Part shown: positions 1 to 37,651 of the stretch, in pieces
Numbering within the stretch: position 1 is the stretch's first letter
Layout: each line of letters begins with the position of its first letter
Assembly (NCBI GenBank): GCA_024276355.1
Contig: JAJRXJ010000014.1
Location: 1 to 37,651, forward strand
Direction: 5' to 3'
Source: Actinomycetes bacterium
Lineage (GTDB): Bacteria > Actinomycetota > Acidimicrobiia > Acidimicrobiales > Aldehydirespiratoraceae
DNA length: 37,651 nucleotides
Translations under genes and position numbers: made by a program
The notes under the pieces: model-generated
Databases searched by the model: none
The model's input: the letters and a program-made list of their open reading frames with translations, nothing else
Told to the model about the DNA's origin: nothing

Positions 1-1506
1 ATTGCCGCCCTTGTCGCCAGATCTCGACCCGAACACCCGGCCCAGGGGGACGGCCGTGGTGGGCCCGGCGGGTGGGGGACACGGCGGCGCGGGATCGGGG
101 ATCGTGACGGAGCCCGTCGGAGCGACCGAATCGACAACGGTGCGTTCCCCGTCGAGGATGACGACGTGCTGGGGAACGAGTTCGGCGGGCACGAGCGCCG
201 GTCGGTAGACCCCGAACGCCCGCGGGCCACTCCCACCGACCCCGAAGAACCCGGGGATGCTGGCCAGAGCCAGTTCGTTGACGGCGTTGGACAGGGAGCG
301 CCCGAGCGTTCGTTCGTCGGACGACTTGAGGGTGGTCTTCCAGACCGCCACTGCCTCCTCGTTGCTGGCCGGGTCGGGCTTGTCGGTGCGGATCAATGTG
401 GAACTCACATCGTCGAAATCTTCCGGGGAGCTGGGGCACGCCGTCCAGAATGCCTCCTCCACCAGGGCCGCCTTGGCTTCGATGTCGAGCCCGGTAAGGG
501 CTATGGAGATGTCGCGGCGGAACCCTCCGAGCTCATTCATGGCCACCTTCAGGGTGGATGGCGGTGGTTCACCGCGGGTGTTGCTGATGCGTACCCGGTC
601 ACGTCCGACCTGCTCAACCCGAATGGTGTCGAATCGGGCGGTGACGTCAGGACCGAGGTAGGCCGGGCCGCCGATCTCGTAGAGGAGCTGCGAGGTGACC
701 GTACCCACGGTCACCGCTCCGCCGGTGCCGTCATGTTTGCCGATCACGCATGAGCCGTCGGCGGCCACCTCGGCCCAGGGGAATCCGGGGCGTGACAGGC
801 CGTCGACCTCGGTGAAGAACGAGTAGTTGCCGCCCGTGGCCTGGGTTCCGCACTCGATCACATGGCCGGCGACCACGGCACCGGCAAGTTGATCCCAGTC
901 GTCGCGCTGCCAGCCATGGTGCCATGCCGCGGGACCGCAGACGACGGCGGCATCGGTGACCCGTCCGGTGACCACGATGTCGGCATCGGCTTTGAGGGCC
1001 TCGACGATCCCCCAAGCGCCGAGGTAGGCGTTGGCGCTGATGAATCTGGAAATGTCGCCGACTGGTTCACCGGTTTCGAAGTGGGCCAGATCGACACCAG
1101 CCTCGACCAACTCGCTCAATCGGGGAAGGATATTGTCGCCGTCGACGTAGGCGACCCGCGGTGTGAGCCCCAGCTTGTCGGCCACCTCGGACACGGCCTC
1201 GGCACATCCCGCGGGGTCGAGGCCGCCGGCATTGGTGACCACCCGGATGCCCTTGTCGAGGCAGGTGCCCATCACCTGTTCCATCTGCTTCACGAACGTG
1301 CGGGCGTAACCTCCACCCGGCCGGGTTGCCTGGGTCCGGGCGAGGATCAACATCGTGAGTTCGGCGAGCCAGTCGCCCGTGAGCACGTCGATTGGTCCGC
1401 CCTCCACCATTTCGGCGGCGGCGGTGAGGCGGTCCCCGTAGAACCCGGAGCAATTGGCTATGCGGAGCGGGTCTCGGACCGGGCGATCGTTGTGGAGATC
1501 TGCCAT
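1..1506 (-). CDS. AtuA-family protein (acyclic terpene utilization; DUF1446), C-terminus cut by window edge
   Basis: An open frame of 502 codons runs from the ATG at 1506 to base 1 without a stop, so the C-terminus is missing. The start reads MADLHNDRPVRDPLRIANCS; then come the family-typical blocks SGFYGDRL, GGPIDVLTGDWLAEL, NAGGLDPAGCAE, DIVVTGRVTDAA, GHVIECGTQATGGNYSFF and PGFPWAEV. The last codons give SRSGDKGG, which opens the C-terminal AtuA domain. AtuA is needed for growth of Pseudomonas on citronellol or geraniol, but its reaction is not settled. Only one base separates it from the stop of the biotin carboxylase gene upstream, so it is the third gene of a carboxylase operon. The family is certain; a terpene substrate is inferred from neighbours. 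Confidence 0.88.
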   Translation of the reverse strand, partial: MADLHNDRPVRDPLRIANCSGFYGDRLTAAAEMVEGGPIDVLTGDWLAELTMLILARTQATRPGGGYARTFVKQMEQVMGTCLDKGIRVVTNAGGLDPAGCAEAVSEVADKLGLTPRVAYVDGDNILPRLSELVEAGVDLAHFETGEPVGDISRFISANAYLGAWGIVEALKADADIVVTGRVTDAAVVCGPAAWHHGWQRDDWDQLAGAVVAGHVIECGTQATGGNYSFFTEVDGLSRPGFPWAEVAADGSCVIGKHDGTGGAVTVGTVTSQLLYEIGGPAYLGPDVTARFDTIRVEQVGRDRVRISNTRGEPPPSTLKVAMNELGGFRRDISIALTGLDIEAKAALVEEAFWTACPSSPEDFDDVSSTLIRTDKPDPASNEEAVAVWKTTLKSSDERTLGRSLSNAVNELALASIPGFFGVGGSGPRAFGVYRPALVPAELVPQHVVILDGERTVVDSVAPTGSVTIPDPAPPCPPPAGPTTAVPLGRVFGSRSGDKGGN

Positions 1507-1507
1507 C

Positions 1508-3469
1508 TCAGTTGTCCTTGTCGGATTCGGATTCGGATTCGAAGACGACGAGCAGTTCGCCGTTGCTGACGTGGCCTCCCCGGGTGACCCGCACCTCGGA
1601 GACCACACCATCTGACGGGGCGTTCATGTGGTGCTCCATCTTCATGGCTTCGAGGACGACGAGAGTCTGGCCGGCCGAGACCGTGTCCCCGGGACTGACC
1701 CTGACATCGAGAACCACACCGGGCATGGGGGCGACCAATCCGCCGGTGGGCTGATCATCACTCGGAACCACGAATCTCGGTACACGACCGAGTTCGGTGG
1801 TGCCGGTGGTGTCGCTCAGGTAGAGGGTCTCGGGTGTGGAGGTGACGCGATGGAAGCGGCGTTGACCCTGCCACTCGATGTCTATGCCGTGGGGGCTCCA
1901 TCCGTGGATGGTGACCGCGCCGGTGTCGGGCTGTGATTCGATGGTGAACCTGCCGTCTCGGCGGCTGCGGTAGTGGATGGTGATCTCTTCGGCATCGATC
2001 ACCCAGCTGATTCTCTGTGAGGGCAGGCGACCGAGTACGAACCCGCTGCGGACGTTTTCGAGCACCTCGCAGTTGGCGTGGTTGTGCGCCTGCTGCCACA
2101 TTGCCGCCGCGACCGCGACGTACTCCCGTTCCTCATCGGCCAGATGTCGGCGAGCGGGTGGATCGGCTCGCTCGATGAAGTCGGTGGTGGTGTCGCCCCG
2201 GGCGAACTCCGGACTTCGCAGCGAGGCGGCCAGAAAGTCTCGGTTGGTGGTGACCCCGCCGAGGTGTGATCGTTCGAGAGCCAAGGCCAAGCGGCGGGTG
2301 GTCTCGGCGCGGGTTGGGCCGGATGCGATGACCTTGGCCAGCATCGGGTCGAAATCGAACCCGACGACCGAACCCTGTTCCACTCCCGAGTCCCACCTGA
2401 CGGCGGGTGCTTCTGCCGGCAGCCATGCGTGGAGCGTGCCGGTGTCGGGAAGGAAATCGTTGTCGGGGTCTTCGGCATAGATTCGGGCTTCGATGGCGTG
2501 GCCGGTGAAGGAGATGTCCTCCTGCCTGTACCCGAGTGGTTCCCCTGATGCCACTCGGAGTTGTTCACGCACCAGGTCGATTCCGGTGACCATCTCCGTG
2601 ACCGGATGCTCGACCTGCAGCCTGGTGTTGACCTCGAGGAACCAGAACTCGTGGGTGAGATCGTCGAGCAGGAACTCGACCGTGCCGGCAGACGAGTAGC
2701 CGATCGACGAGGCCAGCTTCAGCGCTGCTTCTCCCATGGAGCTGCGCAACGCGGGGTCGATGGCGGGTGAGGGAGATTCTTCGATGATCTTCTGGTGGCG
2801 CCTTTGGATCGAGCACTCGCGTTCGCCCAGATGCACGAGATTGCCGTGGGAGTCGCCCAGTATCTGGATCTCGATGTGGCGGGAGGTGGGCAGATACCTT
2901 TCGAGAAACACGGTGTCGTCGTCGAAGGCGTTGAGGGCCTCGCGCTGGGCTCGGGCCACCGAGTCGGCAAGCGAATCGTCCGACTCGACCAGGTGCATGC
3001 CCTTGCCGCCACCGCCGGCGGAGGCCTTCACGAGAAGCGGAAATCCGACCGAGGTGCCATCGGTCGGATCGTTCGACGACGGCAGGGTGGGCACTCCCGC
3101 GTCGATGGCCGCCTGTTTGGCCGCCACCTTGTCGCCCATGGTTCGGATGATCCCGGGTGAGGGGCCGACCCAGATGAGGCCGGCATCGTCGACGGCAGCC
3201 GCGAAGGTCGGGTTCTCCGAGAGGAATCCGTAGCCGGGATGCACGGCCTTTGCCCCGGTGGAGAGAGCGGCCTCGATGATCGCCCCACCGTCGAGGTACC
3301 CATCCGGTAGACGGACGGCGGCATCGGCTTCGGTCACGAACGGGGCGTCGGCGTCGGCGTCGACGTAGACCGCGATGCAGCGGATGCCCATTTCGCGGGC
3401 GGTGCGGAAGATGCGGCGGGCGATCTCCCCCCGATTGGCGACGAGCAGTGTGTCGATGTCGGTGGTCAC
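1508..3469 (-). CDS. Acyl-CoA carboxylase alpha subunit (biotin carboxylase + biotin carrier domain)
   Basis: 653 residues. It carboxylates its own biotin with ATP and bicarbonate and passes the carboxyl group to the partner beta subunit. The N-terminus LLVANRGEIARRI and HPGYGFLSEN mark the biotin carboxylase domain; ATP-grasp follows with KASAGGGGKGM and FLEVNTRLQVEHPVTE; the C-terminal carrier domain holds EAMKMEHH with the biotinylated lysine near residue 610. The tail is a short acidic SESESD run encoded by a GGATTC repeat. Start: the GTG at 3469 overlaps the TGA of the carboxyltransferase gene by four bases (translational coupling) and gives the family N-terminus; the frame stays open to 4303, but that extension lies inside the upstream gene and has no similarity. 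Substrate may be geranyl-CoA-like (AtuF role), methylcrotonyl-CoA or another acyl-CoA. Confidence 0.93.
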   Translation of the reverse strand: MTTDIDTLLVANRGEIARRIFRTAREMGIRCIAVYVDADADAPFVTEADAAVRLPDGYLDGGAIIEAALSTGAKAVHPGYGFLSENPTFAAAVDDAGLIWVGPSPGIIRTMGDKVAAKQAAIDAGVPTLPSSNDPTDGTSVGFPLLVKASAGGGGKGMHLVESDDSLADSVARAQREALNAFDDDTVFLERYLPTSRHIEIQILGDSHGNLVHLGERECSIQRRHQKIIEESPSPAIDPALRSSMGEAALKLASSIGYSSAGTVEFLLDDLTHEFWFLEVNTRLQVEHPVTEMVTGIDLVREQLRVASGEPLGYRQEDISFTGHAIEARIYAEDPDNDFLPDTGTLHAWLPAEAPAVRWDSGVEQGSVVGFDFDPMLAKVIASGPTRAETTRRLALALERSHLGGVTTNRDFLAASLRSPEFARGDTTTDFIERADPPARRHLADEEREYVAVAAAMWQQAHNHANCEVLENVRSGFVLGRLPSQRISWVIDAEEITIHYRSRRDGRFTIESQPDTGAVTIHGWSPHGIDIEWQGQRRFHRVTSTPETLYLSDTTGTTELGRVPRFVVPSDDQPTGGLVAPMPGVVLDVRVSPGDTVSAGQTLVVLEAMKMEHHMNAPSDGVVSEVRVTRGGHVSNGELLVVFESESESDKDN

Positions 3470-5115
3470 AGTCGGAACACCCCGTATCCCTCGGCGCCCT
3501 CTATCTCTCGGTTTCTGACCACCGACAGACACATTCCCAGGACGGTTCGGGTGTCCCTCGGGTCGATGATCCCGTCGTCGCTGATGGCTCCGGTGGCTCT
3601 CAGGGCCAGCGACCCCTTCTCCTGTATGGCTTCGACCATGGCCACGATCGCGGCGTCTTCCTCTTCGTCGAATGGGATTCCCTTGCGGGCAGCCTGGCCG
3701 CGTCTCACCTGCGACATGACCCCGGCGATCTGCTTCGGGCCCATCACCGCGATCTTGGCGGTTGGCCACAGGAAGGTGAATCGGTTGCCGAACGCCCGGC
3801 CCGACATTCCGTAGGTTCCTGCGCCGTAGGACGAGCCGATGATCACGGTGAGGTGGGGAACAGTGGAGTTGGTGACGGCGTTGATCATCTGCGAGCCCTT
3901 CTTGATGATGCCGTCCCGTTCGAAGTCCTTGCCGACCATGTAGCCGGTGATGTTCTGCAGGAACACGAGCGGCACGTCTATCTGATTGCACAGTTGTATG
4001 AAGTGGGCCGCTTTCTGCGCCGAGTCCGGGTAGATGACGCCGTTGTTGCCGAGAATGCCGACCGGGTATCCGTGGATGCTGGCCCAACCGCAGATCATGG
4101 TGGGACCGAATCGGCCCTTGAACTCCTCGAATCTCGAACCGTCGACCACCCTGGCGATCACGTCTCTCACATCGACGGGCTGGCGGAGGTCTCTGCTCAC
4201 CAGCCCGAGGAGTTCCTCGGGGTCGTGGATCGGCTCTTGCACGGTGAATGAGGGGCCGGGGCCGGGCTTGCGCCAGTTGAGATGCGACACGACCTCGCGG
4301 CACAGTCGGATGGCGTCCATCTCGTCTTCGGCGAAGTAGTCGCCGGTGCCGGATACCTCGGCGTGCATCTGGGCACCGCCCAGGGTCTCGTCGTCACTCT
4401 CCTCGCCGGTGGCCATCTTTACCAGAGGGGGTCCGGCCAGAAAGATCTTCGACTTCTCCTTGACGACGATGTTGTAGTCGGAGAGTCCCGGTTGGTAGGC
4501 GCCGCCGGCGGTGGATGACCCGAAGGTGATGCACACCGTGGGAATTCTCATCTTCGAAAGTTCGATCATCTCGTAGAAGAATCGACCTGTCTCGGCGAAG
4601 TGCGCGACTTCCACGCGACGTCGGTTGCTGTCGCCGTCACCTGCCTGAACCCGCAGGTCGCCTCCGGATGACTCCACGAAGTTGACGTAGGGCATGCGGT
4701 TGTCCCGGGCAATTTCGAGTGCCCGCATCCACTTCTTGCCGGCGTAGGGGGTGAGAGCCCCGGCGAGCACTGTCGGGTCGTTGCCCATGATCACGCACTC
4801 GGTTCCCGCGATCACCCCGACGCCCACGACCATGCCTCCCCCCATCGCGTAGTCGGACTTGTAGCCCGCCAGGGCACTGATCTCCAGAAAAGCGGTGTCG
4901 GGGTCGAGGGCATTGAGGATGCGTTCTCGGATTGGCATCTTCCCTCGGGATCGCAACCGGTCCATGGCCTTTGGGCCGCCGCCACCTTCGGCTTCGTCGA
5001 GCAGCCGCTCGATTTCGTCGAGTTGTTCGAGTACGTCCGCTCGATTCTTGGCAAAGGCCTCGGATCCGGTGTCGATCTTGGTCGGCAGGGGAGGGGCCAT
5101 GTGGGCTCTCATCAT
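3466..5115 (-). CDS. Acyl-CoA carboxyltransferase beta subunit, AtuC/MCC-like
   Basis: 549 residues, usual length for the family. It transfers the carboxyl group from biotin to an acyl-CoA. Two crotonase-like halves are visible: the first with STAGGAYQPGLSDY and LAGPPLVKMATGEESDDE, the second with GVIYPDSAQKAAHFIQ, NITGYMVG, SSYGAGTYGM and KIAVMGPKQIAGV. The KMATGEESDDE..GGA.MHA block looks more like geranyl-CoA carboxylase AtuC than classical methylcrotonyl-CoA carboxylase, which usually has KAATGE followed by a different run; this is from memory of family patterns. Start: the ATG at 5115 lies seven bases after a TAGTGT -10 box with TTGACG 18 bases further up, a leaderless arrangement; an internal ATG at 5100 also fits the family N-terminus. 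First gene of the minus-strand operon. Confidence 0.92.
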   Translation of the reverse strand: MMRAHMAPPLPTKIDTGSEAFAKNRADVLEQLDEIERLLDEAEGGGGPKAMDRLRSRGKMPIRERILNALDPDTAFLEISALAGYKSDYAMGGGMVVGVGVIAGTECVIMGNDPTVLAGALTPYAGKKWMRALEIARDNRMPYVNFVESSGGDLRVQAGDGDSNRRRVEVAHFAETGRFFYEMIELSKMRIPTVCITFGSSTAGGAYQPGLSDYNIVVKEKSKIFLAGPPLVKMATGEESDDETLGGAQMHAEVSGTGDYFAEDEMDAIRLCREVVSHLNWRKPGPGPSFTVQEPIHDPEELLGLVSRDLRQPVDVRDVIARVVDGSRFEEFKGRFGPTMICGWASIHGYPVGILGNNGVIYPDSAQKAAHFIQLCNQIDVPLVFLQNITGYMVGKDFERDGIIKKGSQMINAVTNSTVPHLTVIIGSSYGAGTYGMSGRAFGNRFTFLWPTAKIAVMGPKQIAGVMSQVRRGQAARKGIPFDEEEDAAIVAMVEAIQEKGSLALRATGAISDDGIIDPRDTRTVLGMCLSVVRNREIEGAEGYGVFRL

Positions 5116-5122
5116 GGCGACG

Positions 5123-5152
5123 ACACTAACCAGGGTAAGCGATAGGCGTCAA
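5123..5152 (-). promoter_or_regulatory. Promoter of the carboxylase-atuA operon (leaderless)
   Basis: On the minus strand TTGACG (5152-5147) is followed by an 18-base spacer and TAGTGT (5128-5123). Seven bases after the -10 box comes the ATG at 5115, so the transcript probably starts at or next to the start codon. This is the best sigma70-type promoter match in the window. Confidence 0.6.
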
Positions 5153-5171
5153 GATTATCCGGAATGGTACT

Positions 5172-5201
5172 GTGACCAAGGTCCCTACTTACGGTATAAG
5201 T
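5172..5201 (+). promoter_or_regulatory. Promoter and candidate operator of the acyl-CoA dehydrogenase operon
   Basis: GTGACC (5172-5177), a 17-base spacer and TATAAG (5195-5200) form a plausible promoter. The -10 box lies inside an inverted repeat, ACTTA (5187-5191) and TAAGT (5197-5201) around five bases, which could be a repressor site. The transcript would have a leader of about 40 bases before the ATG at 5248. It is divergent from, and within 50 bases of, the carboxylase promoter, so one regulator could control both sides. Confidence 0.45.
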
Positions 5202-5247
5202 GGGTGTGGGATGCTCGTTCGGCCTGACGGCCGAGATTGGGGGAGCA

Positions 5248-6450
5248 ATGGAATCGATCGACATCGAGTGTGGTCTCGGAGAAATTGAGCGTGACGTGGT
5301 GGCCACGGTTCACGCCTTCGCACGCGACATCATGCGGCCGGCCGGGATTGAACTCGACAAACTGGCCGACCCGTCGGAGGTGATCGCCCCCGACTCGGTG
5401 CTGTGGGACGTCCATCGTCGCTTTCGCGAGCTGGGAATCGACGAGATCGCCGACGACGACACCCTGGATCCCGTGGCCAAGGCCCGTCTTAGAGCCATGA
5501 TCAGCGAGGAACTGGGATGGGGCGACTCCGGGCTTGCCATCAGCCTGGGGGTGGCCGGGTTCCACCGGATCTTCGCCGAACTCTCCGGCGACACCGATCT
5601 GGTGGCCCGATACACGGGTGAGGGTGCGGCCGACATTGGCTGCTGGGCCATCACCGAGCCCGATCACGGCAGCGACCAGCTGTCGTTCGACGACCCGTTC
5701 TTCACCGACCCGGGAGTGAAGGCCAACTGTCATGCCCGACTCGAAGGCGACGAGTGGGTTGTGAAGGGCCAGAAGTCAGCGTGGGTCTCCAACGGCACCA
5801 TTGCCGATGTGGCCACTCTGTTCTGCAATATCGACCCGACCCTGGGAATGGCGGGCGGCGGAGTGTGCATAGTGCCGCTTGATCTACCGGGAGTGTCGCG
5901 CGGTAAGCCGCTCGACAAGCTCGGCCAGCGTCCGCTCAACCAAGGCGAGATCTTCTTCGACGACGTGCGAATACCCAAGGCCAACATGTTGGTCGGCACC
6001 GACACCTACCTGTTCGCGGTTGAACAGGTGCTGGCGCTGGCCAACATGTCGATGGGATCCACATTCGTCGGCGCCGCCCGGGCAGCGTATGAACACGCCC
6101 TCGAATATGCCCGCGACCGTATTCAGGGCGGCAAGCCGATCATCGCTCACCAGGGTGTTCGCCTTCGACTGTTCGACATGTTCTCGAAGGTCGAGGCGGC
6201 GCGATCGCTGTCGCGTCGGGTGGCCATGTACAACGGCAGCGAGATGCCCCGGGTCGAATACTCGATTGCGTCCAAGACCTTCTGCACACAGGTGGCGTTC
6301 GAGGTGGCCAGCGACGCCGTGCAAATCCTCGGGGGCAACGGCCTCACCCGCGATTACCCGGTTGAGAAGTTGCTGCGAGACACCCGGGCCTCGCTGATCG
6401 AAGACGGATGCAACGAGGTGCTCGCCATGGAAGGCGCCTTCAAGCTCTGA
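5248..6450 (+). CDS. Acyl-CoA dehydrogenase, possibly AtuD-like
   Basis: 400 residues. FAD-dependent alpha,beta-desaturation of an acyl-CoA. Visible family blocks: LGWGDSGLAISLG, the FAD-binding stretch WAITEPDHGSDQ, KGQKSAWVSNGT, the helical C-terminal part with ARAAYEHALEYARDR, and QILGGNGLTRDYPVEKLLRD. At the usual catalytic glutamate position of YEGTNE the protein reads IEDGCNE, so the aligned residue is Asp386 with Glu385 beside it; the true base is uncertain. Start: the frame is open from 5200, but the ATG at 5248 follows GGGGGAG at good spacing and gives a normal N-terminus. It heads the plus-strand degradation operon and lies opposite the carboxylase genes, as atuD belongs with atuC/atuF in Pseudomonas. 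Confidence 0.92.
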   Translation: MESIDIECGLGEIERDVVATVHAFARDIMRPAGIELDKLADPSEVIAPDSVLWDVHRRFRELGIDEIADDDTLDPVAKARLRAMISEELGWGDSGLAISLGVAGFHRIFAELSGDTDLVARYTGEGAADIGCWAITEPDHGSDQLSFDDPFFTDPGVKANCHARLEGDEWVVKGQKSAWVSNGTIADVATLFCNIDPTLGMAGGGVCIVPLDLPGVSRGKPLDKLGQRPLNQGEIFFDDVRIPKANMLVGTDTYLFAVEQVLALANMSMGSTFVGAARAAYEHALEYARDRIQGGKPIIAHQGVRLRLFDMFSKVEAARSLSRRVAMYNGSEMPRVEYSIASKTFCTQVAFEVASDAVQILGGNGLTRDYPVEKLLRDTRASLIEDGCNEVLAMEGAFKL

Positions 6451-6485
6451 TCCAACCATCCCGCCAACATCGAGGAGCAGTTTTC

Positions 6486-7280
6486 ATGGAGTTGAGAGAG
6501 GTCATCGGGAATCGCCGGTCCATCCGGTTTATGCGGCCCTACAAGCCCGTCGAGATCGAGAAGTTGCAAAGGATGCTGGAAGCGGCCCGGCTGGCGTCCC
6601 ACTGGGGAAACGTCGGCAGCCTGAGGGCCGTGGTGGTGATGCGCGACTCGGCCTCCGAAGAGGTCCTCGAAGCGCTGCAGGCCCCGATCGCCGGGTTTCA
6701 GATCCGCATTGCGCCCGTGGTCATTGTTTGGTATCTCGAGACCTCAGCGATCGATCATCAGGACGATCGCCTACGCGAGTTGATGGCGGCCGGGGCGCTG
6801 GGATTCGGCACGATCGAGGAGAAGAAGCAGGCCCTGGAATCACAGCTGATACCCATTTTCAAGTCGATCTCCGACGAGCTCAAGAAGCCCGGACTGGGCG
6901 AGGTCGACTGTGGCCAGGGCATAGCGCTGGCCACACTCATGGCCTACGAACAGGGGCTCGGCACCTGCTGTCTGGGCACCCCCAATACCGAGCAGATCCG
7001 AATCAATCTTGGTCTGCCCGACACGGCCCGTGTTCTGCTGCTGCAAACCGTCGGATATCCGGCCGAGTCTCCCGAGGCCGGCGGCCAGCGGCCACGCCAG
7101 GATCTCGGTGCCCTGTTCCACCTCAACTCCTACGGCACTCCGTTCCCGCGATCCCCGGACGTGGTTGAGGAGCTTGAACGCGACCGGATGTTGCAGGAGC
7201 CGGCACCGCTGCCATGGCGAGAGGCCGAACTGGAGTATCTGCAGAAGGCGCTTGGCATAGAGCCCCCCGGGCTTCTCTGA
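6486..7280 (+). CDS. Nitroreductase-family oxidoreductase
   Basis: 264 residues. The N-terminus MELREVIGNRRSIRFMRPYK is the classic FMN-binding start of the nitroreductase fold; the middle part GQGIALATLMAYEQGLGTC and the C-terminal LLLQTVGYPAE also fit. Such proteins bind FMN and reduce nitro groups, enones or other electron-poor substrates with NAD(P)H; a few do other flavin chemistry. Start: ATG at 6486 after GAGGAG; the frame is open further upstream but that part overlaps the dehydrogenase gene. It lies 35 bases after the dehydrogenase and 46 before the thiolase, so it is likely cotranscribed and may act on an unsaturated acyl-CoA intermediate. The C-terminal 50 residues (PLPWREAELEYLQKALGI) are longer than in small nitroreductases. 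Substrate unknown. Confidence 0.85.
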   Translation: MELREVIGNRRSIRFMRPYKPVEIEKLQRMLEAARLASHWGNVGSLRAVVVMRDSASEEVLEALQAPIAGFQIRIAPVVIVWYLETSAIDHQDDRLRELMAAGALGFGTIEEKKQALESQLIPIFKSISDELKKPGLGEVDCGQGIALATLMAYEQGLGTCCLGTPNTEQIRINLGLPDTARVLLLQTVGYPAESPEAGGQRPRQDLGALFHLNSYGTPFPRSPDVVEELERDRMLQEPAPLPWREAELEYLQKALGIEPPGLL

Positions 7281-7326
7281 ATACAGCGCCCGTGATCGAA
7301 TCCGCATCAACCCAGGGAGACCCCAA

Positions 7327-8559
7327 ATGAAACTCGATGCAGTCGTGGCCGGCGTGGGCATGACCCACTTCGGGCGGCATCTCGACACCGGCCTGAAGGC
7401 CCTCGGTGCAGAAGCGATCCGGTCGGCCCTGGCCGACGCCGGTGTGGACAAGGCCGAAATCGAAGCCGCATGGGTCGGCAACGCGGCGGCCGGCGTCGTC
7501 ACGGGTCAAGAGTGCATCCGGGGCGAGGTGGTGCTCAGGGGAATGGGGATGGGTCGGCTGCCCGTGGTCAACGTTGAAAATGCCTGCGCGAGCGCGTCCA
7601 CTGCGCTCAACCAGGCGGCCGCCATGGTCACCGCAGGGATGTACGACATCGTCCTGGCCCTGGGCGTCGAAAAGCTCTACCACCCCGACAAGACCAAGAC
7701 GTTCGGTGCGTTCTCCGGGGCGGTCGACGTCGAGTCGCTGGCTGAGATCATGGCCGCGTTGGCCAAGAACGCCGAAGAGGAAGGGGCAACCACGGCCAGC
7801 AGCGGTGCCGGTACGAAGCGCTCGATGTTCATGGACATCTACGCGGCGGTGGCCAGGTCCCACATGGAGCGTTACGGCACCACGGTGGAGCAGTTTGCCA
7901 AGGTGTCGGCCAAGAATTCCCTCCACGGTTCACTCAACCCGCGGGCCCAGTATCGCGAGTTGCTGAGTGTCGAAGACGTGCTGTCATCGCCGATGATCGC
8001 CGAGCCGCTCACGCGGCCCATGTGCTCCCCGATCGGGGATGGAGCTGCTGCTGTCGTGTTGATGAGCAACCGCAAGGCCCGCGAGCTCGGGGTGAAGAAT
8101 CCGGTGAAGGTCAGAAGCAGCGTCCTGCGAAGCGGATGGGATCGCGCCCCCGACGAGCCGGGAGCGGCCGCGCTCGCCGCGGGCGAGGCCTACGAGGAGG
8201 CCGGCATCGGTCCCGGCGATCTGGATGTGATCGAGTGCCATGATGCGTCGGCACCAGCTGAGATATTCGCCTACGAAGACCTCGGACTGTGCGCCAAGGG
8301 GGAAGGTGGCCGTCTCGTCGATGAGGGTCGCACGGCCCTCGGCGGGTCCACACCGGTGAACACCAGCGGCGGGCTGCTCCGCAAGGGCCACCCGGTCGGA
8401 GCCACCGGGCTGGCCCAGATCGTCGAACTCACCGAGCAACTCCAGGGGCGATCCGGAGACCGCCAGGTGGATGGCGCGCGGATAGGCCTGGCCCACAACG
8501 GTGGCGGCACGATCGGTGCAGATGTGGCCGCGTTGTGCGTCACGATACTCGCGAGGTGA
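7327..8559 (+). CDS. Thiolase-superfamily protein, SCP2/lipid-transfer type
   Basis: 410 residues. The thiolase fold is seen from GVGMTHFGRH at the start, the nucleophile block VENACASAS with Cys87, HDASAPAEIFAYEDLG, NTSGGLLRKGHPVGATG with His355, and AHNGGGTIGA near the end. Replacement of the usual C-terminal CxGGG by HNGGG and the GHPVGATG form place it with SCP2-type thiolases and related lipid-transfer proteins, which often cleave branched or sterol side-chain acyl-CoAs (or retro-aldol cleave, with a DUF35 partner). No DUF35 gene is next to it. Start ATG 7327 after GGGAGACCCC. It fits as the chain-shortening step after dehydrogenase and carboxylase. Confidence 0.9.
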   Translation: MKLDAVVAGVGMTHFGRHLDTGLKALGAEAIRSALADAGVDKAEIEAAWVGNAAAGVVTGQECIRGEVVLRGMGMGRLPVVNVENACASASTALNQAAAMVTAGMYDIVLALGVEKLYHPDKTKTFGAFSGAVDVESLAEIMAALAKNAEEEGATTASSGAGTKRSMFMDIYAAVARSHMERYGTTVEQFAKVSAKNSLHGSLNPRAQYRELLSVEDVLSSPMIAEPLTRPMCSPIGDGAAAVVLMSNRKARELGVKNPVKVRSSVLRSGWDRAPDEPGAAALAAGEAYEEAGIGPGDLDVIECHDASAPAEIFAYEDLGLCAKGEGGRLVDEGRTALGGSTPVNTSGGLLRKGHPVGATGLAQIVELTEQLQGRSGDRQVDGARIGLAHNGGGTIGADVAALCVTILAR

Positions 8560-8565
8560 GCTCCG

Positions 8566-10152
8566 ATGCGTGAGCGCAGCGACGTGATACTGGCCGACAT
8601 CGTCGCCTCCCGGGCCGAGCAGAACCCCGAACTGGATGTTTTGACCTTCGAACACCACAGCCTCGACGGCGGAGCGACCCCCGACGAGGTTCGCACCTAC
8701 GCGGACCTGCAGACGAATGCCAACCGGATCGCCGCCGAGTTGATACGACGGGGGATGTCTCGCGGCGACCGCTTCGCCTTGATGATGCGCAACCGACCCG
8801 AGTTCGTCGAGACCATGATTGCCGCGTCGATCACCGCCACGGTCTTCGTGCCGGTGGATCCCCGAAGCCGGGGCGACAAGCTCGCCTATCAGCTTCGAAA
8901 CGCCGGATGTCGAGGAGTGGTGTGCGACCCCGAGGCCCTCGACGCGATCGCGGCCGTGCGTTACGAGACCCCCCTGGAGTGGGTGACCGTGGCCGACCTC
9001 GACAATCCCGGTCCGGGCATCGACCCTCTCGGTGATGCACTCGCGGTTGATTCCGCCACGGTCGATGTGCGCATCGAGGTCGAGTCCGATCCACTCCAGA
9101 TCATCTACACATCGGGCACGACCGGCGATCCGAAGGGAGTTGTGTTCCCCAACTCAAGATTCGGTGCTTACACGATGCTTGGATGGGTGGCCGGATACGA
9201 GCCCGGAGATCGGCCCTACACCGGTCTGTCTCTCACCCACGGCAACGCTCAGGCGGTCACGCTCGGTCCCTCGCTCGGCATGGGCCTGAGAGCAGTGTTC
9301 AGCCGAAAGTTCACCAAGTCGAGGCTCTGGGAAGTGTGTCGGCTTCATGGTTGCACCGTGTTTTCGCTGCTCGGTGGGATGGCCACCGCGATCTACAGCG
9401 AGCCTGCCAAGCCCGACGACGCCGACAACCCCGTCCGGTTCGTCACCAGCGCGGGCATGCCGCCGGCCATCTGGGAGGCGTTCGAGCGACGTTTCGATGT
9501 GAAGATCCTCGAGTGGTACGCCGCCATCGAGGGCGGAATGGCCATCAAGCCGATCGGGGAGGGACCGGTCGGGTCGTTCGGACGGCCGCTGCCCGGTCTG
9601 GAGATGGTCGTTCTCGACGAAAACGACCAGGAGTGCGCCCCGGGGGAGATCGGTGAGCTCTGCTCGAGACCCGAGGGACAGAACGCCGAACCGGTTGAGT
9701 ATTTCGACAATCCCGATGCGTCCGCCGCCAAGACGCGGGGTGGATGGCTTCGCAGCGGCGACATGGTCCATGCCGACGCCGACGGCTGGCTCTTCTTCGA
9801 CCATCGGCGCGGTGGTGGTCTTCGGCGAAACGGCGACTTCATCTCGCCGGGTACCGTTGAGAAGGTCCTGGCTGAGCACCCGAAGATCGACGACGTCTTC
9901 GTCTATGGCATCCCCGCCGCTTCCGGGGCGCCCGGGGAGTGCGATGTGGTGGCCGCGATCGTGATGATCGACGACGCGATGCCCGCCCGCGACGACCTAC
10001 TCGCATGGTGTGCAGCCGGACTCGAACCCAACTTCATTCCCTCGTACTTCCAGGTGGTGGGGGAGATTCCCAAGACAAGTTCGGAAAAGCCCCAGGAGCG
10101 GTTCCTCTCGGAGGCATTCGCGCGTCATGCCGACAACGTGATCGAGAGCTAG
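8566..10152 (+). CDS. Acyl-CoA synthetase (AMP-forming ligase)
   Basis: 528 residues. It activates a carboxylic acid to its CoA thioester through an acyl-AMP. The ATP-binding loop YTSGTTGDPKG is near residue 181; the adenylate-binding part reads EWYAAIEGGMAIKPIG; the hinge region has GWLRSGDMVHADADGWLFF and RRGGGLRRNGDFISP; the C-terminal lysine is probably in KTSSEKPQERF. The overall pattern resembles crotonobetaine/carnitine-CoA ligases and other medium-size acid ligases. Start ATG 8566, six bases after the thiolase stop, with GAGGTGAG overlapping that stop. It is the last gene of the degradation operon and would feed its acid substrate into the pathway, as AtuH is proposed to do. The acid is unknown. 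Confidence 0.92.
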   Translation: MRERSDVILADIVASRAEQNPELDVLTFEHHSLDGGATPDEVRTYADLQTNANRIAAELIRRGMSRGDRFALMMRNRPEFVETMIAASITATVFVPVDPRSRGDKLAYQLRNAGCRGVVCDPEALDAIAAVRYETPLEWVTVADLDNPGPGIDPLGDALAVDSATVDVRIEVESDPLQIIYTSGTTGDPKGVVFPNSRFGAYTMLGWVAGYEPGDRPYTGLSLTHGNAQAVTLGPSLGMGLRAVFSRKFTKSRLWEVCRLHGCTVFSLLGGMATAIYSEPAKPDDADNPVRFVTSAGMPPAIWEAFERRFDVKILEWYAAIEGGMAIKPIGEGPVGSFGRPLPGLEMVVLDENDQECAPGEIGELCSRPEGQNAEPVEYFDNPDASAAKTRGGWLRSGDMVHADADGWLFFDHRRGGGLRRNGDFISPGTVEKVLAEHPKIDDVFVYGIPAASGAPGECDVVAAIVMIDDAMPARDDLLAWCAAGLEPNFIPSYFQVVGEIPKTSSEKPQERFLSEAFARHADNVIES

Positions 10153-10197
10153 ATCCGTTTCGCGGACGCGAGGCCCAGCGACACATCGTCGAATGTG

Positions 10198-10203
10198 TAC
10201 AGT
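10198..10203 (+). promoter_or_regulatory. -10 box for leaderless start of the adenosyltransferase gene
   Basis: TACAGT ends six bases before the ATG at 10210, where no Shine-Dalgarno is present. This spacing puts the transcript start on the start codon. No convincing -35 box is visible. Confidence 0.4.
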
Positions 10204-10209
10204 TCGGCA

Positions 10210-10785
10210 ATGCCCGAGAGCGAAGACTCGCCACAACCCGACCAGGCTGCGGTCTACACCCGCACCGGCGACGACGGCACCACCGGACTGTTCTACGGGG
10301 GTCGCGTGGCCAAGGATTCACCGATTCCCAGGGCGTGCGGCGATGTCGACGAGGCCCAGGCGGCCATCGGAGTGGCCCGGGCCGCTGCCCGAGGAGGCGA
10401 TCCCCTCCTCGAGGCGATTCTCGTCGATGTGGCCCGCGATCTCTGGGTGCTGATGGCCGAGTTGTCGACTGCGCCAGAGAACCGACACAAGCTGGAGATG
10501 GGCACAACGCTGGTCACCACCGACATGGTCGTTGCTCTCGAGCGTCGCATCGATCACGTGAGTGCGATGTTCACCCCACCGCGTGAGTTCATTGTTCCCG
10601 GTGCCGATCCGATCTCGGCGAGCCTCGACATGGCCCGCACGGTCGTGCGCAGAGCAGAGCGACAGGTGGTGGGAGTGGCCGCGGCCAATTCGCGGGCCTC
10701 CGCTTATCTCAATCGGCTCTCCGATCTCATGTGGACCCTTGCCCGATGGCAGGAGGGCACCGCTTTGAGAGCCCGAGACATCTGA
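10210..10785 (+). CDS. Cob(I)alamin adenosyltransferase, PduO type
   Basis: 191 residues, four-helix-bundle family. It transfers adenosyl from ATP to cob(I)alamin to make coenzyme B12. The N-terminal ATP site TRTGDDGTTGLFYGGRV and the block ACGDVDEAQAAIG are diagnostic; near the C-terminus RLSDLMWTLARWQ matches the family end motif. Start: a GTG at 10195 is in frame, but the ATG at 10210 lies six bases after a TACAGT -10 box. It begins a new transcription unit after the ligase gene and is followed 38 bases later by pepA. No B12-dependent mutase is visible in the window; a link with methylmalonyl-CoA from the degradation genes is only a guess. Confidence 0.93.
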   Translation: MPESEDSPQPDQAAVYTRTGDDGTTGLFYGGRVAKDSPIPRACGDVDEAQAAIGVARAAARGGDPLLEAILVDVARDLWVLMAELSTAPENRHKLEMGTTLVTTDMVVALERRIDHVSAMFTPPREFIVPGADPISASLDMARTVVRRAERQVVGVAAANSRASAYLNRLSDLMWTLARWQEGTALRARDI

Positions 10786-10823
10786 AATCCGATTTCGATC
10801 ATCAACACGAAGGGGAGCGCCGA

Positions 10824-12269
10824 ATGGCTCTCGAGTTTCATGCAGTGAGGAACCACGCCAAGGCTGCCGATGTGGTCGTGAGCCTGGTCACGACCGAAGC
10901 GGTGTCTTCGGACGGGGCCGGGGTCGACCCGAAGCAGCTCGCCAACGCGGGTTTCGAGGGCCGGCTCGCTCAGGTCCATTCATGGCCGATCGACGGCCGG
11001 ATGTCTGCGCTGGTCGGGGTCGGGGACTCCGACGATGTCGACATGCATGTCATTCGGAAGGCGGCCGCGCAGGTGGTGCGCAGTTTCGGTTCGAGCAGAC
11101 GGGTATCGGTGGCCCTGCCTGCTGACACGACGGTCGATGCCTTGCTCGCCGGACAGGCCGTGGCCGAAGGCGCTGTCCTCGGCTCATACCGATTCGACGG
11201 ATACAAGTCCAAGGCCAAGCCGCCGAAGCTGAAGAGAGTCGACGTGGCCGGTGGCTCGGGCGCCCATGCCCAGGCTGCGCTTGATCTCGGCGCGGCCATC
11301 GCGACCTCACAATCGATCGCCCGAGACCTCGTCAACGAGCCCGGCGGTTCGCTCACCGCTCCGGCCTTCGCCCGCCGAGCGGCATCGATCGCTCGTAAGG
11401 CAGGGGTGAAGGTGAAGGTGTGGGACGAGGCGGCGATCAAGAAGGCCAAGCTTGGTGGTTTGCTCGGCGTGAATCGTGGGTCGACCAATCCGCCCCGTTT
11501 CGTGGAGTTCACCTACGAGCCCGAGGGCAAGCCTTCATCGACGCTGGCTCTGGTGGGAAAGGGCATCACTTTCGACGCCGGCGGGCTTTCGATCAAGACC
11601 GGTCAGGGAATGATGACCATGAAGTGCGACATGGGCGGCGCCGCGGCGGTCGTGGGCGCAATGTCTGCAATGTCCGCCGCCGGTGTGACATGCCGGGTAC
11701 GGGCCTTCGTGCCCATGACCGACAACATGCTCGGTGGCGACGCGACCAGGCCCGGCGATGTCCTCAAGATCAGGAACGGCAAGACCATCGAGGTCCTCAA
11801 CACCGACGCCGAGGGACGCCTCGTTCTCGCCGACGCTCTGTCGGTTGCCAGCGAGGGCAAGCCCGACGCGATAGTCGATTTGGCCACACTGACGGGAGCG
11901 TGCATGGTTGCGCTGGGCCCCAAGATCGCCGGATTGATGGGCAACAACGACTCATGGATATCGCAGATCGAGACGGCTGGTTCGAATACGGGCGAACGCG
12001 TATGGCATCTGCCTCTGCCCGACGACTACAAGAAGATGTTCGAGTCGTCGGTGGCCGACATGAAGAACATCGCCGGTCCCCACGGGGGGGCACTGACCGC
12101 CGGGTTGATTCTTCAGGAATTCGTCGGGGAGGGCATTCCCTGGGCCCACATCGATATCGCCGGTCCGGCCTTCACCGACTCTGACGATGCCGAGATCACC
12201 AAGGGCGGCACGGGCTTCGGCGTGCGGCTTCTCGTCGACCTGGCCCGCAACTTCACTCCGCCGACCTGA
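10824..12269 (+). CDS. pepA: Leucyl aminopeptidase (M17, PepA family)
   Basis: 481 residues. Cytosolic, two-metal aminopeptidase, normally a hexamer. The M17 catalytic half is clear: VGKGITFDAGGLSIK with the metal and catalytic lysines, MKCDMGGAAA, and the signature NTDAEGRL at residues 326-333, followed by DLATLTGA. The N-terminal half is the usual macro-like domain. Start ATG 10824 is preceded by AGGGGAG at good spacing; the frame is open back to 10731 inside the adenosyltransferase gene, which is not coding in this frame. A perfect hairpin follows 24 bases after the stop. Confidence 0.95.
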   Translation: MALEFHAVRNHAKAADVVVSLVTTEAVSSDGAGVDPKQLANAGFEGRLAQVHSWPIDGRMSALVGVGDSDDVDMHVIRKAAAQVVRSFGSSRRVSVALPADTTVDALLAGQAVAEGAVLGSYRFDGYKSKAKPPKLKRVDVAGGSGAHAQAALDLGAAIATSQSIARDLVNEPGGSLTAPAFARRAASIARKAGVKVKVWDEAAIKKAKLGGLLGVNRGSTNPPRFVEFTYEPEGKPSSTLALVGKGITFDAGGLSIKTGQGMMTMKCDMGGAAAVVGAMSAMSAAGVTCRVRAFVPMTDNMLGGDATRPGDVLKIRNGKTIEVLNTDAEGRLVLADALSVASEGKPDAIVDLATLTGACMVALGPKIAGLMGNNDSWISQIETAGSNTGERVWHLPLPDDYKKMFESSVADMKNIAGPHGGALTAGLILQEFVGEGIPWAHIDIAGPAFTDSDDAEITKGGTGFGVRLLVDLARNFTPPT

Positions 12270-12293
12270 CGGGCGGCCCCTGTCCGAAAACGC

Positions 12294-12323
12294 CGAAGGG
12301 CGGCCCCGGAGGGCCGCCCTTCG
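12294..12323. terminator. Bidirectional intrinsic terminator between pepA and flp
   Basis: Perfect 12-bp stem, CGAAGGGCGGCC (12294-12305) with its complement at 12312-12323, around a six-base loop. On the plus strand TTCGATTT follows; on the minus strand TTTT comes soon after the stem. It sits between the convergent ends of pepA (plus) and the pilin gene (minus) and can stop both. Confidence 0.8.
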
Positions 12324-12339
12324 ATTCGATTTGGCTGGA

Positions 12340-12525
12340 TCAGCCGATCGCCGAGTTGACCTCGGAGAACTTGCTCGAAGCCGAGGAACCGAGAGCGGTC
12401 ACGGCGGCGATGCAAACGACGGCGATGAGTGCGACCAGGAGGGCGTACTCCACGAGGCTTGCGCCACGCTCGTTGTCGATGTGGCTGGTGATCCAGGTGC
12501 TGAGGAACTGGAAGGCGGTGGTCAT
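12340..12525 (-). CDS. flp: Flp-type (type IVb) prepilin
   Basis: 61 residues. The short leader ends in NERG; the mature part starts ASLVEYALLVALIAVVCIAA, with glutamate at +5 and tyrosine at +6, the hallmark of Flp/TadA-system pilins, followed by one hydrophobic helix and a short polar tail. A TadV-type peptidase would cut after Gly21. Flp pilins form bundled adhesion or uptake pili assembled by a Tad machine; none of the tad genes (ATPase, TadB/C, peptidase) is in this window, so the gene is an orphan here. Start: ATG 12525 with GGGAG about ten bases upstream; the frame is open to 12627 but the extra residues look non-coding. Preceded by a 132-base structured leader. Confidence 0.9.
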   Translation of the reverse strand: MTTAFQFLSTWITSHIDNERGASLVEYALLVALIAVVCIAAVTALGSSASSKFSEVNSAIG

Positions 12526-12657
12526 ATTGGGTGGACTCCCCATTTCGTGTCGCCACCACCTCGGTGGCGAGCTGTCCCTATTCCTTCGGCACTCGATGGC
12601 CGATCCCTTATGTTTCTTTTGACCCAATTTGCAGGGTCATCGGACCCATAATGATCG
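12526..12657 (-). promoter_or_regulatory. Structured leader region of the pilin gene
   Basis: This gene-free stretch upstream of flp holds several hairpins. Reading toward flp: GGGTC (12647-12643) pairs with GACCC (12638-12634), and that same GACCC can instead pair with a second GGGTC (12625-12621), so two exclusive stems are possible. Next to the gene, an 8-bp stem with five-base loop lies at 12550-12570, about 25 bases before the ATG. The layout looks like an attenuator or riboswitch-type leader. I could not match it to a known class; it does not show the c-di-GMP-I consensus. Confidence 0.35.
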
Positions 12658-13293
12658 TCAGGCGGCCTCCAGACCGCCGGAAGCGTCGGAGTTGTGCTGT
12701 TCCCAGGCCCAGCGGACTGCCTCGGCAGCCACCGAAGGATGGATCCTCCAGCGACCGAGCTGGAGCTCGGAATCGTCGAGGTGGCCTCCGCACGCCACCA
12801 ATCCCAGAGCCAACCGTCGGGCCCGACGACGCTGGGCATCGAGGTCACCCATGTCGAGTTCGTGTTCGATGTAGACCCGGTGACGCTCGCGGAGGTATTC
12901 GGGGAGCCGCTCGATCTGGCCCCGGTTGAGTGGAGCCAATCGCCTTCTGATCTGCAGCTCACCTTCGCCAACGGCTCGAGCGGCACCGAACCGGCATGCC
13001 CGGGTGATCGAACGGGCCAACGGACTGTTGCGGCCGCCGCGGTGGCCCAGGCCGAGGGCGCCGGCCACATCGGACAGGGTGAGATCGAAGCCGTCGGGAG
13101 ACTCGTCGAGTCTGGACGCGCAGTGCCTGAGGAGCCACACGGTGCTCGGACCGAGTATGCCCAGCCAGAATTGCTCGACATAGATGGATCGGGGATCGTG
13201 CCCCAGTTGCTCAATGAGGGGGTCGGCCCAGACTCCCACCCTGATCGACTCGACCATTGGGTGTCTGGCTGGGGGTTTGTTGGGGACTGACAT
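12658..13293 (-). CDS. Conserved-looking protein of unknown function with possible winged-helix region
   Basis: 211 residues, not recognised as a named family. No signal peptide or membrane segment. The middle part LTLSDVAGALGLGHRGG, SPLARSITRACRFGAAR and IRRRLAPLNRGQIERLP has the rhythm of a helix-turn-helix or winged-helix domain followed by basic residues, so a DNA-binding role is possible. The C-terminal third is rich in Arg, His and Trp (ELQLGRWRIHPSVAAEAVRW). Start: ATG 13293 preceded by GGAG six bases upstream; the frame extends to 13347 but that part is AT-rich promoter DNA. The gene has an unusual AT-rich promoter with inverted repeats, which would fit autoregulation. Codon use is like its neighbours. 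Confidence 0.7.
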   Translation of the reverse strand: MSVPNKPPARHPMVESIRVGVWADPLIEQLGHDPRSIYVEQFWLGILGPSTVWLLRHCASRLDESPDGFDLTLSDVAGALGLGHRGGRNSPLARSITRACRFGAARAVGEGELQIRRRLAPLNRGQIERLPEYLRERHRVYIEHELDMGDLDAQRRRARRLALGLVACGGHLDDSELQLGRWRIHPSVAAEAVRWAWEQHNSDASGGLEAA

Positions 13294-13306
13294 GAAGTGC
13301 TCCGTC

Positions 13307-13360
13307 TGCAATGAAATGTAGGACGGGGAAGTGATGATGTATTTCATTACATTTCATGCA
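13307..13360 (-). promoter_or_regulatory. AT-rich promoter region with inverted ATGAAATGTA repeats
   Basis: ATGAAATGTA at 13311-13320 is repeated exactly in inverse orientation at 13348-13357 (TACATTTCAT), and a third partial copy, ATTTCAT, adjoins it at 13341-13347. On the minus strand the first copy contains TACATT, a possible -10 box about 22 bases before the ATG at 13293. Paired boxes flanking a promoter are typical of a repressor operator. Confidence 0.45.
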
Positions 13361-13423
13361 CTCGTGTCAACCCTGAGTGGGGATTCGGACGAGAAATCCT
13401 ACGAAGCGCGGGCTATGGAAAGC

Positions 13424-13741
13424 TCAGACTGACTCCGGGTGTTCACCGGGAGGGGCATCTTCCCCGGGTTCGTCCTCGGTGAGACCCGGGGGCGCCGTCA
13501 CCGGCTCGGGTTCCGCTACCGAGGCCCGGGTGTCGGGAGCCGCTCCCTTTGGCTTCTTGGCAGGACCGAACGATGCCCAGACCGCCCCGATGGCGATGCC
13601 GAGCACCGCGAACGCTCCCAAGGTGGTGAGCGAGAGCGAGAACATCTGGGCGTTGACCGCCAACAGGCCGAGGCCGAGGCCGGTGGGAATGCCCCAGATG
13701 CCGCCACGAACGGGGTGCCGCTTGAGTTCTTGGTCAGACAT
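13424..13741 (-). CDS. Small membrane protein, unknown function
   Basis: 105 residues. A short basic N-terminus (MSDQELKRHPVRGG) is followed by two hydrophobic segments, roughly residues 15-32 and 36-60, and a proline- and glutamate-rich, acidic C-terminal tail of about 40 residues (APDTRASVAEPEPVTAPPG). The protein is therefore a likely two-helix inner-membrane protein with a flexible acidic tail. It starts six bases after the stop of the secreted protein gene 13748-14536, so the two form one operon. No family recognised. Confidence 0.7.
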   Translation of the reverse strand: MSDQELKRHPVRGGIWGIPTGLGLGLLAVNAQMFSLSLTTLGAFAVLGIAIGAVWASFGPAKKPKGAAPDTRASVAEPEPVTAPPGLTEDEPGEDAPPGEHPESV

Positions 13742-13747
13742 GGTGAA

Positions 13748-14536
13748 TCAGCTCTTCCATGTGTAGGCGGGACGGGAATTGAACAGCAGACCGAATACTC
13801 CGAGACCGGCCAAGGCCAGTCCGGCGGCCGAGACCACGTTGAGGAACGGTCCGTTGAACTGGACGTGGCCCTCTCCGATGCACGGCCCGAGACCGCTGGC
13901 CTCGTCGAGGCGGCCGGAGATCTTGGCCTTGAAGTTGGCCTTGAGGATGCTCGGCAGATCATTGGCCAGGTCGACGATTCCTGCGTTGCGGTTCTTGCGC
14001 CGGGGGTTGGGGTCGCCGCCCTTGTCGAGGCTGATCCCCTGGGTCTTGATCTCCCAGTGGTGTTCGAGCGGCCCGTCGCCGTCGCGGGGCATGAACCCGA
14101 AATACATCACGAGTCCGTCGGTGTCGACCTCGAACGGGTTTGAGGCGGTGAAGGCCTGTTCGCCGGCGTTGGCTCCACCGATGTCGACGGGTGGTTGGTC
14201 GTCGCCGGCATCGAAGGCGGCGTCGAGCAGGTCGCCGTTGGAGTCGTATGAGTAGGCGAATCCACCGCATACCCCGGTGAGCTTGCTGCCATTTCCGAAG
14301 TCGGGAACGATCGTGTTCTCGTCGAACAACGACACGAGTTGGCCGTACTCGGCGTCGGCCGCGGTGAGGTCGTATTCACCGGGGAAACTCGGTGGAACCA
14401 ACTCGCGAAGCGCGTCGAGTGCCGGGTCTCCTCCCCCGGGATCGCCTTGGGCGGCGGCAATGCCGGCAGACACCGGCAAGGCCGCGAGCATCCCGAGCGA
14501 CAAGAGCGCTATGAGGATTCGATGACGTCGTCGCAT
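13748..14536 (-). CDS. Secreted protein with C-terminal membrane anchor, unknown function
   Basis: 262 residues. MRRRHRILIALLSLGMLAAL begins a Sec signal peptide, with cleavage likely around AAAQG near residue 30. The exported part is acidic with the cysteine pair VCGG and GPCIGEG, and near the end NVVSAAGLALAGLGVFGLLF forms one transmembrane helix followed by the short tail NSRPAYTWKS. So the domain should sit outside, anchored at the C-terminus. Start: ATG 14536 is preceded by GGGAGGGA; the frame is open to 14659 but lies across the divergent promoter. No known domain recognised. Operon with the small membrane protein downstream. Confidence 0.72.
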   Translation of the reverse strand: MRRRHRILIALLSLGMLAALPVSAGIAAAQGDPGGGDPALDALRELVPPSFPGEYDLTAADAEYGQLVSLFDENTIVPDFGNGSKLTGVCGGFAYSYDSNGDLLDAAFDAGDDQPPVDIGGANAGEQAFTASNPFEVDTDGLVMYFGFMPRDGDGPLEHHWEIKTQGISLDKGGDPNPRRKNRNAGIVDLANDLPSILKANFKAKISGRLDEASGLGPCIGEGHVQFNGPFLNVVSAAGLALAGLGVFGLLFNSRPAYTWKS

Positions 14537-14553
14537 CAGGTCCCTCCCTGGTC

Positions 14554-14652
14554 GACAAATGTTGTCCGGCCACGAACAGTAGTCGAATTTCGCTGGGGAG
14601 TCCGGGGCCGGGGACTGTTTGACGGGATCGCAGGTGGAGGCGTGGGTACCAT
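14554..14652. promoter_or_regulatory. Divergent promoter region between the secreted-protein operon and the sirtuin gene
   Basis: Plus side: TACCAT (14647-14652) ends six bases before the sirtuin ATG at 14659, a leaderless start. Minus side: TACTGT (14581-14576) is a possible -10 box for the secreted-protein operon, with the small palindrome GACAA-ATG-TTGTC (14554-14566) just downstream of the expected transcript start, a possible operator. No clear -35 boxes at normal spacing. Confidence 0.35.
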
Positions 14653-14658
14653 CGCCCA

Positions 14659-15429
14659 ATGAGCGGTTCGGCCATATCCGAAGCAGGGGGTCTGGTCTCG
14701 TCGGCCGACCACATAGTGGTTCTCACCGGGGCCGGAATCTCAACTGATTCGGGTATCCCGGACTTTCGCGGCCCCCAGGGCTTGTGGACCCGCGATCCGG
14801 CCGCCGAAAAGGCATCCAACATCAACAACTACGTGAACGACCCCGAGGTGCGCAGACTCAACTGGCAGCGGCGGGCAGCAGGGGAGCTGTGGGCCGATGT
14901 CGAACCCAACGATGGCCATCTGTCGATCGTCCACCTCGAAAAGATCGGCAAGCTCCACACGCTGATCACACAAAATGTCGATGAACTCCATCAACTCGCG
15001 GGCACTAGCCCGGCTCGGGTCATCGAGATCCATGGAACCACCCGCAAGGTGGCCTGTCTGTCGTGTGGGTGGCGAGCACCGATGAGCGTGGCGCTCGATC
15101 GGGTGCGGGCGGGCGACAGCGACCCTCATTGCGAGGAGTGCGGCGGCATCCTGAAGTCGGCCACCATCTCGTTCGGGCAGTCTCTCGATCAGTCCGACCT
15201 CGCCCGGGCCGAGCAGGCCGCATCCGAGGCCGACCTGTTCATGGCGGTCGGTACCTCGCTGAGCGTTTATCCGATCAACGAGACGGTCTCGATTGCCAAG
15301 TCCGCCGGAGCCCGTCTCGTGATCCTCAACCAGGAACCGACTCCGTTTGATTCGCTGGCCGACGTGGTGGTGAGGGAGCCGATCAGCAATGCGCTCCCGG
15401 TGATCGTGGGAATGCGTGACAACATATGA
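14659..15429 (+). CDS. cobB: NAD-dependent protein deacylase (sirtuin)
   Basis: 256 residues, typical bacterial Sir2. NAD-binding GAGISTDSGIPDFRG, LITQNVDELHQLAG, the catalytic histidine in IEIHGTT (His125), two zinc cysteine pairs (Cys133/136 and Cys158/161), and the second NAD motif VGTSLSVYP are all present, so the enzyme should be active. It removes acetyl or other acyl groups from lysines, for example on acyl-CoA synthetases such as the one encoded nearby at 8566-10152; that target is a guess. Start ATG 14659 fits a leaderless transcript. It is followed after 46 bases by the rhodanese-MoeB gene. Confidence 0.94.
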   Translation: MSGSAISEAGGLVSSADHIVVLTGAGISTDSGIPDFRGPQGLWTRDPAAEKASNINNYVNDPEVRRLNWQRRAAGELWADVEPNDGHLSIVHLEKIGKLHTLITQNVDELHQLAGTSPARVIEIHGTTRKVACLSCGWRAPMSVALDRVRAGDSDPHCEECGGILKSATISFGQSLDQSDLARAEQAASEADLFMAVGTSLSVYPINETVSIAKSAGARLVILNQEPTPFDSLADVVVREPISNALPVIVGMRDNI

Positions 15430-15462
15430 CGGTTCCGTCAGAGTAAATCCTGACCAGATTGG

Positions 15463-15468
15463 TAGTAT
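15463..15468 (+). promoter_or_regulatory. -10 box for leaderless start of the rhodanese-MoeB gene
   Basis: TAGTAT ends seven bases before the ATG at 15476, with no Shine-Dalgarno in front of that ATG. No good -35 box is seen. Confidence 0.4.
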
Positions 15469-15475
15469 TTCCAAC

Positions 15476-16642
15476 ATGGCAAGTTTCAGAGAACTGCTGC
15501 AGCAGGCGAAGGCGAGCATTAAGGAAGTCGACCCCGGCGGAGGCGAAGACCTCATGGCCGAGGGTTGGACTCTCCTCGACGTGCGCGAGCCCGACGAATA
15601 CGAGCAGGGGGCCATCCCCGGTTCCATCCACATACCCCGAGGGCAGCTCGAATCGAACATCGAAGGTCGCATCCCTGATCGCTCAACGCCGATAGTGGTC
15701 ATGTGCGCCGGGGGAGTCAGGTCGGCGTTCGCCGTCCAGACGCTCGAACAGCTCGGCTACGAGAAGGCCGTCTCGATGGATGGCGGATTCAACAAGTGGA
15801 AAGACGAAGGACGCGAGTGGTCTCGACCCCGCACCCTGTCGCCGGACCAGCGCAACCGGTACCAGCGGCATCTCCTCGTGCCCGAGATCGGAGAGGAAGG
15901 TCAGATCAAGCTCCTCGACGCCAAGGTTCTGCTGCTCGGGGCGGGAGGTCTCGGTTCTCCCGCGGCGCTCTATCTGGCTGCTGCCGGCGTGGGCACACTC
16001 GGCATCATCGACATGGATGTGGTCGACGAGTCGAATCTGCAGCGTCAGATTCTCCACAACCTCGACCGGATCGGTGAGCGCAAGGTCGACTCGGCAAAAA
16101 AGACCCTCACCGCACTCAACCCCGATGTCGACGTGGTCACCTACGACATGCGTCTCGGCGCCGACAACATCCTCGACATTCTCCCCGGATACGACGTGGT
16201 GGTCGACGGGGCCGACAACTTCCCGAGCCGCTATCTGCTCAACGACGCGTCGGTGAAGCTCGGAATCCCGGTGGTTCATGGCTCGATCTTCCGTTTCGAG
16301 GGGCAAATCACCGTGTTCGACCCGAGAAACGGGCCGACCTACCGTGACATGTTGCCGGAGGCCCCACCACCGGAGTTCGCTCCCAGCTGCGCGGAGGCCG
16401 GGGTGCTGGGTGTGCTGCCGGGAATCGTGGGAAGCATCCAGGCGTTGGAGGCGATCAAGCTGATACTCGGAGTGGGTGAACCCCTGCGGGGCCGGCTCGT
16501 GGCCTTCGATGCCCTGGAAATGAGCTTCCGCGAGTTCAAGCTGGGAGTCGATCCCGACAACCAGGTCACCTGGCAGAACCGCGATCAGATAGAGATCGTG
16601 GAGCTCGACGGTCTGTGCATGCCGAGCTTCGTTCCGGCCTGA
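15476..16642 (+). CDS. Rhodanese-MoeB/ThiF fusion: sulfur-carrier adenylyltransferase/sulfurtransferase
   Basis: 388 residues. Residues 1-110 form a rhodanese domain (LLDVREPDEYEQGAIPGSIH) with persulfide cysteine Cys77 in MCAGGVRS. From about residue 120 comes an E1-like domain (RYQRHLLVPEIGEEGQ, GAGGLGS from 155, DxDxVDESNLQRQ type ATP site, Cys305 in PSCAEAGVLG). Such proteins adenylate the C-terminal Gly-Gly of a ubiquitin-like sulfur carrier (MoaD, ThiS, CysO) and load sulfur on it. The order is reversed compared with mycobacterial MoeZ, where rhodanese is C-terminal. The zinc CxxC seen in E. coli MoeB is absent (TYRDMLPEAPPP), as in MoeZ. Start: ATG 15476 after a -10 box; the upstream in-frame GTG/ATG region overlaps the sirtuin end. 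Confidence 0.92.
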   Translation: MASFRELLQQAKASIKEVDPGGGEDLMAEGWTLLDVREPDEYEQGAIPGSIHIPRGQLESNIEGRIPDRSTPIVVMCAGGVRSAFAVQTLEQLGYEKAVSMDGGFNKWKDEGREWSRPRTLSPDQRNRYQRHLLVPEIGEEGQIKLLDAKVLLLGAGGLGSPAALYLAAAGVGTLGIIDMDVVDESNLQRQILHNLDRIGERKVDSAKKTLTALNPDVDVVTYDMRLGADNILDILPGYDVVVDGADNFPSRYLLNDASVKLGIPVVHGSIFRFEGQITVFDPRNGPTYRDMLPEAPPPEFAPSCAEAGVLGVLPGIVGSIQALEAIKLILGVGEPLRGRLVAFDALEMSFREFKLGVDPDNQVTWQNRDQIEIVELDGLCMPSFVPA

Positions 16643-16748
16643 GGACCAGCGCCGACAGTCCCGGCCGATGCTCCGATAGCATCGTCTGCCGTCACCGCGC
16701 CCACCGGCACGGTTCCCTCGCTCTGGAGATCAGGTAATCAGAAGTCTT

Positions 16749-18065
16749 TTGGCAAGGGTCCGCGAACGCAGTCCGTTACCCGACGGAACCGCGCAGATCG
16801 CTGTGGGCCTGGTCGTTAACGGAATCACCACCTACGGCTTCCTGGTCGTTGCCCGTCGCGCGCTCGGCGACGAGACCTACGGCGGGTTGGCGGTGCTCTG
16901 GGGGCTTGTCTACATTCTCGGCCCCGGTTTGTTCCAGCCGCTCGAACAGGAGGTCGCACGAGCGACAGCCGACCGCGCCAGCCGGGGGCTCGGGAGTGCC
17001 CCGGTACTTCGACAGGCAGCCAAGATCGGTGCTGCCGGTTTCGCCGCGGTGTCGATCGGGATTCTCGTCGCGTGGCCCCTGGGGCTCAATGGCCTGCTTG
17101 ATCATCATCCCGGCCTGCTCGCCGCGCTGATCGCCGCGCTGGCGGCCTTTGCCGTGGCCGAACTCGTGCGCGGGGTCCTGTCGGGCCGCCACAGGTTCCG
17201 TCGCTACGGGGCGTATTTCGCGGTCGAGGGCAGTTCCCGTCTGTTGATGGCGCTGTTGTTCGCTCTGCTGGGTGTTGCTGCCGTGGGGGCATACGCGGCG
17301 GCCATGGCCGCCGCGTTCGTGTTCGCGGCGTGGGTGGGCGTCGGACGAACCCGTTCGTTCGTGAAGCCCGGGCCCCCCGCACCTCTCAGCGAACTTCGGC
17401 CGGCCCTGGGTCTCCTTCTGGCAACATCGCTGTCGGAGGCCTTCCTCCTCAACGTCGGACCGGTCGCCCTGGAAATTGTCGGCGACGACATCGGTGCCGA
17501 GGCACCGGGGGTGTTCCTCAACGGTCTGATCATCAGCCGGATACCGCTGTTCTTCTTCCAGGCAGTGAAAGCAGCGTTGCTGCCGAATCTGGCCTCTCTG
17601 GCCGGTCGGGGCGACCTGCGTGCATTCCGGGATCTCCAACTCCGCTTGGTTGGTGCCGTAACCGCGGTGGCCCTCACCTCGGTGGGAGTCATGGCGTGGC
17701 TCGGCCCATGGCTGGTGTCGAGCCTGTTCGGCGATCAACTCGGGTCACGCGACATGGCCCTGCTGTCGGCCAGCGGTGGAGGTCTGATGATCATGCTGTC
17801 GTTGGCCCTCGGGCTCGTGGCTCTCGACCACACCAGACTCGCGGTGGTGGGGTTCTTCGTGGGCGTGGCCGTGTTCCCGCTCGCATTGCTCAGCTCGTCT
17901 GACGCCTACCTCCGCGTGGAGATAGCGCTGGCGTCGTCGGTGGCCGCGGGGGCGATGGTCACCGCCGGATTGCTCAACGCCGAATACTCGGCTCACCGTC
18001 GGTCGGGTCGGCTCACGTCGGCCCAATCCGTGCCGACAGGTGAGGGCGATGCCTCTCAGCGCTAG
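16749..18065 (+). CDS. Wzx-like polysaccharide flippase (MOP superfamily)
   Basis: 438 residues with about twelve hydrophobic segments spread over the whole length and short basic loops, e.g. LVVNGITTYGFLVVARRALG at the start and FLNGLIISRIPLFFFQ in the second half. The pattern is that of the MOP/Wzx exporters that flip lipid-linked oligosaccharides. Likely start is the TTG at 16749, as no ATG or GTG gives a full first helix; the Shine-Dalgarno is weak. The C-terminal 25 residues are polar and probably cytoplasmic. It lies 12 bases upstream of rmlA, so it heads the rhamnose operon. Which glycan it moves is unknown. Confidence 0.8.
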   Translation: MARVRERSPLPDGTAQIAVGLVVNGITTYGFLVVARRALGDETYGGLAVLWGLVYILGPGLFQPLEQEVARATADRASRGLGSAPVLRQAAKIGAAGFAAVSIGILVAWPLGLNGLLDHHPGLLAALIAALAAFAVAELVRGVLSGRHRFRRYGAYFAVEGSSRLLMALLFALLGVAAVGAYAAAMAAAFVFAAWVGVGRTRSFVKPGPPAPLSELRPALGLLLATSLSEAFLLNVGPVALEIVGDDIGAEAPGVFLNGLIISRIPLFFFQAVKAALLPNLASLAGRGDLRAFRDLQLRLVGAVTAVALTSVGVMAWLGPWLVSSLFGDQLGSRDMALLSASGGGLMIMLSLALGLVALDHTRLAVVGFFVGVAVFPLALLSSSDAYLRVEIALASSVAAGAMVTAGLLNAEYSAHRRSGRLTSAQSVPTGEGDASQR

Positions 18066-18077
18066 GTTGCACCACAT

Positions 18078-19190
18078 ATGAAGGGCTTGATCCTAAGCGG
18101 AGGGGCCGGCACACGTCTGCGCCCCATCACCCACACCAGCGCGAAGCAACTCGTCCCGGTGGCCAACAAACCGATCCTGTTCTACGGAATCGAAGACATG
18201 GCCGAGGCCGGCATCACCGAAATCGGCATCGTGATCGCTCCCACCACCGGCGACGAGATCCGTGAGGCTGTCGGCGACGGATCACAGTTCGGCGTGAGCA
18301 TCACCTGGATCCCGCAGGACGAGCCACTCGGACTCGCCCACTGCGTGTTGATCGCCAGCGAGTTCCTCGGAGACGAGGAGTTCGTGATGTACCTCGGCGA
18401 CAACATGCTCGAGCAAGGACTCTCCGGTTTCGTCAAACGATTCCAGCAGAGCCGATCCGACACGATGGCCCTCGCTCTCGATGGACCACAACTCGACCGC
18501 CCCTCGGCGCAGATCCTGCTGGCCGAGGTCGACAACCCCTCGGCATTCGGGGTGGCCGAAATCGGGCCCGACGACGAGGTCGTGCAGCTCGTCGAGAAGC
18601 CGGAGGTGCCCCCGTCGAACCTGGCGTTGGTCGGCATCTACCTGTTCGACTCGTCGATACACGACGCCGTCTCGGCCATCGAACCGTCGCCCAGAGGCGA
18701 ACTCGAGATCACCGATGCCATCCAATGGTTGATCGACTCGGGTCGTCGCGTGTGCCACGAGGTCCTCGATGGTTGGTGGATCGACACCGGCAAGAAGGAT
18801 CCGTTGCTGGAGTGCAACCGTCTGGTGCTCGACACCCTCAAGCTCGTCGTCGACGGTGAGATCGACGAGAAGTCTCGGGTGGAGGGACGCGTCGTGATCG
18901 AGTCCGGAGCCAAGCTGGTCAATTCCACGGTGAGGGGTCCGGCCGTGATCGGTGCCGGTTCGCTCATAACCGACAGCCACATCGGCCCCTACAGCTCCAT
19001 TGCGGTCGACTGCGTCATCGCCGGCAGCGAGATCGACAACTCGGTGATCCTGCGACGGGCCACCATCACAAACATTCCCCGCCTCACCGACTCGCTCGTC
19101 GGACGCGACACCGTCATTGTCCGGGGCGACACGCGGCCACGCGCCACTCGGGTGATGATCGGCGATCATTGCAACATCGAGATCGAGTGA
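18078..19190 (+). CDS. rmlA: Glucose-1-phosphate thymidylyltransferase, long form
   Basis: 370 residues. It makes dTDP-glucose from dTTP and glucose-1-phosphate, the first step to dTDP-rhamnose. The N-terminal nucleotidyltransferase domain shows LSGGAGTRLRPIT and KQLVPVANKPILFYG; later come QDEPLGLAH, YLGDNML and DGWWIDTGKKDPLLE. From about residue 255 there are left-handed beta-helix hexapeptide-like repeats (VVIESGAKLVNSTVRGPAVI). This longer architecture (like StrD of streptomycin clusters) differs from the 290-residue RmlA of enterobacteria and often lacks the same feedback site. Start ATG 18078. The rmlA-rmlC-rmlB-rmlD order with tight spacing forms one operon. Confidence 0.94.
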   Translation: MKGLILSGGAGTRLRPITHTSAKQLVPVANKPILFYGIEDMAEAGITEIGIVIAPTTGDEIREAVGDGSQFGVSITWIPQDEPLGLAHCVLIASEFLGDEEFVMYLGDNMLEQGLSGFVKRFQQSRSDTMALALDGPQLDRPSAQILLAEVDNPSAFGVAEIGPDDEVVQLVEKPEVPPSNLALVGIYLFDSSIHDAVSAIEPSPRGELEITDAIQWLIDSGRRVCHEVLDGWWIDTGKKDPLLECNRLVLDTLKLVVDGEIDEKSRVEGRVVIESGAKLVNSTVRGPAVIGAGSLITDSHIGPYSSIAVDCVIAGSEIDNSVILRRATITNIPRLTDSLVGRDTVIVRGDTRPRATRVMIGDHCNIEIE

Positions 19191-19218
19191 TCTCGACCAC
19201 CTCGACCGGAGTACCAGC

Positions 19219-19788
19219 ATGGCCTTAGTCACCCCACTCGACGAGATCGACGGCGTCTACATCGTCGAGCCCGAGGTCCACACCGATGAGCGGGGGATCT
19301 TCGTCGAGACCTACCGTCGATCGTGGTTCCCCGGACAGCGGGAGATGATCCAGGGCAACCGCGGCGACCGCACCGCCGGTTCGATCGTGGGGCTTCACTA
19401 CCACCTGCATCAGAGCGACTACTGGTATGTGCCCTACGGCTCGCTGCGTGTGGTCCTTCACGACCTGCGCGAGGGATCTCCCACCGACGGCGCAACATGG
19501 TCGACCGATCTGGGCACACAGGCAGACGGAACCCATCGCCACACCGGCATCTACATTCCGCCGGGCCTGGCCCACGGGTTTGCCGCACTCTCCGACTGCA
19601 CCATCACCTATCTGGTCGATGGTTACTACAATCCGGCCGATGAACTGGGGGTCGCGTGGAACGACCCGGAGATCGCAGCCGATTGGGGCATCGAGTCGCC
19701 GATCCTGTCGGCGCGCGACTCGGCAAACCCGACCCGGGCCAACCTGCCGGTCGACCGACGTCCACATGCTTCGCTTCGAACCACCTAG
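19219..19788 (+). CDS. rmlC: dTDP-4-dehydrorhamnose 3,5-epimerase family protein (variant active site)
   Basis: 189 residues, cupin fold. TDERGIFVETYRRSWFP, GLHYHLH with base His60, VVLHDLREGSPTDG, IPPGLAHGFAALSD and WNDPEIAADW follow the RmlC layout. The catalytic lysine normally found a few residues after the histidine (Q-x-K-L-V) is not there: the segment reads HQSDYWYV and has Asp67 at the aligned place, with a loop about three residues shorter. The protein may still epimerise (position in the rml operon argues so) or be a C3- or C5-only epimerase. Start ATG 19219, 28 bases after rmlA. Its stop overlaps the Shine-Dalgarno of rmlB. Confidence 0.88.
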   Translation: MALVTPLDEIDGVYIVEPEVHTDERGIFVETYRRSWFPGQREMIQGNRGDRTAGSIVGLHYHLHQSDYWYVPYGSLRVVLHDLREGSPTDGATWSTDLGTQADGTHRHTGIYIPPGLAHGFAALSDCTITYLVDGYYNPADELGVAWNDPEIAADWGIESPILSARDSANPTRANLPVDRRPHASLRTT

Positions 19789-19796
19789 GAGAAACG

Positions 19797-20753
19797 GTGA
19801 AACTGTTCATTACCGGTGCCGCCGGATTCATCGGCAGCAACTACCTCCGACACATCCTCGATCATTCCGACGACACCGCAGTGGTGTTCGATGCCCTGAC
19901 CTATGCGGGCAACATGGCCAGCATCGAAGATGTGCTCGGGCCGAGGGCCTCGTTCGTACACGGCGACATAACCGATCGTGATGCGGTCACGGCCGCCATG
20001 GAGGGGTGCGACGCCGTGGTCCACTTCGCAGCCGAGTCCCATGTCGACCGTTCGATACTGGGTCCTGACGCCTTCGTACACACCAACTGCGACGGCACCA
20101 ACGTCATGTGCGATGTGGCCAATCGGCTCGGGGTTGAGAAGTTCGTCCACGTGTCAACTGATGAGGTCTACGGATCCGTCGAGCAGGGTTCGTCGGTGGA
20201 AACCGACCCGCTCGACCCGAGATCGCCCTATTCGGCATCGAAGGCCGGGTCGGATCTGATCGCGCTCAGCTACCACTCCACCTATGGCATGCCCATCGTG
20301 GTCACCCGGGCATCCAACAACTACGGCCCGTACCAATTCCCGGAGAAGGTGATTCCGCTGTTCACCAGCAACCTTCTCGACGGCCTCAGCGTTCCTCTCT
20401 ACGGCGACGGACTCAACGTCCGCGATTGGCTCCATGTCGAGGACCACTGCTCAGGGATCGACGTGGTTCTGCGTCGGGGCGATCCGGGAGAGATCTACAA
20501 CATCGGAGGCGGAAACGAGATCACCAATCGTGAGCTCACCGATCGACTCATAGAACTGTGCGGGCGCGACGAATCAGCGATCGACTACGTGGACGACCGG
20601 TTGGGCCACGACCGCCGCTACTCAATCGACTGCACCAAGCTGCGATCACTCGGATGGGACACCAGCCACGACTTCGGGGATGGCCTCGAGCAGACCGTGG
20701 CCTGGTACCGCAACAACCGGAGCTGGTGGGAGCCGCTGAAGGCCGCGTCGTGA
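19797..20753 (+). CDS. rmlB: dTDP-glucose 4,6-dehydratase
   Basis: 318 residues, short-chain dehydrogenase fold. NAD-binding GAAGFIGSNY, FAAESHVDRS, the catalytic Thr121-Asp122-Glu123 in STDEVYG, Tyr145 and Lys149 in YSASKAG, and RASNNYGPYQFPEK are all present and identical to functional RmlB. It converts dTDP-glucose to the 4-keto-6-deoxy sugar. Start: GTG 19797, six bases after AGGAG; the frame is open back to 19656 inside rmlC. Its TGA overlaps the rmlD GTG by four bases, so the two are translationally coupled. Confidence 0.95.
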   Translation: MKLFITGAAGFIGSNYLRHILDHSDDTAVVFDALTYAGNMASIEDVLGPRASFVHGDITDRDAVTAAMEGCDAVVHFAAESHVDRSILGPDAFVHTNCDGTNVMCDVANRLGVEKFVHVSTDEVYGSVEQGSSVETDPLDPRSPYSASKAGSDLIALSYHSTYGMPIVVTRASNNYGPYQFPEKVIPLFTSNLLDGLSVPLYGDGLNVRDWLHVEDHCSGIDVVLRRGDPGEIYNIGGGNEITNRELTDRLIELCGRDESAIDYVDDRLGHDRRYSIDCTKLRSLGWDTSHDFGDGLEQTVAWYRNNRSWWEPLKAAS

Positions 20754-21586
20754 GGATCCTGGTCACGGGGGCGAGAGGGCAACTCGGCACCGAGCTGGTG
20801 CCGCTGCTCGATCCCCACGAGGTGGTGGCCGTGGATCTGGCCGAACTGGACATCACCGATCGGGCCATGGTGCTCGGCGCGATGACCGAGCTCGGTCCCG
20901 ACATCGTTGTGAACTGTGCGGCAATGACCGCAGTCGACGCCTGTGAAAGCAACGTCGACACCGCGTTCGCGGTCAACGCGATGGCTGTCAGGAACCTCGC
21001 GGAAGGGTGCCGGGCGGCCGGTGCCCATCTGGCCACGATCTCCACCGACTACGTTTTCGACGGCACCAAGGAGTCTCCCTACAACGAATGGGACTCCCCG
21101 TGCCCGAAGTCGGTCTACGGCCGCTCGAAGCTTGCCGGTGAACTCGAGGCGGGAGGTGAGGCCACCATTGTGCGCACGGCATGGCTGTGCGGCGAACATG
21201 GCCCGAACATGGTCAAGACGATTCTGCGGCTTCTGGGCGAACACGATGTGTTGTCGTTCGTCGACGATCAACGCGGCCACCCCACCTTCGCGTCGGATCT
21301 CGCCCCCGTGCTGCGGCGCCTGGCTGTCGAACGTCGACCGGGAATCTTCCATGTCACCAACCAGGGTGCGGTGAGTTGGCATGAGTTCGCACGGGAGGTC
21401 GCCAAGGCGGTGGGAGCCGACCCCGAGCGTGTGAGGCCGTGTGCCACGGCCGACCTTCAGCCGCCCCGTCCGGCTCCGCGGCCGGCCAACTCGGTGCTCG
21501 ACAACATGGCGATGCGCCTGGCCGGGCTGCCGACCACGCGTGACTTCCGCGAGCCGCTGGCCGAGTTGGTGGCGAGGCTCACCTAG
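20750..21586 (+). CDS. rmlD: dTDP-4-dehydrorhamnose reductase
   Basis: 278 residues. NADPH-dependent last step to dTDP-L-rhamnose. The dinucleotide motif GARGQLGTEL, NCAAMTAVDACE, STDYVFDGTK, Tyr123/Lys127 in YGRSKLAGE and RTAWLCGEHG are the family blocks. Start: GTG 20750 within the GTGA overlap with rmlB; the longer frame from 20558 lies inside rmlB. The stop TAG overlaps tail-to-tail with the stop of the convergent membrane protein gene in the shared bases CTAG. Confidence 0.94.
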   Translation: MRILVTGARGQLGTELVPLLDPHEVVAVDLAELDITDRAMVLGAMTELGPDIVVNCAAMTAVDACESNVDTAFAVNAMAVRNLAEGCRAAGAHLATISTDYVFDGTKESPYNEWDSPCPKSVYGRSKLAGELEAGGEATIVRTAWLCGEHGPNMVKTILRLLGEHDVLSFVDDQRGHPTFASDLAPVLRRLAVERRPGIFHVTNQGAVSWHEFAREVAKAVGADPERVRPCATADLQPPRPAPRPANSVLDNMAMRLAGLPTTRDFREPLAELVARLT

Positions 21587-22485
21587 CGAACCGGTCGGTC
21601 GGACTCCGGCCGTCGACCGGAGACCGACAGCCAAAGTGCCACCCCCGCCAGGAAGACAAGCCAGACGAGCCGGTCGACGGAGGCCATGAGGACCCCGGTG
21701 TTGAACGGGATGCCGATGAGAGGGCTCAGAGCGGCCACCAGGAACTCCCTGAGCCCGAGACCACCCGGGAGAAACCCGACCGCCACGGTGACGGCCCCGG
21801 CAACCGACAGGGCCAGAGCCTGGCTCAGGCCGATGTGTTGGCCGAGCGCCTCGCCGGCCAGCCAGAGGCGCAGAGCGCTGGTGGCCAGCCAACCGAACTC
21901 GACCGCCACGATCGATGATGCAAGTCGGGCCCGACCCACGGATGGGGCCGCCGACCTGAACATCATGATCACCCCGACACCCACGGTGAGGCCGGCGACG
22001 CTGACGACCGCGCCGGTTACGGGGGATCCGGCCACCGCGATCGCGCCTCCACCGACCGTGCCGGTGATGGCCAGCCAGGCCAATCCTGGGATGGCGCCTG
22101 AGGAGATCGCGTCGCGATAGCTGGCACCGTCCTCGGACAACGACCGGACAGTCACCAGCATCGACCCCGGCAGCGGCAGGAGGTTCGCGATGGCGGCAGC
22201 CCCGGCCACCCTCATGGCGCGGCCACGGGTGGGACTTTGTGAGTTGATGCGGGCGGCAATGTCGAACTCTGCGGCCTTGAGCAGCAGGCTGATGGGTGCG
22301 GCCACCACAAGCGAGGCCACGAGCGGAAGGAATGCCAGGCTGGATACGGGGATGTTGGCCGTCGACCATGCCCATGCGGCCATCGCTGCCACCGCCAGCG
22401 CGGCCAGGACGGTGAGGGCCATCTGGCGGCGCGGGGCGAGAGGAGTGGCTCTGCGCTCGAGGAGCCGCCGGACGGTGCTGATCAT
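21583..22485 (-). CDS. Integral membrane protein, lysylphosphatidylglycerol synthase TM-region-like
   Basis: 300 residues with seven to eight hydrophobic segments. The C-terminal part GFLPGGLGLREFLVAALSPL, followed by a helix ending in LVWLVFLAGVALWLSV, matches the pattern of the UPF0104/LPG-synthase transmembrane family (PF03706 type); the mid part LLPLPGSML is also typical. No soluble transferase domain is attached. Such stand-alone proteins are found in glycan and lipid gene clusters and may handle lipid-linked intermediates; the exact role is unknown. Start: ATG 22485 with TATCGT eight bases upstream; the longer frame to 22869 lies antisense to the neighbour. Divergent from the DUF354 gene. 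Confidence 0.75.
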   Translation of the reverse strand: MISTVRRLLERRATPLAPRRQMALTVLAALAVAAMAAWAWSTANIPVSSLAFLPLVASLVVAAPISLLLKAAEFDIAARINSQSPTRGRAMRVAGAAAIANLLPLPGSMLVTVRSLSEDGASYRDAISSGAIPGLAWLAITGTVGGGAIAVAGSPVTGAVVSVAGLTVGVGVIMMFRSAAPSVGRARLASSIVAVEFGWLATSALRLWLAGEALGQHIGLSQALALSVAGAVTVAVGFLPGGLGLREFLVAALSPLIGIPFNTGVLMASVDRLVWLVFLAGVALWLSVSGRRPESDRPVR

Positions 22486-22493
22486 CGTCGACG

Positions 22494-22541
22494 ACGATAG
22501 ATCGACCCGGTATGGGATGCGGTCATCCACGCCGATACGGT
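22494..22541. promoter_or_regulatory. Face-to-back -10 boxes in a 64-base divergent region
   Basis: Minus side: TATCGT (22499-22494) eight bases before the ATG at 22485. Plus side: TACGGT (22536-22541) eight bases before the ATG at 22550. Both genes lack a Shine-Dalgarno, so both transcripts are probably leaderless or nearly so. No clear -35 boxes. Confidence 0.35.
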
Positions 22542-22549
22542 CGCACGGC

Positions 22550-23593
22550 ATGAAGGTATTGATCGACGCCGTCCACCCCGCGGATGTGTGGACTCTCGGC
22601 GCCGTCGAGGACCGACTGCTGGCCGAGGGAGCCGACACTCTCTGGCTGTCGCGCCCGGGGAAGGATTCGGTCGTGGAGTTGATCGAGGCCCGGGGTCGAC
22701 CCCACGTACCGGCATCCAGCGCCGGCACCACGATGTTCGGCTTGGCCAAGGAGTTGCTGGTTCGTGATCGCAACGCGCTGCGTACGACACGACGCTTTCG
22801 GCCCGACCTCATCCTCACAAGATCACCTGCGGGTGTCCACGCCGGACGGCTCACACGAACGCCGGTCATCTACGACACCGACGACGGCCACGTCGCGGGA
22901 CTGCTCTTCTGGGTGGCGGGACCGTTCGCGAACCTGATCGCCAGCCCCACCGCAACCGAGCGCAGCTACGGCAGGAAGCACCGCCGCTACCGCGGCTACA
23001 AGGAACTCTTCTACCTCCATCCGGATCGGTTCACCCCCGATCCCGGCGTGCGTGGGGAAATCGGGTTGGTTGACGATGAGCGGTTGTTCGTACTCCGTCT
23101 CACCGCCTTCACCGCCAGTCACGACGTGAGCGAGGCCGGTATGAGTCGAGCCCAGATCGATCGGATCCTGGCGATGATGACCCCGCTCGGGCGTGTGGTC
23201 ATCTCCTCGGAGTCCGTCCTGCCACCCGATCTGGCCGGGATGCGAATCACCACACCACCGGAGCGGTTCCATCATGTCCTGGCGGCCGCCGACCTCGTGG
23301 TGGGCGACAGCCAGACGGTCTGCTCCGAGGCGGGGGTGATCGGCACCCCTTCGATTCGCTACAACACATGGGCCGGGCGACACCCGTATCAGGTGGAACT
23401 CGAGGAGAAATGGGGTCTCACCAGAGCGTTCCCACTCACCGACGAAGACGGGTTCTTCTCAGCGGTTGAGAGTTCGCTGGCTGATCTCGACGGCCTTCAC
23501 GAACGTCAGGCTGATGGTCGCCGTCGAATGCTCGAGTGGTGTGGTGATCCGGTCGATGACCTGATGACCTGGATCGCCGAACTCACACGCTGA
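22550..23593 (+). CDS. DUF354-family glycosyltransferase-like protein
   Basis: 347 residues, GT-B-like layout. The start MKVLIDAVHPADVWTLGAVE, LTRSPAGVHAGRLTRTPVIY, DTDDGHVAGLL and the donor-site-like stretch ADLVVGDSQTVCSEAGVIGT followed by PSIRYN fit the DUF354 family, which resembles UDP-GlcNAc 2-epimerase and MurG-type folds and is common in archaeal and bacterial surface-glycan clusters. Its substrate is not known. Start ATG 22550, in frame with a longer open stretch from 22190 that lies antisense to the neighbour. Its last eleven bases overlap the end of the convergent amidase gene. Confidence 0.78.
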   Translation: MKVLIDAVHPADVWTLGAVEDRLLAEGADTLWLSRPGKDSVVELIEARGRPHVPASSAGTTMFGLAKELLVRDRNALRTTRRFRPDLILTRSPAGVHAGRLTRTPVIYDTDDGHVAGLLFWVAGPFANLIASPTATERSYGRKHRRYRGYKELFYLHPDRFTPDPGVRGEIGLVDDERLFVLRLTAFTASHDVSEAGMSRAQIDRILAMMTPLGRVVISSESVLPPDLAGMRITTPPERFHHVLAAADLVVGDSQTVCSEAGVIGTPSIRYNTWAGRHPYQVELEEKWGLTRAFPLTDEDGFFSAVESSLADLDGLHERQADGRRRMLEWCGDPVDDLMTWIAELTR

Positions 23594-25520
23594 CTGCCGT
23601 GGGGGCAGCGGTGATGGTCCAGGCCGCGGCTGTTGTGGCGAGCCGGTGGAGGAAGGTGGCCAACTCTCCGCGTGTGACCGGCCCGTCGGGTGAGAACGTG
23701 TCGGGGGTGATACCGGTGGTGACACCGATCTCGGCGAGCCAGGCCACGGCCTTCGTGTAGAAGGAATCAGCCGGAACATCGGCGAAGGGAGACGGCGAGC
23801 TCGGCTCGATACGGCCGCACAGCCGCCACAGGAAGGTGGCCATCTGGGCCCTGGTGACCCACGAATCGGGGCTGAACTCGGTGGCGGATGTGCCGGTGGT
23901 GATGCCCGACTCGGCGAGCCAGGCCACGGCCTCGGAATAGAAAACACCGCTGGGCACATCATCGAAGGGGGCTGGAGACCCCGGTGTCGGTGAGTCCATG
24001 AATCGCCACAGGAAGGTGGCCATCACCGCGCGGGTGACCTCATCCATGGGCTCGAACAGCCCCGGCTGGGTGCCGGTGGTGAGCGAGTGCCAGCGCATCC
24101 AGTAGACCCCGGGGGCGAAGAACCGGTTGGGCTCGACATCGATGAAACCGGCGAAGAGGTGGAGGTCCATCAGCTTCGCGGAACGACCGTCGGCGGCTGT
24201 GGTGTCGACTCGGATGTTGGTGGTGTCGATGTCGATCGGGACCGTGTGGTCGAACCCGTGGGCGATCCCGGCGGTTGGATAGGACTCATCAAGGCCCGGT
24301 CGGGGCGTATCGGCGACGATGGAGGCAAACGGTGTGCCATCGACCGCTATGTCGACCGTGGTCGGAGAGCGTGGAGCGAAGCGGTCGATTGTCCATCCGG
24401 TGACATCGACGGCATCGAGTGCGTAGGTCGGGGTGAGCGTGCCGAACACCGGCACCAGTTCGGCCGCGCCGGTGCGCACTTCCGGGATCCGTCCGTAGAG
24501 CACGTTTCCGGGGCACGCGGTCTGTTGATTGTCGCGGTGGCCAGAGACGTTGTGGAGAAGCACCATCTCTCCCGGTTCCGCGTAGTCGCCGCCGGCCGAC
24601 CTGACGAATGAGGTCCCCAACGGGTCGACTCCGAACAGCGACAACTTCCATCCGAGCAGGCGGATCAGACTGTCGATGACGGCTTGGCCGGGATCGACCC
24701 TGCTGAATGTTCCGAGAACGGAAACTCCCATGCTCTCGGTGTTGAGTCCCGACACGTGGGCGCCGCTGATCGGTTCGTAGATGCTGCCCTGGCGGGCATG
24801 CCAGATGCGACCGAACCTGTCGATCACGAAGTTGTAGCCGATGTCGTCCCAGCCCCTGGTGTCCATGTGGTAGCTCTGAATGAGCCAGAGCATTCGGGGC
24901 ACGTCGTCGGGGGAGTAGTTGTTGGTGTTGACCGTGTGGTGGATGACTCCGTGGCGAAGACCCACGTCGGCCCGGCACCCAAGACCGAACACCGATGCCC
25001 CCAGCCAACAATCGATGGTGTCCTTGCGGACCCTGTCGGTCCAGTTGCTTCGTTCGATGATCTCGAGACCGGGGGCGGGTGAGACGGTGGTGTAGGGGCC
25101 TGTTGTTGCCTGCGGAGTGAGCTGCCTGGTCGGACCGGAGATGCGGTGGAGGCGCAAATCGGGCACGTCGGCAACGGGAGTGATGCGGTAGGAGGTCGCG
25201 CCCGGCACGATGATGACCGGGGAATGGGCCCGGCCGGTCGGATCGGGCGGACCGTGGCCGTGATCGGAGGCAACTTCGGTCGCCGCGGTCCAGTTTCCGG
25301 CCACGAGGGCCTCGACAGTGGCGACGGTGGTCATCGATTCGGGGCCGAACCAACTGAGCGACAACCCACCGAGGGCGTCGACATCGATCACGGTCGGGGA
25401 GATGAGAGGAGTGCCGATGCTGGTGTCGGCAGATGCTCCCGCACCGATCATCCGAGGGAGTATGGCTGAAAGAGGCGTCAGGGCCGCCGCCTGCAGGAAC
25501 CGCCGGCGGTGGAGAGTCAT
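23583..25520 (-). CDS. Tat-exported PGRP-type N-acetylmuramoyl-L-alanine amidase with three SLH-like repeats
   Basis: 645 residues. The N-terminus HRRRFLQAAAL is a twin-arginine (Tat) signal. Residues about 155-345 form a peptidoglycan-recognition/amidase-2 domain: GVIHHTVNTNNYSP (zinc His194 or 195), WDDIGYNFVIDRFGRIW, SGHRDNQQTACPG (zinc His328, Cys336). All ligands are present, so it should cut the MurNAc-L-Ala bond. Residues 459-645 hold three SLH-like repeats, each FxDVxxxxFYxxAVxWLAExGITTGTxxxxFxPDxxVTRxxxATFLWR. Start: the ATG at 25520 overlaps the TGA of the SpoIID-like gene (ATGA), so the two are translationally coupled. It likely works outside the membrane on the wall, held there by the repeats. 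Confidence 0.9.
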   Translation of the reverse strand: MTLHRRRFLQAAALTPLSAILPRMIGAGASADTSIGTPLISPTVIDVDALGGLSLSWFGPESMTTVATVEALVAGNWTAATEVASDHGHGPPDPTGRAHSPVIIVPGATSYRITPVADVPDLRLHRISGPTRQLTPQATTGPYTTVSPAPGLEIIERSNWTDRVRKDTIDCWLGASVFGLGCRADVGLRHGVIHHTVNTNNYSPDDVPRMLWLIQSYHMDTRGWDDIGYNFVIDRFGRIWHARQGSIYEPISGAHVSGLNTESMGVSVLGTFSRVDPGQAVIDSLIRLLGWKLSLFGVDPLGTSFVRSAGGDYAEPGEMVLLHNVSGHRDNQQTACPGNVLYGRIPEVRTGAAELVPVFGTLTPTYALDAVDVTGWTIDRFAPRSPTTVDIAVDGTPFASIVADTPRPGLDESYPTAGIAHGFDHTVPIDIDTTNIRVDTTAADGRSAKLMDLHLFAGFIDVEPNRFFAPGVYWMRWHSLTTGTQPGLFEPMDEVTRAVMATFLWRFMDSPTPGSPAPFDDVPSGVFYSEAVAWLAESGITTGTSATEFSPDSWVTRAQMATFLWRLCGRIEPSSPSPFADVPADSFYTKAVAWLAEIGVTTGITPDTFSPDGPVTRGELATFLHRLATTAAAWTITAAPTAVSV

Positions 25521-27577
25521 GGCACTCGCATCGCTGCCGGTGGGGTGGTTCCGGCAGCGAAGGCCTCAGGCTTGCCGGCGAGGCGCCACAGGAAAGTGGC
25601 CATCTCGGCGCGGTTCACGGGGCTCTCGGGTTCGAATGTCTGGGGGCTGGTTCCTGTGGTGATACCCCATTCCACCATCCAGGAGATCGGTGTTGCGTAA
25701 TACCTGTTCGGATCCACGTCGGCGAAGGCCTGGTCGACGCTGGGGGTGGGTCTTCCGGCGAAGCGCCACAGGAACGTTGCCGCCTGTCCACGGGTGACCG
25801 TGAGGTCGGGTGAGAACTCGGTGGGGGACGTGCCGGTGGTGATCCCGGCATCGAGTAGCCACGAGACCGCCTCTTCGTAGTCGGCTCCGGCGGCGACATC
25901 GGTGAACGGTCCGGGTATGACTGCTGGGGGTTTGCCGGCGAAGCGCCACAGGAACAGGGCCACGCTGGCCCGGCTGTTGGGTTCGAAGGGCGAGTAGAGG
26001 TTGGGGGCGGTGCCGAAGGCGATGTTGGACTCGGTGATCCATCTGATCGGATCGGTGAACCACTTGCCGGAGGGCACGTCGAAGAAGGAACTGATCCGGA
26101 TCTTGGTGGTGAGCGGCTCGGAGCAACCCGAATCGGCGCGACACCCCAGTTGGATGGCGCGGAAGAATCGGTATCCGTAGGGATCGCCGGACGAGTTGAC
26201 GACCTCGAGAGTACGGTCGGATCCATAAAGGGTGACCAGGGCCTTGTCGATCCGGCCGGAGGGAGGCACGCCTGAGATGACAATCCCCTGCACCGTGCCC
26301 ACATCAAGGTTGGCGTAGGGATAGTTCTTGAGCCAGCGGCTGATGTCGGCCAGGGAGTAGGTGAACTCCCACTTGCCGTTGCGGTTCTCGGGTATGTCGT
26401 CGTATGGGTCGGGATTGGCCCTCAGGTAGGAGAGGGGCACGTTGCCCCACACGTCCTCGTTGGCCGCGGTGTAACCGCCGTTGGACGATGAATAGAACGT
26501 CGAGGCGACGGTTGTGTCGGGGGCGGCGACGAACATGTCGTTGGTGAGGTCGACCGCTTCGATCCAGCGGCACGACGCACCGGTGGGGCACACCTCCGAT
26601 TCGTGATTCCAGCCGACGTAGTACTGGTCCTTGGTGGATGCGTAGAGATTGAACGGCTCATACCAGGTGGGTCTGGTGCGGGACTCGATGCGTGAGAGGG
26701 CGTAGGAACGACCGGCGATCGCCTGGGTGCGCAACGCCTCGATGTGCCAAGTGGACGGAACCTCGGCCAGGCCGTACAGGTATTGCTGCATGGTCATGTT
26801 GCCGACCACCACGCAGAAACTGTTCGATCCCCCGCCGAGGCACTGGGTGGTTACTTCCGACTTGCCGCTGTGGGTGGAAGTCGGACGACCCTGGGGAACG
26901 AGAGTGATCTGGCCGTGGGCGTAGGCCCGATCGGCCTCACCGCTGCGTTTCCACGCGGCACTTATCGACAGCGGCTCGCCGTCGGTGAACCTGATGTCGA
27001 GCCAGGCCGGCGCCGGCCAAGGTTGGCTCGCACAGCCACTCGGGCACAGGTCGACGGCCCCGGGATCGGCGGTGATCGACGGGTTGGATGCAGAACCGTT
27101 GCAGCGTGCGCCGGGGCCGGTCAACACTTCCCACCAGTAGTTCCCGCTGGTGCCCGGTCCGTTGCGGCTGATGGCCACCGGGTCGGTGGTGGTGCCGATG
27201 TCGGTGCCGTCGATGGCGATCGTGACCTGACCCGAGGGTCTGAAAGAGGAGCAGTTTGCGGTGCCGACCAGCACATCGACGTCGTCGACGACGACCGCGG
27301 GGTCGAGGGTCAGGCCACTGGCCGGGAGAAGCTGTGTGCCCTGGTAATAGAAGGCGATGATTTCCTCGGCGGTCTGTCCGGCCCGGGCCCGACCGAGCGC
27401 GCCGTATTGGCTCATGCCTATGCCGTGCCCCCAACCGCCCCCGGAGAACGTGAGACTCGGATCAGCCGGTGGGGTCGACACGGCGCGGGCCACCGCAGCA
27501 GCCCCACTCGCCGCTGGCGAAAGGCTGACGGCCAGCAAGGAGATGGCGATAGTGATCAGTACTCGAATTCGGATCAT
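25517..27577 (-). CDS. SpoIID/LytB-domain protein with three SLH-like repeats
   Basis: 686 residues. A Sec signal (IRVLITIAISLLAVSL) is followed by FSGGGWGHGIGMSQYGA (residues 44-60), then the SpoIID core MQQYLYGLAEVPSTWHIEA with the likely catalytic Glu272, TQAIAGRSYALSR and STFYSSSNGGYTA. SpoIID cleaves glycan strands from which the stem peptides were removed. In Bacillus proteins the GWGHGxGMSQ motif lies after the catalytic block; here, as in many actinobacterial members, it lies before. Residues 495-686 carry three SLH-like repeats. Start ATG 27577, with TATAAC (27624-27619) as a possible -10 box. First gene of a coupled pair with the amidase. Multiple cysteines (110, 159, 178, 182, 246, 255) suggest disulfides. 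Confidence 0.9.
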   Translation of the reverse strand: MIRIRVLITIAISLLAVSLSPAASGAAAVARAVSTPPADPSLTFSGGGWGHGIGMSQYGALGRARAGQTAEEIIAFYYQGTQLLPASGLTLDPAVVVDDVDVLVGTANCSSFRPSGQVTIAIDGTDIGTTTDPVAISRNGPGTSGNYWWEVLTGPGARCNGSASNPSITADPGAVDLCPSGCASQPWPAPAWLDIRFTDGEPLSISAAWKRSGEADRAYAHGQITLVPQGRPTSTHSGKSEVTTQCLGGGSNSFCVVVGNMTMQQYLYGLAEVPSTWHIEALRTQAIAGRSYALSRIESRTRPTWYEPFNLYASTKDQYYVGWNHESEVCPTGASCRWIEAVDLTNDMFVAAPDTTVASTFYSSSNGGYTAANEDVWGNVPLSYLRANPDPYDDIPENRNGKWEFTYSLADISRWLKNYPYANLDVGTVQGIVISGVPPSGRIDKALVTLYGSDRTLEVVNSSGDPYGYRFFRAIQLGCRADSGCSEPLTTKIRISSFFDVPSGKWFTDPIRWITESNIAFGTAPNLYSPFEPNSRASVALFLWRFAGKPPAVIPGPFTDVAAGADYEEAVSWLLDAGITTGTSPTEFSPDLTVTRGQAATFLWRFAGRPTPSVDQAFADVDPNRYYATPISWMVEWGITTGTSPQTFEPESPVNRAEMATFLWRLAGKPEAFAAGTTPPAAMRVP

Positions 27578-27726
27578 CCGGATCCCATCGGCGGGCCGCC
27601 CGCTTTTGGTGAGTAGATGTTATAGGGCATCGGAGCCATCGAGTGGTGTCATGAGGGTATGGTCACTCACGGGCGCGGGTCATTCTGCCGATCGGACATG
27701 CAACATCAGTTGCCGACTGGATCAAT
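27578..27726. promoter_or_regulatory. Divergent control region between the SpoIID-like and protease genes
   Basis: A 149-base gap. On the minus strand TATAAC (27624-27619) is a good -10 box giving a leader of about 35 bases before the ATG at 27577. For the plus-strand protease no clear promoter or Shine-Dalgarno was found before the GTG at 27727. No other structure was seen. Confidence 0.35.
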
Positions 27727-28857
27727 GTGAAGAGAACTCCCATAACCCTCCTGTCCGTTGCGATCGTCGCCGCCCTGCTCTCGACCGCTCCCGGAGCGGC
27801 GGGTGCCGCGGTCCCGGCCGACGTGGCCCACGTGATCGTCAGCGTGGTCGACGGCCATGAACCGGGTGATGCCACCGCTCTTGCTTCGAGGATCGACGCA
27901 AGATTCGGTCCGGACGTCGTCACCACATTGGCCCTTGACGATGTCGACATAATCGCTGCCGATGTCACGCCGTCGGGTCGGTCAGGTCTCGCATCGCTCC
28001 CCGAGGTGAAGTCGATCTCGGAGGCTCGCGGGTTCGCTCCATCCCTCAATGTCTCCGTGCCTCACATAGGTGCCGCCGCCCTCCATGCGGCGGGCTTCAC
28101 GGGCAAGGGCACGGCTGTCGTGGTGATCGACTCGGGGGTGTCCACCACCACTCCCGCCCTGGCGGCTTCGCCGACTCATGGGGGTTCGGTGATCTACGAG
28201 GAATGTTTCCTCAGCGGCGCCGACAATGTGACACTTCCGGGTGATCCCGCTCCGTCGACTCCGGTTGAGTTGTGCCCCAACGGAAGCACACATGCCATCG
28301 GTGTCGGTGCCGGTCAGCCCTGCACGACGCTTCCTTCACCGTGCAGTCATGGCACGGGTGTTGCCGGGGTCATCGCTGCTCATGAAGCCGGCTCTCCCTA
28401 CATCGGAGTTGCCCCCGATGCGTCTATCATCTCGCTGCGCACAACGGCGATCATCCGAAGACCCGGCGGTGCGGTCGAGAGCTACATCCCCGAACAGGGG
28501 GTGCTCGCCGCTCTCAACGCGGTCGTCTCGCTCAGCTCATCGCTCGACATATCTTCGGTCAACCTCAGCCTCGGTGGTCCGGCAAACGGCTGTGTCGACA
28601 CGGCGTGGGAGTCGGTCGTGTCCAAACTGGCAACGGTGGGTGTGGCGGTGGTGGCGGCCAGTGGCAACGGTGGCTCGTCGTCGTCGATCTCATTCCCGGC
28701 ATGTCTGCCCGGCGTGGTGTCGGTGGGAGCGTCCAACTCGTCCGGTCAGGTTGCGTCATTTTCCGACACGAGCTCGCTTCTCGACCTTGTGGCGCCCGGT
28801 GGGGCGGTTGTCACGGCCGCGCCCACGTCCTTTGCGGTCAGTGGGTACGCCACCTAA
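27727..28857 (+). CDS. N-terminal part of the S8 protease (ends before the catalytic serine)
   Basis: 376 residues as translated without readthrough. GTG start at 27727 (KRTPITLLSVAIVAALLSTA is a Sec signal). Residues about 30-100 look like an inhibitor-I9-type propeptide, then the subtilisin fold begins at FTGKGTAVVVIDSGV. It contains Asp and His of the triad and the oxyanion Asn but not the serine, so this product alone would be inactive. Cysteines around ECFLSG, VELCPNG and PSPCSHG may form disulfides. The Shine-Dalgarno is not visible; ATG two bases upstream leads at once into a stop, so GTG is the start. Confidence 0.6.
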   Translation: MKRTPITLLSVAIVAALLSTAPGAAGAAVPADVAHVIVSVVDGHEPGDATALASRIDARFGPDVVTTLALDDVDIIAADVTPSGRSGLASLPEVKSISEARGFAPSLNVSVPHIGAAALHAAGFTGKGTAVVVIDSGVSTTTPALAASPTHGGSVIYEECFLSGADNVTLPGDPAPSTPVELCPNGSTHAIGVGAGQPCTTLPSPCSHGTGVAGVIAAHEAGSPYIGVAPDASIISLRTTAIIRRPGGAVESYIPEQGVLAALNAVVSLSSSLDISSVNLSLGGPANGCVDTAWESVVSKLATVGVAVVAASGNGGSSSSISFPACLPGVVSVGASNSSGQVASFSDTSSLLDLVAPGGAVVTAAPTSFAVSGYAT

Positions 28858-28968
28858 AGCGGCACATCTTTCTCGGCTCCCCACATCAGCGGGGCCTTTG
28901 CTCTGCTTCGCTCGACGTTTCCCTCATTCGAACCGTCGCGGACCCGCAACCTGCTGCGATCCACCGGG

Positions 28969-29625
28969 GTGATGGTGCCGCGGCCGACGCCGTCACCGAG
29001 CGATCGCGAGACCAGATTTCCCGAGGTCCGGGTCGACGCGGCCCGGTCATTCGTCCCCTTTGCCGATGCCACCGGCGCCGCGTTCTGGATACTCCCGGCC
29101 GACTGGGCCAAAGCGACCGGAATCTCAACCGGCATCGACGGCGTCAATTTCGGACCCGCCGGCACGCTCGACAGGGCCCAGGCGGTCACGTTCCTGTGGC
29201 GTTTCATGGGCCAACCGGCAGCCACCGCAGCGGCGACCTTCAGCGATCTCGAACCCGGTCGGTTCTACATCGACGCCGTCAACTGGGCTGCCGAGACCGG
29301 CGTAACCACCGGCATCCCCGGAAACCTGTTCGACCCAGCCGGCGGAGTGACGCGGGGCCAGCTGGCCACGTTCATGTGGCGCATGGCGGGGCGTCCGGCG
29401 GCTCCCTCCTCAAGTGGTTTCGCCGACGTTGCCCCAGGTATCTACTACGCCACCGCCGTCGACTGGATGGCGGCCAACGGCATAACCACCGGCACGGCGC
29501 CGGGAGTGTTCAGCCCCGACAGCGTGGTGACCCGGGCGCAAATGGTCACGTTCCTGCAACGCCTGGCCTCCACCGCCGGCGCCTGGACCGGAACAGTGTC
29601 TCCCCCCACCCGAGTCCTCTTCTAG
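28969..29625 (+). CDS. C-terminal part of the S8 protease: three SLH-like repeats
   Basis: 218 residues if started at the GTG 28969 (an ATG follows at 28972), but the coding signal in the same frame extends upstream to the codon right after the TAA and includes the serine motif SGTSFSAPHISG. The repeats are FVPFADATGAAFWILPADWA, TFSDLEPGRFYIDAVNWAAE and GFADVAPGIYYATAVDWMAA with their GITTGT and VTRGQ/VTRAQ parts. No signal peptide precedes this start, so an independent product would stay in the cytoplasm; it is better seen as the detached tail of the protease. Ends two bases before a perfect 58-bp palindrome. Confidence 0.5.
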   Translation: MMVPRPTPSPSDRETRFPEVRVDAARSFVPFADATGAAFWILPADWAKATGISTGIDGVNFGPAGTLDRAQAVTFLWRFMGQPAATAAATFSDLEPGRFYIDAVNWAAETGVTTGIPGNLFDPAGGVTRGQLATFMWRMAGRPAAPSSSGFADVAPGIYYATAVDWMAANGITTGTAPGVFSPDSVVTRAQMVTFLQRLASTAGAWTGTVSPPTRVLF

Positions 29626-29626
29626 C

Positions 29627-29684
29627 CCCGGTTTTGTGAACGTTTGGAGTCCCGTACGGGACTCCAAACGTTCACAAAACCGGG
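29627..29684. repeat. Perfect 58-bp palindrome between convergent genes
   Basis: Two 29-base arms, 29627-29655 and 29656-29684, are exact reverse complements with no spacer; the arm begins CCCGGTTTTGTGAACG and the centre is CCCGTACGGG. As RNA it would fold into one very long hairpin. It lies between the protease end (29625) and the end of the convergent dehydrogenase gene (29695), so a bidirectional terminator role is likely, but the T-run lies inside the left arm and A-run inside the right arm instead of after the stem. It could also be a small mobile or REP-like repeat, which one copy cannot show. Confidence 0.85.
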
Positions 29685-29694
29685 TGAGAGGGGG

Positions 29695-30954
29695 TCAGAG
29701 GCGCTCTACGTTGTCGCCGGTCAGGGCTCCACGGGTATCGAGGATCCTGGTGGCGGCGCCGAGAGCCGGCGAGTCGACGATGCAATCGTGGGGTTGTAGA
29801 AGAATGACCAGGTCGGCATCAGCGACCGCGCTCTGCAGATCAGCGGCGGCCTTCAACGAGACACCGTCGATGTCGAAACTGTCGACGAACGGATCGTAGT
29901 AGGTGAGATCGGCACCCATCTCCAGAAGCGCCGCCGCCACCGGACGTGAGGGCGTCTCGCGTTCGTCGCTGATGTTGGCCTTGTAGGTCATGCCGAGTAG
30001 CAACACCTTCGAGCCGTTGACCGACTTGCAATCGGCATTGAGTGCAGCTTGGGCCCGGGTCGCCACGTAGTTCGGCATACGACCCGAGATCTCCTGGGCA
30101 AGTTCCACGAACCTGAACTGGTATCCGAGATTTCGCACGGCGTACCCCAGATAGTTGGGATCGATCGGGATGCAATGGCCCCCGACCCCCGGTCCGGGAT
30201 AGAAGGCTTGGAAACCGAACGGCTTCGTCTTGGCGGCCTCGATGGACGCCCAGAGATCTATCCCGAGGTCATGTGAGAACACGGCCATCTCGTTCATGAG
30301 AGCGATGTTGACATGGCGGTAGGTGTTCTCCAGCAGCTTGGCCATTTCAGCTTCGCGGGTACCGACGGTGGGGACCACGACGTCGACGACCTTGCGGTAG
30401 AAGATCTCGGCACGCTGGGTGCAGGCGTCGGTGTATCCACCCACGACTTTCGGTGTGTTGCGAAGCGTGAAGTGTGGGTTGCCCGGGTCGATTCTTTCCG
30501 GCGAGAACGCGAGATTGAAGTCGACGCCGGCGACGAGCCCACTGCGAGCTTCGAGAATCGGCCGGACAACGTCGTCGGTCGTACCCGGATAGGTGGTCGA
30601 CTCGAGAACCACGAGGGTGTCGGGAGCGAGGTGGTCACCGATGGAAGCGGCCGCACTCTTCACCGCGCCGAGATCCGGCGTCGTGTCCTTGCGAAGCGGT
30701 GTGGGAACGCAGATCACGACCGTGGACGAGTCGGCGATGCACGACGGGTCGGTCGTGGCCGCGAAGTTCTCGCTGAGCATCCACGAGACCTCGGCATCGC
30801 TGATGTCGTCGACATGGGAACGGCCCTCGTTCAACACGTCGACCATGGCGGCGTTGGCGTCGAGCCCGGTAACCGTCAGACCACTACGAGTGGCCTCGAG
30901 GGCGAGTGGCAGCCCGACATAGCCAAGGCCGATCACAACAAGATCTGATTGCAT
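29695..30954 (-). CDS. Nucleotide-sugar 6-dehydrogenase (UDP-GlcNAc/UDP-Glc dehydrogenase type)
   Basis: 419 residues. It oxidises C6 of a UDP-sugar to the uronic acid in two NAD steps. The N-terminal Rossmann motif VIGLGYVGLPLALE, CVPTPLRKDTTPDL, ESTTYPGTT, FSPERIDPGNP, the substrate/helix part KLLENTYRHVNIALMNE, the catalytic Cys261 in GPGVGGHCIPID, and the C-terminal GMTYKANISDERETPS are clear. The pattern PFGFQAFYPGPG is close to WbpA/VipA-type UDP-GlcNAc dehydrogenases rather than UDP-glucose dehydrogenase; the exact sugar is open. Start ATG 30954; 51 bases after the GT2 gene on the same strand, likely one operon. Its end faces the 58-bp palindrome. Confidence 0.92.
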   Translation of the reverse strand: MQSDLVVIGLGYVGLPLALEATRSGLTVTGLDANAAMVDVLNEGRSHVDDISDAEVSWMLSENFAATTDPSCIADSSTVVICVPTPLRKDTTPDLGAVKSAAASIGDHLAPDTLVVLESTTYPGTTDDVVRPILEARSGLVAGVDFNLAFSPERIDPGNPHFTLRNTPKVVGGYTDACTQRAEIFYRKVVDVVVPTVGTREAEMAKLLENTYRHVNIALMNEMAVFSHDLGIDLWASIEAAKTKPFGFQAFYPGPGVGGHCIPIDPNYLGYAVRNLGYQFRFVELAQEISGRMPNYVATRAQAALNADCKSVNGSKVLLLGMTYKANISDERETPSRPVAAALLEMGADLTYYDPFVDSFDIDGVSLKAAADLQSAVADADLVILLQPHDCIVDSPALGAATRILDTRGALTGDNVERL

Positions 30955-31005
30955 GCGTCACAGTCGGCTGAAACGGACGACTCCTGAGCGACGAGAGACG
31001 AATCG

Positions 31006-31734
31006 TCAGCGTGGCTGATTGCCACGGCCCGTGAGCCGGGAGCGCACCCCGTATTTCACGATGCACTTGATGGCGGCCACGCCATCTCGCCAGTTGATCT
31101 TCTTGCCGTCGGCGTATGTTCGTCCCGAGTACGAGATCCCGACCTCCCAGACCCGCCATCCCCCGGCAGCGACCTTGGCGGTGATCTCGGGCTCGATGCC
31201 GAATCGGTCCTCCTCCAATTCCAGGCTCAGCACCACTTCGCGCCGGAAGGCCTTGAAACAGGTCTCCATGTCGGTGAGGTTGAGATCGGTGAACATGTTC
31301 GACAGCAGGGTCAGCAGTCGATTGCCCACCGAGTGCCAGAAGTAGAGGACCCGGCGGGGCCGGCCCGACTGGAATCGGGAGCCGTAGACCACGTCGGCAT
31401 CACCGGACAGCAGCGGCTCGAGCATGAGCGGGTAGTCGGCGGGGTCGTATTCGAGGTCGGCGTCCTGGACGATCACGAACTCGGCGGTGGCCTCGGCGAA
31501 ACCCCTTCTCAGGGCGGCGCCCTTGCCCCGGTTGGCCGGCTGGATGAACACCCTGACCCTCGGATCGGTGATCTCCCCGATGAGGTCTCGTGTGCCATCG
31601 GTGGAGCCGTCGTCGACGATCAGGAGTTCTGCCGTGTGGGGGCTGGACAGAACGCGGTCGACTATCGACTCGATGGTGGCGGCCTCGTTGAAGCAAGGCA
31701 TGACGACGCTCAGGCACGGTTCGGACTCGCTCAT
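31006..31734 (-). CDS. Family 2 glycosyltransferase (dolichyl-phosphate-mannose synthase-like)
   Basis: 242 residues, one GT-A domain and no membrane segment. SVVMPCFNEAATIESIVDRV, IVDDGSTDGTRD, ANRGKGAALRRGF, the metal-binding DxD in VQDADLEYDP and YGSRFQSGRPRR are typical of GT2 enzymes that load a sugar onto a polyprenyl phosphate. The tail KKINWRDGVAAIKCIVKYG is the usual C-terminal helix of this group. Start: ATG 31734; the frame is open to 31941 but that stretch lies across the divergent start of the pyruvyl transferase. TATCGT nine bases upstream is a possible -10 box. Donor and acceptor unknown. Confidence 0.9.
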   Translation of the reverse strand: MSESEPCLSVVMPCFNEAATIESIVDRVLSSPHTAELLIVDDGSTDGTRDLIGEITDPRVRVFIQPANRGKGAALRRGFAEATAEFVIVQDADLEYDPADYPLMLEPLLSGDADVVYGSRFQSGRPRRVLYFWHSVGNRLLTLLSNMFTDLNLTDMETCFKAFRREVVLSLELEEDRFGIEPEITAKVAAGGWRVWEVGISYSGRTYADGKKINWRDGVAAIKCIVKYGVRSRLTGRGNQPR

Positions 31735-31779
31735 GGCGCTCGAACGATACCAGCGGCCGGGCGCAGCGGTTAGCCTCGC

Positions 31780-32859
31780 ATGAGCATGGCCGACAGCCCG
31801 AGAATCGTGATCGCCGGATGGGCAGGAGCCGGGAACACCGGCGATGAACTGCTCACATCCTGGGCGGTGTCGGTGGTGAAGGCCGCCGGCGGCGAACCGG
31901 TCGTCCTGTCTGTTGATCCGGCGGACACCGCCAGGCGTCACGGCGTTGAATCGGTCAGGGCGTTGTCGCCGGCGGCGGCCCGAACAATTCTGGGCGCCGA
32001 CGGCCTGGTGGTGGGGCCGGGCGGGATACTTCAGGATTCAACGAGCATCTGGAGCCTCCCGGCACACTGCACGCGTCCACTGATGGCTCGCCTGCGTCGG
32101 ATCCCGATTGTCGGCGCCGCCCTCGGGGTGGGACCCATCACCCGTCGTGGTTCATCGACGTTGTTGAGATTCGCTCTGGGGTCGGCCAAGAGGGTTGTGG
32201 TTCGTGATCCGGTGTCGGCGGCGATCCTGCTCCGGAGCAAGGTGGTGGCTCAATGCGGCCCGGATGCGATGTTCGCGGCGGCCCCCGACCTGATCGACGA
32301 GAACTCCGTGGCCCGTGATCGGATCATCGTGTCACTCCGCAAGACCGAGATCGCGGGGACAATCAAGAGGAACCGATCGAACGAGGTCGCCCCCGATATG
32401 GCGGCATGGTCCGACTCGTTGGTCGGGTTGCGTCGGCATCTCGGGGTACCGATCCGTTTCGTCTCGTTTGACCCGGGTCGTGATCATGAGGTCCATCGGC
32501 AACTCGCCGAGATGATCGGTGAATGTGAGTTGCTCGAGGTCGACAACCTGAGCGCGCCCGCCGAAGTGGCGAGGTCGATTGTGGCCGTCACCGGCCGCTA
32601 CCACGCAGCGGTGCTTGCGGCCGCCTACGCGAGGCCCGTTGTCGCGCTCGATCAGGGGTCGAAACTTCCGGCACTCGTCGCCCAGATCGGGCCCGGAGCG
32701 ACACTGCTCGATCCGGTGGTGACAGCCGAGTCGCTCTGCGATGCCGCCGACGAGTCGATGTCGGCGTCGTCGGGTCTTGTGGGTGCCGCGAAGCGCCTTG
32801 GCGACGATGCCGCGGCCCACGGCGAGGCCATTCGGGAGATGGTGGAGGCATTGTGTTGA
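31780..32859 (+). CDS. csaB: Polysaccharide pyruvyl transferase, CsaB-like
   Basis: 359 residues. IVIAGWAGAGNTGDELLTSW at the start, VVGPGGILQDSTS, GAALGVGPI, VVVRDPVSA, and VAVTGRYHAAVLAAAYARP followed by VVALDQGSK near the end are the blocks of the PS_pyruv_trans family, close to CsaB. CsaB adds a ketal pyruvate from phosphoenolpyruvate to wall polysaccharide; in Firmicutes this modified glycan is the ligand of SLH domains. Three proteins with SLH-like repeats are encoded within 9 kb, which makes the same role plausible here but unproven. Two ATGs, 31780 and 31786, are possible; the second lies nine bases after TAGCCT (31771-31776). Divergent from the GT2 gene. Confidence 0.87.
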   Translation: MSMADSPRIVIAGWAGAGNTGDELLTSWAVSVVKAAGGEPVVLSVDPADTARRHGVESVRALSPAAARTILGADGLVVGPGGILQDSTSIWSLPAHCTRPLMARLRRIPIVGAALGVGPITRRGSSTLLRFALGSAKRVVVRDPVSAAILLRSKVVAQCGPDAMFAAAPDLIDENSVARDRIIVSLRKTEIAGTIKRNRSNEVAPDMAAWSDSLVGLRRHLGVPIRFVSFDPGRDHEVHRQLAEMIGECELLEVDNLSAPAEVARSIVAVTGRYHAAVLAAAYARPVVALDQGSKLPALVAQIGPGATLLDPVVTAESLCDAADESMSASSGLVGAAKRLGDDAAAHGEAIREMVEALC

Positions 32860-32900
32860 CCGCGCATCCGCCCATGACCATCCCCGACACGGCGAGAACG

Positions 32901-32920
32901 TCCACCGCGGTGGATACGAT
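32901..32920 (+). promoter_or_regulatory. 14-bp palindrome abutting a -10 box upstream of the exporter genes
   Basis: TCCACCGCGGTGGA (32901-32914) is a perfect palindrome, followed at once by TACGAT (32915-32920), a possible -10 box. The position fits a repressor operator in the promoter of the wzm-wzt operon, whose ATG lies at 32975. No good -35 box is seen. Confidence 0.4.
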
Positions 32921-32974
32921 CCCATGCTGCGATTCAAACCGGTCGCTCGATGATCAACGAAGCGCAGCCTTACC

Positions 32975-33877
32975 ATGAACGACTCCCAAGACGACTCACA
33001 CCGGCAGGTCCCCAGGCCGGTGGCCCGACGGTCGGTTGCCAACGCCGAGGCCCCTTCGCTGCTCCAGCGTCTCGGGGCGGTGTGGACTTACCGGGAACTG
33101 CTCGGGAACCTCACCCGCAAGGAACTCAAGGTCAAGTACAAGAACTCGATTCTGGGGTTCATGTGGTCGCTGCTGAACCCGCTTCTCTACCTGATCGTGT
33201 TCTCGATCGTGTTCCAGCAGATACTGCGGGCCCAGATACCCACCTACGCCATATTTCTTCTCTCCGGTCTGCTCGTGTGGAACCTGTTCTCCACGGGACT
33301 GGCTTCGGCCACCGGTTCGATCGTCGGCAACGCCAGCCTCGTGCAGAAGGTGTGGTTCCCGCGGGAGGTCCTTCCGCTGTCATCCATCGGCGCCGCACTC
33401 GTCCACTTCTTCCTGCAGACTCTCGTGTTGGCATCGGCGATGCTGGTTCTGCGCCACGCACCGTCGCCCACCGGTCTGCTGCTCATAGTGCCGGCGCTGA
33501 TCTGTCTGTTGCTGATACTCAGCGGCCTGGGAGTGTTCCTCTCGGCGCTCAACGTGAAACTCCGCGACATCCAGCATCTGCTCGAATTGGTGTTGCTCGC
33601 CTGGTTCTGGTTCACCCCGATCGTCTACGAATACCTTCCCATCCAGGAGAGGCTGGGCAGTTCGTCATGGATCGCGTTCATCAATCCGGTGCTGCCCATC
33701 GTGATGGCGTTCCAGCGGGCCCTCTACAACCCGCCGTCGGGGATAGTCCTTCCCGATGAGAGCCTGCTCTGGTACTTCAGAAACCTCGGGGTTTCCGCGG
33801 TCGCCGGAGTGGTCCTGGTGATCGTCGGGTTCATGATGTTCGGCCGCATGGAAGCCGACCTGGCCGAGGAGATCTGA
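32975..33877 (+). CDS. wzm: ABC-type polysaccharide exporter, permease
   Basis: 300 residues, ABC-2 permease with six membrane helices. TYRELLGNLTRKELKVKYKN just before helix 1 is the classic amphipathic start of Wzm/TagG/KpsM proteins; LGFMWSLLNPLLYLIVFSIV, NLFSTGLASATGSIVGNASL and WFWFTPIVYEYLPIQ are further family blocks. It forms the channel for a completed glycan at the inner membrane together with the ATPase encoded next; TGA and ATG of the two genes overlap by one base. Start ATG 32975; Shine-Dalgarno not evident. The N-terminal 30 residues are polar. Confidence 0.93.
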   Translation: MNDSQDDSHRQVPRPVARRSVANAEAPSLLQRLGAVWTYRELLGNLTRKELKVKYKNSILGFMWSLLNPLLYLIVFSIVFQQILRAQIPTYAIFLLSGLLVWNLFSTGLASATGSIVGNASLVQKVWFPREVLPLSSIGAALVHFFLQTLVLASAMLVLRHAPSPTGLLLIVPALICLLLILSGLGVFLSALNVKLRDIQHLLELVLLAWFWFTPIVYEYLPIQERLGSSSWIAFINPVLPIVMAFQRALYNPPSGIVLPDESLLWYFRNLGVSAVAGVVLVIVGFMMFGRMEADLAEEI

Positions 33878-35085
33878 TGTCGACCGGTATCACCATCGAT
33901 TCGGTCACCAAGGAATTCCGAATCCACGACCAGCAGGCCAAGTCGCTCAAGGAACGGTTCATCTCGATGGGCCGCTCCAGCTACACCGAGTTTCTGGCCC
34001 TCGACGACGTGTCGTTCGAGGTGCCGTCGGGAACCACCGTCGGGTTGCTGGGCCACAACGGTTCGGGCAAGTCGACTCTGCTCAAGTGCGTCGCCGGCAC
34101 CCTTCGACCCAACAAGGGGTCGATCCGGTACGAAGGTCGCCTGGCTGCGCTTCTGGAGCTGGGAGCCGGCTTCCATCCCGACCTGACCGGCCGGGAGAAC
34201 ATCTACCTCAACGGCTCGATCATGGGCATGTCAAGCCGGCAGATCGACCGGATCTTCGACGATGTGGTCGCATTCGCCGAGCTGTCGGCATTCATCGATC
34301 AACAGGTCAAGTACTACTCGTCGGGCATGTACGCCCGCTTGGGTTTCGCCATGGCGGTCAACGTCGATCCTGAGATTCTGCTGATCGACGAGGTGTTGGC
34401 GGTCGGTGACGAGGCGTTCTCACGCAAGTGTCTCGACCGAATTGATCAGTTCCAGAAGGCCGGAACCACGATCTTGTTCGTGAGCCATTCGGTGGAGCTG
34501 GCCCGTGAACTGTGTGATCAGATTGCGGTTCTGGACGCCGGCAAGATGATTGCCTTTGGCGACCCCAACGACGCGGTGCGTTCCTACCGGGCGTCCCTTC
34601 ACGAACGTGGTCTCACCGCCGCGGGAGACTCGGGGGAGATCGCCGCCACCGGGGAGGTGAAGCTGGTCAAGTCATGGGTCGAGATGCCGGTCGAAGCACG
34701 CGACTGGGTGCGTCCCGACGAGCAGCTGCGGATCCACGCCGTCTACGAATCAGCCATGAAGATCGACGACATCCTCTTCGCGATAGCGCTCCACGACCAG
34801 CGCGGCACCCTCATCCACTCGAGCAACTCATCGGTGATGGGCACGGAGATCCACGAGATCGACGGACGGGTCCACGTCACCTACCTGCTCACCCACATAC
34901 CGCTGCTGTTCGGCACCTACGACGTGAGCCTGGGTGCCCACACGCAGAACGGTGGCTATCTGTACTCGCAGGAAGACGCGGTGCTGCGTTTCAACGTGGG
35001 AGATTCGGCCAAGGCCGACGGCATTATCGAGATGCCGTTCACGGTCACCGTCGAGCCGGTTGACTCGAGAGTCGGTTCCGACTGA
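33877..35085 (+). CDS. wzt: ABC-type polysaccharide exporter, ATPase with C-terminal sugar-binding domain
   Basis: 402 residues. Residues 1-245 are an ABC ATPase: Walker A GHNGSGKST from residue 59, ELGAGFHPDLTGRENIYLNG, signature YSSGMYARLGFAMA, Walker B ILLIDEVLAVGDE and the switch histidine in FVSHS. Residues about 260-395 form a separate beta-rich domain (VRPDEQLRIHAVYES, LFAIALHDQRGTLIH, TYLLTHIPLLFGTYDVSLGA) like the Wzt C-terminal domain that recognises the end of an O-antigen chain. So this exporter probably moves a capped glycan rather than being a teichoic-acid TagH. The last 41 bases overlap the end of the convergent glycosyltransferase gene. Confidence 0.94.
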   Translation: MSTGITIDSVTKEFRIHDQQAKSLKERFISMGRSSYTEFLALDDVSFEVPSGTTVGLLGHNGSGKSTLLKCVAGTLRPNKGSIRYEGRLAALLELGAGFHPDLTGRENIYLNGSIMGMSSRQIDRIFDDVVAFAELSAFIDQQVKYYSSGMYARLGFAMAVNVDPEILLIDEVLAVGDEAFSRKCLDRIDQFQKAGTTILFVSHSVELARELCDQIAVLDAGKMIAFGDPNDAVRSYRASLHERGLTAAGDSGEIAATGEVKLVKSWVEMPVEARDWVRPDEQLRIHAVYESAMKIDDILFAIALHDQRGTLIHSSNSSVMGTEIHEIDGRVHVTYLLTHIPLLFGTYDVSLGAHTQNGGYLYSQEDAVLRFNVGDSAKADGIIEMPFTVTVEPVDSRVGSD

Positions 35086-36253
35086 TCTCGATCGTGGCTT
35101 CCAACAGCTGCTCGTATCTGTCGAGCACGTTGTCCCACCGGTAGTTGTCGGCCACGAACCGTCGACCCGATTCTCCGAGGGTGCGGCGGGTCTGATCCGA
35201 TTCGAGCAGCATCAGCAGCGACGCTTCGAACCCGGCGTAGTCATCGTAGAGAAGACCGCCTCCGGCGCGGATGGTCTGCCCGGCCGTTGCGGCGCAGTTG
35301 CGTTGCACCAGAGCCGGAACGCCGGCGGTCCAGGCCTCGGCGAGGACCAGCGAGAAACTTTCGAACCAACTGGGCTGCACCAGGGCGATGGCGTTGGCCA
35401 TGATGGTGTCGCGTGCCCTTTGGTCGACGAAACCGGTGGTGATGACGTCGCCGTCTTCGGGGATCTCGACGGCCTGACTGCCGACTATCACGAGTGCCAG
35501 AGGGCCGGGATTGCGTCGCTTGAACTCTGTGAAGTATCCGACTGCCTGCATCGATCCCTTGGCCGGATCGACCCGCCCCACCACGGTGACATATGGGCGG
35601 CCGTGTGCCGGATCGGCGGCGGCTTCTCGAATCGATGCGTTGATCGGGTCGACACCGATGCCCAGCAACTCGACGTTGGCGCGGCCCCTGCTTCTGGACC
35701 TGATCAGATCGGCTTCTTCCGGGGTCGACACCACGAACAGGTCGGTGTGATCGATCATCGAGTCGAACACCTGCAGGTCGAGTTGTGGTTCGGCATGGGC
35801 GGTGGGATGAACGAGTGTGGGGCTGAACGGGGAAGCGAGCCTCACGCCGGTGGCGGTGGTGGGGTACAGGTAGGTGTAGAAGGTGGTCACGTCGACGGGC
35901 TCGCGAAGCTCGTCCGCGAGTCCGGCCAGGATCGGGCCCTCCATCAGGAGCCAGTCCTGCTGGGCGGTCGGGGCCAGCGGACGATCGGCGAGAGCGACCC
36001 GCTGGTCGAGATGGGCGAACTTCGTCGGGTCGCGCATGAAGCGGGGTTGGAGACGCACCACCTCAACGCCGTTGTCGATGTGGGTGCCGGCTTCGTGGGT
36101 TGGCTCCCAAGTGAGATGGTCGGTTGCGGTGCTGGTGACGACCCGCACTTCGTGACCCCGTTGCGCAAGTCTGGTGGTCACCGAGCGGCAGAAGCTCTCG
36201 GCCCCTCCGGCAACCTCGGGTCCCCATCGCTGGACGACAGCACGAATTCTCAT
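35045..36253 (-). CDS. Family 4 (GT-B) glycosyltransferase
   Basis: 402 residues. The acceptor domain begins MRIRAVVQRWGPEVAGGAES and continues LAQRGHEVRVVTS; the donor domain has YVTVVGRVDPAKGSMQAVGY, the E-x7-E region WFESFSLVLAEAWTAGVPAL, and a closing helix DNVLDRYEQLLEATIE. The frame ends 41 bases inside the 3' end of wzt, antisense to it. It overlaps the upstream unknown gene by four bases (ATGA), so it is translated in coupling with it. The donor half resembles the partial glycosyltransferase at 37083-37651 (shared ESFSLV, CAAT and GGGL blocks), so the two are probably paralogues. Confidence 0.9.
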   Translation of the reverse strand: MRIRAVVQRWGPEVAGGAESFCRSVTTRLAQRGHEVRVVTSTATDHLTWEPTHEAGTHIDNGVEVVRLQPRFMRDPTKFAHLDQRVALADRPLAPTAQQDWLLMEGPILAGLADELREPVDVTTFYTYLYPTTATGVRLASPFSPTLVHPTAHAEPQLDLQVFDSMIDHTDLFVVSTPEEADLIRSRSRGRANVELLGIGVDPINASIREAAADPAHGRPYVTVVGRVDPAKGSMQAVGYFTEFKRRNPGPLALVIVGSQAVEIPEDGDVITTGFVDQRARDTIMANAIALVQPSWFESFSLVLAEAWTAGVPALVQRNCAATAGQTIRAGGGLLYDDYAGFEASLLMLLESDQTRRTLGESGRRFVADNYRWDNVLDRYEQLLEATIEISRNRLSSQPARR

Positions 36254-36588
36254 GCCGCTGATCCGGTTGCCTCGATCGACATGGCGACCAATTCACAGAT
36301 CACGCTTGGTGCCGCGAACGGCTGTGGGAGGTCGATGGTCAGAGCATCCGATGGTGGGTTGTCGTCGGGGATTCTCAGGCCCGACAATCCGAGGTCGGTG
36401 GCAAACATGCGCAGGCGCCGGGCGGTGAATTGGTCGATGCCGATGATCGACATCGTGGCCTGAGGGATGTGTCTGCTGGTGAGCAGGTGATGGGCGGCGA
36501 TCAGCCGCCACGACCGGTCGGGTGATTCGCTCGCGTCGATCAGGTAGTGGCACGAGCGGTCGACCGGGGTGTCAGTGGGAATGGTCAT
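36250..36588 (-). CDS. Unknown small protein in glycosyltransferase operon
   Basis: 112 residues, no signal or membrane segment, no family recognised. Features: HYLIDASESPDRSWRLIAAH, then HLLTSRHIPQATMSIIGIDQ and a C-terminal ICELVAMSIEATGSAA. It overlaps the glycosyltransferase downstream by four bases (ATGA) and the gene upstream by 17 bases, so it is a real part of a tightly packed operon. It may be a partner of the glycosyltransferase, but nothing in the sequence names its function. Confidence 0.6.
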   Translation of the reverse strand: MTIPTDTPVDRSCHYLIDASESPDRSWRLIAAHHLLTSRHIPQATMSIIGIDQFTARRLRMFATDLGLSGLRIPDDNPPSDALTIDLPQPFAAPSVICELVAMSIEATGSAA

Positions 36589-37072
36589 CCGGCGACTCTG
36601 TGGGTCGGGGGAGGGACGCCAGCTCGCGTTCGAGACATGTGACCCTCGCGGCGAGCATGTCGGCGGTGGCTACGGCGTTGTCGGCGAGCCGCCGGAGTCG
36701 GTCGATTTCCGACAGCATGGCATCGAGGGCGTCGATGGTGGCCGTGCGGGCCTGCTCGGTCTGCGACGCCAGGCCGATGAGCTGATCACGGAGCAGACGA
36801 TTGGCCAGCCTCTTGGCTGTGGCACCCCCGGGCCTGGCGGCGACGACCTCGACCCGCGACATGTCGATGGACGGAGCCGATCTCAGCGATTCGATCATCT
36901 CGGCGGTGGTCAGTGGCGCCCGTTCGATGTCGCGGCGGGAAGCACGCAGGTAGTCGTCGGCCAGGCGGTCGTCGATGTCGGCAGGCAGCTGTCCGCCGGC
37001 CCTCAGGTCGGCGGCCCGACGCTCGGCCTCGGCCAGCAGATCGTCGGGTGTGCTGGCCGGGGAGTCTGACAT
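36572..37072 (-). CDS. Unknown protein with C-terminal coiled coil
   Basis: 166 residues. The first part is acidic and alpha-helical (DDLLAEAERRAADLRAGGQL, DDRLADDYLRASRRDIERAP); residues about 105-155 have heptad-like spacing of hydrophobics (TIDALDAMLSEIDRLRRLAD, LAARVTCLERELASL), a likely coiled coil. No membrane segment. Similar helical proteins sit next to glycosyltransferases in other glycan clusters and may act as scaffolds or length control; here that is only an idea. Start ATG 37072: TAGAAT (37085-37080) lies seven bases upstream, a leaderless start; an upstream ATG at 37096 is inside the preceding gene. Confidence 0.62.
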   Translation of the reverse strand: MSDSPASTPDDLLAEAERRAADLRAGGQLPADIDDRLADDYLRASRRDIERAPLTTAEMIESLRSAPSIDMSRVEVVAARPGGATAKRLANRLLRDQLIGLASQTEQARTATIDALDAMLSEIDRLRRLADNAVATADMLAARVTCLERELASLPRPTESPDDHSH

Positions 37073-37079
37073 GGGGTTG

Positions 37080-37085
37080 ATTCTA
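37080..37085 (-). promoter_or_regulatory. -10 box TAGAAT sharing the stop codon of the preceding gene
   Basis: TAGAAT (minus strand, 37085-37080) is seven bases before the ATG at 37072; its first three bases are the TAG stop of the glycosyltransferase gene 37083-37651. An internal promoter could thus start within the operon. Confidence 0.4.
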
Positions 37086-37651
37086 GGCAACCCCACCGCG
37101 ACGACGGGTAGGCGGCGAGTGTTCGATCACCTGCCGAAGAAAAGGCAGGTAGCGATCGAGAATCGCCGGCCACGTGTACCAGCTCTCCACGTACGAGCGT
37201 CCCCGGTCGGCGAGAATGGCAGCCCGGTCCGGATGGTCGATTAGGGCGCGCATCGCCAACTCGAGTTGTTCGATGCCGGAATACGCCAACCCGCCGCCTG
37301 ACCGTCGGGCGTGCTCGACAGTGGCGGCACACCTGGAGTTGACCAATACCGGGGTGCCGGCCATCCAACTCTCCAGAACCACGAGAGAGAACGATTCCAT
37401 GACCGAGGGATTGATGAGAGCGACGGCACCGGCCAGGAGTCCCCGTTTGGTGGGATCGTCGACCGGTCCGACCACAGACACCCCAGGGGTGTCGGGAGGC
37501 TGATCGACGATTGGGCCGGCCACCACCAACTGGCCCGTGATGCGGCCGTCACGGAACAGCTTGCCGAACATCTCGATGAGTGTGTGGGTGCCCTTGCCAC
37601 GATCGACGCGTCCGAGCACGAGGAAATACGGTCGATCATCCAGTCCGAGCG
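37083..37651 (-). CDS. GT-B glycosyltransferase, N-terminus cut by window edge
   Basis: About 189 codons of the donor-sugar domain are visible; the frame stays open to the last base, reading LGLDDRPYFLVLGRVDRGKG at the edge, so the N-terminal acceptor domain lies outside the window. Visible motifs: the loop after the first donor strand, PSVMESFSLVVLESWMAGTP with the E-x7-E pair, RCAATVEHARRSGGGLAYSG, and the end helix ILDRYLPFLRQVIEH. Similar in layout and local sequence to the glycosyltransferase at 35045-36253. A GTG at 37619 lies inside the domain and is not the true start. Confidence 0.88.
   Translation of the reverse strand, partial: LGLDDRPYFLVLGRVDRGKGTHTLIEMFGKLFRDGRITGQLVVAGPIVDQPPDTPGVSVVGPVDDPTKRGLLAGAVALINPSVMESFSLVVLESWMAGTPVLVNSRCAATVEHARRSGGGLAYSGIEQLELAMRALIDHPDRAAILADRGRSYVESWYTWPAILDRYLPFLRQVIEHSPPTRRRGGVA

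Follow-up and report, generated by a model that had tools for sequence, protein, structure and literature searches.

A single in-frame TAA in the gene for a subtilisin-like, SLH-bearing surface protease of an Aldehydirespiratoraceae bacterium, probably a recent loss-of-function allele

The window, that is, the whole 37,651-nucleotide stretch of DNA that was analysed, carries on its forward strand a gene for a family S8 (subtilisin-like) protease with C-terminal SLH repeats, the frame of which is broken at one point only. Translation of positions 27727-29625 gives 376 codons, a TAA at 28855-28857, a further 255 codons in the same frame, and a TAG at 29623-29625. The interruption is most simply, and probably, a recent nonsense, loss-of-function allele of a gene that is conserved among relatives but dispensable, and not a new control switch.

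Structure of the interrupted gene

The features of the gene are as follows; the catalytic residues were placed by S8 motifs and alignment with subtilisin.

27727..29625, forward strand: S8-SLH protease gene broken by a single in-frame TAA (632 codons plus the final TAG)
27727..28857, forward strand: the frame that is actually open, 376 a.a., beginning with a signal-like N-terminus, covering positions 1-214 of the 288 in the S8 profile, and lacking the catalytic Ser
28129..28131, forward strand: Asp135, catalytic (IDSGV)
28348..28350, forward strand: His208, catalytic (SHGTG)
28666..28668, forward strand: Asn314, oxyanion hole (ASGNG)
28855..28857, forward strand: premature TAA at codon 377, in the alignment column of subtilisin residue 217
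28867..28869, forward strand: Ser381, catalytic (SGTSFSAPH), four codons past the TAA
29062..29544, forward strand: SLH repeats (Pfam for two, reading for the first)

Membership in the S8 family is supported by a Peptidase_S8 (PF00082) score of 122.2 bits for the read-through frame against a cut-off of 21.8, and the 376-residue part alone scores 78.1 bits. At the C-terminus, SLH (PF00395) scores 74.4 bits against a Pfam cut-off of 20.8, and the N-terminus, by reading, resembles a signal peptide. A preliminary description of this DNA had proposed that a secreted S8 protease is interrupted by the TAA with one residue missing at that point, and both proposals are borne out, as the stop replaces exactly one residue, filling a single alignment column with no indel. 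It had also placed the stop directly before the catalytic serine, which is wrong, since Ser378, Gly379, and Thr380 lie between the TAA and Ser381; counting back from the GTS motif as subtilisin residues 219-221, where Ser221 is catalytic, the TAA falls at residue 217. The distribution of Asp, His, and Asn upstream of the stop, and of Ser and the SLH region downstream, agrees with that description. Of the three SLH-like repeats that it counted, two stand above the Pfam cut-off (29239-29367 and 29422-29544), and the first, starting at about 29062, is more diverged and was recognized by reading only.

The consequence for the product follows from this layout. Asp135 and His208 lie before the TAA and Ser381 after it, and a full Asp-His-Ser triad is present in one product only if the TAA is passed or erroneous. 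Likewise, the signal-like N-terminus (by reading) and the SLH repeats are on opposite sides of the stop. In relatives, the intact gene encodes an exported subtilisin-like protease that its SLH repeats hold on the cell surface. A base substitution would here have turned codon 377 into TAA, and translation would end after 376 residues, leaving a product that retains Asp, His, and Asn but stops short of the catalytic Ser and its helix, of the remainder of the catalytic domain, and of the entire anchor. With these parts lost, the product should be inactive and not anchored.

Relatives and the age of the change

The comparison set comprised 51 genomes of the same family, including that of the window itself. 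Strong matches were found in 14 other genomes, covering either most of the protein or its C-terminal half at a contig end. Twelve of these relatives show the GTS motif and were aligned; the two more distant ones (L048 and L049), in which the motif was absent as searched, were left out, and their frames are likewise free of stops. The preliminary description had called for an orthologue comparison, and at the stop column all 12 aligned relatives have a sense codon with no indel: Gln in five (L038, L039, L040, L042, and L043), Phe in three (L041, L045, and L046), Leu in two (L037 and L047), Val in one (L044), and Trp in one (L050). Such intact orthologues, reading sense at this position, are expected of a nonsense pseudogene. 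Among 105 S8 matches in the 51 family genomes, an internal stop occurs in the present gene only.

The 255 codons after the TAA align end to end with the relatives and show 70% protein identity to the congener G002. Differences from G002 by codon position are 0.24, 0.21, and, at third positions, 0.56, an excess that is the pattern expected of a gene long under constraint. The end-to-end alignment and the third-position excess together indicate one gene with a stop in it, not two adjacent frames and not a chance reading frame. As had been described, neither a second stop nor a frameshift is present in the 255 codons. About 18 new stops per substitution per site are expected downstream, which makes a neutral divergence of more than roughly 0.17 improbable, although this limit is a loose one. 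Departures from strongly conserved columns after the TAA number 5 of 95 (1-15 in intact relatives), and in relative-rate comparisons with G002 most outgroups give nearly equal values (18 versus 18 with L040; the most uneven, 23 versus 11, with L041), so that no clear acceleration downstream of the TAA is seen in either measure. Because the downstream part lacks other damage or clear acceleration, the change is presumably young, or else it is not in the cells. The same intact frame is evidence against a recent allele insofar as it offers no positive sign of decay and would fit readthrough too.

No S8 match exists in the congener G003 (completeness 96%), which indicates that the gene is dispensable and can be lost. 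Elsewhere in the window's own genome there are four other S8 matches without an inside stop, one of which also bears SLH repeats, and the likely consequence of the TAA is the loss of one among several S8 proteases. That second S8-SLH protease (L003, G000:C310:22713-25583) has an open frame with the GTS serine motif and meets a contig end.

Neighboring genes and repeats

In most relatives the gene is flanked by the same neighbors, a divergent SpoIID-like gene and, on the opposite side, a glycosyltransferase 2 gene; an amidase-SLH gene farther along is conserved in G001 and G002. In the window, the reverse strand at 23583-27577 carries Amidase_2-SLH and SpoIID-SLH genes that overlap by 4 bases and lie divergent beside the protease, an arrangement also conserved in G001 and G002. 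Together with the protease, these are probably three wall-anchored proteins acting on the cell envelope. A scan of wider genome contigs yielded only a distant Streptomyces locus, and viral contigs yielded none.

Directly 3' of the protease gene, between convergent genes, is a perfect 58-bp palindrome (window 29627-29684). About 34 copies are present in the genome (half-sites with at most 2 mismatches: 35 forward, 32 reverse; 0 with a reversed-pattern control), four contigs start 46 bp from a copy, and none was found in 24 relatives, including three congeners. It resembles an intergenic repeat expanded specifically in this species, and perhaps serves as a two-way terminator.

Interrupted SLH proteins as a broader group were also considered. 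Of 15 SLH matches marked as containing stops, those with a visible repeat end have their natural C-terminal stop there, and one, G054:C26, has a truly internal one, in another gene, another genome, and with another stop. This protein (L070, G054:C26:22000-24600) has an in-frame TAG at residue 491 (third forward frame; ...GDITWLL, stop, QGITTG...), and its SLH repeats continue past it.

Alternative explanations

The main rival to a recent nonsense allele is an error of the consensus or assembly, or the choice of a minority allele during assembly; the codon in the cells would then be a sense codon, and the protease would be made in full. An erroneous base would be indistinguishable in the consensus from a real nonsense allele, the rest of the gene is undamaged, and the genome is a fragmented draft of 388 contigs (90% complete, 4% contamination). 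Against such an error, consensus errors seldom take the form of one substitution within non-repetitive coding sequence, and the window's 33 evident genes otherwise look open in a reading of the ORF list. A scan for same-frame coding across stops was too insensitive to recover the present gene, and no assembly error rate can be drawn from it. We regard an error as a distinctly smaller chance than a TAA that is real in the cells.

Far behind comes regulated readthrough, in which most ribosomes would stop and yield an inactive secreted form while a few pass the TAA and yield the active anchored protease. Such a reading draws on the intact, long-constrained frame past the TAA and on the residues inserted at UAA in E. 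coli, namely Tyr, Gln, Lys, and Ala (PMC11126739). As Gln is the residue of five relatives at the site, rare readthrough could give an acceptable protein. However, relatives would be expected to retain a readthrough site that works, and the TAA is in none of them. The preliminary description held that TAA is the least leaky stop, and in E. coli reporters it is indeed passed least of the three stops, with a mean readthrough of about 0.01-0.05% of wild type (PMC11126739). Its statement that no stimulating structure follows the TAA is likewise supported, with RNA folding after and around the TAA unremarkable against shuffles (z = -1.41, 0.25, and -0.64), and no Rfam match was obtained in the window. 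Two PCRF-type release factors are present, as expected for RF1 and RF2, both of which read UAA, and among the 33 tRNAs found in this 90% complete genome there is no UUA, CUA, or UCA anticodon, so a suppressor tRNA was not found. These findings, with the termination of ordinary genes by TAA (below), uphold the earlier preference for mutation or error, and regulated readthrough appears improbable. A little less probable still is that a living population carries the TAA and a near-cognate tRNA passes it rarely, giving a few anchored full-length proteases, with readthrough setting the surface activity. Proof of readthrough would make this gene a rare example at UAA in bacteria; nothing here favors readthrough.

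That the gene is split, with internal starts yielding the part after the TAA as a protein of its own that has SLH repeats only, is very improbable: in-frame GTG/ATG/GTG codons at 28969-28977 would open a frame of 217-218 a.a. with the SLH repeats, but a good ribosome site is not evident upstream of them (by reading), and a signal peptide is absent, leaving the repeats unable to reach the wall.

Reassignment of TAA to a sense codon has next to no probability and is refuted as far as sampled. TAA is rare at gene ends, at 7 of the 318 genes that a simple codon-usage gene caller placed in 412 kb of this genome (the present gene included; TGA 273, TAG 38), but it terminates lysyl-tRNA synthetase (LysS)-, ATP synthase delta (AtpH)-, KUP transporter-, and DEAD-box helicase-like frames at their expected ends (named by reading, not by profile), both release factors are present, and no UAA-reading tRNA was found. 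TAA is a normal though rare stop in this genome. One TAA boundary with coding sequence beyond it proved, by reading, to be a helicase followed by a separate methyltransferase-like gene.

Comparison with known systems

A recent nonsense allele remains the preferred explanation, and by itself it means little: it shows a surface-protease gene that is probably being lost, or a base to check. For annotation, the 376-residue frame ought not to be labeled an active protease, nor the downstream SLH frame a separate gene.

The nearest solved chains are those of the subtilisins NAT, E, and BPN' (family S8), which share with the present gene the Asp, His, Asn, and Ser motifs in order and GTSxxxPH around the Ser. 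In contrast to these, the present gene has its catalytic Ser beyond an in-frame TAA, as well as added C-terminal SLH repeats. Within the bacterial family, the S8-SLH proteases at syntenic loci (G002:C80, G001:C68, G018:C214, G057:C9, G056:C6, G011:C1, and G023:C24) are 48-61% identical to it (tblastn) and share its domain order and its neighbors, the SpoIID-like gene and, in most, glycosyltransferase 2; all have a sense codon where the present gene has TAA. Bacterial readthrough is described as rare, and two proved cases, nudL and pheL of E. coli, occur at UGA (PMC5373646). Like the present gene, these have an open frame past the stop, whereas the UAA here is not conserved and lacks a recoding signal. 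With recent bacterial pseudogenes that have a single nonsense mutation, the present gene shares the single stop in an otherwise intact frame, intact copies in relatives, and dispensability, and no difference from them was seen.
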